Assembly (NCBI GenBank): GCA_018714695.1 | Contig: DVNB01000021.1 | Location: 1 to 54,172 of the forward strand | DNA: 54,172 nucleotides | DNA from: Candidatus Ornithomonoglobus merdipullorum | Lineage (GTDB): Bacteria > Bacillota > Clostridia > UBA1381 | Reading direction: 5' to 3' | Part shown: positions 1 through 54,172 of the stretch, piece by piece | Layout of the letters: each line of letters begins with the position of its first letter | How positions within the stretch are numbered: position 1 is the first letter of the stretch | Position numbers and translations under genes: made by a program | Notes under the pieces: model-generated | Told to the model about the DNA's origin: nothing | Seen by the model: only the letters and a program-made list of their open reading frames with translations | Databases searched by the model: none

Positions 1-427
1 TTATTTGATCGATCAGCCACATTACATCTGAAAACCGACTTGCCATTACCTCGTTGGTGTAGTTAGCAAGAGGCGCGGAAACTTCCATGATCCTTTTATA
101 TATTTCTGACGGTATGACCATGACCTCGGTATCCTTTTCAGCAGCGACAGCAATATCAAACTGAATACTGTTCATGATACAAGAGGCGGAGAAAAGACAA
201 ATATCGCGATCAAAAAGGCGGTACAACGTGATCTCTTTTCCATCTTCGGATACGATAAATGCGCGAAGCTGTCCGGATATTACAAGCAGGAGTCCCGTGC
301 ATTCGGCAGATCCGTTTTGCAGCATTTGTCCTTTATGAAATTTGCGGGTAAAAGCAGAGGTTAAAAGCTTATTCTGCTGTGTTGTGTCAAGTTTATCCCA
401 AACGGGAAGATATGTTAAGTAATTCAT
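1..427 (-). CDS. Crp/Fnr-family transcriptional regulator, C-terminus cut by window edge
   Basis: My translation from the ATG at 425-427 gives 142 codons open to the left edge. It begins MNYLTYLPVWDKL and has a cyclic-nucleotide-binding fold pattern: FHKGQML near residue 30, LLLVISGQLRAF near residue 50, and the EITLYRLFDRDICLFSASC segment around 65-85 typical of clostridial Crp/Fnr proteins. The DNA-binding helix-turn-helix would lie beyond the window, so the effector and targets cannot be seen. A ribosome site (GGAGGAAC on the minus strand) lies just upstream, and a sigma-A promoter sits at 450-478. It is divergent from the recombinase cassette and may be passenger or chromosomal DNA next to it. 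Confidence 0.8.
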   Translation of the reverse strand, partial: MNYLTYLPVWDKLDTTQQNKLLTSAFTRKFHKGQMLQNGSAECTGLLLVISGQLRAFIVSEDGKEITLYRLFDRDICLFSASCIMNSIQFDIAVAAEKDTEVMVIPSEIYKRIMEVSAPLANYTNEVMASRFSDVMWLIDQI

Positions 428-449
428 AATCAAAAGTTCCTCCGCTATT

Positions 450-478
450 AGTATATCATTATCTTAGGCGTATGTCAA
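450..478 (-). promoter_or_regulatory. Sigma-A promoter of the Crp/Fnr-type gene
   Basis: On the minus strand, TTGACA (473-478) is separated by 17 bp from TATACT (450-455). It is correctly placed to drive the regulator starting at 427. Confidence 0.75.
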
Positions 479-603
479 TAAATTATAAAAGTATGATTTG
501 AGCTGTCCGTATCAGATGAATGATGCAAGTCTTTTATGTGATATGAATAGATCATATTGTACACGCATCGCGTAATAAACTAAATAGGAACGGAGGAATG
601 AGT

Positions 604-855
604 ATGGACATTGAGACTGTCAGACAAATGAAAGCAGTGAATGTCAGGACTGTTGATAAAGATACATTGGTCGATATCAAGGACGTCGAGATAGATGCCA
701 ATGCCGCGCCTGAGAAAAAGATGGCGGAGTTTGTGCGGCAAATAAAAAATCCGTATTGTTTTCTGTGCCGCGGATATGCGGTGAAGCTTGAATTTGCAGA
801 CACGGACAGGACGATAGAGGATCGCTTTATGGAATATATCAATACCCTGCTCTGA
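604..855 (+). CDS. Small DUF6870-type protein next to serine recombinases
   Basis: An 83-residue acidic protein. An ATG at 598 is also in frame, but GGAGG at 592-596 ends only one base before it, whereas the ATG at 604 has a 7-base spacing, so 604 is the likely start (MDIETVRQMK). The pattern VRTVDKDTLVDIKDVEID followed by QIKNPYCFLCRGYAVKLEFADTD with a CxxC pair matches, from memory, the DUF6870 family that commonly precedes recombinase cassettes in Firmicutes elements. Its function is unknown; the CxxC could bind metal or only stabilise a fold. A separate promoter downstream (874-902) serves the recombinases. Confidence 0.75.
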   Translation: MDIETVRQMKAVNVRTVDKDTLVDIKDVEIDANAAPEKKMAEFVRQIKNPYCFLCRGYAVKLEFADTDRTIEDRFMEYINTLL

Positions 856-873
856 TATTTGGAGCCAAATTTT

Positions 874-902
874 TTGACACAGAATAGTTTATGATATATA
901 AT
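874..902 (+). promoter_or_regulatory. Sigma-A promoter of the three-recombinase operon
   Basis: TTGACA (874-879), 17 bp, TATAAT (897-902). The expected transcription start lies near 909, about 68 bases before the first recombinase ATG at 977. Confidence 0.85.
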
Positions 903-976
903 ATAGTTGACTTTTTAAATGAATATGGGACCGATTCTCTTGATATTAACTATAATAATATACGGGAGGTTTCACA

Positions 977-2620
977 ATGGCTGAAAAGAAATACAAAGCA
1001 GCGGTCTATCTCCGCCTTTCCAAGGAGGACGGGGATAAGGAGGAGAGCTACAGTATATCAAATCAGAGTGATCTTGCGCTTGACTATATAGGCAGGCATG
1101 ATGATATAGAGCTTGCGGCAGAATTGGCTGATGACGGATATACCGGTTCGAATTTTAACAGACCCGCTTTTCGTGAGCTGATAGATAAGATATCTGCCGG
1201 AGAGGTGGATTGTGTGATAGTAAAGGATCTGTCGCGGTTTGCGAGGGATTATATCGGCACGGGATATTATCTTGAAAAGCTCTTTCCATCATTGGGAGTA
1301 CGGTTCATTTCTATAAATGACAATATCGATTCTATAGAGGATAACAGCTCTAATGCAAGACTTGTGATGGCATTCAAAAATGTTTTGAATGATTCCTACA
1401 TACATGACATTTCTGTAAAAATAAGAAGTCAATTCGAGATCAAAAGGAAAAAAGGCGAATTCATCGGCGCATTCGCTGTTTTTGGGTACAGAAAATCGCC
1501 GGAGGATAAGCATAAGCTTTGCATTGACGAGGAGGCGGCAAAGGTGGTCAGATATATTTTTGATCAGCGTATGCGCGGTATAAGCGCGAGCGCTATAGCC
1601 GATCAGCTCAATTTGTCGGATGTTCCATCACCGGCGGAGTATAAAAAGCTTTGCGGAAGTAACTTCGCCGCCAATCTGCAAAAATATCCGAAGTCTAAAT
1701 GGACTGCGAAGGCTGTTATACGTATTCTCACGAACGAGGTGTACACCGGAACTTTGATACAGGGCAAAAGCACTATCGTCAATTATAAGGTCAAAAAGGT
1801 GATCCAAAAGGACAGAAGTGAATGGAGCATAATAAAAAATGCCCATGAGCCCATAATAGACCTTGAGCAGTTCGAGGCGGTACAGGAGATATTAAAGCGG
1901 GACACGAGAGCTTGCCCGGGACGCAAGGAGCCGTATTTATTTTCCGGGTTCTTGGTATGTGCCGACTGCGGCGCATCTATGGTAAGGCGAACCTGCATTT
2001 ATAATAAGAAGCGGTATGCATATTACATGTGCTCGACAAATAAGGAGAGGCTTGGGTGCTCATCTCATAGGGCAAGTGAAAAGGCGCTGAACACTGCTGT
2101 TATCGAGGCTGTCAATGCGTACTGCCAAAATGCCGCCGAGCTTTCCGATAGGCTTGCAAGGATCCCGACGGAGCTTATAAAAGAGCGGGATATTGAGCGC
2201 ATAGAAAATGTGATAGGAGATAAGTACCGTGAGATATCAGATCTTGAGCGGACTATCTCTGTTGTGAATAAGCGCTGCGCAGACGAGCTTGAAACTAAGG
2301 AAGAGTGCGATGATATATGCGCCGATATACGGTCGCAGATCCGCGGATTGGAGAAGGATATCGAGAGGCTGAGAGAAGAAAAAGCGCAGAGCGCGGATGA
2401 ATACAAAAAGAATACACAATGGCTTAGGATATTCGCAGAACAGGGGACAGTAAAGAAGCTTGACAGAGTGATGCTTGCGCATCTTATAGACAAGATCTGC
2501 ATATATGAGGATAAGCGCATATCGATAAAATTCAGATACCGGGATAAATACGAGCAGCTGCTAACGCTTGTGGGGCAGCCTGACAATACGGGAGGTGAAC
2601 AGAGTGGCCCGCAAAAGTAA
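977..2620 (+). CDS. Large serine recombinase 1
   Basis: A 547-residue site-specific recombinase that would cut and rejoin DNA through a phosphoserine link. The resolvase-type catalytic domain covers roughly residues 6-150, with the nucleophile expected at Ser15 (VYLRLS, aligned with Ser15 of TnpX-type enzymes). It continues with SISNQ, DDGYTGSNFNRP and VIVKDLSRFARDY. A recombinase domain follows to about 300 (WTAKAVIRILTNEVYTG), then a zinc ribbon (CADC near 328, second Cys pair near 351-361) and a coiled-coil segment from about 395 to 500. The ribosome site is GGGAGG at 964-969. The gene looks intact, and its end overlaps recombinase 2. Confidence 0.95.
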   Translation: MAEKKYKAAVYLRLSKEDGDKEESYSISNQSDLALDYIGRHDDIELAAELADDGYTGSNFNRPAFRELIDKISAGEVDCVIVKDLSRFARDYIGTGYYLEKLFPSLGVRFISINDNIDSIEDNSSNARLVMAFKNVLNDSYIHDISVKIRSQFEIKRKKGEFIGAFAVFGYRKSPEDKHKLCIDEEAAKVVRYIFDQRMRGISASAIADQLNLSDVPSPAEYKKLCGSNFAANLQKYPKSKWTAKAVIRILTNEVYTGTLIQGKSTIVNYKVKKVIQKDRSEWSIIKNAHEPIIDLEQFEAVQEILKRDTRACPGRKEPYLFSGFLVCADCGASMVRRTCIYNKKRYAYYMCSTNKERLGCSSHRASEKALNTAVIEAVNAYCQNAAELSDRLARIPTELIKERDIERIENVIGDKYREISDLERTISVVNKRCADELETKEECDDICADIRSQIRGLEKDIERLREEKAQSADEYKKNTQWLRIFAEQGTVKKLDRVMLAHLIDKICIYEDKRISIKFRYRDKYEQLLTLVGQPDNTGGEQSGPQK

Positions 2621-4268
2621 AAGAGCGATCGCAACAGAAAAGAAATCACCGCGGAATATATTTAACACCGCAGTTTATATAAGACTGTCGATGGAGGATA
2701 GGCTGTACAAACACGGGAGTGATTCAATAGCCAATCAGCGTGAATTGATACTGGATTATCTGAAGGATAAGCATGATATGAGGGTATACGATATATATTG
2801 CGACAACGGAAGGAGTGGAACGGATTTTGACCGTGAGGAGTTCCGCAGGATGATGTATGATGTATACAACGGAAAGGTGAACTGCATAGTAGTAAAGGAT
2901 CTCTCGAGGTTCGGCAGGGAATACATAGAAACCGGAGATTATCTTGAGCGCATATTTCCGCTTTTGGGAGTGCGGTTTATTGCTGTAAATGACGGCTACG
3001 ACAATCGTGTTGATCCGTTTGACATCACAGTCCCCATAAAAAATGTTATCAACACGTTATACGCTAGGGATATTTCCGCGAAATCGGCTGCGGCTCTCAG
3101 AATGAAACAGGAAAACGGAGAATTTATCGGATCGTTTGCACCGTATGGCTACATAAGATCAAAAGAGGACCGTCACAAGCTTGTGATCGATCCCGAAGCG
3201 GCTGATGTGGTAAAGAAGATATTCGAATGGAAGGCGGAGAATGCGAGCTATGCCGAAATAAGCAGACGTCTCTACGCGATGAGTATACCGACGCCGAACA
3301 GACGAAAGTACGATCTTGGGATACTAAAAAGTGAAGTGCATAAAAACAACGTTTACTGGAGACCGGAAACAGTGCGGTCTATACTTGCAAATGAGACATA
3401 TACAGGCTGCCTGGTACAGGGACATATAAAATCACATTTTTACGAGGGAGGAAAAGACGAACGTGTTGACAGAGATGATCTGATCATCGTTCGAGGGACA
3501 CATGAACCGATAATTTCTGAGAATTTATTCAATACAGTCCGCGGCAAATGCGAGAAAGTGAAAAAAGCGTATGACGACAGAGCTGGGAAGTACAGAGAGC
3601 TTGGCAGCGATGTCAATATTTTCGTGAAGAAGGCATACTGCGGAGATTGCGGCAGGCCTCTGTCAAGATACAAAAAAGTCAACGGAGACCGAGTGGCGTA
3701 TTTCTATATATGCAGGCAGCATTCACAGTATCCGAATTCATGCCGTTTTGTGTCCATAGCTGAAACGGAATTGAAGGATATAGTATCGGAGACTTTAAAG
3801 AAACAGCTTGCATATCTTGTCGATACGCAGAAGCTTTTATCACAGGCGGGGAATGACACGTCTGTAAAACAAAAAAAGCATGATATTGTCAAGGAGCTCG
3901 GCAAAGCCGTATCACAGATAGGAAGAATACGAATGGCAAGGGTGCGAGCTGCATCTGATCACGCGAAGGAAATACTGTCGGAGAGTGAATACAGCGAGAT
4001 TAGCGCCGGGCTGAAAGCAGAGATGAAGGAAGCAGCGCAGTGCTATGAGGCGGCTGACAGAGCGAGAGAGCGGCTTGAAAAGCTTTTGGAGACTGAATCG
4101 CGGCTCGAAAAAACAGCGCAGCTTTGCGCGGCGGGACTGTCGCGATCCGTTATAGAAAGCTTTATAGACCGTGTAACGGTCTACCCCGATAAAGAAGCGG
4201 TGATAAAGTGGAACTTTGGAAATAAAGCGGAGCTGCTCGCATCACTAAACGGAGGCGGTACAGAGTGA
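2604..4268 (+). CDS. Large serine recombinase 2
   Basis: A 554-residue serine recombinase. The longest frame starts at ATG 2568, but GGAGGTG at 2591-2597 points to the GTG at 2604 (VARKSKRA), giving a 17-base overlap with recombinase 1 and probable translational coupling. The nucleophile is expected at Ser29 (VYIRLS), followed by DSIANQ, DNGRSGTDFDR and VVKDLSRFGREY. The recombinase domain includes YWRPETVRSILANETYTG. The zinc ribbon starts with CGDC near residue 345 and a later Cys pair. A coiled coil lies in the last third. It is a diverged paralogue of its neighbours and not a recent copy. Confidence 0.95.
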   Translation: MARKSKRAIATEKKSPRNIFNTAVYIRLSMEDRLYKHGSDSIANQRELILDYLKDKHDMRVYDIYCDNGRSGTDFDREEFRRMMYDVYNGKVNCIVVKDLSRFGREYIETGDYLERIFPLLGVRFIAVNDGYDNRVDPFDITVPIKNVINTLYARDISAKSAAALRMKQENGEFIGSFAPYGYIRSKEDRHKLVIDPEAADVVKKIFEWKAENASYAEISRRLYAMSIPTPNRRKYDLGILKSEVHKNNVYWRPETVRSILANETYTGCLVQGHIKSHFYEGGKDERVDRDDLIIVRGTHEPIISENLFNTVRGKCEKVKKAYDDRAGKYRELGSDVNIFVKKAYCGDCGRPLSRYKKVNGDRVAYFYICRQHSQYPNSCRFVSIAETELKDIVSETLKKQLAYLVDTQKLLSQAGNDTSVKQKKHDIVKELGKAVSQIGRIRMARVRAASDHAKEILSESEYSEISAGLKAEMKEAAQCYEAADRARERLEKLLETESRLEKTAQLCAAGLSRSVIESFIDRVTVYPDKEAVIKWNFGNKAELLASLNGGGTE

Positions 4269-5815
4269 AAGACGAGTATGTTATAGCAAAATATCTTCGT
4301 CTGTCCTCCGAGGACGGTGATAAGGCTGAAAGCGAGAGCATAACGAATCAGAGGAGACTTATCGATAATTACATTAGGAAAATGTTTGGGGACATTAAAC
4401 ACAGAACAGTCGAGCTTATCGATGACGGCTACAGCGGCACGAATATGGACCGTCCCGGAATGAAAAAGCTATTGATAATGGCGGAAACTCATACGGTCGA
4501 CTGTATAGTCGTAAAGGATTTTTCGCGATTTGCGCGCGATTATATTGAGATGGGCAGATATGTGGAGCAGAGATTCCCGGAATTGCAGATACGCTTTATT
4601 TCTATCAATGACGGATATGACAGCATAGAGCATATCGGATCAGCCGGCAGTATAGATGTTGCGTTGAAAAATATAATCTACACGATGTACAGCATGGACC
4701 TGTCCGAGAAAATCAAGAGCTCAAGGAAAGTGCTTTACCGGCAGGGAAAGAATATTGCGCCTTATGCCTTTTACGGCTATAAAAAGGATCCTGATGACAA
4801 GCATCACATCATTATAGATGAACCGGCAGCAAATGTTGTAAAGCGATTATTCGAAATGAGCGCACATGGGTGCGGAGCGACAGAGATCGCCAGGCGGCTC
4901 AATAACGAGGGAATACTCACTCCCGCACAGTACAAAAAGCGGCAGTATCCGAAATACGGGACGTGGGACCGTTTTGAGGGATATACGAAATGGACCTCAT
5001 CTATGGTGCGGGGACTGCTCAGGGACGAGCGATACACGGGGAAATATATAGGAGCGAGAAATGAACGTGTTGCTGTCGGCAGCAGAAAGCATCGCAGACG
5101 CAGTGAAGATGATATCGCAGTGATAGAACATGCGCATGAGCCTATCGTTTCTGACGAGCTATACAAGGCTGTGCAGCCCATTGTCCATGGCGGAACGAGA
5201 CCAAGGTCTGACAAGGGCATAATGAGGGGCTTGATACGCTGCGGCGGCTGCGGACACTCCATGGCGGCATACGGAGTAAAGAATGATAATGTTAAATATT
5301 ATTGCCCGTACAAGTCATACTCAGAGCATAATCAATGCTGTAAAACATCTATATGTGATAGTGAGCTTGCGACAATGATAATAGATATCGTGCAAAGAGA
5401 GCTTGAGAAAGCTGCTGATCCCGAAAAAGCGGACAAAGCCGTAAAGCGGGAGCTTTACGAGAAGATAACGGCTGCCGAACGGCTAAGGTGCAGTATTGAA
5501 AGTAATAAAAAGGAGAAACTGAGTCTTTATATGCGGCTTGCAAAAGGCGAATATGACGAAAATGATTTTTCGGAGCAGATCAAAGAGCTAAGCAGCAGCA
5601 TAAAAGAGAACGAAATGCGCCTGAACGCTCTGGAAGCCTCAATAAAGGAGACGAAGCAGCTTTCATTTAAAGACATGCTGCTGCGATTCAAAGAGTCGGC
5701 AGAGGATGACAGAGGGCTTATAAGGAAGCTGGTGAACACAGTTTACGTATATGAGGATAAGCGTATAAAAATAGTATGGAATTTCGGTGATATAAATCAT
5801 TTGATTGAAACTTAA
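4265..5815 (+). CDS. Large serine recombinase 3
   Basis: A 516-residue serine recombinase starting with GTG at 4265, whose GTGA overlaps the stop of recombinase 2 by four bases; GGAGGCGG lies just upstream. The nucleophile is expected at Ser14 (KYLRLS), then ESITNQ, DDGYSGTNMDRP and VVKDFSRFARDY. The recombinase domain ends with SMVRGLLRDERYTG; the zinc ribbon begins at CGGCG near residue 326; an acidic/basic coiled coil follows. No terminator is visible directly after it. Three coupled large recombinases imply either joint action at one att pair or separate partners for excision and integration, which the sequence does not decide. Confidence 0.95.
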   Translation: MKDEYVIAKYLRLSSEDGDKAESESITNQRRLIDNYIRKMFGDIKHRTVELIDDGYSGTNMDRPGMKKLLIMAETHTVDCIVVKDFSRFARDYIEMGRYVEQRFPELQIRFISINDGYDSIEHIGSAGSIDVALKNIIYTMYSMDLSEKIKSSRKVLYRQGKNIAPYAFYGYKKDPDDKHHIIIDEPAANVVKRLFEMSAHGCGATEIARRLNNEGILTPAQYKKRQYPKYGTWDRFEGYTKWTSSMVRGLLRDERYTGKYIGARNERVAVGSRKHRRRSEDDIAVIEHAHEPIVSDELYKAVQPIVHGGTRPRSDKGIMRGLIRCGGCGHSMAAYGVKNDNVKYYCPYKSYSEHNQCCKTSICDSELATMIIDIVQRELEKAADPEKADKAVKRELYEKITAAERLRCSIESNKKEKLSLYMRLAKGEYDENDFSEQIKELSSSIKENEMRLNALEASIKETKQLSFKDMLLRFKESAEDDRGLIRKLVNTVYVYEDKRIKIVWNFGDINHLIET

Positions 5816-5828
5816 TTTAGGATACTAC

Positions 5829-5857
5829 TTGAAAAAACGCTGCCTGTGTGGTAGAAT
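5829..5857 (+). promoter_or_regulatory. Promoter in front of the broken Rpn-type gene
   Basis: TTGAAA (5829-5834), 17 bp, TAGAAT (5852-5857), followed by ATATAATCAGAAAGAGA. It closely resembles the promoter/leader that I associate with intact Rpn-type transposase genes in gut Clostridia (recollection, not a search). Confidence 0.55.
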
Positions 5858-5873
5858 ATAATCAGAAAGAGAC

Positions 5874-6269
5874 ATGATCGTAGGCTTGAGTGATGAGGAG
5901 GATGAAGATAAGCAAGGGCTTCTTAGAATGCTTGATGTGCTTCTCACATCTTCAAAAACTGTAGGTGAGAAAAGAGAAATATTAAAATCAGATTTTGATA
6001 TTGAAATGACGGACGAAATGAATGAGGAGGTGTCGATCATGTGTAATTTGAGTCAGGGAATACTTGAGAAGGGCTTGAAGCAGGGCAGAGCGGAAGGCAT
6101 CAAGGAGGGCAGAGCAGAAGGTTTAGCGGAAGGTATAGCAAATTCACTGCTCAACGTTATGAAAACTCTAAAGATGACGGCAGAGCAGGCGATGGAGACT
6201 TTGAACATCCCTCAGAACGAACATGAAAAATATAAGACCATGTTGAAAGTGACCGGATCATTGGTATAA
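5874..6269 (+). pseudogene. Rpn/PD-(D/E)XK transposase remnant (C-terminal part only)
   Basis: An open frame of 131 residues matching only the C-terminal part of Rpn-family recombination-promoting nuclease/transposase proteins. It has the linker EKREILKSDFDIEMTDEM, the motif MCNLSQGILEKG, a Gly/Glu/Arg-rich run (GRAEGIKEGRAEGLAEG) and the tail NVMKTLKMTAEQAMETL followed by IPQNEHEKYKTML. The N-terminal nuclease core of about 200 residues is missing. There is no clear Shine-Dalgarno, and the frame upstream closes at a TAA at 5859-5861. A promoter of the expected type remains upstream, so an internal deletion is the simplest explanation. A short truncated product might still be made. Confidence 0.75.
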
Positions 6270-6300
6270 GCAATGTTGATGAAAATATGAATGTAAAATG

Positions 6301-6329
6301 GAGCCTGTGGGATAGATCTTCACAGGCTC
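6301..6329 (+). repeat. Inverted repeat / hairpin after the Rpn remnant
   Basis: GAGCCTGTG (6301-6309) pairs perfectly with CACAGGCTC (6321-6329) around an 11-base loop. There is no T-run after it, so it is either a weak terminator or an end-associated palindrome of the transposase family. Confidence 0.6.
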
Positions 6330-6397
6330 TGTGAACATATAAGCGCAATTTTCAAAAGATGACATATTAACTAATAATCATTGAAAGGGTGTAAATT

Positions 6398-6637
6398 ATG
6401 GGCAGTTTGAGCCAAGGAATATTTGAGAAGGGCTATAAGATGGGCAAGGAACAAGCTATGAAGGAAATTAGGGAGAAAGAAATAGAGATAGGAAGGATGA
6501 TAGGCATAGCAATTTCACTGCGTAACGTCATGAAGAATCTTGATATGACAGAAGAACAGGCTATGGCGGCATTATGCATACCTCAGGATGAGCAGGACAA
6601 GTATAAAAGCCTGTTGAGAGATTGTGAAGAAATATAA
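6398..6637 (+). pseudogene. Second Rpn-type transposase C-terminal remnant
   Basis: A 79-residue frame with its own ribosome site (GAAAGGGTG before ATG 6398). It starts directly at the motif SLSQGIFEKG and ends with NVMKNLDMTEEQAMAALC then IPQDEQDKYKSLL, parallel to the end of the 5874-6269 remnant. The nuclease domain is absent. It could be a free-standing small protein derived from the tail, but it most likely represents decay of a second transposase copy. Confidence 0.65.
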
Positions 6638-6679
6638 CTACAGTAGGAATAACACGGTGAAGAGGAGGCGAGTGGTGTG

Positions 6680-8380
6680 ATGGAAGGAAGCACGAAGAAA
6701 CGTCTGCCGGTGGGGTATGAGGACTTTAAGCAAATAATAGATAATGATCGCTATTATGTTGATAAGACTATGCTTATCTATGAATTGCTTTGTGGTGATG
6801 CGCAGAATACAATTATAACGAGACCTAGACGATTTGGAAAAACACTAAATTTCAGTATGCTTAGATATTTCTTTGATATAACAGAGAAGGAAAATGCATA
6901 TTTATTCGATACACTTAATATATCCAAACATTACGCAGAGATTGAGCGGTATAGAAACGCTTATCCGGTTATATCGATCTCGTTGAAATGCGGAAAACAG
7001 GGAAGCTATGAGGCTGCGGTTGACAGCATTTGCGTCGAGATACAGGATCAGTTTGTGAAATATGATTTTATTGCTGATTCAGGTAGACTCAAAGCAACTG
7101 ATAATAATAAGTTTAAAATGCTGTTAGAAACATTGGAATATAGCGATAAATTGTTTAAGGGGTCGATAAAGCTTCTAAGCACATGTCTCAAACAGTATTA
7201 CGGAAGTAATGTTGTCATATTAATAGACGAATATGATGTTCCTTTGGAGGATGCATACTTTTCGGGTTATTATGATGACATGGTGAGGTTCATACGATCA
7301 CTGTTTGAATCGGCACTGAAAACAAACGCAGCACTTGAATTCTCGGTAATAACAGGTTGCCTTCGCATATCAAAAGAAAGTATATTTACAGGTTTGAACA
7401 ACTTAAAGGTGCAGAGTATACTTAGTCCAAATTACTCAGAGTATTTTGGATTTCTTGAGTCTGAGGTAATGGAGATGTTTAAATATTATGGATTTGATGA
7501 TAAGTTTGATACGGCAAAATGCTGGTATGATGGTTATCTGTTCGGTACTACAGAAGTATATAATCCATGGAGTATAATAAACTATGTGTCAGATCTTCGA
7601 AAAGATCCAAATGCTCAGCCTGAAGCAAGTTGGGCTAATTCAAGCTCTAATAATATCATAAGGAGACTGGTGGAGCAATCTAACAATGATACGAAAGAAA
7701 TTGTGGAGCGGCTTGTAAATGGTGGCAGTGTTGATACGAGCATTAATGAAACGACCACATATGGTGATTTAAATAATGGCAATGAAAACATATGGAGTTT
7801 TTTGCTTTTTACAGGTTATTTAACACCTAATAAACTTATAAGCAGCGGTGTACTGACAGGAGATGACAACATATACTCGCTTGTGATACCCAATTTAGAA
7901 ATTAAGAATTGCTATAAGAGCATAATTAAGCAGTATTTTGATATATGTAAACAACAGATAAAGAAAGACGATTTGTATAAAGCGCTGCTCGCTCGTGATG
8001 CGGCAGGATTTGCGAAACAGATCACGGAGCTGCTAAGAAAGAGTATAAGCTATTATGATAATGCAGAGCAGTTCTATCATGGGCTTATTGCCGGGCTTTT
8101 GTCAGGGGATATATATTATAGAGTGGTTTCGAATAGGGAAGCGGGATGCGGTAGAAGTGATCTGATGATCTATCAGGAGAGCGCATCGCAGAATGCTATA
8201 ATACTTGAATTGAAAGTATGCCGTGGTACGGAAAAGCCGGATGAAGCAGCGCAGCGTGCTCTGAGACAGATAGATGAACGCGACTATGCAGCAGAGGCTC
8301 AAGCGCAAGATTATAAAAATATTATCAAATATGGCATAGCATTCAAAGGAAAACTCTGCCATGCTGTGGTAGGAGATTAG
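6680..8380 (+). CDS. AAA-ATPase-like / PD-(D/E)XK nuclease protein (DUF1703 type)
   Basis: About 566 residues. GTG 6677 and ATG 6680 are both possible starts behind GAGGAGG (6662-6668); I prefer the ATG. The N-terminus has the AAA-ATPase-like pattern LPVGYEDFKQIIDNDRYYVDKT and a P-loop-like RPRRFGKT near residue 50. A Walker-B-like VVILIDEYDVP lies near 175. The C-terminus has the nuclease signature GRSDLMIY near 490 and ELKV near 510. The family is very common in gut Bacteroidota and Clostridia; its role is not established, though nuclease action linked to ATP binding is plausible. The gene is visibly more AT-rich than the housekeeping genes, consistent with transfer. A terminator follows at 8431. 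Confidence 0.9.
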   Translation: MEGSTKKRLPVGYEDFKQIIDNDRYYVDKTMLIYELLCGDAQNTIITRPRRFGKTLNFSMLRYFFDITEKENAYLFDTLNISKHYAEIERYRNAYPVISISLKCGKQGSYEAAVDSICVEIQDQFVKYDFIADSGRLKATDNNKFKMLLETLEYSDKLFKGSIKLLSTCLKQYYGSNVVILIDEYDVPLEDAYFSGYYDDMVRFIRSLFESALKTNAALEFSVITGCLRISKESIFTGLNNLKVQSILSPNYSEYFGFLESEVMEMFKYYGFDDKFDTAKCWYDGYLFGTTEVYNPWSIINYVSDLRKDPNAQPEASWANSSSNNIIRRLVEQSNNDTKEIVERLVNGGSVDTSINETTTYGDLNNGNENIWSFLLFTGYLTPNKLISSGVLTGDDNIYSLVIPNLEIKNCYKSIIKQYFDICKQQIKKDDLYKALLARDAAGFAKQITELLRKSISYYDNAEQFYHGLIAGLLSGDIYYRVVSNREAGCGRSDLMIYQESASQNAIILELKVCRGTEKPDEAAQRALRQIDERDYAAEAQAQDYKNIIKYGIAFKGKLCHAVVGD

Positions 8381-8430
8381 GAAATAATATGCCCCTGCTG
8401 GTAAAATGGCAGGGACATATAATCAAGATC

Positions 8431-8455
8431 AAAGCGGAAATATCCGCTTTTTTTG
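8431..8455 (+). terminator. Rho-independent terminator after the DUF1703-type gene
   Basis: Perfect 8-bp stem AAAGCGGA/TCCGCTTT with loop AATA, followed by TTTT. The homology to asnB starts within 25 bases of it. Confidence 0.85.
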
Positions 8456-8473
8456 TTCCTGCACTTGACATTG

Positions 8474-9175
8474 TCAGATGAAATCTTCGGCGGATATCCG
8501 TGGTTCCGAGATCCGAGGGCGTTTGAGACACCGGCGTTCCCGTGGTGCTATGATCTTTCACTGCGGAAAGAGGTGCTTGCCGATAAGGTGCGGGAATCTC
8601 TCGACCTTGACGGGTATTCGAGAATGCGTTATGAGGAGTCGATAGCGCTTACGCCGCAATATGTCGGTGATACTAAAGAGGAAAAACGGCGTCGGGAGAT
8701 CTCATGGCTGAATATAAACTGGTTCATGACAAATCTTCTGGACAGAAAGGACCGTATGAGCATGGCATCGGGGCTTGAGGTCAGAGTCCCATTCTGTGAC
8801 CACAGGCTCGTGGAGTATGTGTGGAATATCCCATGGGAGATGAAGAATAAAGATAACGTTTCAAAGAATATACTGCGTGAAGCGGCAAAGGGGATACTTC
8901 CCGAGGATGTTCGGCTTAGGAAGAAGAGCCCGTACCCCAAAACACATAATCCGTTCTATGAGACGGCTGTAAAAGAAAAGCTCAAGAGTATTGCCGATAA
9001 GCCGTCATCGCCGCTTTTGGCGCTCTGCGACCGCAAAAAAATATATGATATAATAAGCGGGGATTTCGATTACGGAAAGCCGTTTTTCGGTCAGCTGATG
9101 GCAGGACCGCAGTTTATAGGCTTTTTGGTGCAGGTGAACACACTGCTTGATAAATATAATGTGAGATTTGTATAA
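8474..9175 (+). pseudogene. asnB: asnB 3' fragment: C-terminal synthetase part of asparagine synthase
   Basis: About 233 codons matching the C-terminal ATP-dependent synthetase domain of glutamine-hydrolysing asparagine synthase. Homology starts exactly at SDEIFGGYPWF, inside the conserved SGE(C/A)ADEIFGG motif. It continues with NLLDRKDRMSMASGLEVRVP, FCDHRLVEYVW and LREAAKGILPEDVRLRKKSPYPKTH to a natural-looking C-terminus. The N-terminal glutaminase domain and the pyrophosphate-binding loop are missing. The open frame runs back to a TTG at 8453 without a ribosome site. The break lies immediately after the terminator of the upstream foreign gene, so the gene was most likely cut by an insertion; the other part should lie outside the window. 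Confidence 0.9.
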
Positions 9176-9181
9176 TAAGGA

Positions 9182-9227
9182 AGGGGCTGTCGATTTTAGC
9201 GATGTGCGCTAAAACCGAGCAGCCCCT
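9182..9227. terminator. Bidirectional terminator between asnB fragment and ilvD
   Basis: Long stem: AGGGGCTG plus CGATTTTAGCG pairs with CGCTAAAACCG plus CAGCCCCT. T-rich sequence follows on the plus side, and a T/C-rich tract on the minus side. It serves two convergent genes. Confidence 0.85.
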
Positions 9228-9249
9228 ATTCGATTTTTAGTTCGACAGA

Positions 9250-10914
9250 TCAGTCGTCGAGCATTACGGCTCCCTGCATTGCAGAGGATACCAGCTTGGA
9301 ATATCGTCTTAAATAGCCTGTCTTTACCTTCGGCTCATTGGGCTTCCAGCCCTTTTTACGCTCAGCCATTTCCTCATCGGAGACTTTTACGTTCAGTATG
9401 CCCTTTGTTATATCTATCTGTATTATATCGCCGTCCTTGACGAATGCGATCGGACCGCCTTCAACTGCTTCCGGTGAAACGTGACCTATCGCAGCGCCGC
9501 GCGTTGCACCGGAGAAACGTCCGTCGGTTATAAGGGCGACTTCCTTGTCAAGCCCCATACCGCAGATAGCGGATGTCGGAGAAAGCATTTCGCGCATTCC
9601 CGGACCGCCCTTCGGTCCCTCGTAACGGATGACCACAACGTCTCCCGCAACTATCTTGCCGTTGTATATGGCATCTATTGCCTCGTCCTCACTGTCGAAT
9701 ACCTTCGCCGGGCCTTCGTGCTGCAGCATTTCGGACGCTACGGCGCTTCTCTTTACAACGGAGCCGTCGAGCGCAAGATTGCCCTTGAGTACAGCTATAC
9801 CGCCGGTCTGTGAATACGGATTCGAAAGAGGACGTATTACACTGTAATCCTTGACTTCATGTCCCGCAATGTTCTCGCCCTGAGTCTTTCCGGTCACGGT
9901 AATGGTGTCGAGCTTCAGAAGGTTTGCCTTTGAAAGCTCGTTCATTACAGCTGTTACACCGCCTGCAGCGTAAAGATCCTGAACGTGATGCTCGCCTGCC
10001 GGAGCAAGATGACATAGGTTCGGCGTTACCTCGCTTATTTCGTTTGCGTAATCGAGCGAGATCGGTGCCTTTGCCTCATATGCTATAGCGGGGAGATGCA
10101 GCATGGAGTTAGTGGAGCAGCCCAACGCCATATCCACTCTCAGAGCATTGTAAATCGAATCGGGCGTTATAATGTCACGCGGACGGATATCCTTTTCAAG
10201 AAGCTCCATTATCTTCATTCCGGCGTGCTTGGCAAGTCTTATTCTTTCAGAATAAACTGCGGGGATCGTGCCGTTCCCGGGGAGCGCCATTCCGAGTACC
10301 TCACAGAGACAGTTCATTGAGTTCGCAGTGAACATACCCGAGCATGAACCGCATGAAGGACATGCTGCCTCCTCAAGCTCCAGAAGTCCCGCTTCGTCTA
10401 TGGTACCTGCCTTGAACGCGCCTACAGCTTCAAAGGTCGTATTGAGGTCTCTGAACTTTCCGCCTACGTTTACCGAGAGCATCGGTCCGCCGGAACAGAT
10501 TATAGCCGGGACATTGAGCCTCGCGGCTGCAATAAGCATACCCGGAACGATCTTGTCACAGTTGGGGATGAGCACGAGCGCGTCAAGTCCGTGGGCTATC
10601 GTCATGGCTTCTATGGAGTCGGCTATCAGCTCACGTGAGGCAAGCGAGTATTTCATTCCTGTATGCCCCATCGCTATACCGTCGCAGACGCCTATAGCGG
10701 GGAACTCAAGCGGCGTGCCGCCCGCCATTCTCACACCTGCCTTTACGGCCTCTGCGATCTTGTCAAGATGGACATGACCGGGTATTATTTCATTCTTTGC
10801 CGAAACGACACCTATCAACGGACGCTCGATCTCTTCGTCGGTAAGCCCCGACGCCTTGAAAAGCGAGCGGTGCGGTGTTTTTTCGACACCTTTTTTTACT
10901 ATATCACTGTGCAT
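9250..10914 (-). CDS. ilvD: Dihydroxy-acid dehydratase
   Basis: 554 residues from the ATG at 10912-10914, chosen because GGAGG lies just upstream; an in-frame extension of 11 codons lacks a ribosome site. It dehydrates 2,3-dihydroxy-3-methylvalerate/isovalerate to the 2-keto acids in isoleucine, valine and leucine synthesis. Iron-sulfur motifs are [10 protein letters not shown] (Cys119) and [10 protein letters not shown] (Cys185-191). At the position where [2Fe-2S] enzymes carry an extra Cys, this one reads IPGHVHL, like the oxygen-sensitive [4Fe-4S] type of E. coli; that fits an anaerobe (inference). It has its own promoter and a palindrome in its leader. No other ilv genes are adjacent. Confidence 0.96.
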
Positions 10915-10934
10915 GTTAAAAACCTCCGTTCGTA

Positions 10935-10960
10935 ATAAACGATACAAAAGTGTCGTTTAT
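10935..10960. promoter_or_regulatory. Near-perfect inverted repeat in the ilvD leader
   Basis: ATAAACGATA (10935-10944) and TGTCGTTTAT (10951-10960) form a 10-bp inverted repeat with one mismatch and a 6-base spacer. It lies between the ilvD promoter and its ribosome site. It could be a repressor operator or an RNA hairpin near the start site. Confidence 0.55.
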
Positions 10961-11010
10961 CGTAAATAATTATAGTTCCATGTAGTTTCATATGGCTTTT
11001 GATTGAATAT

Positions 11011-11039
11011 ATTTTACCACAGTGCAGACGGCTTGTCAA
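11011..11039 (-). promoter_or_regulatory. Sigma-A promoter of ilvD
   Basis: On the minus strand, TTGACA (11034-11039), 17 bp, TAAAAT (11011-11016). This predicts a leader of about 90 bases that contains the inverted repeat at 10935-10960. Confidence 0.8.
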
Positions 11040-11057
11040 TAGACTCGTCATAAATCG

Positions 11058-11714
11058 TCACAGCCCAAGCAGTGTGAGAAGTATATTGTGGTCATAGAGC
11101 GCCTTACATAGTATGGTATCCGAAAACAAGCCGGAGCCCATGACCGCGGCAATAGCCAGTACGGTATATATTGCGATAAGTGCGAGCGCAGTCTGTGCTA
11201 TTGCTCCCGCTATATGGTTTGTCTGCTTCAAGAGCGGGAATTTGAATATAAGCTTCAAAAGCGAATATATGATAGCCAGAGCCAGCCGTATAACGATGAA
11301 AAGAAGTATCACTTCGGTTATTGAAGTTACCGTGTCCGCAGCCGCCTGTGCCGCGGCAGAAACCGTATTATCGGCTGCGTTCTCAAGCGTCTCAGCCGCA
11401 GTTTCCGCATATTTTGGCGGCATCGAATATGCTGACTCAAAAAACTGTGCTGACGACTGCGGCGCCTCGGAGGACACCGAAACATGCTCGTCTATTATCG
11501 AATAGACCTGATCCTCGACCATATAGTGCAGGACCGAGTTTTCAAAGAAGCTGTTTGTATACGGCCTTATCACGATCGTAATGACGATCGAGAGTACTAT
11601 TGCGGCGATGCCCCAGACGGTGCGCAGAAATCCACGCTTATAGCCTATGACAAAGGCGCAGACGAGCACGGCGCACAGCACGGCATCTATGATGATAGGT
11701 ATATAGTTTTGCAT
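11058..11714 (-). CDS. CvpA-like membrane protein
   Basis: 218 residues. N-terminal hydrophobic helices (DAVLCAVLVCAFVIGYKRG, then TVWGIAAIVLSIVITIVI) and the GYKRGFLRT loop are typical of the CvpA/colicin V production family. A soluble Ser/Ala-rich central region (residues about 75-130) follows, then further membrane helices to the C-terminus. The molecular role of the family is unclear; envelope homeostasis is usually suggested. GGGAGG precedes the ATG. It is the last gene of the ecf-truA-DUF5711 run. Confidence 0.8.
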   Translation of the reverse strand: MQNYIPIIIDAVLCAVLVCAFVIGYKRGFLRTVWGIAAIVLSIVITIVIRPYTNSFFENSVLHYMVEDQVYSIIDEHVSVSSEAPQSSAQFFESAYSMPPKYAETAAETLENAADNTVSAAAQAAADTVTSITEVILLFIVIRLALAIIYSLLKLIFKFPLLKQTNHIAGAIAQTALALIAIYTVLAIAAVMGSGLFSDTILCKALYDHNILLTLLGL

Positions 11715-11737
11715 TTATCTCCCTCCCTTATTGCCAA

Positions 11738-11776
11738 AACAGGTGATCGCAGGACATTGTCCCGCTATCACCTGTT
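11738..11776 (-). terminator. Hairpin between DUF5711 gene and cvpA-like gene
   Basis: AACAGGTGAT and ATCACCTGTT pair around an interrupted GC stem; the DUF5711 stop codon lies at its edge. Only four Ts follow on the minus strand, so it is a weak terminator or an RNA-processing/stability hairpin. Confidence 0.45.
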
Positions 11777-13607
11777 ATATGCGTATAAATTCAATACTGT
11801 TTTCATATACGATAAGATATGTTTTACTGTTTATAAGCACCAGATCCTTTATATCCATAGGTGCAGTGTAGATGGACTTATCCTCATCTGCGGCGCCGCC
11901 GCAGATTATGTCACGGCCGTTGTTATAGAGTATTGTGGAGCCGTAAACATCTATATAATCGGGGTTGCTGTCCAATGCAAGGGTGCACAGGAGGTCTCCG
12001 TTGCGTTTGTACACGTTAAGCGCGGGTATATTCTGTATGGTGTATGAGATGAGCCTGTTTCCCCTCGTATCGTTCGCGGTATGAGTGATGGACGCGTCGT
12101 CGAAACGCTTGTCATACTGCATCTCGCAGTATTCGCTCATCGCAGCCACAGAGTTGTCACCTGAGGTGTAGATGGTCCTGCCGTTATTGAAGACGTCAAA
12201 AACGAGCGTGTCTGTGAGCTCGACTCCCGCAAGAGGATCGGGTGACTCTATGTCAAACATCATGAGATAAGACGTGACATTCGTCTCGGCATTTACCAGC
12301 GAAACGGCAACGAGACGTGTTTTGAGTATCGATGCCGAGGTGATATAATTGACGCCGGAAGCCCAGGAGAAGATCTCCTCGCCGCGTCTGTTTATGACAG
12401 TCACCGCGCCTTTGTATGCCGAACGCTCCGTCACAAGCACAATATCTCCGCGCTCGGATACGTCGCAGCTTATTATATTGTTTTCGGCGTCTACCGAAAA
12501 CAGCTGCTCGTCATCCTTGTAAAGACTCAGCCGCGTACCGCCGTCGGCGGCTATCGCGATATAACTGCCGGCTGTGCTGAGGATAGGATTCTGGACATCT
12601 GTAGCAGTTTCCCATTTCAGCTCGCCGGTATTGCTGTACAGACAAAGATAATTCGATTTTGCGCAGACAACCCCACTGCCGTATACGGCAAATCCGGAAT
12701 TGTCTGCCTCAACAAAAGGGAGGCGGGCCCTCGATTCGGTTACAGCCGTATATTCGGACGGCAGCTCCTCTCTTACGTTGTCGCGTATCTCGCCGGACTG
12801 CTGTGTGCCGGAGGACTCGGACTGTGCGGCGATATCCGCCTCAAATTCCGCAGCGTTTGAGGCATTGTCACTGAGATCTACAGGATCGGTGATCGTCTCC
12901 TGAAAATCGATACCCAACATATCCATGAGCATATTCATGTTATAATCAAAGTTGCGCTTGTATGTGCCGATGATGCCTGTGTCTGTCATGTAGAAGAAAA
13001 ATCCGGCTACTAATATACCGCTTATTATCATTGTTATCCAGAGCGGTTTCAATGTGAACCATATCCCGCGTGAGGCAGGTCTCTCTGAGTATTCATCATC
13101 GTATTCGTCATCATCGTAGTAGTCTTCTGGATATTCTTCATCATTGTCGTACTCATCCGAATATCCGCCGTCATTGTAGTATTCCGGTTCGGTGTCATAG
13201 CCGGTCTCGTGCGTGTCGGGGTGCGGCGTATCATTGGTCCGCGGGGCGTTCGGATCTATCGGAAGTCCGTCAAGCCCCAGACTGCCTAAGACCTCCTCCT
13301 GTATCGGACCTATATGTCTCGTATCACCTGTATCGTCGGATACGGGCTGTGCCGGCGTATCGTGAGCCGCAGACGTGCGGCTTACGTTTACCGCAATGGT
13401 ATCTCCGCCGAGCGCGTCGGGGGCTGGTGCTGCCTGCGGACGTACGACTCTTGTGTCGCCCAGACTGTCGGCAGTATCCGCGGACGGAGAGCCCGCGTCT
13501 TGGGATGTGTCGAAGCCGGACGTGTCATCAGCCGCGTCTTCATTTTTTTTGCCACCGTCGTAGTATTTTATAAGATCGTTAAGGATCTCATCGCGGTCTT
13601 TATCCAT
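11775..13607 (-). CDS. DUF5711-type membrane-anchored protein
   Basis: 610 residues in three parts. The first 185 are cytoplasmic, disordered and extremely rich in Asp, Glu, Tyr, Thr and Pro. One transmembrane segment follows (about 190-212, PLWITMIISGILVAGFFFYM). The rest is an external region with repeated beta-strand blocks like a beta-propeller (VYGSGVVCAKSNYLCLYS, GELKWETATDVQNP, ILSTAGSYIAIAADGG). This layout matches clostridial DUF5711 proteins, whose function is unknown. The ribosome site GAGGAGG is clear. It sits 15 bases after truA and before the cvpA-like gene, so it belongs to that operon. Confidence 0.8.
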   Translation of the reverse strand: MDKDRDEILNDLIKYYDGGKKNEDAADDTSGFDTSQDAGSPSADTADSLGDTRVVRPQAAPAPDALGGDTIAVNVSRTSAAHDTPAQPVSDDTGDTRHIGPIQEEVLGSLGLDGLPIDPNAPRTNDTPHPDTHETGYDTEPEYYNDGGYSDEYDNDEEYPEDYYDDDEYDDEYSERPASRGIWFTLKPLWITMIISGILVAGFFFYMTDTGIIGTYKRNFDYNMNMLMDMLGIDFQETITDPVDLSDNASNAAEFEADIAAQSESSGTQQSGEIRDNVREELPSEYTAVTESRARLPFVEADNSGFAVYGSGVVCAKSNYLCLYSNTGELKWETATDVQNPILSTAGSYIAIAADGGTRLSLYKDDEQLFSVDAENNIISCDVSERGDIVLVTERSAYKGAVTVINRRGEEIFSWASGVNYITSASILKTRLVAVSLVNAETNVTSYLMMFDIESPDPLAGVELTDTLVFDVFNNGRTIYTSGDNSVAAMSEYCEMQYDKRFDDASITHTANDTRGNRLISYTIQNIPALNVYKRNGDLLCTLALDSNPDYIDVYGSTILYNNGRDIICGGAADEDKSIYTAPMDIKDLVLINSKTYLIVYENSIEFIRI

Positions 13608-13622
13608 TAATCAAGTACCTCC

Positions 13623-14354
13623 TCAATAGAATACTTTTCTGAGACATAGTCCCTTGGCGGGCGCGGTGATCCCTGCCCGCTCCCTGCGGCGTGACTCTAT
13701 GATCTCCGGCATTTCAGCCGGGTCGATCCTGCCGCTTCCGGCATATACAAGGGTTCCGGCTATTATCCTCACCATGTTGTAGAGAAATCCATTACCGGTA
13801 ACGTCTGCTGTTATTATATTATTGCTTTTTGCAATTTCTATTCCGTATATTGTTCTGACGGTCGTCTTGACGGAAAAGCCGCTCGACGCGAATCCTATAA
13901 AGTCATGTGTACCGAGAAATGCCTCGGCGGCGCGTCTCATGCGCTCGGTGTCAAGCTCATATTTTACATGCCATGCGTACCGTGAGAGGAATACGTCCGG
14001 GAACATGCCGTTGTCTATCGTATAGCGGTAGCATTTTGCTGCTGCCGACTTATTTGCGGAGAAATCATCGTCCGCTGCTTCCGCTCCCCTGCAGACTATA
14101 CCCTGGGGCAGGTTAGCGTTCAGCGCGAATGGAATCCTGTCCACGGGTATGGATGAATCTGTCCGGAAGCTTGCGGTGTATTCCTCCGCATGCACTCCGG
14201 CGTCAGTCCTGCCGCAGCCTATGGGATTTATATCCTCTCGGGTTATTATCCGCAGTGCGTCTCTCAGCGCGCCCTGTATCGTTGGTTTGCCGGGCTGTAT
14301 CTGCCAGCCGTGATAGTCTGTTCCGTCAAACTGCAAGGTCAATCTAATATTCAT
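13623..14354 (-). CDS. truA: tRNA pseudouridine(38-40) synthase TruA
   Basis: 243 residues from the ATG at 14354 (MNIRLTLQFDGTDYHGWQ). An upstream TTG at 14381 is in frame and overlaps the ecfT stop, but family length favours 14354; neither has a strong ribosome site, suggesting coupling to ecfT. TruA isomerises uridines 38-40 in the tRNA anticodon stem. The catalytic Asp is in GCGRTDAGVHA. C-terminal motifs include NGFLYNMVRIIAGTL and KGLCLRKVFY. The ecfA1-ecfA2-ecfT-truA order is the usual Firmicutes one, but the flanking ribosomal protein genes are absent here. Confidence 0.95.
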   Translation of the reverse strand: MNIRLTLQFDGTDYHGWQIQPGKPTIQGALRDALRIITREDINPIGCGRTDAGVHAEEYTASFRTDSSIPVDRIPFALNANLPQGIVCRGAEAADDDFSANKSAAAKCYRYTIDNGMFPDVFLSRYAWHVKYELDTERMRRAAEAFLGTHDFIGFASSGFSVKTTVRTIYGIEIAKSNNIITADVTGNGFLYNMVRIIAGTLVYAGSGRIDPAEMPEIIESRRRERAGITAPAKGLCLRKVFY

Positions 14355-14377
14355 TATATCATTACTTTCGTTAAATT

Positions 14378-15175
14378 TCAATTGTTAAATTCAATAATTG
14401 CTAAAATACCGCAAAAAAATATCATAATAATGAGTGCGGCAAGGTCTGTTTTGCCGAAATGCGTCTTTTTTCGCGGAGTTCTGCTGCCTTTGCCGTAGCA
14501 TCTTGAGTCCATCGCAAGCGAGAGCTCGTCCGCACGGCGGAATACGCTGAGAAAAAGCGGTATCGTTACAGGTATTATTGCCCTTGCGCGGGAGATGATG
14601 CCTCCTTTTGAAAAGTCTGCGCCTCTTGCGCGCTGCGCCTTCATTATCCTTTCCGCTTCATCGGCGAATGACGGTATCGACCGCAGCGTGATAGAGATTA
14701 TCATGGCTATATCGTCCGTCGGTACGCCTATATACTTTAGCGGGCGCATGAGCCGGGCAAATCCGTCCGTAAGGGCTATAGGGGGCGTCGTGAGTGTCAG
14801 GAGCGAGGCGGAGGTTATAAAGAATATGAACCTCAGAGCCATGAGCGCCGCGGTTTCCGCACCCTCCTGTGTTATATGCACCGCGCCTATCCGGAATATT
14901 ACGTTTCCGTCTATAAACAGCAGATCGACAACCACGGTAAAGAGCAGAAACCATCTCATGGGTTTCAGACCATTTATAATGTATTTTATCGGGACTTTCG
15001 ATGCCGCTGATGCCGCGGCGGTCAGTATGCCTATCACTGCCATAGATACAAAGCTCGAGCAGGAAAGGGAAACGAACGAGAAGATAAGCGTAAAGATTAT
15101 CTTTGACCGCGGATCAAGCCTGTGCAGCAAGGATCTGCCGTTTACGTACCGTCCCACGGTTATGTCACGAAGCAT
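14378..15175 (-). CDS. ecfT: Energy-coupling factor transporter transmembrane subunit EcfT
   Basis: 265 residues from ATG 15175, selected by AAAGGAG upstream; a longer frame exists without a ribosome site. It is the membrane scaffold that couples EcfA ATPases to exchangeable vitamin/metal-binding S subunits. It starts DITVGRYVNGRSLLHRLDPR and has several membrane helices. The coupling motif QRARGAD lies near residue 190, with a second basic motif MDSRCYG near 230. It overlaps the ecfA2 end by 11 bases. No S subunit is encoded nearby, so substrates are decided elsewhere in the genome. Confidence 0.93.
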   Translation of the reverse strand: MLRDITVGRYVNGRSLLHRLDPRSKIIFTLIFSFVSLSCSSFVSMAVIGILTAAASAASKVPIKYIINGLKPMRWFLLFTVVVDLLFIDGNVIFRIGAVHITQEGAETAALMALRFIFFITSASLLTLTTPPIALTDGFARLMRPLKYIGVPTDDIAMIISITLRSIPSFADEAERIMKAQRARGADFSKGGIISRARAIIPVTIPLFLSVFRRADELSLAMDSRCYGKGSRTPRKKTHFGKTDLAALIIMIFFCGILAIIEFNN

Positions 15176-16019
15176 GTTCGGAGGCTCCTTTCGCTTTGAT
15201 GCCGTGCTCTTTAAAAAGCGTGTCAAGAGATAGGAATGCGCTTTGCTCGGTAAGCATATCCCCGGTCTCTATGCCAAACCGCAGAAGCTCTCGTTTCAGC
15301 TTTAGTGTTTCGGGAATATCGAGCCCGCATTCATCGAGAACTTTCGGCTCGGCAAATATCTCTTCGGGAGCTCCGTGCGCCTTTACCGTTCCGGAACCGA
15401 GCACGAGTATATCCTCGGCATATCTTGCCGCATCGTCCATCGAATGTGTGACGAACAAAGCCTTAACATTTTTTTCTTTGACAAGACTGCGGACGATGGA
15501 AAAAAGCAGTTTTTTTGCCGCGGGGTCAAGCCCTGCCGCGGGCTCGTCGAGCAGCAGCAGCGAGGGCTCCGACGCGAGCACTCCCGCAAGCGCCGCAAGA
15601 CGTTTTTGACCTCCGGAGAGTAAAAACGGTGAGAGCTGCAGAAACTCCGGTGCGAGACATGCACGCTCTGCGGCCTCATTTACGCGTCTGTTAAGCGCAT
15701 CTCCGTCAAGTCCTGCCAGACGCGGCGCGTAAGCTATGTCGTCATACACAGTATCCGCAAACAGCTGATGCTCCGGATACTGAAAAAGGAAGCCTATATT
15801 ATGTGAATGCGGATCCGGAGGCGCGCCGTCAATGGTCACCGTGCCGGAATCAGGCTTTGTTATTCCTCCGATGATCTCTGCCAGTGTCGATTTACCGCTT
15901 CCTGTCCTTCCCACTACAGCCGTAATGTTTTTCGTGAGCGAAACGGTTATACCGTTCAGCGCCGGTGCTTTTCCCTCCGGAGTGACGTATGAAAAATATA
16001 TATCCGTAAGACTGATCAT
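15165..16019 (-). CDS. ecfA2: Energy-coupling factor ATPase EcfA2
   Basis: 284 residues. Walker A GRTGSGKST near residue 37, Q-loop FLFQYPEHQLF, signature LSGGQKRLAALAGVLA, Walker B LLLLDEPAAGLDP and switch His in THSMDDAARYAEDI. It pairs with EcfA1 as the ATP-hydrolysing heterodimer of group II ECF importers. ATG 16019 overlaps the ecfA1 stop by four bases. The tail after residue about 240 resembles the regulatory C-terminal domain of EcfA proteins. Confidence 0.94.
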   Translation of the reverse strand: MISLTDIYFSYVTPEGKAPALNGITVSLTKNITAVVGRTGSGKSTLAEIIGGITKPDSGTVTIDGAPPDPHSHNIGFLFQYPEHQLFADTVYDDIAYAPRLAGLDGDALNRRVNEAAERACLAPEFLQLSPFLLSGGQKRLAALAGVLASEPSLLLLDEPAAGLDPAAKKLLFSIVRSLVKEKNVKALFVTHSMDDAARYAEDILVLGSGTVKAHGAPEEIFAEPKVLDECGLDIPETLKLKRELLRFGIETGDMLTEQSAFLSLDTLFKEHGIKAKGASEHAS

Positions 16020-16861
16020 TTTCTGCCTCCCATACCAAGCATTACCGCTGTCATTTCCGCAAGATCACGCGCGTTAAGCGCGAGACGCGGCAAGTCATAG
16101 CCGGCTTTTTTCAGCATAAGACAGAGACGCGCGCATTGAGGCAGCTCCAGTCCGCAGCGCTCTATAAGCTCCGTGTCCGAAAAAACTGTTTCCGGTGATC
16201 CGTCGGCGGCTATTTTGCCTTTGTCGATGATCAAGACTCTGTCTGCTCTCGCAGCCTCGTCCATATAATGCGTTATCCATATGACCGAGACCCCGTATTC
16301 GTCCCTCAGTTTGGTTACGCAGTCAAGTATGCGTTTTCTCGACGCGGGATCAAGCATAGAGGTGCTTTCGTCGGATATCATGTAACCGGGGCGCATCGCA
16401 AGTATCCCCGCGATCGCCGCGAGCTGTTTCTGTCCTCCGGATAGCGTGCTGATCGTTTTGCGGCGCAGTCCATCTATCTTCAGGGCGTCCAATGCGAACC
16501 GTATGCGGCGTTCCGTTTCGTCCTCGTCAAGTCCAAGATTCTCAGGGGCAAACGCTATATCATCTTCGACGGTCGATGCTACCGCCTGAGAATCGGGATC
16601 CTGAAAGACCATGCCGGCCCGCTCGCGAATATCGTAGACCAGATCCTCGTCGCGCGTATCCATTCCGTCCACCGTCACACTGCCGCTCTGAGGACGCAGT
16701 ATCACGTTTATATGCTTTGCAAGCGTGGATTTTCCGCATCCGTTTCTGCCGAGAACCGCAGTGAAGCTGCCTTTTTCGATCATAAGGTCTATTCCGTCCA
16801 GCACGGTAAGCGTGTCAGCGTCCCGGCGATATTGGCGTTTGAGCTCTTTTATCTCGATCAT
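16016..16861 (-). CDS. ecfA1: Energy-coupling factor ATPase EcfA1
   Basis: 281 residues. Walker A GRNGCGKST, Q-loop VFQDPDSQAVASTVEDDIAF, signature LSGGQKQLAAIAGILA, aspartate box DESTSMLDP (the usual DEPT Pro is Ser here) and switch His in THYMDEAARADRVLII. It is the first gene of the ECF operon, behind GAAAGG and a promoter at 16930-16958. The Ser in place of Pro after the catalytic Glu is a common ECF variation and need not disturb function. Confidence 0.94.
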   Translation of the reverse strand: MIEIKELKRQYRRDADTLTVLDGIDLMIEKGSFTAVLGRNGCGKSTLAKHINVILRPQSGSVTVDGMDTRDEDLVYDIRERAGMVFQDPDSQAVASTVEDDIAFAPENLGLDEDETERRIRFALDALKIDGLRRKTISTLSGGQKQLAAIAGILAMRPGYMISDESTSMLDPASRKRILDCVTKLRDEYGVSVIWITHYMDEAARADRVLIIDKGKIAADGSPETVFSDTELIERCGLELPQCARLCLMLKKAGYDLPRLALNARDLAEMTAVMLGMGGRK

Positions 16862-16929
16862 ATATGAAAACCTTTCTTTATTGTAGTCAAAGCTGTCATT
16901 GGGACCGCTATATTGGTTTGATCGTGTTT

Positions 16930-16958
16930 ATTATACCATAAAGTGTCCGTGATTGCAA
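16930..16958 (-). promoter_or_regulatory. Sigma-A promoter of the ecfA1-ecfA2-ecfT-truA run
   Basis: On the minus strand, TTGCAA (16953-16958), 17 bp, TATAAT (16930-16935). It lies just downstream of the terminator of the ydcF-like gene. Confidence 0.8.
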
Positions 16959-16966
16959 TATCCGCA

Positions 16967-16992
16967 CAAAAAAAGGAGCGGAGCTCCTTTTA
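16967..16992 (-). terminator. Terminator of the YdcF-like gene
   Basis: GGAGC/GCTCC stem flanked by A and T tracts that extend the pairing. On the minus strand it ends in a T8 run. The stop codon of the gene is part of the upstream arm. Confidence 0.8.
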
Positions 16993-17742
16993 ATATCCGA
17001 ATGCGGTCATTTTCATGATTGCCAGCATCTCTCGCAGATAACAGGGCGCAAGGTTATACCAGCTGGTATCGGCATGGATATGATTGAATGTGAAGCCCTG
17101 AAGACGCGCGAGATTATATGCTCTGTATATGTGAAAATCGTTCGTTACAAACGCTGTTTGCGTGGCGGCAAGTAAATTGTCCGCGGCTTTGTTTGAAAAT
17201 TTAAAGTTTTCCGAGGTCGATGTGGAGCGGTCCTCGATGATTATGCGATCGTTGTCCACGCCGCGCTCTGTGAGATAGCGCCGCATTGCCTCTGCCTCGG
17301 TTATAGCTTCGCCTCTGCCCTGACCGCCGGAAACTATCACGGTACATGTTTCATTGCGGTCGAGATAGTCCAGCGCCGTATCAAGCCTTGCTCTCAGCGG
17401 TTCGGTGGGCTCCTCACCGCGCAGACCGCAGCCCAGAACTATTAGGTAGTCCTCGTTATATGTCACATTGTCAGCCGTTCCGTACACAAAAAGAAACATG
17501 ATCATTACCGCCGTTACGATCCCGCCGCAAACGATGAGCGCCGCGAGCAGCTTGAATACGGGGATAGACAGAAGCCTTTTCGCGGTACCGATAAATATCG
17601 CGGGAAGAAAGAATATGATTCCTATAAGGACTGTCAGATAGCTCCCGATCGTTGAGTTGGCGAATATGATCATGAATATACCGTTTAATATAAGTGCCGC
17701 ACCGATAGCGGCGGCTATCGCTCTTATTGCATGCTTCAGCAT
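16990..17742 (-). CDS. YdcF/DUF218-type membrane protein
   Basis: 250 residues from ATG 17742; GAAAGGAG lies just upstream, and the in-frame ATG at 17760 lies within that ribosome site region. Three N-terminal transmembrane helices are followed by a DUF218 domain. Motifs are YLIVLGCGLRGEEPTEPLRA, RLDTALDYLD, VIVSGGQGRGEAITEAEAM and EDRSTSTSENFKFS. The family includes ElyC/SanA-like envelope proteins; a role in cell-wall or lipid-carrier metabolism is possible but not established. Confidence 0.85.
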   Translation of the reverse strand: MLKHAIRAIAAAIGAALILNGIFMIIFANSTIGSYLTVLIGIIFFLPAIFIGTAKRLLSIPVFKLLAALIVCGGIVTAVMIMFLFVYGTADNVTYNEDYLIVLGCGLRGEEPTEPLRARLDTALDYLDRNETCTVIVSGGQGRGEAITEAEAMRRYLTERGVDNDRIIIEDRSTSTSENFKFSNKAADNLLAATQTAFVTNDFHIYRAYNLARLQGFTFNHIHADTSWYNLAPCYLREMLAIMKMTAFGY

Positions 17743-17804
17743 AAACAGAGCTCCTTTCATAAAATCGGTGCCCGGCGCAGCTCGACGGACCCCTTATCAG
17801 TCAT

Positions 17805-17833
17805 ATTATATTAAATAGCTGGGCTGTAGTCAA
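17805..17833 (-). promoter_or_regulatory. Sigma-A promoter of the YdcF-like gene
   Basis: On the minus strand, TTGACT (17828-17833), 17 bp, TATAAT (17805-17810). Confidence 0.75.
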
Positions 17834-17925
17834 TATTATTTGCCTAATGTTACAAAAATGTTTACAAATATGCAACAACATTACTTAAAAACTTTCGGCA
17901 AAAGTCAAATTTTTCGGCAATTTTA

Positions 17926-17954
17926 TTGACTTTTTAGAGTGTTTATGATAAAAT
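17926..17954 (+). promoter_or_regulatory. Sigma-A promoter of the amino-acid symporter gene
   Basis: TTGACT (17926-17931), 17 bp, TAAAAT (17949-17954). It is preceded by two CGGCAA..TTT.. copies (17896-17920) in an AT-rich stretch. The leader to the ATG is about 85 bases. Confidence 0.75.
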
Positions 17955-18045
17955 AATTCAGTATTTGTAAAAAGAGCGGCATTGCTTCTGCTATAATTTA
18001 CAGATCATTTAAACAAAATATAAAATTAGAAGGAGTTTGGTATCT

Positions 18046-19503
18046 ATGAATGATACGATTACACTCGGCGCGAGAATAACCGATATCCTCAAGGATATAG
18101 ACAGCTTTGTCTGGGGATTGCCGCTTATAATCCTAATTATCGTGACCGGTATCTATCTTTCGATCAGAGTAAGAGGGCTTCAGATACGACATCTGGGCAA
18201 GGCCTTGAAGTTCATGGTCAAGAACGAAGAAGGCGGGGAAGGAGAGGTAACCAGCTTCGGGGCGCTGTGTACAGCACTTTCGGCTACCATCGGTACCGGA
18301 AATATCGTCGGAGTGGCAACGGCGATAGCTGCGGGAGGTCCGGGCGCACTGTTCTGGATGCTTGTTGCGGCGCTGTTCGGAATGGCGACTAAGTACACCG
18401 AGGGCTTTCTTGCGATCAAGTATCGTACCATCGATAAGGAGGGTCATGTTCTGGGAGGACCGTTCTACTATATCGAAAACGGAATGGGGAAGAAATGGAA
18501 ATGGCTTGCGAAATTATTTGCATTCTTCGGTGTGTGCGTAGGTCTTATGGGAATAGGAACGTTTACGCAGGTGAACGGCATAGCAAGCTCGGTGCAGACA
18601 TTCTTTGACCCGAACTCGCAGTGGGCGGTGAATCTGTTCGGACGTGATATATCGTGGTATGTAGTTATAACCGGCGCTGCGGTAACGCTTTGTACGGCGC
18701 TCGTTGTAATAGGCGGCATCAAGAGGATCGCAAAGGTATCGGAGGTCGTCGTTCCGTTCATGGCGATAACGTATTTCTTGTTTGCGATATTGCTTGTGGT
18801 ATGCAATATAAACAGGATCCCCGTGGCTGTTGTTCAGATCGTACAGGGCGCGTTCGGATACGGTGACGCTATTGAAGGTGTCAGAGCGGCAGCGGGAGGA
18901 GTTCTCGGAGCCATGATGGCAGCTATGCAGAACGGTGTTGCAAGAGGTATATTCTCGAATGAGTCGGGACTGGGTTCCGCGCCTATAGCGGCGGCGGCTG
19001 CCAAGACGAACGATACGGTAAGACAGGGTCTTGTTACAATGACGGGAACCTTCATAGATACGATCATAATATGCACCATGACCGGTATCTCTATAATTAT
19101 AGCGGGATCATGGGCAGATCCGGAGCTTGAGGGCGTTGCTATAACTATGGACGCGTTCGGTCAGGGAATAAGATTCTTGGATCCGCATGTATCGGAGTTC
19201 ATACTTATGATATGTCTTGTGTTCTTTGCCTTTACCACTATACTCGGCTGGAACTACTACAGCGAGAGATGTCTGGAATATCTCACCAATAGGAAGCAGG
19301 GCGTTGTAAAGGCATACAGATGGATATATGTTCTGGCGGTATTCATAGGTCCGTACCTCACGGTAGAGGCGGTATGGACGATCGCTGATATATTCAATGG
19401 TCTTATGGCTATACCGAACATAATCGCGCTCATAGCGCTCAGCGGCGTTGTCGCGCGCGAGACAAACGCGTATTTCAAGGATCCGCTGAAGAATCGGAAA
19501 TAA
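18046..19503 (+). CDS. Sodium:alanine/glycine symporter (AGCS family)
   Basis: 485 residues from ATG 18046; AGGAG at 18031-18035 supports it over the in-frame TTG at 18037. About eleven hydrophobic segments are visible. Family signatures include GTGNIVGVATAIAAGGPGALFWM near residue 85, the GPFYYIENGMG motif, and NESGLGSAPIAAAAAKT near 305. It would import alanine or glycine with sodium. It is a single-gene unit with a good promoter and terminator. The exact substrate cannot be read from the sequence. Confidence 0.95.
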   Translation: MNDTITLGARITDILKDIDSFVWGLPLIILIIVTGIYLSIRVRGLQIRHLGKALKFMVKNEEGGEGEVTSFGALCTALSATIGTGNIVGVATAIAAGGPGALFWMLVAALFGMATKYTEGFLAIKYRTIDKEGHVLGGPFYYIENGMGKKWKWLAKLFAFFGVCVGLMGIGTFTQVNGIASSVQTFFDPNSQWAVNLFGRDISWYVVITGAAVTLCTALVVIGGIKRIAKVSEVVVPFMAITYFLFAILLVVCNINRIPVAVVQIVQGAFGYGDAIEGVRAAAGGVLGAMMAAMQNGVARGIFSNESGLGSAPIAAAAAKTNDTVRQGLVTMTGTFIDTIIICTMTGISIIIAGSWADPELEGVAITMDAFGQGIRFLDPHVSEFILMICLVFFAFTTILGWNYYSERCLEYLTNRKQGVVKAYRWIYVLAVFIGPYLTVEAVWTIADIFNGLMAIPNIIALIALSGVVARETNAYFKDPLKNRK

Positions 19504-19510
19504 AAGAAAG

Positions 19511-19547
19511 CCGGAACAGGGAAATTGCCCAGTTCCGGTGTTTTTTT
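19511..19547. terminator. Terminator between symporter and prfB
   Basis: CCGGAAC-A-GGG pairs with CCC-A-GTTCCGG. It is followed by T7 on the plus strand and by a T-rich tract on the minus strand, so it can serve both convergent genes. Confidence 0.88.
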
Positions 19548-20665
19548 ATTTCTTTAATGTACCGAGATTTGCGGCGGTCAGGTAGGCGTTTATGAAGCCG
19601 TTAAGCTCGCCGTCCATTACTGCCTGTATATTTCCCATCTCGTAGCCCGTACGAAGGTCCTTGACCATTGTATACGGCTGGAAAACGTATGAGCGTATCT
19701 GATTGCCCCATCCGTTCTCCGTCTGAACACCCTGTATCTCGGAGATCTTTTCCTTCTGCTGCTGTTCAGCCATCTCAACTAGCTTCGCCTTCAGCATCTT
19801 CATCGCATACTCGCGGTTTTGGAGCTGCGAACGCTGTGTCTGGCACGATGTAACTATGCCTGTAGGTATATGTGTCAGACGCACTGCCGAGGATGTCTTG
19901 TTTATGTGCTGTCCGCCCGCTCCGGATGAGCGGAATACGTCCATCTTAACGTCCTCCGGTCTGATATCTATCTCAATGCTGTCGTCCAGCTCGGGCATTA
20001 CCTCGACCGATGCGAAGGACGTCATTCGCTTGCCCTGCGAGTTGAACGGCGATATTCTTACAAGACGATGTATGCCTTTTTCAGCTTTGAGATAGCCGTA
20101 TGCGTTGCTGCCGGAGATTTCCATTGTGCAGCTCTTTATGCCCGCCTCATCACCGGGGAGCGAGTCCATTATCTCTGAGGTATAGCCGTTTTTCTGCGCC
20201 CACATCTGATACATGCGTATAAGCATCTCGCACCAGTCCTGCGCCTCCGTTCCGCCTGCTCCGGCGTGGAAGGTGAGGATGGCGTTCGAATCGTCATACT
20301 TTCCGGAAAGCAGTGTTTCAAGGCGCATCTTGTCTATCTGCTCATGCAGCGATTCTACCGTTTTCTTTACCTCGTCGACCAAAGACGCGTCGTTTTCCTC
20401 TTCCGCCATCTCTATCATCATGAGAGTGTCGTCATGCGAGGTCTCTATGTTTTCGAATGCATCAAGCTTATCCTTGAGTTTCTTGGCTTTTTGCAGCACC
20501 TTCTGTGAGTTTGCAGCATCGTCCCAGAAATCGGGCGCCATGCTCTGCTCGTCAAGCTCCTTTATTTCCGCTTTCAATGAAGCGATGTCAAAGTGAATCC
20601 CTCAAATCATTAATGCTTTTCTCCATGCCCTGGAGGTCGAGTCTGTATTCATCGTACTCTAACAT
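19546..20665 (-). CDS. prfB: Peptide chain release factor 2, with programmed +1 frameshift
   Basis: The gene starts at ATG 20665 behind AAAGGATG and reads 25 codons to CTT TGA C (20587-20593). There the in-frame UGA at codon 26 must be bypassed by a +1 shift to continue as GAC. The full product is about 372 residues. This is the classic RF2 autoregulation: low RF2 makes the ribosome pause at UGA and shift. A purine-rich AGGGA lies a few bases upstream as internal Shine-Dalgarno. The body carries GGQ in SSGAGGQHINKT and the stop-recognition region. It decodes UGA and UAA stops. The long open frame starting at 20577 is only the post-shift part. Confidence 0.95.
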
Positions 20666-20699
20666 TATTAATCACATCCTTTAAAAGAAATTTATTGCA

Positions 20700-20730
20700 G
20701 CAGCGGGCGTGCGAGTGACACGTCCGCTGC
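20700..20730 (-). terminator. Hairpin between the small membrane protein gene and prfB
   Basis: GCAGCGGGCGTG pairs with CACGTCCGCTGC (one G-T wobble) around a 7-base loop. The T-run on the minus strand is delayed and weak (ATAAATTTCTTTT), so termination may be partial. Confidence 0.45.
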
Positions 20731-20744
20731 GCTGCTTGCGTGGA

Positions 20745-21083
20745 TCATTCCCTCATCCTGCGCTCGTCCCGCGCCTTGCGGCGCTGTTCGGCGCGGTCAT
20801 ATTTTTCATCATAATAGCCCGCTCTTGTAAAAAGCCGCCCCTTTGCGCCGTTGTTGTCGTCATCCGACAGCCTTTCACGGCGCCGTTCGAGCTTCACGCT
20901 TACTGCCGATACTATGAGCGATATTATGAATACGCCCAGTGAGATCATTGCGATTATAAGAGCTATATCGCCTTCCCTTGTCACATGTATTTGTTTATCA
21001 TACATCGGACTCAAGGCAAATGCTGTTATGAAGCAGCCGAGACAAACTGCCGCGGATATTCCCGTAAAAAGATACCGTTTCAT
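20745..21083 (-). CDS. Small two-span membrane protein, unknown
   Basis: 112 residues directly after secA, with a 3-base gap. Two membrane helices are visible (residues about 5-25 and 42-62), the second followed by a highly basic and acidic cytoplasmic tail (KLERRRERLSDDDNN, then YDRAEQRRKARDERRMRE). I recognise no family. Position between secA and prfB suggests co-transcription; a role in export cannot be claimed from that alone. Confidence 0.6.
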   Translation of the reverse strand: MKRYLFTGISAAVCLGCFITAFALSPMYDKQIHVTREGDIALIIAMISLGVFIISLIVSAVSVKLERRRERLSDDDNNGAKGRLFTRAGYYDEKYDRAEQRRKARDERRMRE

Positions 21084-21086
21084 ACC

Positions 21087-23813
21087 TTATTCATTTTTAC
21101 CGCAGCAGTTCTTGTATTTCTTGCCGCTTCCGCAGGGGCATGGATCGTTTCTGCCCGGCTTCTTTTCCGCGCGTTTGCCCGTGCTCTGGAGCGAGCCGTC
21201 GCCGCCTGTGTCTATCGGCTTTGCGACCTGTTCACGCTCTATTCTGATACGCGGCTTTGCGTTCAGGATATATTTAACCGTGTCACGCTTGATCGATTCG
21301 AGAAGCCCATCGTAGAGATCTGAACCGACGTTTCTGTATTCAACTACCGGATCGTGCTGACCGTATGCTCTGAGACCTATTTCGCGCTTTATCTGCTCCA
21401 TCTCGTCGAGGTGATCCATCCAGAGTGTGTCAACGACTCTGAGCATTATAACGCGTTCAAGCTCCGGCATCTGCTCGCCGAACACTTCGCGCTGCGACTC
21501 GTAGTTGTCCATTGCGATCTTCAGGAGTCTCTCTCGGATGTCAGCCTTGGTTATGGTGTTGAGCTCCTCATCTGTCACTCTGAACTCGCCGTTGGCTCTC
21601 AGAGTCTTGTTTGCGAAATCTGTAAGCGCGTGGAGATTCCATTCCTCGGGTACGTCTGTTATGCCGATAAAATCGTCCATAGCGCTGTCAATGATCTGTT
21701 CGATCATTGACTTTATTGTTTCGCTCAAATCGTCTCCGTCGAGAACCTTCTGTCTCTGAGCGTATATGATCTTTCTCTGCTCGTTCATTACCTCGTCGTA
21801 CTGGAGAACGTGCTTACGTGAATCAAAGTTACGGCTCTCAAGGCTCTTCTGCGCGTTTTCAATGGCGTTGGAGAGCATTTTTGCCTCGATAGGCTGGTCC
21901 TCTTCAAGACCGAGAGTTTCCACCATCTTCTTTACTCTGTCGCTTCCGAATATACGCATAAGGTCGTCCTCAAGAGAGAGGAAGAATTTCGACTCGCCGG
22001 GGTCGCCCTGACGTCCGGCACGACCGCGGAGCTGGTTGTCTATACGTCTTGACTCGTGTCTTTCCGTACCTATTATAAAGAGACCGCCTATTGCTATTAC
22101 CTCGTCATGCTCGGGCTGTATCTCCTTCTTGAACTTTTCGTTGTATTCTGTGAATACCTTTCGCGCATTCAATATCTCCTCGTCGTCGGTCTCGCCGAAG
22201 CCGGTAGCCTCCGCGATGAGCTCATCCGAGAAGCCTTGCTTTGCCATCTCGTGCTTGGCAAGATATTCCGCGTTACCGCCGAGCATGATGTCGGTTCCTC
22301 GTCCTGCCATGTTCGTTGCGATCGTTACGGCGCCCTTTTTGCCGGCCTGTGCGATTATCTCCGCTTCTCTTGCGTGGTATTTGGCATTCAGGACGTTGTG
22401 CTTTATGCCCAGCTTCTTGAGAAGCTTGCTCAAAAGCTCCGATTTGTCAACGTTAACGGTACCTACAAGCACCGGCTGCCCCTTTTCGTTGCATTCCTTT
22501 ATCTGCTTGATAACTGCCGAAAACTTGCCGGCCTCTGTCTTGTACACGCTGTCCTGATGATCGATACGGATGACCGGCTTGTTTGTCGGAACAGCAACTA
22601 TATCGAGCTTGTAGATGTGCTGGAACTCTTCTTCCTCTGTAAGAGCTGTACCGGTCATACCGGAGAGCTTCTTATATAATCTGAAGAAATTCTGGAACGT
22701 GATCGTCGCAAGAGTCTTTGACTCGTGTTCGATGTTCACGCCTTCTTTCGCCTCTATCGCCTGATGCAGTCCGTCGCTGTAGCGGCGTCCTGGCATGATG
22801 CGTCCGGTGAACTCGTCTACGATCATTACCTCGCCCTCGGGCGTTACAACGTACTGCTGATCGCGGTGCATTACTCCGTTTGCGTGAAGCGCCTGGTTGA
22901 TGTGATGCAGGAGCTTCATGTTCTCGGGATCGGAGAGGTTCTCAACGTTGAATGCCTGCTCCGCCTTCTTTACGCCGCGCTCGGTAAGAGTCGCGGTCTT
23001 CGCCTTTTCGTCAACTATATAATCGGCGTCAACGTCAACGTCGAGCTGCTTGTCGTCGTGTTCTGTCATAACCAGCTTTTTAAGACGCTTTACAAACATA
23101 TCCGCTACCTTGTAGAGATCGTTTGCCGTCTCGCCCATGCCTGAGATTATGAGCGGTGTTCTTGCTTCGTCTATGAGTATCGAGTCCACCTCGTCGACTA
23201 TCGCGTAATTATGTCCGCGCTGTACCATCTGCTCCTTGTGTACCACCATGTTGTCACGCAGGTAGTCGAAGCCGAGTTCGTTGTTGGTTCCGTACGTAAT
23301 ATCGCATGCGTATGCCTCGCGGCGCTCGTCGTTGGTCTTTTCGTGGATTATAAGACCGCAGCTCATGCCGAGGAAACGATAGACCTTGCCCATCCACTCA
23401 GAGTCGCGCTTTGCGAGGTAGTCATTGACGGTTACGATATGTACGCCGTCGCCTGTGAGCGCGTTAAGGTACGCCGGGAGCGTTGAAACGAGTGTCTTAC
23501 CTTCACCTGTTTTCATCTCGGCAATTCTGCCTTGGTGCAGTATAACGCCGCCGATGACCTGAACATAGAAATGTTTCATGCCGAGAACTCTCCAGCTCGC
23601 CTCACGCATTACCGCGAATGCCTCGGGAAGGAGGTCGTCGAGTGTTTCTCCGTTTCTGTATCTCTGTTTGAATTCGTCTGTTTTGGCTCTGAGCTCGGCG
23701 TCCGTAAGCTTTTCTGTTTCCGGCTCAAGATCCATGACCTTCTGCGCTATGGGGTATATGCGCTTCAGTTCACGTTCGGAATATGTTCCGAACAGTTTGT
23801 CGAATAAATTCAA
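21087..23813 (-). CDS. secA: Protein translocase ATPase SecA
   Basis: About 908 residues. The ORF can start at GTG 23822, but that GTG is within GAGGTGA, which is best read as the ribosome site for the TTG at 23813 ([21 protein letters not shown]). SecA drives proteins through SecYEG. Visible are [17 protein letters not shown] (Walker A), the [19 protein letters not shown] motif, [12 protein letters not shown], and a C-terminal SEC-C zinc site ([16 protein letters not shown]). Full length compared with Firmicutes SecA1. Confidence 0.97.
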
Positions 23814-24030
23814 TTTCTTCACCTCAATAATGATCTTTAGACTGTTTGCCTAAGAAAATAATATACACAACTATTATTATATCATATAAATCCGAATAAT
23901 ACCACACTTTTTTTCGAAAATTGTGTAAAAATTTATTGATACTTCTCATCTATTTTAGACAATTACGGCAGTTCATATTAAATTCACAAAAAGTACACCC
24001 ATTAAATACAATTTTTTTTTGAAAAAGGTA

Positions 24031-24058
24031 TTGACAAACCGAGAAAAATGAGTATAAT
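24031..24058 (+). promoter_or_regulatory. Sigma-A promoter of the ctsR operon
   Basis: TTGACA (24031-24036), 16 bp, TATAAT (24053-24058). Transcription should start near 24065, at the CtsR box. The rest of 23823-24030 is AT-rich and also contains the less clear secA promoter (minus-strand TATAAT at 23876-23881). Confidence 0.88.
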
Positions 24059-24068
24059 AATATATGAA

Positions 24069-24092
24069 AGGTCAAAGAAAGTCAAAGTCAAA
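24069..24092 (+). promoter_or_regulatory. CtsR operator (heptad repeats)
   Basis: AGGTCAAA (24069-24076), GAA spacer, AGTCAAA (24080-24086), then GTCAAA (24087-24092). The first two match the GGTCAAA-NAN-GGTCAAA CtsR box; the third is an extra half-site. Its place over the transcription start fits autorepression of this operon by CtsR. Confidence 0.92.
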
Positions 24093-24123
24093 TACAAATG
24101 ACGGTCGGAACGGAAGTGATAAA

Positions 24124-24543
24124 ATGGGTATAACAGATAAGATAGAGGCGTTTATATTGGAGCTTATGAAGCAGGAGAATGATGAATGGCTCACGATACA
24201 GAGGAATGAGCTGGCGGATATCTTCGGATGTGTGCCGTCTCAGATCAATTACGTTATCTCTACAAGATTCAGCCCTGATCGGGGTTATACGGTGATCTCC
24301 CGCAGAGGGGGCGGCGGATGTATCAAGATAAAGCATACGGAGCCTTCGGGGGAAGTGACGGAGACGGAAGCGGTGAATGAGATAAAACGTATGATGAGCG
24401 GCGGTATTATAAATGAAAGAGAAGCGGCGCTCATGAAGGCGGCTGTAACGGATGAAGTGCTGAGAACGGCGGAAAACAGCGGCACGCTCAGAACGTCGAT
24501 ACTAAACGGTATGAAAGCTGTTTTCGGCAGCGGAGCGCATTAG
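24124..24543 (+). CDS. ctsR: Transcriptional repressor CtsR
   Basis: 139 residues from ATG 24124 (MGITDKIEAFILELM), chosen because GGAAGTG precedes it and because the longer frame from 24064 would begin at the expected transcription start. It represses class III heat-shock genes. Visible are the winged helix with VPSQINYVISTRFSPDRGY and the tetraglycine loop RRGGGGCI that contacts DNA and senses heat. The C-terminal part is the McsB/ClpC recognition domain. It is the first gene of a standard ctsR-mcsA-mcsB-clpC operon. Confidence 0.95.
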   Translation: MGITDKIEAFILELMKQENDEWLTIQRNELADIFGCVPSQINYVISTRFSPDRGYTVISRRGGGGCIKIKHTEPSGEVTETEAVNEIKRMMSGGIINEREAALMKAAVTDEVLRTAENSGTLRTSILNGMKAVFGSGAH

Positions 24544-24623
24544 GCCGGATGCGGCAAAGGATCGGTCAACAGCAGGAGAGGCTTTGGACAGCGTGGGATG
24601 ATAGTTTAAGGAGGAGGAGAAAC

Positions 24624-25019
24624 ATGATGGATCTGTTTTCGGAATTGTTTAATATGTTTGATGACTTTAATATGTTCGGCTCGCCGTCGGTGCAGCACAC
24701 GGTGCAGAAGGACAACAGGGTATGCCCGGTATGCGGACACAGCTGGGCTGATTTTGCAAGGACCGGTAAGTTCGGCTGCGGCGAATGCTACAGGACGTTT
24801 GCGGCGGGCGCCGAGCGCGTGCTGAGGCAGGTACATTCGAGCGCCGAGCATGTCGGCAAGGTGCCGTCAAAGTCGAGCGCGGAGATAAAGCAAAAAAGGA
24901 AGCTGGACGATCTGAAGCGGCAGCTCAAGGATGCTGTGGCGCGTGAGGATTATGAGACTGCGGCTAAGCTGCATTCGGAGATAAAGACGATCGAGGGGAA
25001 CGGAGGTGCGTCGAAATGA
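24624..25019 (+). CDS. mcsA: McsA, activator of the arginine kinase McsB (N-terminal zinc site absent)
   Basis: 131 residues from ATG 24624 behind AAGGAGGAGGAG. The central zinc motif is CPVCGHSWADFARTGKFGCG followed by ECYRTF. The C-terminal UVR motif is LKRQLKDAVAREDYETAAKL. The usual first CxxC pair at the N-terminus is absent; the protein instead starts with an aromatic/acidic segment (MMDLFSELFNMFDDFNMFG). The 27-codon upstream extension of the frame does not supply those cysteines. It overlaps mcsB by ATGA. Confidence 0.88.
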   Translation: MMDLFSELFNMFDDFNMFGSPSVQHTVQKDNRVCPVCGHSWADFARTGKFGCGECYRTFAAGAERVLRQVHSSAEHVGKVPSKSSAEIKQKRKLDDLKRQLKDAVAREDYETAAKLHSEIKTIEGNGGASK

Positions 25020-26020
25020 TCTGGTATGATGACTTGAACGACGGAATAATAATATCGACAAGAGTGAGACTGGCGAGAAATATCGATAAGACGCCGTTTC
25101 CGGCGGCTCTGAGCGATGATGCAAAGGCGAAGGTGTCAAAAAAGCTTCAGGCTTCTATATTGGAGAGCAATTCAACGCTTTCTAAGGATTTTGATCTCTA
25201 TGATCTTGACAAGCTCGGCAGAACAGAGAAGGTCTCGATGTTTGAGGAGCATCTGATAAGTCCGCAGATGGTCGATGGCAAGGGGCATTCTGTGCTTGTG
25301 AACAAGAACAAGACTATGAGCATCATGTTCATGGAGGAGGACCATATAAGACTTCAGGTCATAATGGGCGGTTATTGTCTTGATGAGGCATACGATCTTG
25401 CCGACAAGGTGGATGATGTGATAGAGGAGTCGATAACATATGCGTTTGACGAGAATTTCGGTTATCTTACAGCGTGTCCCACGAACGCGGGAACAGGACT
25501 TCGCGCGTCTGTCATGATGCATCTTCCGGCGCTTACCATGACCGGGAATATCGGCAGGGTGACGCAGTCGGTAGCGAGCGTGGGTATAGCGGTCCGCGGC
25601 CTTTACGGAGAGGGTACCGAGGCGGACGGATGCCTCTATCAGATATCAAATCAGATAACGATGGGACTCACCGAAAAGGAGATAATCGCAAAGGTAAAGT
25701 CGGCGGTCGACAGGCTTTCCGAGCTTGAAAAGCAGGCGAGGGATGCGCTCCTGAAGAGCCGCAGGCTTGAGCTTGAAGATAAGATATGCCGTTCGTACGG
25801 TATTTTGAAATATGCGAGAAGTATAACATCGGCTGAGGCAAAAACACGGTTATCCGATGTAATGCTTGGTCAGAATATGGGAATAATCAAGTGTGACGGC
25901 GATATGACGCCTATAGAGCTGATGGTGAAAACGGCACCGTCGGTAGTTGCCGGAGGAAAAGAGCTCGCCCCCGGCGAGCGCGACAAGGTTCGCGCGGAGC
26001 TTATAAGAGCGAATATATAA
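25016..26020 (+). CDS. mcsB: Protein-arginine kinase McsB
   Basis: 334 residues, phosphagen kinase fold. Visible are STRVRLARN (phosphate binding), EEDHIRLQ (substrate region) and CPTNAGTGLRASVMMHLP with the active-site Cys. McsB phosphorylates arginines on CtsR and misfolded proteins, which are then delivered to ClpCP. The start overlaps mcsA by four bases. About 110 bases separate it from clpC, with no terminator in between. Confidence 0.95.
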   Translation: MIWYDDLNDGIIISTRVRLARNIDKTPFPAALSDDAKAKVSKKLQASILESNSTLSKDFDLYDLDKLGRTEKVSMFEEHLISPQMVDGKGHSVLVNKNKTMSIMFMEEDHIRLQVIMGGYCLDEAYDLADKVDDVIEESITYAFDENFGYLTACPTNAGTGLRASVMMHLPALTMTGNIGRVTQSVASVGIAVRGLYGEGTEADGCLYQISNQITMGLTEKEIIAKVKSAVDRLSELEKQARDALLKSRRLELEDKICRSYGILKYARSITSAEAKTRLSDVMLGQNMGIIKCDGDMTPIELMVKTAPSVVAGGKELAPGERDKVRAELIRANI

Positions 26021-26128
26021 ATGTTTGAAAAGTGCTCAACGTGTCTCGGGAAGAGAGCGGGGCGTTTTCTCAAACGGATAAAAGCTGTGTAAGAAGATGA
26101 AAATATTGTTTAACGGATGGGAGAGTGA

Positions 26129-28600
26129 ATGATCATGTTATTTTCAAATTTTACTGAAAGAGCGAGAATCGCTATAAGTGAGGCGCATGATACTGCATGC
26201 GCTCTAGGACACAGGTATATAGGCAGCGAGCATCTTGTTGCCGGACTTATGAAGGAAGGCTCGGGCGTCGCGGCGAAGGTGCTTGAAAATGCGGGAATAA
26301 CCGCCGATCAGGTCGTTGACAAGATCGCGGAGCTCACAGGCTCGAATGAGCCATTGAGCGAGGAGTCGGAGCTTCCGCTTACCCCGAGGACAAAGAGGAT
26401 ACTCCAGCTTGCGGCAATGGAAGCAAGACAGATGGGACATAACTATATAGGTACAGAGCATATACTTATCGCCATATTGCGCGACAGCGACAGTGTTGGC
26501 GTGAGAGTGCTCTTGTCTCTGGGACTCAATCTGCAGCATGTTTACGAGGATATAGCAGAGGCTTTGAACAGCGGTATCGCAGAGCCGTCGGGACAGAGCC
26601 AGTCTTATAATTCTCAGCATAAAAGACGCGGCGGAAAGACGGCCACGCCTACTCTTGACGAGTACGGACGTGATCTCACCGAGCTTGCGAGGGAAAATAA
26701 GTTTGACCCTGTAATAGGCAGGACGAAGGAGATAGAGAGGGTAACTCAGATACTTTCGAGACGTACAAAGAACAATCCGTGTCTGATCGGTGAGCCGGGT
26801 GTCGGTAAGACGGCGGTCGTTGAAGGTCTTGCGGAAAAGATAGCCGCGGGGGATGTTCCCGAGCAGCTCAAATCGAAGAGGCTTGTATCCATCGACCTGT
26901 CGGCGATGGTTGCCGGCGCCAAGTACAGAGGTGAGTTTGAGGAAAGGCTCAAAAAGGTCATAGACGAGGTAACGCATTCGAACGATGTTATCCTGTTTGT
27001 GGATGAGTTCCATACGATAGTCGGTGCGGGAAGCGCGGAGGGCTCGCTTGACGCTTCGAATATCTTAAAGCCGTTTCTGGCAAGGGGCGAGCTGCAGCTG
27101 ATAGGCGCGACTACATTAAAGGAGTACAAGAAGTACATCGAAAAAGACGCCGCTCTCGAAAGAAGATTCCAGCCGGTAACGGTAGGAGAGCCTACGGTGG
27201 ACGAGACTGTTGAGATACTTAAAGGAATAAGGGATAAATATGAAGCGCATCACGGCGTGACTATAACCGATGAGGCTATAAAGGCTGCTGCGCAGATGTC
27301 GGCGAGATATATCACCGACAGGTTCCTGCCGGATAAGGCGATAGACCTTATAGATGAGGCATCGGCCAAGAAGCAGCTGAGTTCACAGACCGCGCCTCCG
27401 GATATAAAAGAGAAGGAGAAAGAGCTCGAAAAGCTTTCCAGTGAGAGGGAGGAGGCTGTAAACGCACAGGAATACGAGAAGGCAGCCAAGATCCGTGATA
27501 AGGAAAAGGTTCTTCAGGAAGAGGTCGACAGGCTCAAGAAGGATTGGAAGGGTACCGGAACATCGTCGGAGCTCGTTGTGAGTGAGGACGACATTGCGGA
27601 GGTGCTCTCAGATTGGACCAATATCCCGGCAGCGAAGCTGAAGCAGGAGGAGATGGAGAAGCTCCGTCATCTCGAGGAAACGCTCCATGCCCGTGTTATC
27701 GGTCAGAACGAGGCTGTATCGGCAGTGGCAAGGGCTATCAAGAGAGGCCGTGCGGGATTGAAGGATCCGAAGCGTCCTATAGGTTCATTCTTGTTCTTGG
27801 GACCTACCGGAGTAGGTAAGACAGAGCTTTCAAAGGCGCTTGCCGAGGCTATGTTCGGTTCTGAAAATTCGCTTATAAGGGTCGATATGTCGGAGTATAT
27901 GGAGAAGCACGCGGTGTCGAAGTTTATCGGATCGCCTCCGGGATATGTAGGCTTTGAGGAAGGCGGACAGCTTACCGAAAAGATCAGGAAGCATCCGTAT
28001 TCGGTGATCCTCTTTGATGAGATCGAAAAGGCGCATCCCGATGTGTTCAACATCATGCTCCAGATCCTTGACGACGGTATCCTTACCGACGCGCAGGGCA
28101 GGACTGTGGACTTCAAGAACACGGTCATAATCATGACATCTAACCTCGGCGCAAGCGAGATACTCGGAAAGGGCGGATCGAAGCTCGGGTTCGGCAATAA
28201 TGATGACAGCAAGAAGACTGAAAAAGAGCAGATCAAGGAGAAGGTAATGGCTGAGGTCAGACGCGCGTTTAAACCGGAGTTCCTCAACCGTATCGATGAG
28301 ATAATCGTATTTGACCGTCTTGAGAAGGACGACATCAAGAAGATCGCGGGACTCATGCTCACATCGCTCACAAAGAGGCTTGCTGATGAGGATATAGCCG
28401 TAACGTTTACGGACAATGCTGTAGACCGTATTTCCGACGAAGGCTTTGATAAGGTATACGGCGCAAGACCGTTAAGGCGCGCGATCCAGACGCGTATCGA
28501 GGATATGCTCTCGGAGGAGATCATAGACGGAGACGTTAAGTCGGGTGACACGATAAGTGTAGACTACAGAGATGACGCGTTTGCTGTTGATAAGAAATAA
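26129..28600 (+). CDS. clpC: ATP-dependent Clp protease ATP-binding subunit ClpC
   Basis: About 823 residues. Double Clp-N repeats lie at residues about 5-145 ([20 protein letters not shown]). The first AAA domain has [15 protein letters not shown] and a Walker B near 280. A UVR motif ([19 protein letters not shown]) is in the middle domain, and the second AAA domain has [31 protein letters not shown] and DAQGRTVDF. It unfolds arginine-phosphorylated proteins for ClpP. ATG 26129 and 26135 are both usable. It is repressed by CtsR through the upstream box and ends at a strong terminator. Confidence 0.97.
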
Positions 28601-28607
28601 TTAATGT

Positions 28608-28656
28608 AACGCCCCCAGCAGAGCGGATGACCGCTCTGCGGGGGCGTTCTGTTTTA
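28608..28656. terminator. Terminator between clpC and the DD-carboxypeptidase gene
   Basis: AACGCCCCC-A-GCAGAGCGG pairs with CCGCTCTGC-GGGGGCGTT around ATGA. The T-rich tail (TCTGTTTTAG) on the plus side is moderate. The next gene is convergent. Confidence 0.88.
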
Positions 28657-28657
28657 G

Positions 28658-29905
28658 TCATAATCGTATATCAAGCCGCTTTTCGGCGCTGTTCCAGATG
28701 CTGCTTTCGGCGATCGCTGAAAGCTCATCCGCGGGTACGGCTGTATATCCGTTTAACGGATATACATGCTCGAATGTATATTCTGTGCCGTTAACGGATA
28801 TGCTGGCGGATAGTGCGCTGTCTTTTACTATCGGCGCGAAAACCGTCCCCGGCGGACTGCTTCTGTAAATGCCCGTGGGGATAGGTGCGATCCCCTTTCC
28901 GGGCGCTTCTTTTGCCGAAACAGTCATGCTCGACGGATCCCAGCTTATATTGAACCCGTAATCTTTGAGATCTTCCAAAATGAAGCATATTCCCTCGTTC
29001 GGACCGGCATAGACAAGAGACGGTATCTCGCTGCCGTTTATGAAAAGCCGCATATCGGTGTAGAGAACGTTGTCGCGGTCGTGGTGCGCCTGTTCAAAGC
29101 CTATGTTTAGGAGTTCCGCCGAATCGTCAAAGCGCGATGTTCCGTAGTCAGAATCCATCGTTACCGATATGAGCCTAACTTCGCCGTCGTATGCTGTGGC
29201 TGTCAGACAGCATCCGGCAAGCGTTGTGGTGCCGGTTTTCAGACCGTCGGTTCCCGGATATTCGCAGTCCTCGCCGGGCAGCAGCCTGTTTGTGTTGTCA
29301 TAGCGTTCACCGCGGAATTCTATGTATGGCTTCGAGGTGTACGTGAGCACGTCCGGATATTTGTTTATGAGTATCCTCGCAAGCTCCGCCATCGAATGCG
29401 CTGTGATCCTGTTGTTGTCGGAAAGTCCGGAGGCGTCCTCGTAATATGCATTGAGTCCCAGCTCTGCCGCTGTCTTGTTCATAAGCGCCGCAAAGGCTGC
29501 CTCGGAACCGCTTATGTATTTGCCTGCCATTGCGCTTGCGGCGCAGGCAGACGGGATAAGTATCGCGCCTATTAGCTCGTCCACGCTGTATGCCGTACCG
29601 GCAATGAGCGGTACGTTTGTTGCTTCTTCGTCGGCAGAAGCAAACTCGTCCTGCGCGTCGGCTGTGATCATGGTGTTCTTTGAGAGAAGTCCTTTTGACA
29701 TCTGCTCATAGATCAGATATACAGTCATTACCTTTGTCATGCTTGCCGGTGCAAGCGGCGTTGCGGAGGCCAGCTCGTAATATGTTTTGCCGGTCTCCGC
29801 GTCTATGACGCATGCTGCCTGCGAGGTGAGCTCTGCCGCGAGCGCCCTGGCGGGTTCAAGCAGCAGCGCCGCGGCTGTGAGCATAATTGCTGCCTTTTTT
29901 CTCAT
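28658..29905 (-). CDS. D-alanyl-D-alanine carboxypeptidase with variant SxN motif
   Basis: About 415 residues from ATG 29905, chosen by AGGAGGGG; a longer frame overlaps the next gene. A signal peptide (MRKKAAIMLTAAALLLEPAR, cleavage near ALA) leads to a peptidase S11 domain: SxxK as SMTK near residue 55, KTG in GLKTGTT near 225. Where SxN is expected the sequence reads IPSACAAS, i.e. Cys in place of Asn. The C-terminus has a stalk-like domain (LFINGSEIPSLVYAG...DLKDYGFNISWD) instead of the usual amphipathic anchor. It would trim pentapeptide ends of peptidoglycan. It follows the deacetylase gene closely. Confidence 0.88.
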   Translation of the reverse strand: MRKKAAIMLTAAALLLEPARALAAELTSQAACVIDAETGKTYYELASATPLAPASMTKVMTVYLIYEQMSKGLLSKNTMITADAQDEFASADEEATNVPLIAGTAYSVDELIGAILIPSACAASAMAGKYISGSEAAFAALMNKTAAELGLNAYYEDASGLSDNNRITAHSMAELARILINKYPDVLTYTSKPYIEFRGERYDNTNRLLPGEDCEYPGTDGLKTGTTTLAGCCLTATAYDGEVRLISVTMDSDYGTSRFDDSAELLNIGFEQAHHDRDNVLYTDMRLFINGSEIPSLVYAGPNEGICFILEDLKDYGFNISWDPSSMTVSAKEAPGKGIAPIPTGIYRSSPPGTVFAPIVKDSALSASISVNGTEYTFEHVYPLNGYTAVPADELSAIAESSIWNSAEKRLDIRL

Positions 29906-29946
29906 ATGTCCCCTCCTGTTCATGTGTTCATGCGCGCTTGGAATGC

Positions 29947-31209
29947 TCATGGATTGCACAGATCGTCCAGCGATCTGAACTCGTACCCGTTCTCTATCGC
30001 ATATTGTATGAAGCCTTCGAGTGCGTTTGTGTTGGCTGACGACACCGCATGCAGCAGGTATATGGCTCCGTCATGCATATAACGCGTCATCATGTCGTAG
30101 GCCTCTTCGGTGCTCGGCTGGTCGCTTTCGTCGTAATCATAGTATGCAAAGCTCCATAGGATCGTATTATAGCCCATATCCTTAGCTATGGCGAGCGTCT
30201 TTTCGTTGAATGAGCCCTCGGGCGGTCTCATGTAGTACATCTCGTCATATCCGAAATCGTACTTGAGTTTATCCGAGAGTGCTTCGATCTCGTATATTAT
30301 CGTTTCGGTGCTGCTTTGAGCCAGATTGGCGTGGTTCAAGGTATGGTTTCCAACGGAAAATCCGCTGTCTATCATGCGCCGGACGAGCTCCGGACTTGAT
30401 CTTACGTATTCACCGGTCACGAAAAAGGTAGCGGGTATACCGTGTTTTTCGAGGATGTCCAATATCTGCGGGGTATAGCCGGCTTCGTATCCCTCGTCGA
30501 ATGTCAGATATATGGCGCGCGGTTTTGAATGATCCATATAATATGCGTCAAACTTTGCTACCATTGATTTTTCCCAGTCATAAAGTGAAGGCTCGTCGTG
30601 CTCTACTCTTACAAAGCCCCAGTCATGCTGCTCTGTGGGGAACTGCGAATAGTATGAAAAATCAAGCATGGAGGACGGCGTTTTGACCCTTGTATATGTC
30701 CTCTTTGCCTTTTCGAGCGGAGCATATTCCCTCTGCGGAAGATCCGGAATTGTGAGGAAAAGTGATTTGCTGTCATTGTCCCAATACTTTTCGCCGTATT
30801 GCGTCATGTTGTCCAGAAGGATCATCATATAGCCGTCCACCCAATACGATTGAGTTTCCTGACCGTCAAGCAAAACGCGAATGTTTGTGCTGCCGGATAC
30901 GGCATATTGCGCCCCGGGCATCTGATACGGGAGTGTTACTCCGTCTATGCCGGTAATTGATGTGCAGTTTGGATCGCGTGTGATATTCACGGTCGACGCT
31001 GCCGCGTCAAATGTGACGGAAAAACCGTAGCTGGCTAAGTCTTTTACATATATGCCGCAGTAGTCGTTTATCTCATAGCACGGTATCGGGTAATTGTTTA
31101 TAAACGCGGAGGTGTCGCAGTATCGTATAATATCACCGGATGCCGACGCGTTTGCGGCGCACAGAGCTGCCGCTGCCGATACCGCCAGAGCTGCTGCGAT
31201 CTTTTTCAT
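29947..31209 (-). CDS. PdaA-like polysaccharide deacetylase with N-terminal stalk domain
   Basis: 420 residues from ATG 31209 behind AAAGGAG. A signal peptide (MKKIAAALAVSAAAALCA) is followed by a stalk/copper-amine-oxidase-N-like region to about residue 165 (IPCYEINDYCGIYVKDLASY). The NodB-type deacetylase domain follows: LTFDEGYEAGYTPQILDILE, metal His in GNHTLNHANL, MRPPEGSFNEKTLA and LLHAVS. The TFDEGYEAGYT form is that of B. subtilis PdaA, which makes muramic-delta-lactam in the spore cortex; a cortex role is likely but not proven. The cleavage partner CwlD is not in the window. Confidence 0.88.
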   Translation of the reverse strand: MKKIAAALAVSAAAALCAANASASGDIIRYCDTSAFINNYPIPCYEINDYCGIYVKDLASYGFSVTFDAAASTVNITRDPNCTSITGIDGVTLPYQMPGAQYAVSGSTNIRVLLDGQETQSYWVDGYMMILLDNMTQYGEKYWDNDSKSLFLTIPDLPQREYAPLEKAKRTYTRVKTPSSMLDFSYYSQFPTEQHDWGFVRVEHDEPSLYDWEKSMVAKFDAYYMDHSKPRAIYLTFDEGYEAGYTPQILDILEKHGIPATFFVTGEYVRSSPELVRRMIDSGFSVGNHTLNHANLAQSSTETIIYEIEALSDKLKYDFGYDEMYYMRPPEGSFNEKTLAIAKDMGYNTILWSFAYYDYDESDQPSTEEAYDMMTRYMHDGAIYLLHAVSSANTNALEGFIQYAIENGYEFRSLDDLCNP

Positions 31210-31250
31210 ATCGTTTCTCCTTTCCGCAGCGCGTAGCTGCTGTTGGCGTA

Positions 31251-31285
31251 ATAAAAAAGGTGGGGCGTGAAACTCACGCCCCGCC
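31251..31285 (-). terminator. Terminator of the secreted protein gene
   Basis: GGTGGGGCGTG (31259-31269) pairs with CACGCCCCGCC (31275-31285), with one mismatch, around AAACT. It is followed on the minus strand by TTTTTTATT. It is one of the strongest terminators in the window. Confidence 0.92.
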
Positions 31286-31319
31286 TTGCGGTTCACTTTA
31301 TTAAATAACCGAATTTATA

Positions 31320-32153
31320 TTACCAGCTCTGAACCGGATTGTTGTATACAGGCTTCATTGTGAATGCGCCCATGCTTGCATTCAATACATCACCGTTATT
31401 CGAAATATCTACCGAACCAACCTGTACCGGTACACCGAATACGTTCTGCCACAGATAGAGGTCTGTTCTTGTGCCAACCTCTACTGCCTCGAACCATACA
31501 TCTGACGGGATATCCCAGATGAACTTAGCTCTTCTGATAGCAGCGTCTACCGAATTAGCCTCGTCGCCGAGAACGTTGCTGATCTGAGCCTCAAGCGATC
31601 TTGCTCTGTACCAGTCATCTGTTGTGAAGTTGCTTGCGTTGTAGAGGATCTCCGAGCTGCCCGATGCTGCGCCTGTGATGGTCGAAGCTGTTGCCATGCC
31701 GAGAGCGAGCTTGTGAACATCGTTTATAAGGATGTCAGCAGCCTCTGCATAGTAACCGTCAGCCATGTAAGCTTCTACATCTGCAAATGCCTCATTGATT
31801 ATAACTCTGTCGATAGCGTTCTCGATCTGAGCGAGGAATGTGTTAGCTACTGCGAGCTCAGCCGGTGTAAGTGTGCCTGAGCTGATCATAGCCTCAAGAG
31901 CAACGTGAGCCTCAAAATAGAAGCCGTTGTTGTAGAGATTCTGTGCCTGAGCATATGTAGCTTCCTTGTCACCCGAGAATACAGGTACCGGAACAGTCAT
32001 ATTGTTTACCCACGGCTCAGTATATGTATCTACCGGACCGCCAGCAAGATTGTTCATACCTTCTGTCGGAACGTCAGCTGCCAATGCTGTCAATGACGAC
32101 AGTGACATAGCTGCTGCAGCTGCAACGCATAAAATTTTCTTGTTGAGTTTCAT
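31320..32153 (-). CDS. Secreted protein of unknown function, apparently highly expressed
   Basis: 277 residues with a textbook signal peptide (MKLNKKILCVAAAAAMSLSS, cleavage after ALA). The mature part is helix-rich with repeats of the kind AYMADGYYAEAADILIND and NLYNNGFYFEAHVALEAMI, like short TPR-type helical pairs, and a beta-rich end (VPVQVGSVDISNNGDVL). I do not recognise a family. AGGAGG, a consensus-like promoter (32186-32214), regular codon use and a strong terminator suggest an abundant single-gene product, perhaps a cell-surface or matrix protein (inference). It has no anchor motif. Confidence 0.75.
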   Translation of the reverse strand: MKLNKKILCVAAAAAMSLSSLTALAADVPTEGMNNLAGGPVDTYTEPWVNNMTVPVPVFSGDKEATYAQAQNLYNNGFYFEAHVALEAMISSGTLTPAELAVANTFLAQIENAIDRVIINEAFADVEAYMADGYYAEAADILINDVHKLALGMATASTITGAASGSSEILYNASNFTTDDWYRARSLEAQISNVLGDEANSVDAAIRRAKFIWDIPSDVWFEAVEVGTRTDLYLWQNVFGVPVQVGSVDISNNGDVLNASMGAFTMKPVYNNPVQSW

Positions 32154-32185
32154 TCAAAACCCCTCCTTTAAATTTCTTTAACAAT

Positions 32186-32214
32186 ATGATAACACAAATT
32201 TCATCAGATTGCAA
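32186..32214 (-). promoter_or_regulatory. Promoter of the secreted protein gene
   Basis: On the minus strand, TTGCAA (32209-32214), 17 bp, TATCAT (32186-32191). Upstream, 32215-32600 contains no gene; it is AT-rich and has ATGCAA/TTGCAT motifs at 32260, 32284 and 32321. Confidence 0.7.
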
Positions 32215-32609
32215 TAGTTTTCATGGGTGCAAGTTCCACAAAAAAGCCATGGAGATTTCATGCAATATTCACAGTTTTTCCATTTGCATGATAAAATTTC
32301 ATAAAAATATTTTGTATAAATTGCATAAAGGGCGCACAACCATGCGATTTTTGAAGGCGATAAAAATTTACTTCAAACAGTAAAATTTATGAGTAATTAG
32401 CCAATAGAAGATTTTCACTGTAAAATGAACATTGGATTTGCGTGCGGCGGTGATAAATTCAAGGAAATATCTGCGTTTGGTGAACGAATCGTTCCGGCGC
32501 CGGGGCAGACAGGAGACTTTTGCATTTTAATGGATCCTATTGTATATGTTGCCTTATCGGACTGTGTCCGGCAGCCGGGAGTTTATCTATATTTTTTCGT
32601 GCATTCATA

Positions 32610-32638
32610 TTGACAAAACATAAAAAGGATGATATAAT
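32610..32638 (+). promoter_or_regulatory. Sigma-A promoter of infC-rpmI-rplT
   Basis: TTGACA (32610-32615), 17 bp, TATAAT (32633-32638). It is an exact consensus promoter; the leader to infC is about 200 bases. Confidence 0.92.
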
Positions 32639-32644
32639 ATTCTG

Positions 32645-32771
32645 CGAAAACAAGCAGAAGCGTTCGCTCTCACCGTAAGGACATTGAGCTTTATGGTAAA
32701 TATTCTTTCGTTTCCTTAGTATAATGTAGGAACGCGGAGAGTTGTGGGCGGATGTTTTCATCCGTTTTTTT
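32645..32771 (+). ncRNA. infC-operon leader RNA with attenuator (L20-leader type)
   Basis: The transcript leader contains GCGTTCGCTCTCACCGTAAGG and ends with CGGATG (32749-32754), loop TTTT, CATCCG (32759-32764), T7. This is a complete intrinsic terminator upstream of infC. Position and motif order match the ribosomal-protein-L20-type leaders of Firmicutes, in which L20 binding promotes termination. The L20-binding fold itself I could not verify by eye. Confidence 0.7.
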
Positions 32772-32842
32772 GATGTATTTTCGGAATAAAGCCGGCCGCG
32801 ACAATATATGCGGCAGCGGCTGCTTAAAAGGAGGGGTTTACT

Positions 32843-33358
32843 ATTAGTAAGAATGAACATCAGATCAACGAGCAGATTCGTGATAATGAGCTTCGCATAA
32901 TATCGGCTGACGGAGAACAGCTCGGCGTTATGGACGCACGCTCGGCACAGAGGCTTGCAAACGAGAAAGGTCTTGATCTTGTAAAGATCGCGCCGAATGC
33001 GAAACCGCCGGTATGCAAGATAATGGATTACGGTAAGTACAAATTTGAGCTTGCCAAGCGCGAAAAGGAAAACAGAAAGAACCAGAAGGTAATAAATATT
33101 AAGGAAGTTCAGCTTTCGCCGTCCATTGACACGAACGACTTCAACACGAAGGCAAGACAGGCAATGAAGTTCTTGAAGTCGGGAGATAAGGTTCGTGTGA
33201 AGGTTCGTTTCAGAGGCCGTGAGCTGAGTCATTCTGAGATAGGCAAAGCCCTGCTCGAAAGGTTTGCCGAGACTGTAAAGGAGTTCGGCACGGTTGAAAA
33301 AGCGGCAAAGCTTGAGGGGAGAAACATGATAATGTTCATCTCTCCGACAGCGCAGTAA
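32843..33358 (+). CDS. infC: Translation initiation factor IF-3, with AUU start
   Basis: 171 residues. The only start that fits AAGGAGG (32828-32834) and the family N-terminus (INEQIRDNELRIISADGEQLG) is the ATT at 32843; the first ATG in frame is 29 codons downstream and would remove part of the N domain. AUU initiation is the known IF-3 autoregulatory device. The N-domain, the lysine-rich linker (FELAKREKENRKNQKVI) and the C-domain (KVRVKVRFRGRELSHSEIG) are all present. IF-3 controls start-codon choice and subunit splitting. Confidence 0.96.
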   Translation: MSKNEHQINEQIRDNELRIISADGEQLGVMDARSAQRLANEKGLDLVKIAPNAKPPVCKIMDYGKYKFELAKREKENRKNQKVINIKEVQLSPSIDTNDFNTKARQAMKFLKSGDKVRVKVRFRGRELSHSEIGKALLERFAETVKEFGTVEKAAKLEGRNMIMFISPTAQ

Positions 33359-33382
33359 TTTAGAAAAGGAGTGTAAAAGACT

Positions 33383-33586
33383 ATGCCTAAAACAAAGATA
33401 AAGACACATAGAGGTGCAGCAAAGAGATTTAACCTCACAAAAAACGGTAAGGTTAAGAAGAACAGAGCGTTCAGAAGACATATCCTGAACAAGAAGTCGA
33501 CAAAGAGAAAGAGACATCTCAGAAAGCAGGCGTACTGCTCAAAGGCAAATGCGGCTGTTATCAAGAAGCTTATTCCTTACAAATAA
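33383..33586 (+). CDS. rpmI: 50S ribosomal protein L35
   Basis: 67 residues, very basic. It begins [16 protein letters not shown] and has the conserved [27 protein letters not shown] precedes the ATG. Second gene of infC-rpmI-rplT. Confidence 0.97.
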
Positions 33587-33610
33587 TTCGGAAAGAGAGG
33601 TTGTATATAA

Positions 33611-33967
33611 ATGGCAAGAGTAAAAGGCGGTATCGCTACAAAGAAGCATCATAAGAAGATATTAAAGCAGGCAAAGGGTTACTACGGCGCGCTCAGCAAG
33701 CAGTATCGTTCGGCTAATCAGGCGGTTATGCGCGCGATGGCTAACGCTTATATAGGAAGAAAACACAAGAAGAGAGATTTCAGAAGACTCTGGATAACAA
33801 GAATAAGCGCTGCTGCAAAGATGAACGGCATGAATTATTCCACATTCATGAACGGTCTCAAGATAGCGGGCGTCAACATGAACAGAAAGGTCCTCTCGGA
33901 GATCGCTATTGCGGATCCTGCGGCTTTCGCAAAGCTGGTTGAGACGGCAAAGGCTGCAAGAGCCTAA
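33611..33967 (+). CDS. rplT: 50S ribosomal protein L20
   Basis: 118 residues. It begins [20 protein letters not shown], with [20 protein letters not shown] and [17 protein letters not shown]-type motifs. It is an early assembly protein binding 23S rRNA and the probable feedback regulator of the operon through the leader at 32645-32771. GAAAGAGAGG lies upstream. Confidence 0.97.
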
Positions 33968-33977
33968 AAAATATGGG

Positions 33978-34025
33978 AAAGCGGATATTTAAAAACGTGT
34001 ATGCATTTTTAAATATCCGCTTTTT
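33978..34025 (+). terminator. Terminator of infC-rpmI-rplT
   Basis: An 18-bp perfect stem, starting AAAGCGGATATTT (33978-33995) and pairing with 34006-34023, with a 10-base loop and a T-run. Confidence 0.93.
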
Positions 34026-34146
34026 ATATCTGAAAATAATACCAGTATAAATCTTTACCCTTTTCACATAATAAAACCATAAACGAAGCATGAGACAGCG
34101 TGAAAAGTAAGCGCGGGCTTTTATTAATATGAGGAGGAATAGATTT

Positions 34147-34683
34147 ATGAAGGCAACCGGAATTGTCAGGAGAATAGACGATTTGGGAAGGGTGGTGATC
34201 CCGAAGGAGATAAGGCGCACTATGCGGATAAGGGAAGGGGATCCTCTTGAGATATTTACCGAAAAGGACGGCGAGGTCATCTTCAAAAAATATTCGCCGA
34301 TAGGCGAGCTCGGTGACTTTGCGGAAAATTATGTTGAAACGCTTGCGAAAACGAGCGGACATGCAGCCTGCATCACCGACCGCGACAACGTGATAGCCGT
34401 TTCGGGAGTGCCGAAGAAGGAGCTCATAGAGAAAAGGGTATCTCCGGAGCTTGACGATCTTATGAACGATAAGGTCACGGTGACATATGAATCCGGGCGT
34501 GTCGTATCCATAGCCGACGGGAACGACAAGTACAACGCGGGAGTTGTCGTGCCGATAATCTCGGAGGGTGACACGATAGGTTCCGTGGTCTTTGTAATTA
34601 AGGATGGAGAAAAGCCGTCGGTCGTAGACGATAAGCTTGCCGAAACTGCGGCCGGCTTTCTCGGTAAGCATATGGAAGGATAA
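34147..34683 (+). CDS. spoVT: Stage V sporulation protein T (SpoVT)
   Basis: 178 residues from ATG 34147; GAGGAGG upstream sets this start, and the six extra codons from 34129 contain the ribosome site. An N-terminal AbrB-type swapped-hairpin DNA-binding domain (ATGIVRRIDDLGRVVIPKEI) is followed by a GAF-like domain (HAACITDRDNVIAVSGVPKK, VVVPIISEGDTIGSVVF). The length is the same as B. subtilis SpoVT. It regulates late forespore (sigma-G) genes, supporting an endospore-forming host. Confidence 0.95.
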   Translation: MKATGIVRRIDDLGRVVIPKEIRRTMRIREGDPLEIFTEKDGEVIFKKYSPIGELGDFAENYVETLAKTSGHAACITDRDNVIAVSGVPKKELIEKRVSPELDDLMNDKVTVTYESGRVVSIADGNDKYNAGVVVPIISEGDTIGSVVFVIKDGEKPSVVDDKLAETAAGFLGKHMEG

Positions 34684-34719
34684 GCGCTATGCTTCTTTGG
34701 ACGTAACGTATGTCCGTAT

Positions 34720-34756
34720 AAACGGGGGGATCCGCGGCAGGGTTCGCCCGTTTTTT
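34720..34756 (+). terminator. Terminator of spoVT
   Basis: AAACGGG (34720-34726) pairs with CCCGTTT (34747-34753), with a GC-rich inner loop, followed by T6. Confidence 0.8.
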
Positions 34757-34864
34757 CGTATGATCAGTCGGTGCGTGTGCTTTTTTGGAAGGTTTTACGG
34801 TTTTTTGCGGTATTTTCACTAATATTTATATTCAAAAACCACATAAAATGTGAGATTATAACGA

Positions 34865-34893
34865 TTGAAAAAGAATGTAAAAGATGATATAAT
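34865..34893 (+). promoter_or_regulatory. Sigma-A promoter of prs
   Basis: TTGAAA (34865-34870), 17 bp, TATAAT (34888-34893). Confidence 0.82.
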
Positions 34894-34949
34894 TTTATTG
34901 GATGTAAACCGGACTTAATCGGAATGTAGAGAGCAGAAGGAGAGAAACC

Positions 34950-36095
34950 ATGACAAACTCATATCAGAACGTTACTACAGATGCATTGCCTACAGTCGGT
35001 AAGCTCAGCATAATAAGTATGAAGGGCTGCGAACAGTTCACGGCGAAGATAGACAGCTATTTAAGGTCTATGCGCCGTGATACGGAAAACGTCGAGACAT
35101 ACGTCACTCATGTTACCTGTCCGAGATTCGGTACCGGAGAGGGCAAGTGCGTGATAGACGAGACCGTGAGAGGGCATGATGTCTACATTATCTGTGACTG
35201 CTTCAATTATGGCGTTACATATAATATGTACGGCTTCGACAACCACATGAGCCCCGACGATCATTATCAGGATCTCAAGAGGGTCATAGCCGCGATGGGC
35301 GGAAAGGCACGCCGCGTGACGGTCGTAATGATGATGCTTTACGAGGGCAGACAGCACAGAAGAAGCGGAAGAGAGTCGCTTGACGCGGCTATAATGCTTC
35401 AGGAGCTCACGCAGATGGGTGTTTCAAACATCATAACGTTTGACGCGCACGATCCTAGAATATCCAATGCGATCCCGCTTGACGGCTTTGACAATGTACA
35501 GCCGACATATCAGATGATAAAGGCCATAGCACATGCCGTTCCGGATATAAAGCTCAACAAGTTTGATACTATAGTTATCTCTCCGGACGAGGGCGGAATG
35601 GGCAGATGTATGTATTACAGCTCGGTATTGAAGCTCGATCTCGGAATGTTCTACAAGCGCCGCGATTACTCGAGGATAGAGAACGGCAAGAACCCGATAG
35701 TTGCTCACGAATATCTCGGAAGAGACGTTAAGGACAAGGATGTTATAATAGTAGACGATATGATCTCATCGGGCGAGTCGATGATAGACGTTGCAACAAA
35801 GCTCAAGAAGCAGGGAGCAAAGCGCATATTCGTATTTGCCACATTCGGTCTCTTTGTAAACGGGCTTGAGGTGTTTGACGACGCGTACGAGGAGCATATA
35901 ATAGATAAGATATTTACGACAAACTTAAATTACAAGCATCCGGGGCTGGAGTCGCGCGAGTGGTATTACGAGGTGGATATGTCCAAATACGTATCGCTCC
36001 TTATAAACACATTGAACCATGACGATACGATATCGCACCTGCTCGATCCTGTCATAAAGATCCAGAATCTTGTGGCAAAGCTCGGCAACAACTGA
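34950..36095 (+). CDS. prs: Ribose-phosphate pyrophosphokinase, long form
   Basis: 381 residues, about 65 longer than classical Prs (about 315). It makes PRPP from ribose 5-phosphate and ATP for nucleotide, His and Trp synthesis. Visible are the metal/ATP segment ITFDAHDPRI, the catalytic-loop-like FYKRRDYSRIENGKNP, and the PRPP-binding loop VIIVDDMISSGESM (classical DDxxxTGxT has become DDMISSGES). The N-terminal part is unusual (GKCVIDETVRGHDVYIICD). It belongs to a divergent Prs group I associate with Clostridia; whether it is the only PRPP synthetase cannot be seen here. AGAAGGAGAG precedes the ATG. Confidence 0.9.
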   Translation: MTNSYQNVTTDALPTVGKLSIISMKGCEQFTAKIDSYLRSMRRDTENVETYVTHVTCPRFGTGEGKCVIDETVRGHDVYIICDCFNYGVTYNMYGFDNHMSPDDHYQDLKRVIAAMGGKARRVTVVMMMLYEGRQHRRSGRESLDAAIMLQELTQMGVSNIITFDAHDPRISNAIPLDGFDNVQPTYQMIKAIAHAVPDIKLNKFDTIVISPDEGGMGRCMYYSSVLKLDLGMFYKRRDYSRIENGKNPIVAHEYLGRDVKDKDVIIVDDMISSGESMIDVATKLKKQGAKRIFVFATFGLFVNGLEVFDDAYEEHIIDKIFTTNLNYKHPGLESREWYYEVDMSKYVSLLINTLNHDDTISHLLDPVIKIQNLVAKLGNN

Positions 36096-36104
36096 TCATA
36101 AGCA

Positions 36105-36157
36105 TAAAAAAACAGTGTTAAGTATAAAAAACAGTGTTTTATACACAAAACTTAAAA
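36105..36157 (+). repeat. Tandem 20-bp repeat with hairpin potential after prs
   Basis: ATAAAAAAACAGTGTTAAGT is followed directly by ATAAAAAACAGTGTTTTAT. The second copy is self-complementary (AAAACAGTGTTTT core). It may act as a weak terminator for prs. Confidence 0.55.
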
Positions 36158-36184
36158 CTTTAACAGAATATTTACAATAACATA

Positions 36185-36213
36185 TTGATTTTTTCTTCGG
36201 TTCATGGTATTAT
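36185..36213 (+). promoter_or_regulatory. Promoter of the paired membrane-protein genes
   Basis: TTGATT (36185-36190), 17 bp, TATTAT (36208-36213). Leader length to the ATG is about 120 bases. Confidence 0.75.
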
Positions 36214-36234
36214 AGTACGTGTGCCAAACAGAAG

Positions 36235-36319
36235 ACGGACGATATGTGCCGAACTGCTGTTTTTTGAAACAGCAGTTTTGCTGTTTGACGGCAGTTTCAT
36301 GCCGGAACGAACCGTCCGT
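36235..36319 (+). ncRNA. Structured leader RNA with alternative hairpins
   Basis: ACGGACG (36235-36241) and CGTCCGT (36313-36319) close a domain. Inside, AACTGCTGTTT (36252-36262) and AAACAGCAGTT (36267-36277) form a perfect 11-bp hairpin followed by TTTT. AAACAGC (36267-36273) can instead pair with the downstream GCTGTTT (36280-36286). GGCA (36290-36293) and TGCC (36300-36303) give a third hairpin. I recognise no known riboswitch class. It lies between promoter and ribosome site (AAAGGAG). Confidence 0.55.
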
Positions 36320-36342
36320 AAAACGAAAGGAGTAAAATATAT

Positions 36343-36936
36343 ATGGCAAAGGGATTTTCATCAAACCGCAGGATAAGCGGAGTGAGCGTTATTATGACAG
36401 TGGTCATATTGGCGGTTCTGGTGCTCGGAGTGATAGCGGTTTGGGGAACTATTCAGGACAACTATAAGCAGAACAGGTTAAACAGCGGAAACGCTACGGC
36501 ATCTGAGATCGCGGACAGTATGGGAATGAGCTTTGATGATTTCCTTACGTATTACGGACTTTCCGCAGATGACGGGGTAACGGAGGATTCGAATATCCAG
36601 GAAACTATGGATGCGATGACGCTTGAGAACATGTCACTGTTCTATTGGGGTGTTGAGCTTACCGATGACGTATTTAACGCATTCAAGGCGGATCAGGGCA
36701 TCGGTGACGACGTGACAAAGGACACGAAGGATGCGGATGTAAAGGATAAGTATAACCAGTACCAGCAGGCGCAGCAGGAGGCAGCGGCGGCGTCCGAGGC
36801 TCCGGCAGACGCGTCGGCAGCAGCGGATACCGCGGATACTGCAGCGACAGACGCGGAGGCGGCGGCAGATACTGCGGCTGTAACCGAGGTACCGGTTGAA
36901 ACGGCTGCTGCGGCAGATGCTGCGGCTGCGGAATAA
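36343..36936 (+). CDS. Single-span membrane protein with Ala/Thr/Asp-rich tail (paralogue A)
   Basis: 197 residues, unknown family. A basic N-terminus (MAKGFSSNRRISG) and one transmembrane helix (about 15-37) lead to an extracytoplasmic acidic helical part. The motifs there are ASEIADSMGMSFDDFLTYYG, SNIQETMDAMTLENM and GIGDDVTKDTKDADVKDKYN. The final 55 residues are almost only Ala, Asp, Thr, Glu, Ser and Val. The same motif order occurs in the following gene. The tail looks like a disordered spacer. I cannot assign a function. AAAGGAG precedes the ATG. Confidence 0.75.
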   Translation: MAKGFSSNRRISGVSVIMTVVILAVLVLGVIAVWGTIQDNYKQNRLNSGNATASEIADSMGMSFDDFLTYYGLSADDGVTEDSNIQETMDAMTLENMSLFYWGVELTDDVFNAFKADQGIGDDVTKDTKDADVKDKYNQYQQAQQEAAAASEAPADASAAADTADTAATDAEAAADTAAVTEVPVETAAAADAAAAE

Positions 36937-36994
36937 ATAATAACGGAAACCGCATTGATCAATACGGATTTTCAGCGCAGGAAGGAATGGGAAT

Positions 36995-37948
36995 ATGAGC
37001 GAAGAGAACAAGAACGAAAACGAGCTTAACAGCGCGGCAGAAGAGGCTGTAAACGAGGAGACTGCCGCTGCTGCGGATACGGCTGCCGAGGAGACTTCCG
37101 CGGCTGAGGAGAATACCGCAGCCGGGACTGATGTGACGGATACGGCGGCTGAGGGACCGGCTGAAGGCGAAGGCGGCATAAACGAAGCGGATGCGCAGGA
37201 AGGCGGAGACTACGGCGAGGTGCCGGAGGGTATGTCGATCGCCGCAGAACCGGGCGAGGATGAGGCTCAGCCTGCGGCAAAGAAGAAGCCGGTCAAGCTG
37301 ATAGCCGGCATAGCAGCGGCTGTTGTGGTCATTGCTGCTGCGGTAACGGTGGTTGCTGTGAACGCGAGCACATGGTTCAATCCGTATAACAGAAATTATG
37401 TTGACGTTACCGGAAGAAATGCCGGTGAGGTCGCGGATATGATGGGAATGGATTTTTCGGAATTCCTCGAATACTATGATCTCCCGGAGGATCTGTCCGA
37501 ATCGACTTCGGAGTATGCTACAATGTACACGATCCCTGCGGGAACTTATGCGGAGCTGTTTGCCGGCGCGGATTTTTCGGAGCTGGCTGACGCCTTTGGC
37601 TGGGGAGATGACATAACAGAGGAGACCACCATCGGCGAGGCGATCGATACGATGACCTTAAACAGCTATTGCGGCGAAGACGGTGTTGAGGCGTTCAAAG
37701 AGGAGTATGGGCTCGGCGATGACGTTACAGGTGACACTCTTTACGGTGATGTTCGTCATCAGGTGGAGATCGTGCTCCAGGAGCAGTACCAGGCGCAGCT
37801 GAATCCGACGGATGAGCCTGAGGAAGAGCCGACTGAGGCGGCAACGGAAGCCGCTGCGGCTACGGAAGCGGCTGATGCGGCTGCAGCGGACGAAGCTGCG
37901 GCTGACGGAACAACGGATACTGCCGCGGATGCTGCAGCAGCCGAATAA
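36995..37948 (+). CDS. Single-span membrane protein with acidic tails (paralogue B)
   Basis: 317 residues, unknown family. An acidic, Ala/Glu-rich cytoplasmic N-terminus (about 1-98) and one transmembrane helix (about 102-122, IAGIAAAVVVIAAAVTVVAV) lead to an outer part. The repeats there are AGEVADMMGMDFSEFLEYYD, ADFSELADAFGWGDDITEET, TTIGEAIDTMTL and YGLGDDVTGDTLYGDV, ending with an Ala/Asp/Thr tail very like paralogue A. It starts 58 bases after paralogue A behind AGGAATGGG, and no terminator separates them. Both probably form one envelope system of unknown role. Confidence 0.75.
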   Translation: MSEENKNENELNSAAEEAVNEETAAAADTAAEETSAAEENTAAGTDVTDTAAEGPAEGEGGINEADAQEGGDYGEVPEGMSIAAEPGEDEAQPAAKKKPVKLIAGIAAAVVVIAAAVTVVAVNASTWFNPYNRNYVDVTGRNAGEVADMMGMDFSEFLEYYDLPEDLSESTSEYATMYTIPAGTYAELFAGADFSELADAFGWGDDITEETTIGEAIDTMTLNSYCGEDGVEAFKEEYGLGDDVTGDTLYGDVRHQVEIVLQEQYQAQLNPTDEPEEEPTEAATEAAAATEAADAAAADEAAADGTTDTAADAAAAE

Positions 37949-38049
37949 AAACGGAATATGCCGGAACTTCCGGCATTAAAGGAATTGAACAAGCAGATCC
38001 AAAGGGGCTGCAGCAAAATGCATAATTATCACTTTTTATGCATTTTGTC

Positions 38050-38103
38050 AACCCCTCCACCGCCGTACGGCGGTCCTCCTCCCCTTTCAGGGGAGGTTTT
38101 TTT
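38050..38103 (+). repeat. Intergenic palindromic repeat acting as terminator (copy 1)
   Basis: AACCCCTCCACCGCCG followed by GGCGGT, then CCTCCCC (38078-38084), TTTCA, GGGGAGG and T7. The last hairpin is a strong intrinsic terminator for the paired genes. The same 47-bp element occurs inverted at 42475-42521 with only a few differences. Confidence 0.85.
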
Positions 38104-38161
38104 ATGCCTTACATTCAACTGGATGCCATGTGCTGCATGCGGTTCATTATATATTCTCATA

Positions 38162-39040
38162 TCATGGTCGCAGAGCCTTTTTGCAGAGCATTATGAACTC
38201 GTGCATGCTCGGAGTAAGGTATTTGTTCTTGTGATAGATTATGTTGAGATCGCGCCGCAGCGGCTCGCGAAATGGGACGTTTGCCACGGCGCCGGTTTTC
38301 ACATCGTTTTCTATCAGCAGATACGGCAGAACGGCAACGCCCAGCCCTTCCGATACGCCTTTTACTATCGCCTGCGTGCTGGAGCTTTTCCATACCGGAC
38401 GGATGTTTATCCCGAGCGCGGCGAACAGTCTGTCGAGTATATCTCTGCCGGCGCTGCCCTTTTCGCGCATCAGAAAAGGTTCGGATGCCAGCATTTCAAG
38501 CGTCACGTACGGCTCGGAGGCAAGCGGGCTTTCGGGCGGGACTATCGCGGCAAGCTCGTCCTGCATAAACGGTATATGACAGAGCTCGGGGCTGTATGGC
38601 TGCGTCTCTATCAGACCTATATCTATGGTGTTGTCAAGGATACGGCTTTCAATCTCAGCGGAGTTGCTCACGGTCGCCTCCACGGTGACACCGGGAAAGA
38701 GACTGTTATATTGTTTTATCAGCGACGGCAGGATGTGGGTGCCTATCGTTATGCTCGTGCCGATGCGGACGGTGCCGATCGTGTCCCAGTTTTTTATCTT
38801 TTTTTCCATTTCCTCAAACAGCGAAACTATATGCAGCGCATAGCCGTAAAATTCCTTCCCGAGCTCGGTCGGCGAAATGCGTCTGCCGATCCTCTCGAAG
38901 AGGCGTACTCCGTAGTACGTTTCAAGCTCCTTTATCGCAAGGCTCACCGACGGCTGCGCAAGGTGCAGCTCCTCGGCGGCGCGGCTCATGCTGCTGTGCC
39001 GGAATACCGACACGAAGATCTTCATGTGGCGAAGTGTCAT
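38162..39040 (-). CDS. LysR-family transcriptional regulator
   Basis: 292 residues from ATG 39040 behind GGGAGGG. N-terminal helix-turn-helix: MSRAAEELHLAQPSVSLAIK and ELETYYGVRLFER. The periplasmic-binding-like effector domain runs from about residue 90 (GTVRIGTSITIGTHILPSLI). It is divergent from the chromate-transporter genes, with about 110 bases between, the usual layout when a LysR protein controls its neighbour. The ligand is unknown; CysB/CysL-like sulfur or oxyanion signals are one possibility (inference). Confidence 0.92.
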   Translation of the reverse strand: MTLRHMKIFVSVFRHSSMSRAAEELHLAQPSVSLAIKELETYYGVRLFERIGRRISPTELGKEFYGYALHIVSLFEEMEKKIKNWDTIGTVRIGTSITIGTHILPSLIKQYNSLFPGVTVEATVSNSAEIESRILDNTIDIGLIETQPYSPELCHIPFMQDELAAIVPPESPLASEPYVTLEMLASEPFLMREKGSAGRDILDRLFAALGINIRPVWKSSSTQAIVKGVSEGLGVAVLPYLLIENDVKTGAVANVPFREPLRRDLNIIYHKNKYLTPSMHEFIMLCKKALRP

Positions 39041-39091
39041 GGATGTCCCTCCCATAATGATTTTGTTATATATAATATATAATAATACTAT

Positions 39092-39120
39092 TTTACTTAT
39101 CAGTCAAGATGTATTATAAT
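39092..39120 (+). promoter_or_regulatory. Promoter of the chromate-transporter genes
   Basis: TTTACT (39092-39097), 17 bp, TATAAT (39115-39120), in an AT-rich region shared with the divergent LysR gene. Confidence 0.65.
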
Positions 39121-39153
39121 AATTAAGAAATAATGATGTGAGAGGAGATACGT

Positions 39154-39717
39154 ATGCAGAGCAGAAAAAAGGTGCTTATCAAGCTGTTTGTGTCAACGCT
39201 GTATCTGAGCGCGTTCACGTTCGGCGGGGGATATGTCATAGTCACGCTCATGAAGAAAAAGTTTGTCGACGAATATCATTGGATAGAGGACGGGGAGATG
39301 CTCGACCTCGTAGCGATAGCGCAGTCATCTCCGGGGGCGATCGCCGTTAACGGCGCCATAGTGGTCGGGTATAAGCTTGCGGGGCTTTTAGGCGCGCTGG
39401 TCGCGACTATAGCTACCGTGATACCGCCTTTTGTTATAATATCTTTGATATCGATGTTCTATAACGCGTTCAGGACGAATTTTGTGGTCAGCGAGATCCT
39501 TGAGGGGATGCAGGCGGGAGTCGGAGCGGTGATAGCGTCGGTCGTGTTCGATATGGGCGCTGATGTTGTGAGGGAGAAAAGCGCGGCGTCGGTGGTGATC
39601 ATGGCGGCGGCGTTCATAGCTTCATGCTGCTTCGGCGTGAACGTCATATACATAATAATTGCCTGCGCTTTGATAGGCGTTGTCAGGACGCTTGCGAAGA
39701 GGAGGAGAGAGAAATGA
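39154..39717 (+). CDS. Chromate transporter (CHR), short subunit 1
   Basis: 187 residues, half-size CHR protein. Family signatures: AFTFGGGYVIVTLMKKKFV near residue 20, AQSSPGAIAVNGAIVVGYK near 60, and several hydrophobic helices. Short CHR proteins work in pairs of opposite membrane topology, which fits the overlapping partner gene. It exports or moves chromate-like oxyanions; the natural substrate in gut Clostridia is uncertain. GAGAGGAG precedes the ATG. Confidence 0.93.
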   Translation: MQSRKKVLIKLFVSTLYLSAFTFGGGYVIVTLMKKKFVDEYHWIEDGEMLDLVAIAQSSPGAIAVNGAIVVGYKLAGLLGALVATIATVIPPFVIISLISMFYNAFRTNFVVSEILEGMQAGVGAVIASVVFDMGADVVREKSAASVVIMAAAFIASCCFGVNVIYIIIACALIGVVRTLAKRRREK

Positions 39718-40274
39718 TATATCTGCAGCTTTTTTACAGCTTTCTCAAAATAGGCATGTTCAGCTTCGGCGGCGGCTATGCCGCTATGCCGCTCATACAG
39801 GAGCAGATCGTCACTCAGCACGGCTGGCTGGGGATGAGCGAGTTTACCGATCTCATAACGATATCGCAGATGACTCCGGGGCCTATCGCCATAAATTCCG
39901 CCACGTTCGTCGGGATAAAGATTGCCGGGATAGGCGGTGCGCTTGCTGCGACGGCGGGCTGCGTACTCCCTTCGTGCGTGATAGTGACGATCATAGCGAA
40001 GCTCTATTTGAAATACAGGAACATGGATACCTTGCAGGGCGTGCTCGGCTCACTGCGCCCGGCGGTGGTGGCTATGATCGCTTCGGCGGGCGTTTCGATA
40101 CTTATAACGGCGTTCTGGGGAAGCGATGCGATAACTCTTGCCGGCACGAACGTGGGCCTTGTGGTGATATTTGCGGTGTGCGTCGCGCTTTTGCGGACGA
40201 TAAAGCTGAATCCGATACTTGTTATGCTCCTTGCGGGCGTTTTAAATCTCGTGTTCTCGCTCATCGGCTGGTGA
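39714..40274 (+). CDS. Chromate transporter (CHR), short subunit 2
   Basis: 186 residues from ATG 39714, which overlaps the stop of subunit 1 (ATGA); the longer frame lies inside that gene. Signatures: GMFSFGGGYAAMPLIQEQIV, ISQMTPGPIAINSATFVG and GCVLPSCVIVTIIAKLYLKY. Partner of subunit 1. Confidence 0.93.
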   Translation: MIYLQLFYSFLKIGMFSFGGGYAAMPLIQEQIVTQHGWLGMSEFTDLITISQMTPGPIAINSATFVGIKIAGIGGALAATAGCVLPSCVIVTIIAKLYLKYRNMDTLQGVLGSLRPAVVAMIASAGVSILITAFWGSDAITLAGTNVGLVVIFAVCVALLRTIKLNPILVMLLAGVLNLVFSLIGW

Positions 40275-40299
40275 GCCCGGCGGGAGCCGGATGTGAAAG

Positions 40300-40323
40300 C
40301 GGACATTCTTGTCCGTTTTTTTT
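40300..40323 (+). terminator. Terminator of the chromate-transporter genes
   Basis: CGGACA (40300-40305), TTCT, TGTCCG (40310-40315), then T8. Confidence 0.9.
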
Positions 40324-40382
40324 GTCCGATTTAGCGCGCTTGGGAGGGAGTGCCGAGCCGAGGCGCTCGCGGAGCAGGGATC

Positions 40383-40413
40383 AAAAATGCTCCCGGAAAC
40401 GGGATCCGGGAGC
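40383..40413 (-). terminator. Terminator of the flippase gene
   Basis: GCTCCCGGA (40389-40397) pairs with TCCGGGAGC (40405-40413); on the minus strand it is followed by ATTTTTG. Confidence 0.85.
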
Positions 40414-40422
40414 GGAAACGAG

Positions 40423-42189
40423 TTAGCTGTAAAGCCCGAGCTTTGTGAGGAATCTTAATATCTTGCCTCCGGCGGGCAGCAGGAGGATGTCGTCACGGCT
40501 GAGTATCCTGAATATCAGCACGAGCGTGATATATATGACCGCCGCCGCCGCTATGGCTATAAGCGATGCCGCAAGGTTCACCAGGTAGCCGCTGCCGCCC
40601 ATGAGCGTGAACAGGAGACGGTATATGACAAACGCCGCGCCGCCCATAATAAGACCTGCCGCCAGCGGCTTTAAGACATATTTCCCGAGGGTCAGCCGCA
40701 GCGGGATATAATGTATCAGCACGAAGAAGTTTACAAGAAACGCTACCAGCTGACATACGATCGAGGATATCGCCGCGCCGTAGATGTTTATCGAGGGTAT
40801 GCGTATGAGCGTGAGGTTCAGTATCACTTTGCAGACGCAGCCCGCGAGTATGCCTATGGCGGGAACATAGACCTTGCCTATCCCCTGCAGCGCTCCAGTG
40901 AGCGTTTGCGTGAGCGCGCTGAATATCAGCGATACCGACATTATGGCGAGCAGGTCGGCTCCGCTCGAAGCGGCGGGGTAGATGATGTTATATATCGGCT
41001 GCGCCATGACGATGTAGCCTATCGCGCAGGGCAGGACGAGCAGTATCGATATGAGAAACGAGTATGAGGTCTTGTCCGAGGCTTCTTTTCTGTCGCCCTT
41101 TGCAAGCGCCCCGGCGATCGACGGAACGAGCACCGTGGCGAATGCGATGTTCAGAGCAAGCGGCATGTTAAAGAGTGTGTCGCTCTTTGAGAGCATACCC
41201 GAGAGCGCGACAGCTTCGTCGTTGAGCTGCTCCGCCGTGGGGCTGAGGATCGCCGCCATGCCGTCGCGGGCGGGGATCATGGCCGAGAATGCAGCCTCTA
41301 TGCCGCGGGTTATCGTCGCGAGGTCCACGACCCTGTTGACTGCCGTTATGATCGATGCGAGAGAGATAGGCACCGAAAGCATGAGTATGGCTTTCATGAG
41401 CCGTCCCGTGGACGCCTTGAGCTCAGGGGCGGATGAGAGACGCAGCTGTTTCTCAATGCCCTTTCTGCGGCGCAGGTAGTATACGGCAAGATATGCGAAT
41501 GATATCATCGTCGCGATCGAGCTTGCCGCGTTTGCCCATGCCGCCATTATTTCGGGCGGCGTTGATGATGCGCCCGAGGCCTCGCTGTAGAACATGGTGA
41601 TCCTTGTGAGGAACATCATTATCGCGGGCATTGAGCCGACGGTCAGGACCACAAGCGCGATGGTGAGACCGGATTTGAATACTTGCTCAAGCATCTGTGA
41701 AAGACTTGTGGCTTTCATATCGCTGAGCCCCTGGAAGTAGCCGCGGATGACCGAGGAGACGCATACGAAGAATATTGAAGGCGCAAGCGCGCGCATTACG
41801 TACTGTGCGCCGTCCATATTCACGATATGTATTGCTATAAAGTCCGCGCCGAGATACAGCACGGCGGAGCATACGAAGCCTATAACGGCGAACAGCAGGA
41901 ATGCCGTTTTGAATATCCTGTGCGCCGAGCGGTGATCGCCGAGGGCGGTGCGCTCCGCGACCATTTTTGCGATCGCGTTCGGTATACCGACCGAGGATAT
42001 GGCCAAAAGCACCGTATAGACCTGAAATCCGGCATTGTAAAAGCCGTTTCCGGCGTCGCCGAATCCGTCGATGTTGGTTATGACCATCCTGTAAATGAGT
42101 CCGAGGACTTTTACCATTATCTGTGCAAACAGGATTATCGCAACGTTGCCCATGAACGAATGCGTCTTGTTTTCGTTTATCTTATCCAT
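40423..42189 (-). CDS. MATE/MOP-type polysaccharide or lipid-carrier flippase (SpoVB/YtgP-like)
   Basis: 588 residues from ATG 42189 behind AAAGGA; the 41-codon upstream extension has no ribosome site. About 14 membrane helices are visible. The N-terminus FMGNVAIILFAQIMVKVLGLIYR and the segments GIPNAIAKMVAE and RGYFQGLSDMKATSLSQMLEQ are typical of the SpoVB/YtgP (MurJ-related) branch of Firmicutes flippases. It likely turns over an undecaprenyl-linked wall or spore-coat precursor. Which substrate cannot be read. A single-gene unit. Confidence 0.9.
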   Translation of the reverse strand: MDKINENKTHSFMGNVAIILFAQIMVKVLGLIYRMVITNIDGFGDAGNGFYNAGFQVYTVLLAISSVGIPNAIAKMVAERTALGDHRSAHRIFKTAFLLFAVIGFVCSAVLYLGADFIAIHIVNMDGAQYVMRALAPSIFFVCVSSVIRGYFQGLSDMKATSLSQMLEQVFKSGLTIALVVLTVGSMPAIMMFLTRITMFYSEASGASSTPPEIMAAWANAASSIATMISFAYLAVYYLRRRKGIEKQLRLSSAPELKASTGRLMKAILMLSVPISLASIITAVNRVVDLATITRGIEAAFSAMIPARDGMAAILSPTAEQLNDEAVALSGMLSKSDTLFNMPLALNIAFATVLVPSIAGALAKGDRKEASDKTSYSFLISILLVLPCAIGYIVMAQPIYNIIYPAASSGADLLAIMSVSLIFSALTQTLTGALQGIGKVYVPAIGILAGCVCKVILNLTLIRIPSINIYGAAISSIVCQLVAFLVNFFVLIHYIPLRLTLGKYVLKPLAAGLIMGGAAFVIYRLLFTLMGGSGYLVNLAASLIAIAAAAVIYITLVLIFRILSRDDILLLPAGGKILRFLTKLGLYS

Positions 42190-42238
42190 AAAACTTGTCC
42201 TTTCGATTTTATGAGCCCGGAGGGCATGATCGCCAAAG

Positions 42239-42268
42239 CAGACGAAGCGGAGCCTCGTCTGTTTTTTT
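42239..42268 (+). terminator. Terminator-like hairpin in the flippase leader (plus orientation)
   Basis: CAGACGA (42239-42245) pairs with TCGTCTG (42255-42261), followed by T7 on the plus strand. No plus-strand gene precedes it, so it may stop antisense transcription or be a leader hairpin of the minus-strand gene. Confidence 0.5.
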
Positions 42269-42283
42269 GAGTATAGCAATTCT

Positions 42284-42312
42284 ATTATACGCCCAATGCG
42301 CGGCTTTTTCAA
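42284..42312 (-). promoter_or_regulatory. Sigma-A promoter of the flippase gene
   Basis: On the minus strand, TTGAAA (42307-42312), 17 bp, TATAAT (42284-42289). The leader is about 90 bases. Confidence 0.8.
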
Positions 42313-42474
42313 GTATTAATTTTGCCGAAATTGTTAATTTTAAACCGGTCCGGCTTTTGCGCGGTGATGCCGGACACTGGTGTTAATAAATTTAAAAACA
42401 GTCAGGACATTTGAGTGAGTTAAAATATTATAAATATTATATTAACAGTATGTGAAGGCGACAGATTGTGCAAG

Positions 42475-42521
42475 CCTCCCCTGAAAGGGGAGGGGAACCG
42501 CCAAACGGCGGTGGAGGGGTT
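42475..42521 (-). repeat. Intergenic palindromic repeat (copy 2, inverted)
   Basis: CCTCCCC/GGGGAGG and ACCGCC/GGCGGT hairpins followed by GGAGGGGTT. Its reverse complement matches 38050-38096 over 47 bp with a few changes, all but the hairpin loops conserved. Confidence 0.85.
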
Positions 42522-42543
42522 CGAACTGTAGTAAAGAAGGCGA

Positions 42544-42614
42544 AACCCCTCAGTCAGCTTCGCTGACGGGACATCGCCCGGCAAGCTGTCGAGTCCGATC
42601 CCCTTTCAGGGGAA
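42544..42614 (+). repeat. Related intergenic repeat (copy 3, variant body)
   Basis: It begins AACCCCTC and ends TCCCCTTTCAGGGGAA like copies 1 and 2, but its middle carries GTCAGCTTCGCTGAC and CGCCCGGC hairpins. This is a family common between genes of gut Clostridia (recollection). Confidence 0.7.
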
Positions 42615-42682
42615 CCTTGTCGTGCATTGCCGCTTCATGTTCATAAAAAATTCACTTATTCAAAAGCCGTGGGTCCGAGTGT

Positions 42683-42856
42683 ACACTATGCTGCACAGTG
42701 TGAGCTGCGTGCGGAACCGCATTGCGGCTGCGCTCTATGTCGCTTCAGTTGAAGACGGCACCGGGACCCCCCGAAACGCTAACACGTTTCGACCCCCTTG
42801 CCCGGATCCGACACGTCGGATCCGGAGGGAGGTCAAGACTGCGCAAGTTGGCGCAG
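42683..42856. repeat. Array of consecutive hairpins before hisS
   Basis: Five or more stems occur in 174 bases without a gene: ACACT/AGTGT (42683-42701), GCGG/CCGC (42711-42720), CTTC/GAAG (42743-42754), CGAAACG/CGTTTCG (42772-42791), CCGGATCCGA/TCGGATCCGG (42802-42825, extended by GACC..CCCT/AGGG..GGTC to 42791-42834) and CTGCGC/GCGCAG (42839-42856). The region 42190-43015 holds no convincing protein gene; besides this array it contains the flippase promoter, the repeats above and the hisS promoter. Confidence 0.7.
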
Positions 42857-42923
42857 ACGTTTCTGATTGACTGTGGATAGCAGCGCCGAAAATGAATAAA
42901 TGCTGAATTTTCCCGATTTTTAC

Positions 42924-42952
42924 TTGACATAGCGGTACATTGATAGTAAAAT
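42924..42952 (+). promoter_or_regulatory. Sigma-A promoter of hisS-aspS
   Basis: TTGACA (42924-42929), 17 bp, TAAAAT (42947-42952). The leader is only about 55-60 bases, too short for a T-box. Confidence 0.85.
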
Positions 42953-43015
42953 AATTATGACTGCATTATTACAGTGCCGTTTGGCGCGCTGTATACGTGA
43001 AAGGAATGGTAATCG

Positions 43016-44257
43016 ATGATAATAACTACATCCCCGAAGGGAACGGAGGATCTGCTGCCGCAGGACAGCTATAAGTGGCACTATCTTGAAAGAAAGTTTG
43101 CAAGGACCGCGGCGCTCTACAACTATAAGGAGATACGTGTGCCGACATTCGAGCATACGGAGCTGTTTGAGCGCGGTGTGGGCGATACCACCGATGTTGT
43201 CGAGAAGCAGATGTACACCTTTAACGACAAGGGCGGCAGGAGCGTCACCTTAAGACCCGAGGGGACGGCGTCGGTAGTCAGGAGCTTTTTGCAGAACAGC
43301 CTGTACGCGCTTCCGATGCCGATGAAGATGTATTACAACATAGCATGCTTCCGCTACGAGAACAAGCAGAAGGGAAGGCTCAGAGAATTCCACCAGTTCG
43401 GAGTGGAGGCGTTCGGGGCGGAGAATCCGACGCTTGACGCGGAGGTCATCTCGCTTGCGCTGACGTTCCTCGGCTCTGTAGGCTTGAAGGAGCTTTCGGT
43501 GAACATAAACAGCATCGGATGTCCAACCTGCCGCAAGGCGTACAGCGAGGCGCTGAAGGATTACCTGCGCCCGCATTACGATGAGCTGTGCGATACCTGC
43601 AAGAGCAGGTTCGAAAGGAATCCTTTAAGGATAATAGACTGTAAATCGGAGCAGTGTCAGTCGATAGTGGCGGGCGCGCCGCGGCTTCTTGACTATATCT
43701 GCGAAGACTGCCGCAGCCACTTCGAGGCATTCAAGGCGTGCCTTGACGGGATGAGGATAGAATACACTATAGATCCCGGGATCGTGCGCGGGCTCGACTA
43801 TTATACAAAGACGGTATTCGAGATAATAAGCGGAGATTTCACCGTCTGCGGCGGAGGACGCTATGACGGGCTCGTTGAGGAGCTGGGCGGAAAGCCGTGT
43901 CCGGCGATCGGATTCGGTCTGGGCATCGAAAGGCTGCTTCTGCGGCTTGAGGAAACGGGAGTCGAGATACCGAAGGAGCCGCCCGTTAAGATATATATTG
44001 CGCCGCTCGGCGAAAAGGCGGTGGCTGCCGCTCAGGGCATAGTTTATTCCCTGCGCCGCGAGGGCATAAGCGCGGATACCGACCACATGGGCAGAGGGCT
44101 TCGCGCAAGCATGAAATACGCCGATAAGCTCGGCGCGGAATACACGGCGGTGCTCGGCGACAATGAGATCGAGACCGGCGAGGTAAATGTGAAAAATATG
44201 ACTACCGGAGAGCAGACGGCTGTAAAGCTCGGCGCGCTTGCGGGATATTTGAAATAA
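43016..44257 (+). CDS. hisS: Histidyl-tRNA synthetase
   Basis: 413 residues, class II synthetase. Visible: N-terminal KGTEDLLPQDSYKWHYLER, motif 2 region MYYNIACFRYENKQKGRLRE, and the histidine motifs GIVRGLDYYTKTVFE and GGGRYDGLVEELGG. The C-terminal anticodon-binding domain starts near residue 325 (VKIYIAPLGEKAVAAAQG). It charges tRNA-His. A GAAAGGAA ribosome site precedes it. It is followed by aspS after 19 bases, the common Firmicutes hisS-aspS pair. Confidence 0.97.
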   Translation: MIITTSPKGTEDLLPQDSYKWHYLERKFARTAALYNYKEIRVPTFEHTELFERGVGDTTDVVEKQMYTFNDKGGRSVTLRPEGTASVVRSFLQNSLYALPMPMKMYYNIACFRYENKQKGRLREFHQFGVEAFGAENPTLDAEVISLALTFLGSVGLKELSVNINSIGCPTCRKAYSEALKDYLRPHYDELCDTCKSRFERNPLRIIDCKSEQCQSIVAGAPRLLDYICEDCRSHFEAFKACLDGMRIEYTIDPGIVRGLDYYTKTVFEIISGDFTVCGGGRYDGLVEELGGKPCPAIGFGLGIERLLLRLEETGVEIPKEPPVKIYIAPLGEKAVAAAQGIVYSLRREGISADTDHMGRGLRASMKYADKLGAEYTAVLGDNEIETGEVNVKNMTTGEQTAVKLGALAGYLK

Positions 44258-44276
44258 TACGAGAAGGGGTTTGGAA

Positions 44277-46046
44277 ATGGACACAATGAAGGGATTAAAG
44301 CGCACAAATTACTGCGGAGAAACGGAGGGCGCCGGCAAGGTCGTGACTGTCGGAGGCTATGTGCAGAAGATACGCGACATGGGCAATCTTATATTCATAG
44401 ATCTGCGCGACAGAACGGGAATAGTTCAGCTCGCGTTTGACGACCACACCGACAGGGAGATATTCGAGAAGGCAAAGAGCTGCCGCGGCGAGTATGTTCT
44501 CATGGCAAAGGGCGTTGTAAGAGAGCGCGAGAGCGTGAACAAGGATATAAAGACGGGAAATATCGAGATATACGTTGACGATCTTAGGATCCTGGCAAAG
44601 GCGCAGACACCGCCGTTCGAGATCGTAAACGACACGAACGTAAACGAGGAGCTTCGTCTGAAGTACCGTTATCTCGATCTCAGAAGGAGCGTTTTGCAGA
44701 AGAACATCATGATGCGCGGCGAGATAGCGAAGGCTGCGCGCGATTACTTCCATGACAACGGGTTTATCGAGATCGAAACGCCGATGATGATGAAATCGAC
44801 GCCGGAGGGCGCGAGGGATTACATTGTGCCGTCAAGGATCCATCACGGCAAGTTCTACGCTCTGCCGCAGTCGCCGCAGATATATAAGCAGCTTCTGATG
44901 ATCTCGGGCTTTGACCGTTACATCCAGCTCGCGCGCTGCTTCAGAGATGAGGACCTGAGAGCCGACCGTCAGCCGGAGTTTACACAGATCGACCTTGAGA
45001 TGTCGTTTGTGGACGTTGACGATATATTGGAGATGGCTGAGGGATTTATAAAATATCTCTATAAGACGGTCCTGGATGTGGAGATCCCGACACCGCTGCC
45101 GCGTCTTACGTATAATGAGGCTATGGAGCGTTACGGAAGCGACAAGCCGGATACTCGCTTTGGTATGGAGCTGATCGACATTTCCGACGCGGTAAAGGAC
45201 AGTGAATTTGTTGTGTTCAAGTCCGCGCTTGAAAACGGCGGCTCGGTAAGGGCGATAGTCGTTCCGAACGCCGCATCGGTATATACGCGCAAGGAGATAG
45301 ACAAGCTTGTAGAATACGCGAAAGGCATAGGCGCAAAGGGACTTGCCTATGTTCGCTGGGTGGACGACGAGCCGAACGCAAGCTTTAAAAAGTTCTTCAC
45401 GCCGGAGGAAATAATGGCGCTCATGGACAGGCTCGGAGCGAAAAAGGGCGACGTCGTGCTGATCGTTGCCGATAAGGACAAGGTAACGCTTCCGGTGCTG
45501 GGTGCGCTGAGACTGAAGACGGCAAAGAGAATGGACATCATCCCCGGGGGCTGGAATTTCCTCTGGATAACGGATTTCCCGTTCTTCGAATATGACGAGG
45601 AAAGCGGCACATGGGCGGCGATGCATCATCCGTTTACGATGCCGAACGACGAGTGCATACAGTATCTTGACAGCGCGCCGGAAAAGGTCATAGCGAAGGC
45701 GTTCGACCTTGTGCTCAACGGAACGGAGCTTTCGAGCGGCTCGATACGTATAAACGATTACGAGCTGCAGCAGAAGATGTTCGAATCGCTCGGCCTTACG
45801 GACGAGGAGATAGAGGCGAAGTTCGGATTCCTGGTAGAGGCGTACAAGTACGGCGCGGCTCCGCACGGCGGTATGGGTATCGGTCTTGACAGGCTTGCGA
45901 TGCTCATGGCGGGCTGTGACAGTCTGAGGGACGTGACGGCGTTCCCGAAGGTGCAGAACGCGTCCGAGCTGATGTCTCAGGCGCCGGGAACGGTCGACGA
46001 GACGCAGCTTGAGGAGTTGGGAATAGAGCTGAAGCTTGAAGTTTGA
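44277..46046 (+). CDS. aspS: Aspartyl-tRNA synthetase
   Basis: 589 residues from ATG 44277 (GAAGGGG upstream; the TTG at 44271 is a less likely alternative). OB-fold anticodon domain from residue about 15 (VVTVGGYVQKIRDMGNLIFI), class II core (RYLDLRRSVLQKNIMMR, FTQIDLEMSFVDVDD) and a GAD insertion domain. The C-terminal GGMGIGLDRLAMLMAG with TAFPKVQNASELM is typical of bacterial AspRS. Whether it is discriminating or makes Asp-tRNA-Asn as well cannot be read reliably. Its stop codon lies in the first part of a repeated unit. Confidence 0.97.
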   Translation: MDTMKGLKRTNYCGETEGAGKVVTVGGYVQKIRDMGNLIFIDLRDRTGIVQLAFDDHTDREIFEKAKSCRGEYVLMAKGVVRERESVNKDIKTGNIEIYVDDLRILAKAQTPPFEIVNDTNVNEELRLKYRYLDLRRSVLQKNIMMRGEIAKAARDYFHDNGFIEIETPMMMKSTPEGARDYIVPSRIHHGKFYALPQSPQIYKQLLMISGFDRYIQLARCFRDEDLRADRQPEFTQIDLEMSFVDVDDILEMAEGFIKYLYKTVLDVEIPTPLPRLTYNEAMERYGSDKPDTRFGMELIDISDAVKDSEFVVFKSALENGGSVRAIVVPNAASVYTRKEIDKLVEYAKGIGAKGLAYVRWVDDEPNASFKKFFTPEEIMALMDRLGAKKGDVVLIVADKDKVTLPVLGALRLKTAKRMDIIPGGWNFLWITDFPFFEYDEESGTWAAMHHPFTMPNDECIQYLDSAPEKVIAKAFDLVLNGTELSSGSIRINDYELQQKMFESLGLTDEEIEAKFGFLVEAYKYGAAPHGGMGIGLDRLAMLMAGCDSLRDVTAFPKVQNASELMSQAPGTVDETQLEELGIELKLEV

Positions 46047-46060
46047 GAAAAGATAGCCTG

Positions 46061-46130
46061 CGCATCTCGCGCCCCTTGGCAGACTCACATACAGGGAGTA
46101 TAGCTTCGCCTGCCAAGGAACACGACATGC
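46061..46130 (+). repeat. 70-bp repeat downstream of aspS, copy 1
   Basis: It contains the arms CCTTGGCAG and CTGCCAAGG around a 26-base middle (ACTCACATACAGGGAGTATA in part). It is almost identical to 46199-46268. Flanking homology also extends upstream into the aspS stop region (AAGTTTGAGAAAA) and appears downstream (TTTCCTCAAACGGC). Confidence 0.92.
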
Positions 46131-46198
46131 TTGGCTCTCTTTCCTCAAACGGCTTTGGTGAAAGAATTTCACTGTTATAAGTTTGAAAAAATGCTCGT

Positions 46199-46268
46199 CG
46201 CATCTCACGCCCTTTGGCAGACTCACATACAGGGAGTATAGCTTCGCCTGCCAAAGAACACGACATGC
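46199..46268 (+). repeat. 70-bp repeat downstream of aspS, copy 2
   Basis: Same unit as copy 1 with three changes; two of them form a compensatory pair in the stem (CTTTGGCAG with CTGCCAAAG). After it come small hairpins (CCGCC/GGCGG, CGCC/GGCG, CTTTTGC/GCAAAAG between 46275 and 46321) and TTTCCTCAAACAGC, which echoes the flank of copy 1. No gene is present in 46047-46406. Confidence 0.92.
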
Positions 46269-46406
46269 GCTCACCGCCAAGAAGGGCGGACGCCGAAGGC
46301 GGCTTTTGCGCAGCAAAAGTGATGAAAAGGAGCATTTTCCTCAAACAGCTATGGCATATTTATAAGATAAACGGTTTACGGTCTATATTTGAGAGGAATT
46401 GATATA

Positions 46407-47381
46407 ATGATTGAGGTCAAAAACCTTGTAAAGAATTATGGTGATAAGCGAGCTTTGAACAATATAAGCTTTACGGTCGGGGAAGACGAGATACTCGGTT
46501 TCCTCGGACCGAACGGCGCGGGCAAATCCACGACGATGAATATCCTGACGGGATATATATCAATGACTTCCGGGGAAGTGAAGATCGGCGGCATAGATAT
46601 ATTGAAGGATCCGATCGGCGCAAAGCGGCTTATCGGCTATCTGCCCGAGCAGCCGCCGCTCTATCCGGAGATGACGGTGACGGAATATCTGGATTTCGTC
46701 TGTGAGCTCAAGGGCGTGAAGGACAGGGCGGAGCAGGTGAAGGCGATCGCCGCAAAGACGGGAGTCGGCAATGTTCTCGAACGCAGGATAGGGAATCTGT
46801 CCAAGGGCTACAGGCAGCGTGTCGGACTTGCGGCGGCTCTGGCGGGTGATCCGAAGGTGCTGATACTTGACGAGCCGACCGTCGGACTCGATCCCGGACA
46901 GATTGTAGAGATAAGATCGCTCATAAGATCGCTCGGTAAAGCGCATACGGTAATACTGAGTTCGCATATCCTTTCTGAGATAAGCGCCGTCTGCGACAGG
47001 GTGCTTATAATAAACGACGGAAAGATCGCGGCGGAGGATACGCCGGAGAATATAAAGCGCAGTGTATTTGGTTCGGATCTTCGCATACTTATACGAGCTG
47101 ACGGAACGGATGACGAAATAAGAGCAGTACTTGACAAATTGAGTGAGGATTTGACATATGAAAAACGTAAAGATACGGATGAGTACGAGTTGGCATTCGG
47201 AAACAGAGAAAGTAGAGAAATAAGCAGAAAGTTGTTCTTTGCGTTTGCTAATGCAAATCTTCCTATACTTATGCAACGCGAGGAGGAGATTACTTTGGAG
47301 GATGTATTCATGAAGATTACGGCTAATAGTCGTAACTCTGAGATCACATCTTCGGCGGGAAAGGAGGGGAAGATAGAATGA
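46407..47381 (+). CDS. ABC transporter ATP-binding protein (GldA-like)
   Basis: 324 residues from ATG 46407 (AGAGGA upstream). Walker A GPNGAGKST near residue 38, signature LSKGYRQRVGLAAALAG, Walker B VLILDEPTVGLDPGQI, switch His in SSHILSEISAVCDRV. The C-terminal third is an accessory domain ending LEDVFMKIT, as in ABC-2 exporters. It is the motor for the permease that follows (4-base overlap) in the four-gene GldA-GldF-GldG-DUF4340 module. Confidence 0.93.
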   Translation: MIEVKNLVKNYGDKRALNNISFTVGEDEILGFLGPNGAGKSTTMNILTGYISMTSGEVKIGGIDILKDPIGAKRLIGYLPEQPPLYPEMTVTEYLDFVCELKGVKDRAEQVKAIAAKTGVGNVLERRIGNLSKGYRQRVGLAAALAGDPKVLILDEPTVGLDPGQIVEIRSLIRSLGKAHTVILSSHILSEISAVCDRVLIINDGKIAAEDTPENIKRSVFGSDLRILIRADGTDDEIRAVLDKLSEDLTYEKRKDTDEYELAFGNRESREISRKLFFAFANANLPILMQREEEITLEDVFMKITANSRNSEITSSAGKEGKIE

Positions 47382-48079
47382 AGGCTGTTTTCAAGCGTGA
47401 GCTGAGGGCATATTTCACTTCGGTGCTTGGATATGTTTTTCTTACGATGTTTCTTGTTCTTACGGGAGTATTATTTTATCGAAACACTGTTCTGCTTGGT
47501 AATGTGTGGATAAAAGAGTTCTTTAACTTGCTCACTACATGGTCTATATTTATATTTCCGTTCTTAACGATGCGGTTGTACGCTGAGGACAGAAAGTTAA
47601 AGACGGATCAGCTGCTGCTTACGGCGCCTGTTTCGGTGAAGTCGGTGGTGCTGGGCAAATTTTTTGCTGCGTTTACGGTATTTATGGCTGCGATGGTGAT
47701 AATGCTTATATATGTAGTAGTGATCTCGTTTTTTGGAACTATTAACTGGGCAGAAACGATAAGCTGCTATGTCGGATTCATACTTTTGTGCTCGGTCGTT
47801 CTAGCTGTTGGTGGATTTATGTCGTCTATTACGGATTCGCAGATAGTGGCTGCGATTTCAACCTATGCGGTATTTATAGTAACAGTGTTTTTGGGAGAAA
47901 TTGCGTCGATGACTTCAGGAGTTTTAAGGACAATACTTTTGTGGATATCGCCGACAGAACGCTTCCTTGATTTTAAGTTGGGGATACTTGATCCATCTGC
48001 AATCGTGTATTATCTTAGTCTTACCGTGCTGTTCTTGTTCCTTACGGTGAACGTTACGGAGCGCAGGCGTTTTAGCTAA
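47378..48079 (+). CDS. ABC-2-type permease (GldF-like)
   Basis: 233 residues with six membrane helices. It begins MKAVFKRELRAYFTSVLGYV, and contains FPFLTMRLYAEDRKLKTDQL and LLTAPVSVKSVVLGKFFAAF, typical of ABC-2 permeases of the gliding-motility-like type. It forms the channel with the ATPase in front. Substrate unknown. Confidence 0.9.
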   Translation: MKAVFKRELRAYFTSVLGYVFLTMFLVLTGVLFYRNTVLLGNVWIKEFFNLLTTWSIFIFPFLTMRLYAEDRKLKTDQLLLTAPVSVKSVVLGKFFAAFTVFMAAMVIMLIYVVVISFFGTINWAETISCYVGFILLCSVVLAVGGFMSSITDSQIVAAISTYAVFIVTVFLGEIASMTSGVLRTILLWISPTERFLDFKLGILDPSAIVYYLSLTVLFLFLTVNVTERRRFS

Positions 48080-48104
48080 AAAATCGCAGAGAGGAACTGA
48101 TAGA

Positions 48105-49487
48105 ATGAATAAGAAATATAAGATGATGTCGTGGGCGGGCGTAGCAATTGCTGTGGCGCTTTTGGTGCTGGTGAATCTGTTCATGTCGGTGCTCGCGGAA
48201 AAAACTCAGATAAAGATAGATCTCACGTCAAATAAGCTTTACGAGCTCACTGATGAGTCGTATGAGTATCTTGACACCTATACGGCGGATACAGTGATAT
48301 ATATACTTGCATCTGAGGATGAACAAGACGATGATGTGCGTGCAATACTTGACCGCTATGCAGCTGCCAACAGCCATATAAAGATAGAGAATGTGGATGT
48401 GGAGAGAAACCCCTCGTTTGGTAGGGAGTACGTTGAAGGCGGAAGAATTTTAACTGTAAACTCGATCATAGTGGTTTCGGGCGATAGGTCAAGAATTATA
48501 GAACTCCCAGAGATCAAAGAGGAGGAAAATGGAATAACAACGCAGCTTAACGTTGAGTCTAAGATAACCTCGGCTCTGAAATACGTGTCGTCCGACACGG
48601 TAATAAATGCGTATTTCACAACGGGACATAACGAGCTTGAACTTGAGGGTGCAAAAAGTGCGCTTGAATCGGAAAATTATACAGTGGCGGATATAGCCAC
48701 GATGACGGAGGATATACCGGAGGATGCGGATCTTCTGATCCTGCCGAGACCTATGATGGATTTCACAACGGCGGAGATAGCGAAGATAAACGCGTTTGTC
48801 GAGGCGGGCGGCGCGCTGCAGGTATATTTGAATGTTGAATGCACAGGACTTACTAATCTGTATTCATATCTCAACACGGTGGGAATAATCGTAAATGACA
48901 ATGAGATTTTCGAGAGCAGCTCAAATGCAGTAGCCTCGGAAGGAATGCCATATCTATTTTTGCTCAATTACGTGAAAAATGATGTCACAGAGGATATAAT
49001 TTCCAAGGAAAGAATTTCGGTTTATCTACCGTTTGCGAAATCACTTGACGCATTGTATGAGACTTCGGGGGCGGTAACGGTGAGCCCATATCTCACAAGT
49101 TCAGATGATTCATACACAACAACGAATTTTTCACAGCCGACGCGTGACACAGCGACTTATGAAGGTGAGTCGAATATCGCATTGATGTCAAAAAACGGCG
49201 ACACGGGCGGGAAGATATATGTAAGCGGCACGGATATGTTGCTTTCGTATCCGGTTGAGTATGTTAATGGAATGGGAATTGCAAATATTGAATATTTCAC
49301 GACTCTTTCAAATGATATGACAGGAAATGGTGAAACGTTTGTGGTGCCGGTAAAAAACGTGGACGGAGAAGCAATTACTATGAGCATTACGGCAGTTGGA
49401 ATTCTGTTTATAGTGATTGTTATACTCGTGCCAGCGGTGGCTTTGACGCTTGGTATAGTAATATTCTTTAAGCGTAAAAACATGTGA
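48105..49487 (+). CDS. GldG-type ABC transporter auxiliary protein
   Basis: 460 residues. An N-terminal membrane helix (about 8-28), a large extracytoplasmic region similar to the ABC-transporter auxiliary/IFT-like domain (NKLYELTDESYEYLDTYT, DTVIYILASEDEQDDDVRAI, YFTTGHNELELEGAKSALES, DADLLILPRPMMDFT) and a C-terminal helix (about 430-455). It is thought to work as the outer part of ABC-2 systems. GAGAGGAA precedes the ATG. Base composition of 47.1-49.5 kb is more AT-rich than the neighbours. Confidence 0.88.
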   Translation: MNKKYKMMSWAGVAIAVALLVLVNLFMSVLAEKTQIKIDLTSNKLYELTDESYEYLDTYTADTVIYILASEDEQDDDVRAILDRYAAANSHIKIENVDVERNPSFGREYVEGGRILTVNSIIVVSGDRSRIIELPEIKEEENGITTQLNVESKITSALKYVSSDTVINAYFTTGHNELELEGAKSALESENYTVADIATMTEDIPEDADLLILPRPMMDFTTAEIAKINAFVEAGGALQVYLNVECTGLTNLYSYLNTVGIIVNDNEIFESSSNAVASEGMPYLFLLNYVKNDVTEDIISKERISVYLPFAKSLDALYETSGAVTVSPYLTSSDDSYTTTNFSQPTRDTATYEGESNIALMSKNGDTGGKIYVSGTDMLLSYPVEYVNGMGIANIEYFTTLSNDMTGNGETFVVPVKNVDGEAITMSITAVGILFIVIVILVPAVALTLGIVIFFKRKNM

Positions 49488-49519
49488 TAGGGAATATGTA
49501 ACGAACGGAGGAATATGTG

Positions 49520-50821
49520 ATGGAGTCCGGCATTAAGAAGCTTATAATAGGCGGCGCCGCCGTTGCGGTGCTCGCGGCGGCGACTGCTTTGCTGCTGCTG
49601 TATGAGCCGAAAACCGAAGAGAGCGGCACAAGCACCGAGACAGAGACCGGCAGTGAGACCGTTTTTGAAAACGACAATGCCGATACGATCGTTGTAAAGA
49701 CGCAGGACCGTGAGATGCGCTATGTAAAAACGGACGGCAGCTGGACAGTGGACGGCTATGCTGCGGATGAGCTCGATCAGACCAAGCTGCAGTCGTTTGT
49801 GTCCGGAGCTTTGCGCTATACGAGCAGCACCGTTATCAACGACGTCACGGATCTTTCCGAGTACGGTCTGGACGATCCTGCCGCAACGGTCACCGTATCG
49901 GGCGGGGGCATGACAGACGTTATCGAGATAGGCGGCAAGAGCGCGGTCGAGAACAAGTATTTTGCAATGCATAACGGCACTGTGTTTACGATCCAGGCGG
50001 CGCAGTATACCAAGCTTTTGAGCGAGCCTTCGTATTTCACCGAATTTACACGGGTCGCGATAGATCCTGATTCCATAAGCGAGATAAGGCTTGAAAGAGC
50101 GGGAGAGACTATAGATCTGTACATCCCGGACATAACGCGGCTCGAGGGTAATGTATGGTATATGCGCGAGCCGTATGAGATAATGGCGAACGACACGTTC
50201 CTTGATTCCGATGTTCTCGAACAGATCGGCGGACTGACGATGTCGCGGCCTGCCGAGGTGCTCGGCGATGTACGCGCAACGCTTACCGTAACGGCGGACG
50301 GGACGGCGTACGTGTTCACTGTAGGCGCTGTGGACGGCGGCTCGGTATATGTCGGCTATAACGGCGGCGTGTACAAGGAGAGCGCGTCGCTGCTGGCGTT
50401 CGTGGACTCGGATGTGTTCAATTATGTAAATAAGCTTGTTTCGTATATAAATATACTTGACGTTTCGGCGGTGACCTTTGAATATGACGGAGTATCACAT
50501 ACTCTCACGATAGACGGTGATCAGAACAACCAGACCTTCAAGGCGGACGGAGCCGATACAGACGCATCGGAGGCGCGAACGCTTTACCGGGAGATAATCG
50601 GCGTTTCGGCAAACGCTATGTACGACGGGACCGCCGCGGGCGGATCGCTCTTGAAGGTGACATTCACCGGAAAGGACGGGAACGATACGGTCATAGATTA
50701 TATGTCGATAAACGAGTACAACACCGCGGCGTTCCGGAATGGAACGGCATATCTCACGGTGAGCACGTCGGATATAGACAGGATCAAGGGAATAGTGAAT
50801 GACTTCTTTAGTGGAGAATAA
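49520..50821 (+). CDS. DUF4340-type membrane-anchored protein
   Basis: 433 residues from ATG 49520; GGAGG at 49507-49511 gives an 8-base spacing (the GTG at 49517 is also in frame). An N-terminal anchor helix (LIIGGAAVAVLAAATALLLL) precedes an external, beta-rich region with repeats (IVVKTQDREMRYVKTDGSWT, YGLDDPAATVTVSGGGMTD, GDVRATLTVTADGTAYVFTV). It is the usual fourth member of GldA-F-G modules in Firmicutes and Bacteroidota. Biochemical role unknown. Confidence 0.88.
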   Translation: MESGIKKLIIGGAAVAVLAAATALLLLYEPKTEESGTSTETETGSETVFENDNADTIVVKTQDREMRYVKTDGSWTVDGYAADELDQTKLQSFVSGALRYTSSTVINDVTDLSEYGLDDPAATVTVSGGGMTDVIEIGGKSAVENKYFAMHNGTVFTIQAAQYTKLLSEPSYFTEFTRVAIDPDSISEIRLERAGETIDLYIPDITRLEGNVWYMREPYEIMANDTFLDSDVLEQIGGLTMSRPAEVLGDVRATLTVTADGTAYVFTVGAVDGGSVYVGYNGGVYKESASLLAFVDSDVFNYVNKLVSYINILDVSAVTFEYDGVSHTLTIDGDQNNQTFKADGADTDASEARTLYREIIGVSANAMYDGTAAGGSLLKVTFTGKDGNDTVIDYMSINEYNTAAFRNGTAYLTVSTSDIDRIKGIVNDFFSGE

Positions 50822-50854
50822 ATATAACAGAGATTTTTATTAGGAGGAACACAT

Positions 50855-51631
50855 ATGGCACGTTTGTGGGAAGGCGCTGTCCCGTATGACAGCAAGGAGA
50901 CAGATTTTGTACCGTCGATAACGGCATATCCTGCCGAGTCGAAGGGCGCGGTTATAGTTTTTCCCGGAGGGGGATACGCGATGAAGGCGGCGCATGAGGG
51001 ACCCGCTATGGGCGAATGGCTGCAGTCGATCGGCATAACGGCGTTTGTGGTCGATTACAGAGTCGCGCCGTTCAAGCATCCGGCGCAGATCTCCGACGCG
51101 ATGCGCGCGATAAGATATGTGAGGTTCTATGCCGAAAAATATGGGATAGACAGAGACAAGGTAGCTGTCATGGGCTTCAGCGCGGGCGGACACCTTGCGG
51201 CGTCCGTTTCGGTGCATTACGATAAGGAGATGTACGAGCCGACGGACAGGATAGACAAGGAGAGCTGCCGCCCGAACGCGTCGATACTCTGCTATCCGGT
51301 GATAGACATGGGAACGTTCCGCCACGACGGCTCGCGTCAGAATCTTCTGGGTGAGCATCCGACTGAGAGAATGGCAGATTTCATGTCGCTTCACAAGCAT
51401 GTGAATGAGAACACGCCCGAGGCGTTTATATGGCATACCTCGACCGATCAGGCGGTGCCGGTCATGAATTCGCTGCTGTACGCGCAGGCGCTGAGCGCGG
51501 AAAATATCCCGTATGAGATGCACATCTATCCTCTCGGACACCACGGCCTCGGCGATGCGCACGAGATCCCTTATGTGGCAAAGTGGCAGGATGATCTGCA
51601 CGAGTGGTTCAAGCTGAAGAAATGGAGATAG
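50855..51631 (+). CDS. Alpha/beta-hydrolase, acetyl-esterase/lipase type
   Basis: 258 residues without a signal peptide. Oxyanion segment VIVFPGGGYAMKAAHEG near residue 33, nucleophile elbow GFSAGGHLAAS (Ser near 110), acid Asp in HTSTDQAVPV and His in LGHHGLGDAH. It belongs to the small BD-FAE/XynZ-like esterases that often deacetylate plant polysaccharides or short esters. The substrate is not evident. TAGGAGGAA precedes the ATG. It may be co-transcribed with the preceding module. Confidence 0.9.
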   Translation: MARLWEGAVPYDSKETDFVPSITAYPAESKGAVIVFPGGGYAMKAAHEGPAMGEWLQSIGITAFVVDYRVAPFKHPAQISDAMRAIRYVRFYAEKYGIDRDKVAVMGFSAGGHLAASVSVHYDKEMYEPTDRIDKESCRPNASILCYPVIDMGTFRHDGSRQNLLGEHPTERMADFMSLHKHVNENTPEAFIWHTSTDQAVPVMNSLLYAQALSAENIPYEMHIYPLGHHGLGDAHEIPYVAKWQDDLHEWFKLKKWR

Positions 51632-51714
51632 GACGAAAATTGGCAATGGAGAATGAACGATCGACAATTGCTGTCGGCTGAGATTATTTTGGGTTTTGGA
51701 GGAGGATCATTGGC

Positions 51715-53541
51715 ATGAAGAGAATATCGGCTTTTTTGCTTGCTGCTGCCGTTGCGGCGTCGAGCCTTACAGTGGCGTTCGCGGCGGAGAATGATGTGGA
51801 TGAAGCCGGCACTGAGGCGGCGCCCGCGGCAACCGAGACGGTGACCGCGGGACCGACGGAGACCGTGTCGGCGGTGCCGGACGCGACAGCGGAGCCGGAT
51901 GTGACCGGCGCTCCGGACGCATCCTCTGCGCCTGCGTCATCCGAAGGACCGGACGCGACAGATGTACCGGATACGACCGAGGAGCCGGGCGCTGTCACGA
52001 CATCCGAGCCGGGCGAGACGCCGACGGCTGAGCCGACCGCGACGGCTGAGCCGACTCCGGATCCTGACGCGTCTCCCGCTCCGGTGTACGTGATAAGGAA
52101 CAGCGGAAATATACTGTTTACGTACGAGAACGGCGGGTATACGGCGGAGAGGATGACGGCGAGCAACGGCTCTGCGGTCTCGATGAAAAACAATACCGGA
52201 AGCAATTTTGTTCCGTTCAGATATTTGTTCGAAAAATTCGGTGTGAAGGATCTGACGGCTGAGCTCGGGCTTTCGACAAATATAACCGGTATAGACGGAA
52301 GCGTTTTCGGAGACCGGGAGGGCTTTATCTGGGGTTATGTTAACGATGTTCTCAATATTATCATAAAAGAAGGGGAGAACGTATATACCGTCGCAGACGG
52401 GCAGCCTATAGAGGCGCTCAGGAGCACGGTCGCGGATAAGGTGTTCGTAGACGGCGGCAACACGTATATACCTTTGAGAGCCGTATCACTTGTTGGATAT
52501 AATGTTGTTTACGATGCCGAGACCGATTCGATATTCATATCTGAAAACACGCTGCAGAACGGCACGGAGTATACCGAACGGATGAGCGGCGCGAAGTCCG
52601 GGTATACCGACATGATAAACTACAGCTATTCCGCCGGTGCATACGCATATTATGATACGGCGGGCGGCGCGGTTTCGGCGCTTACGGACGATCAGGGAAG
52701 AAGGACGTACAGTGTGAACAGGCTGGCGAACATCCTCGTTTATGTCGATGCGGATAAGCATGCGAAGATCTCGCTTACCGGCTCTGCAGCCGATGCGCAG
52801 GACATAACTTTCGATAATACATATGTTCCTCTGATAGGGCAGATAATCTATGACGGAAAGAAGCTCTACGGTATAAAGCTCGACACGGCGGACAGCGCGT
52901 ACGGAATGATGTTCTCGGCAGATCTTGAATGCAATGCCGACGGCGGGTTTTATGCGACGAATATCAGGTATATCCCCGGCGTGAGCGCGAGCGATCTGCT
53001 GCTTAGGGCGGTCGGCACAGATTCGGGCGGAACAACGTCGTACAGGCGCTGGCTGTATTTTGTGGATGCGTCTGACTGGAACACTGTAAAGCGTGTCGAT
53101 ATGACATATTGGACGATGCAGACCGTTGCGGCGGAGACGAGCGAGGGACCGAGCACGCTGAGCGCAGTCTTGGATTTCAATGTTGCCGGCGGATATATGA
53201 TATATAATCAGAACAACATGATAAATGTTGCCAAACTGACCGGGGACGGATCGAGAGTAACGGTGATCGGAGAGCCGATACAGGTGGGCTACGGCACGAG
53301 CGGCATGATCGCCGACGAAGACGCGGGGAGCGGGGCACTGTTCTACTTTGTCGGGAACAGCAACGCCGAAGGCAGCCTGAGCAAGGTCTACGCCGCGAAC
53401 CCGAACAGCACAGGCGTGGATATGCCGTGCATATATGAGGGTGACGAAACCGGAGAGGTAAAGGTGAGCGGCATCGCGCTCTTTGACGATGTGCTCTACG
53501 GTGTCATAAATGACGGCGTATATACGAGGCTTTACGGATAA
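51715..53541 (+). CDS. Exported protein with Pro/Thr/Glu-rich stretch, stalk domain and propeller-like region
   Basis: 608 residues. Signal peptide (MKRISAFLLAAAVAASSLTV, cleavage near AFA), then about 100 residues of low-complexity Ala/Thr/Pro/Glu/Asp, then a stalk/copper-amine-oxidase-N domain (GSNFVPFRYLFEKFGV, NTYIPLRAVSLVGYNVVYDA, about 155-275). The C-terminal region has repeated strand patterns like DUF5050 propellers (IIYDGKKLYGIKLDTADSAY, GGYMIYNQNNMINVAKLTG). No wall anchor is visible. GGAGGAGG upstream. Probably a surface sensor or wall-binding protein; the function is unknown. Confidence 0.85.
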   Translation: MKRISAFLLAAAVAASSLTVAFAAENDVDEAGTEAAPAATETVTAGPTETVSAVPDATAEPDVTGAPDASSAPASSEGPDATDVPDTTEEPGAVTTSEPGETPTAEPTATAEPTPDPDASPAPVYVIRNSGNILFTYENGGYTAERMTASNGSAVSMKNNTGSNFVPFRYLFEKFGVKDLTAELGLSTNITGIDGSVFGDREGFIWGYVNDVLNIIIKEGENVYTVADGQPIEALRSTVADKVFVDGGNTYIPLRAVSLVGYNVVYDAETDSIFISENTLQNGTEYTERMSGAKSGYTDMINYSYSAGAYAYYDTAGGAVSALTDDQGRRTYSVNRLANILVYVDADKHAKISLTGSAADAQDITFDNTYVPLIGQIIYDGKKLYGIKLDTADSAYGMMFSADLECNADGGFYATNIRYIPGVSASDLLLRAVGTDSGGTTSYRRWLYFVDASDWNTVKRVDMTYWTMQTVAAETSEGPSTLSAVLDFNVAGGYMIYNQNNMINVAKLTGDGSRVTVIGEPIQVGYGTSGMIADEDAGSGALFYFVGNSNAEGSLSKVYAANPNSTGVDMPCIYEGDETGEVKVSGIALFDDVLYGVINDGVYTRLYG

Positions 53542-53553
53542 AAAATAGAATAG

Positions 53554-53590
53554 AAAAAGCGCCATACCCGAACGGGTGTGACGCTTTTTT
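53554..53590. terminator. Terminator between the stalk protein gene and tsf
   Basis: AAAAAGCG pairs with CGCTTTTTT with inner CATACCC/GGGTGTG (one wobble). A and T tracts on both sides make it usable for both convergent genes. Confidence 0.9.
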
Positions 53591-53600
53591 AAAGCACTTG

Positions 53601-54172
53601 TTATTTTACCATAGATGCAACTTCCGCAGCGAAGTCGTCCTCTTTCTTCTCGAGGCCCTCGCCCTTTTCGAAGCGTGCGTAATCTACTACCTTGATCGAG
53701 CCGCCGAGCTCTTTCGCTGTGTTGTTGATATACTTTGTTACCGAAAGATCGCCGTCCTTGATGTATTCCTGATCGAGCAGGCATACTTCCTTGTAGAACT
53801 TGTTGATCCTTCCCATAACCATCTTTTCAACGATGTTTGCGGGCTTGCCTTCGTTGAGCGCCTGTACTGAAAGTATCTCCTTCTCCTTCTCGATAACTTC
53901 TGCCGGAACAGCGTCACGGTCGAGATACTGAGCGCCTGCAGCAGCGATCTGCATTGCGATGTTCTTTGCGAACTCATCGAATCCGGGCTTATCTGCGCAG
54001 TCGGTGTCGAACTTAACGAGAACGCCGATCCTGCCGCCGCCGTGGATATATGATGCGACTGTACCCTCAAATCTTGCGAAACGTCTTATATTCATGTTCT
54101 CGCCGATCTTAGCGATCTTTTCTGTAAGCTCCTCGCCTACAGTCTGGCTTCCGCCCTCGATCTGCTCTGCCT
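53601..54172 (-). CDS. tsf: Elongation factor Ts, C-terminal part (runs off right edge)
   Basis: 190 codons, open to the right edge; an internal ATG (54095) is not the start. The reading frame gives TVGEELTEKIAKIGENMNIR, RFARFEGTVASYIHGGGRIG, VLVKFDTDCADKPGFDEFAK, NIAMQIAAAGAQYLDRDAVP and a tail with CLLDQEYIKDGDLSVTKYIN, typical EF-Ts dimer-core segments. It exchanges nucleotide on EF-Tu. The gene rpsB normally precedes it and would lie beyond the window. Confidence 0.96.
   Translation of the reverse strand, partial: AEQIEGGSQTVGEELTEKIAKIGENMNIRRFARFEGTVASYIHGGGRIGVLVKFDTDCADKPGFDEFAKNIAMQIAAAGAQYLDRDAVPAEVIEKEKEILSVQALNEGKPANIVEKMVMGRINKFYKEVCLLDQEYIKDGDLSVTKYINNTAKELGGSIKVVDYARFEKGEGLEKKEDDFAAEVASMVK

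What the first reader, a model, noticed from the sequence alone, without database searches (positions are those of the whole stretch)
46061..46268. Two 70-bp repeats with a compensatory base-pair change in the stem
Copy 1 has CCTTGGCAG...CTGCCAAGG; copy 2 has CTTTGGCAG...CTGCCAAAG. A C-G pair has become T-A with both sides changed, while the 26-base middle is identical. That argues for a selected hairpin (RNA or single-stranded DNA) and not mere duplication. Flanks (AAGTTTGA.AAAA and TTTCCTCAAAC.GC) are repeated too, the first overlapping the aspS stop.
Basis: seen in the sequence. Interest (0 to 1): 0.6.

Follow-up and report, generated by a model that had tools for sequence, protein, structure and literature searches.

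The report
Mobile hairpins inside bacterial ribosome-binding sites
The two repeats belong to a large family of small DNA hairpins, found so far only in Clostridia, that appear to copy themselves into the few bases between a gene's ribosome-binding site and its start codon, bring a replacement ribosome-binding site with them, and conserve the fold of one particular strand.

Summary
In detail: two 84-base copies (89% identical) with a C-G to T-A double change. They are cores of two larger quasi-palindromes (46041-46150, 46181-46346) between aspS and an ABC-ATPase gene. Close copies occur only here in this genome, but a covariance model built without the window copies finds relatives in 53 of 95 genomes of the order (all one family of gut/rumen Clostridia) and some elsewhere in the class. 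Pairing is selected: 19 of 35 pairs have double changes. The folding strand is the one opposite the genes: it folds better in 148 of 153 elements, and isolated mismatches on the gene strand are A.C rather than G.U (62 to 7 in 57 cluster representatives). Elements typically overlap an upstream stop codon; a 30-40-base tail carries a Shine-Dalgarno sequence. In genomes with recent bursts they split native ribosome-binding sites, and an orthologous empty site shows ~143 bp inserted between Shine-Dalgarno and start codon of argF. Downstream genes are unrelated. No Rfam family matches; no mobilising enzyme was found. Best reading: a new family of non-autonomous mobile hairpins resembling REPINs and ERIC, with unusual ribosome-binding-site targeting. 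How it moves is unknown.

The parts
46041..46150 (-). Element 1: hairpin (GTTTGAG...CTCAAAC). The strand given is the one that folds best.
   Evidence: 87.2 bits with covariance model R1, which was built without it; MFE -69.6 kcal/mol on the - strand, -45.4 on the + strand
46151..46179 (+). Tail of element 1 (GGCTTTGGTGAAAGAATTTCACTGTTATA), a type-A tail with a weakened Shine-Dalgarno sequence
   Evidence: Compare tails in other genomes
46181..46346 (-). Element 2: hairpin (GTTTGAA...CTCAAAC) with a ~61-bp insert in its 3' arm (about 46269-46329)
   Evidence: 53.8 bits with R1; MFE -76.9 on the - strand, -59.6 on the + strand
46347..46370 (+). Decayed tail of element 2 (AGCTATGGCATATTTATAAG...), no Shine-Dalgarno sequence left
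   Evidence: By comparison with type-A tails
46074..46118 (.).
46212..46256 (.). Inner stem-loop of element 2 with the changed pair T46213-A46255
44271..46046 (+). aspS (aspartyl-tRNA synthetase); its stop codon lies in the first bases of element 1
   Evidence: Pfam tRNA-synt_2, GAD; ORF
46407..47381 (+). ABC-transporter ATPase gene downstream, with its own native ribosome-binding site (GAGAGGAA, about 46391-46398)
   Evidence: Pfam ABC_tran; sequence

Best explanation
The two repeats are old members of a family of small, protein-less mobile elements. Each unit is a ~108-nt hairpin plus a 30-40-nt tail. Shown: the hairpin is kept paired by covarying changes; the strand that folds best is opposite to the neighbouring genes, and on that strand the unit reads 5' tail, then hairpin; the tail carries a Shine-Dalgarno sequence on the gene strand; near-identical copies are dispersed within single genomes; presence is lineage-specific; recent insertions fall between a native Shine-Dalgarno sequence and its start codon, and elements in general tend to overlap the upstream gene's stop codon. 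The element thus supplies the upstream gene's stop and the downstream gene's ribosome-binding site, so an operon can keep working. Inferred: a single-stranded intermediate of the folding strand (DNA rather than RNA, as no promoter of its own is evident) moves through an enzyme supplied in trans, and its 5' tail, complementary to ribosome-binding sites, helps choose the target. A likely side effect is to uncouple translation of the two flanking genes.
For: Covariation. Model finds the window copies and 53 genomes. Strand asymmetry: 148 of 153 with RNA energies, 150 of 153 with DNA energies, 20 of 20 in elements taken from other families of the class; isolated mismatches A.C 62 against G.U 7 on the gene strand, 35 representatives against 3, p about 7e-8. 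Position: 73 of 114 upstream stops end 0-10 nt inside the element; start codon a median of 32 nt after the hairpin, with a Shine-Dalgarno match in 72 of 93; strong Shine-Dalgarno match in 31% of left flanks against 7% of controls. Flanks join to ordinary ribosome-binding sites in G021, G024 and G338. Empty argF site in G049; six genus relatives without an element at the aspS junction. About 19 near-identical dispersed copies in G021. Unrelated downstream genes.
Against: No mobilising enzyme identified; Y1 transposases are missing from several element-rich genomes. Exact ends and any target duplication are not fixed: only one close filled/empty pair. Column counts in the variable stems are nearly balanced between G.U and A.C, so the strand signal is uneven, and related copies are not fully independent. 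The window's own copies no longer split a ribosome-binding site. All genomes are incomplete MAGs.
Confidence: 0.58

Rival explanations
1. A cis-regulatory RNA on the mRNA strand (riboswitch, attenuator, thermometer or ribonuclease site) that controls the downstream gene.
For: Conserved structure just upstream of start codons, in line with the genes; the hairpin is stable on the mRNA strand too (mean -38.4 kcal/mol).
Against: The opposite strand folds better in 148 of 153 and wobble pairs lie on the opposite strand. Twenty downstream genes belong to unrelated families. Presence is patchy at orthologous sites. No Rfam match.
Confidence: 0.12
2. An ordinary MITE: terminal inverted repeats cut and pasted by a DDE transposase acting in trans, with pairing kept only because both ends bind the enzyme.
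For: Long inverted repeats, small size, dispersed copies, no coding capacity.
Against: The 3' inverted repeat is not terminal: a conserved 30-40-nt tail follows it inside the mobile unit. End sequences vary between copies while still pairing. Strand-biased mismatches are not expected. No full-length partner with a transposase was found.
Confidence: 0.15
3. Quasi-palindrome correction: arms are copied onto each other by template switching during replication, so paired changes need no selection.
For: Explains single double changes between close copies such as the window pair.
Against: Gives perfect palindromes without strand bias, whereas mismatches are 62 A.C to 7 G.U and conserved asymmetric internal loops persist.
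Confidence: 0.08
4. A local tandem duplication with a chance double change, nothing more.
For: Near-identical cores occur only at this place in the genome.
Against: Relatives with the same fold exist in dozens of genomes, and the two copies have different outer stems that both pair.
Confidence: 0.02

Closest known systems
REPINs / REP elements moved by RAYT transposases (PMC3116915)
   Same: Non-autonomous dispersed hairpins with compensatory changes; proposed single-stranded intermediate made of a hairpin with a 5' tail; tandem arrays also occur.
   Different: No GTAG-type end seen by eye; Y1 (RAYT-type) transposase not found in several element-rich genomes; carries a Shine-Dalgarno sequence and sits in ribosome-binding sites.
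ERIC / IRU, NEMIS, RUP and related bacterial MITEs (reviewed in PMC2229807)
   Same: ~100-170 bp, intergenic, co-directional with operons, long stem-loops, lineage-specific insertions; ERIC is co-transcribed and its effect depends on orientation.
   Different: Different sequence; inverted repeat not terminal because of the 3' tail; strand-specific folding and Shine-Dalgarno/start-codon targeting are not described in that review or in the 2024 MITE review PMC10969869.
Integron attC sites (own knowledge)
   Same: Imperfect palindrome just after a stop codon; sequence variable, structure kept; the bottom strand is the folded one.
   Different: No GTTRRRY/RYYYAAC boxes seen at the ends by eye; dispersed in ordinary operons, not in cassette arrays; an integrase was not searched for.

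Membership tests
REPIN / REP | RAYT (Y1-type) transposase in the host genome | tested here: not met
   PF01797 has no match in G005, G009, G027, G002, G012, G026, which carry many elements; genomes are incomplete MAGs
REPIN / REP | Hairpin kept by compensatory changes | tested here: met
REPIN / REP | Two inverted short REPs with a conserved tetranucleotide end (GTAG or CGTC type) | tested here: not met
   Ends are GTTTGR...YCAAAC or NTAACGTG...CACGTTA, judged by eye
MITE (canonical) | Terminal inverted repeats at both ends of the mobile unit | tested here: not met
   A conserved 30-40-nt tail lies outside the 3' repeat but inside the inserted unit
MITE (canonical) | Target-site duplication | tested here: inconclusive
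   ATAA/TTAA-like bases at both ends in many copies, but only one close filled/empty pair
MITE (canonical) | Dispersed, no coding capacity, mobile | tested here: met
Riboswitch or other cis-regulatory RNA | Structure selected on the mRNA strand | tested here: not met
Riboswitch or other cis-regulatory RNA | Functionally related downstream genes | tested here: not met
Integron attC | R boxes GTTRRRY / RYYYAAC at the ends | tested here: inconclusive
   Not seen by eye; no systematic scan
Integron attC | IntI-type integrase in the genome | not tested
   No search was made
Any Rfam family | Match at the family's gathering score | tested here: not met
   relaxed search

The most novel reading that the evidence does not exclude
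A new class of mobile element that is guided into ribosome-binding sites: the folded strand (single-stranded DNA or an antisense RNA) carries a 5' tail complementary to Shine-Dalgarno sequences, inserts between the Shine-Dalgarno sequence and the start codon, and replaces the ribosome-binding site of the gene it enters.
Probability: 0.25. Interest if true: 0.85.

Novelty: new variant of a known kind. Interest (0 to 1): 0.62.

Why it matters
Mobile elements usually damage the genes they enter. One that lands in the ribosome-binding site and brings a substitute could spread through operons at little cost and rewire translation of many genes. If the target is chosen by base pairing of the tail, it would be a small guided insertion system. 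The mismatch-type test used here also gives a simple way to ask which strand of a palindrome is under selection.

Tried and rejected
Rfam at gathering and relaxed thresholds: nothing relevant. IS200/IS605 link through Y1_Tnp: does not follow copy number, and nine Y1 loci, including the best ones of G021, G024, G060 and G013, hold no element match. Riboswitch regulon: downstream genes unrelated. Phages, plasmids and viral contigs: no match, with type-A queries only. The first strand test by alignment columns was ambiguous in the variable stems, so it was repeated without a family alignment on isolated mismatches. A near-exact pattern for the core found only the window copies. Paper searches gave reviews of ERIC, NEMIS, RUP and REPIN but no description of this family in the held library. 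A cassette-style site-specific recombinase and IS110-type bridge RNA were considered, but no target core or enzyme could be tied to the element.

Full report
Observation. The window holds two copies of an 84-base repeat at 46047-46130 and 46185-46268, 89% identical and 138 bp apart. The repeated flanks AGTTTGA and CCTCAAAC are the ends of one long inverted repeat, so the real units are hairpins at 46041-46150 and 46181-46346, the second with a ~61-bp insert. The inner parts of their outer stems are quite different (AAAGATAGCC/GGCTCTCTTT against AAAATGCTC/GAGCATTTT), yet each pairs.

Family. In its own genome close copies occur only here, with two diverged members elsewhere. A DNA search of relatives found diverged copies in ten other genomes. 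Eleven relatives, without the window copies, were aligned and folded: 16 of 29 predicted pairs have changes on both sides. With the full structure, 19 of 35 pairs have such changes; the covariation score is 0.329 against 0.140 in shuffles and at most 0.123 when the partner is slid. A covariance model of these finds the window copies (87.2 and 53.8 bits) and matches in 53 of 95 genomes of the order, all in the window's family and none among 25 genomes of other families. A class-wide sample adds a few other families, including one genome with at least 11 copies. Named records with a core match are MAGs, several of them from gut or rumen, labelled Clostridia, Oscillospiraceae, Eubacteriales or Ruminococcus. 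Rfam has no match.

Which strand. I collected 153 distinct elements, all read in the direction of the model, which for the large majority is the direction of the flanking genes. The opposite strand folds better in 148 of 153 (mean -50.7 against -38.4 kcal/mol), in 150 of 153 with DNA energies, and in all 20 elements taken separately from other families of the class. In 57 representatives clustered at 75% identity, isolated single mismatches inside helices are A.C 62 and G.U 7 on the gene strand; 35 representatives lean one way and 3 the other. On the opposite strand these are G.U wobbles, and the many pyrimidine mismatches become G.A, A.A and G.G. The signal is uneven: column counts on the model alignments are near balance in the variable stems (my reading), so strand selection is likely, not proven. 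Element 1 folds at -69.6 on the strand opposite aspS and -45.4 on the aspS strand. RNA and single-stranded DNA cannot be told apart here.

Where it sits. A gene running with the element lies on both sides in 91 of 153 and on at least one side in 146. Of 114 with a co-directional upstream reading frame ending close by, 73 have the stop codon ending 0-10 nt inside the element. A conserved tail follows the hairpin in two main forms: type A ...CAAAC GGTTTTGTGAAAGGAGTTAATGGTCATAAATATG and type B ...CACGTTA TGATTTGTGCCGCCGCAAGGCGGCGGAATGGAGGATTAATATG. The downstream start lies a median of 32 nt after the hairpin, with a Shine-Dalgarno match in 72 of 93 cases. In genomes with recent bursts (G021, G024, G338) the left flank is itself a Shine-Dalgarno sequence, and left plus right flank reads as an ordinary ribosome-binding site, for example AAGGAGTTGAT|AATTATG. 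Strong Shine-Dalgarno matches occur in 31% of left flanks against 7% of control windows.

Empty sites. At argF, G024 reads AAAGGAGAAAT[~143 bp]AAAAATGAAGG where G049 (94% identical protein) reads AAAGGGGAGAAATGGAAATGAAGG. At the window's aspS junction, six relatives in the genus with the same downstream gene have no element, and one (G002) has a different hairpin there; the model finds no match at those junctions. Some junctions are occupied by different element types in different genera (thiG, argF, pyrK, and purM by my reading of the protein), which suggests repeated targeting, though I did not compute how often chance would give this.

Neighbours. Twenty downstream proteins belong to unrelated families, so a shared regulon is unlikely. 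In the window the elements lie between aspS and an ABC export cluster; aspS ends inside element 1, and the ATPase gene keeps its own ribosome-binding site downstream of element 2, so this looks like an older, decayed state.

Mechanism. Shown: structure conservation, dispersed near-identical copies within a genome, lineage-specific presence, insertion into ribosome-binding sites in several genomes, carriage of a replacement Shine-Dalgarno sequence. Inferred: movement through a single-stranded intermediate of the folding strand, in which the unit reads 5' tail then hairpin, like the excised REPIN intermediate described in PMC3116915, and tail-guided targeting. The enzyme is unknown: Y1 transposases are missing from several element-rich genomes, though the assemblies are incomplete. 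No copy was found in phage, plasmid or viral collections with type-A queries.

Comparison. It works most like REPINs and ERIC-type intergenic palindromes (PMC2229807, PMC3116915) but does not meet the tests for canonical MITE ends or, so far, for a Y1 enzyme. I file it as a new variant of small non-autonomous mobile repeats.

Noticed in passing
window 977-5815: Three consecutive genes for large serine recombinases (Resolvase + Recombinase domains), about 40 kb from the repeats; possibly the edge of an integrated element.
   Followed up: no
window 46269-46329: A ~61-bp insert with small hairpins (CCGCCAAGAAGGGCGG, GCCGAAGGC) sits in the 3' arm of element 2; origin unknown.
   Followed up: no
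L108 (G002), just after the aspS stop: At the same aspS/ABC junction another species has a different hairpin (AAATATAAGCGGCACATTTT...GACCTGTACCGCTTATTTT), perhaps a strongly diverged relative; the model does not match it.
   Followed up: partly
type-A tails, e.g. L172, L162, L196: The tail holds an upstream ATG (ATGGTTATAAATATG) that is usually in frame with the native start, so proteins may gain a short MVI(N/I) extension.
   Followed up: partly
L042/L144/L153 (thiG), L075/L196 (argF), L043/L149 (pyrK), L211/L215 (purM): The same gene junction carries an element of a different type in different genera: repeated insertion, or replacement at a kept site.
   Followed up: partly
L168, L180, L192, L199, L209, L210: Nested tandem arrays in which the second copy has a shortened outer stem, as if arrays grow by duplication of the inner part.
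   Followed up: no
L029 2227-2333: A TPP riboswitch lies upstream in the same direction as the element in front of thiG, so the element sits inside a thiamin operon.
   Followed up: no
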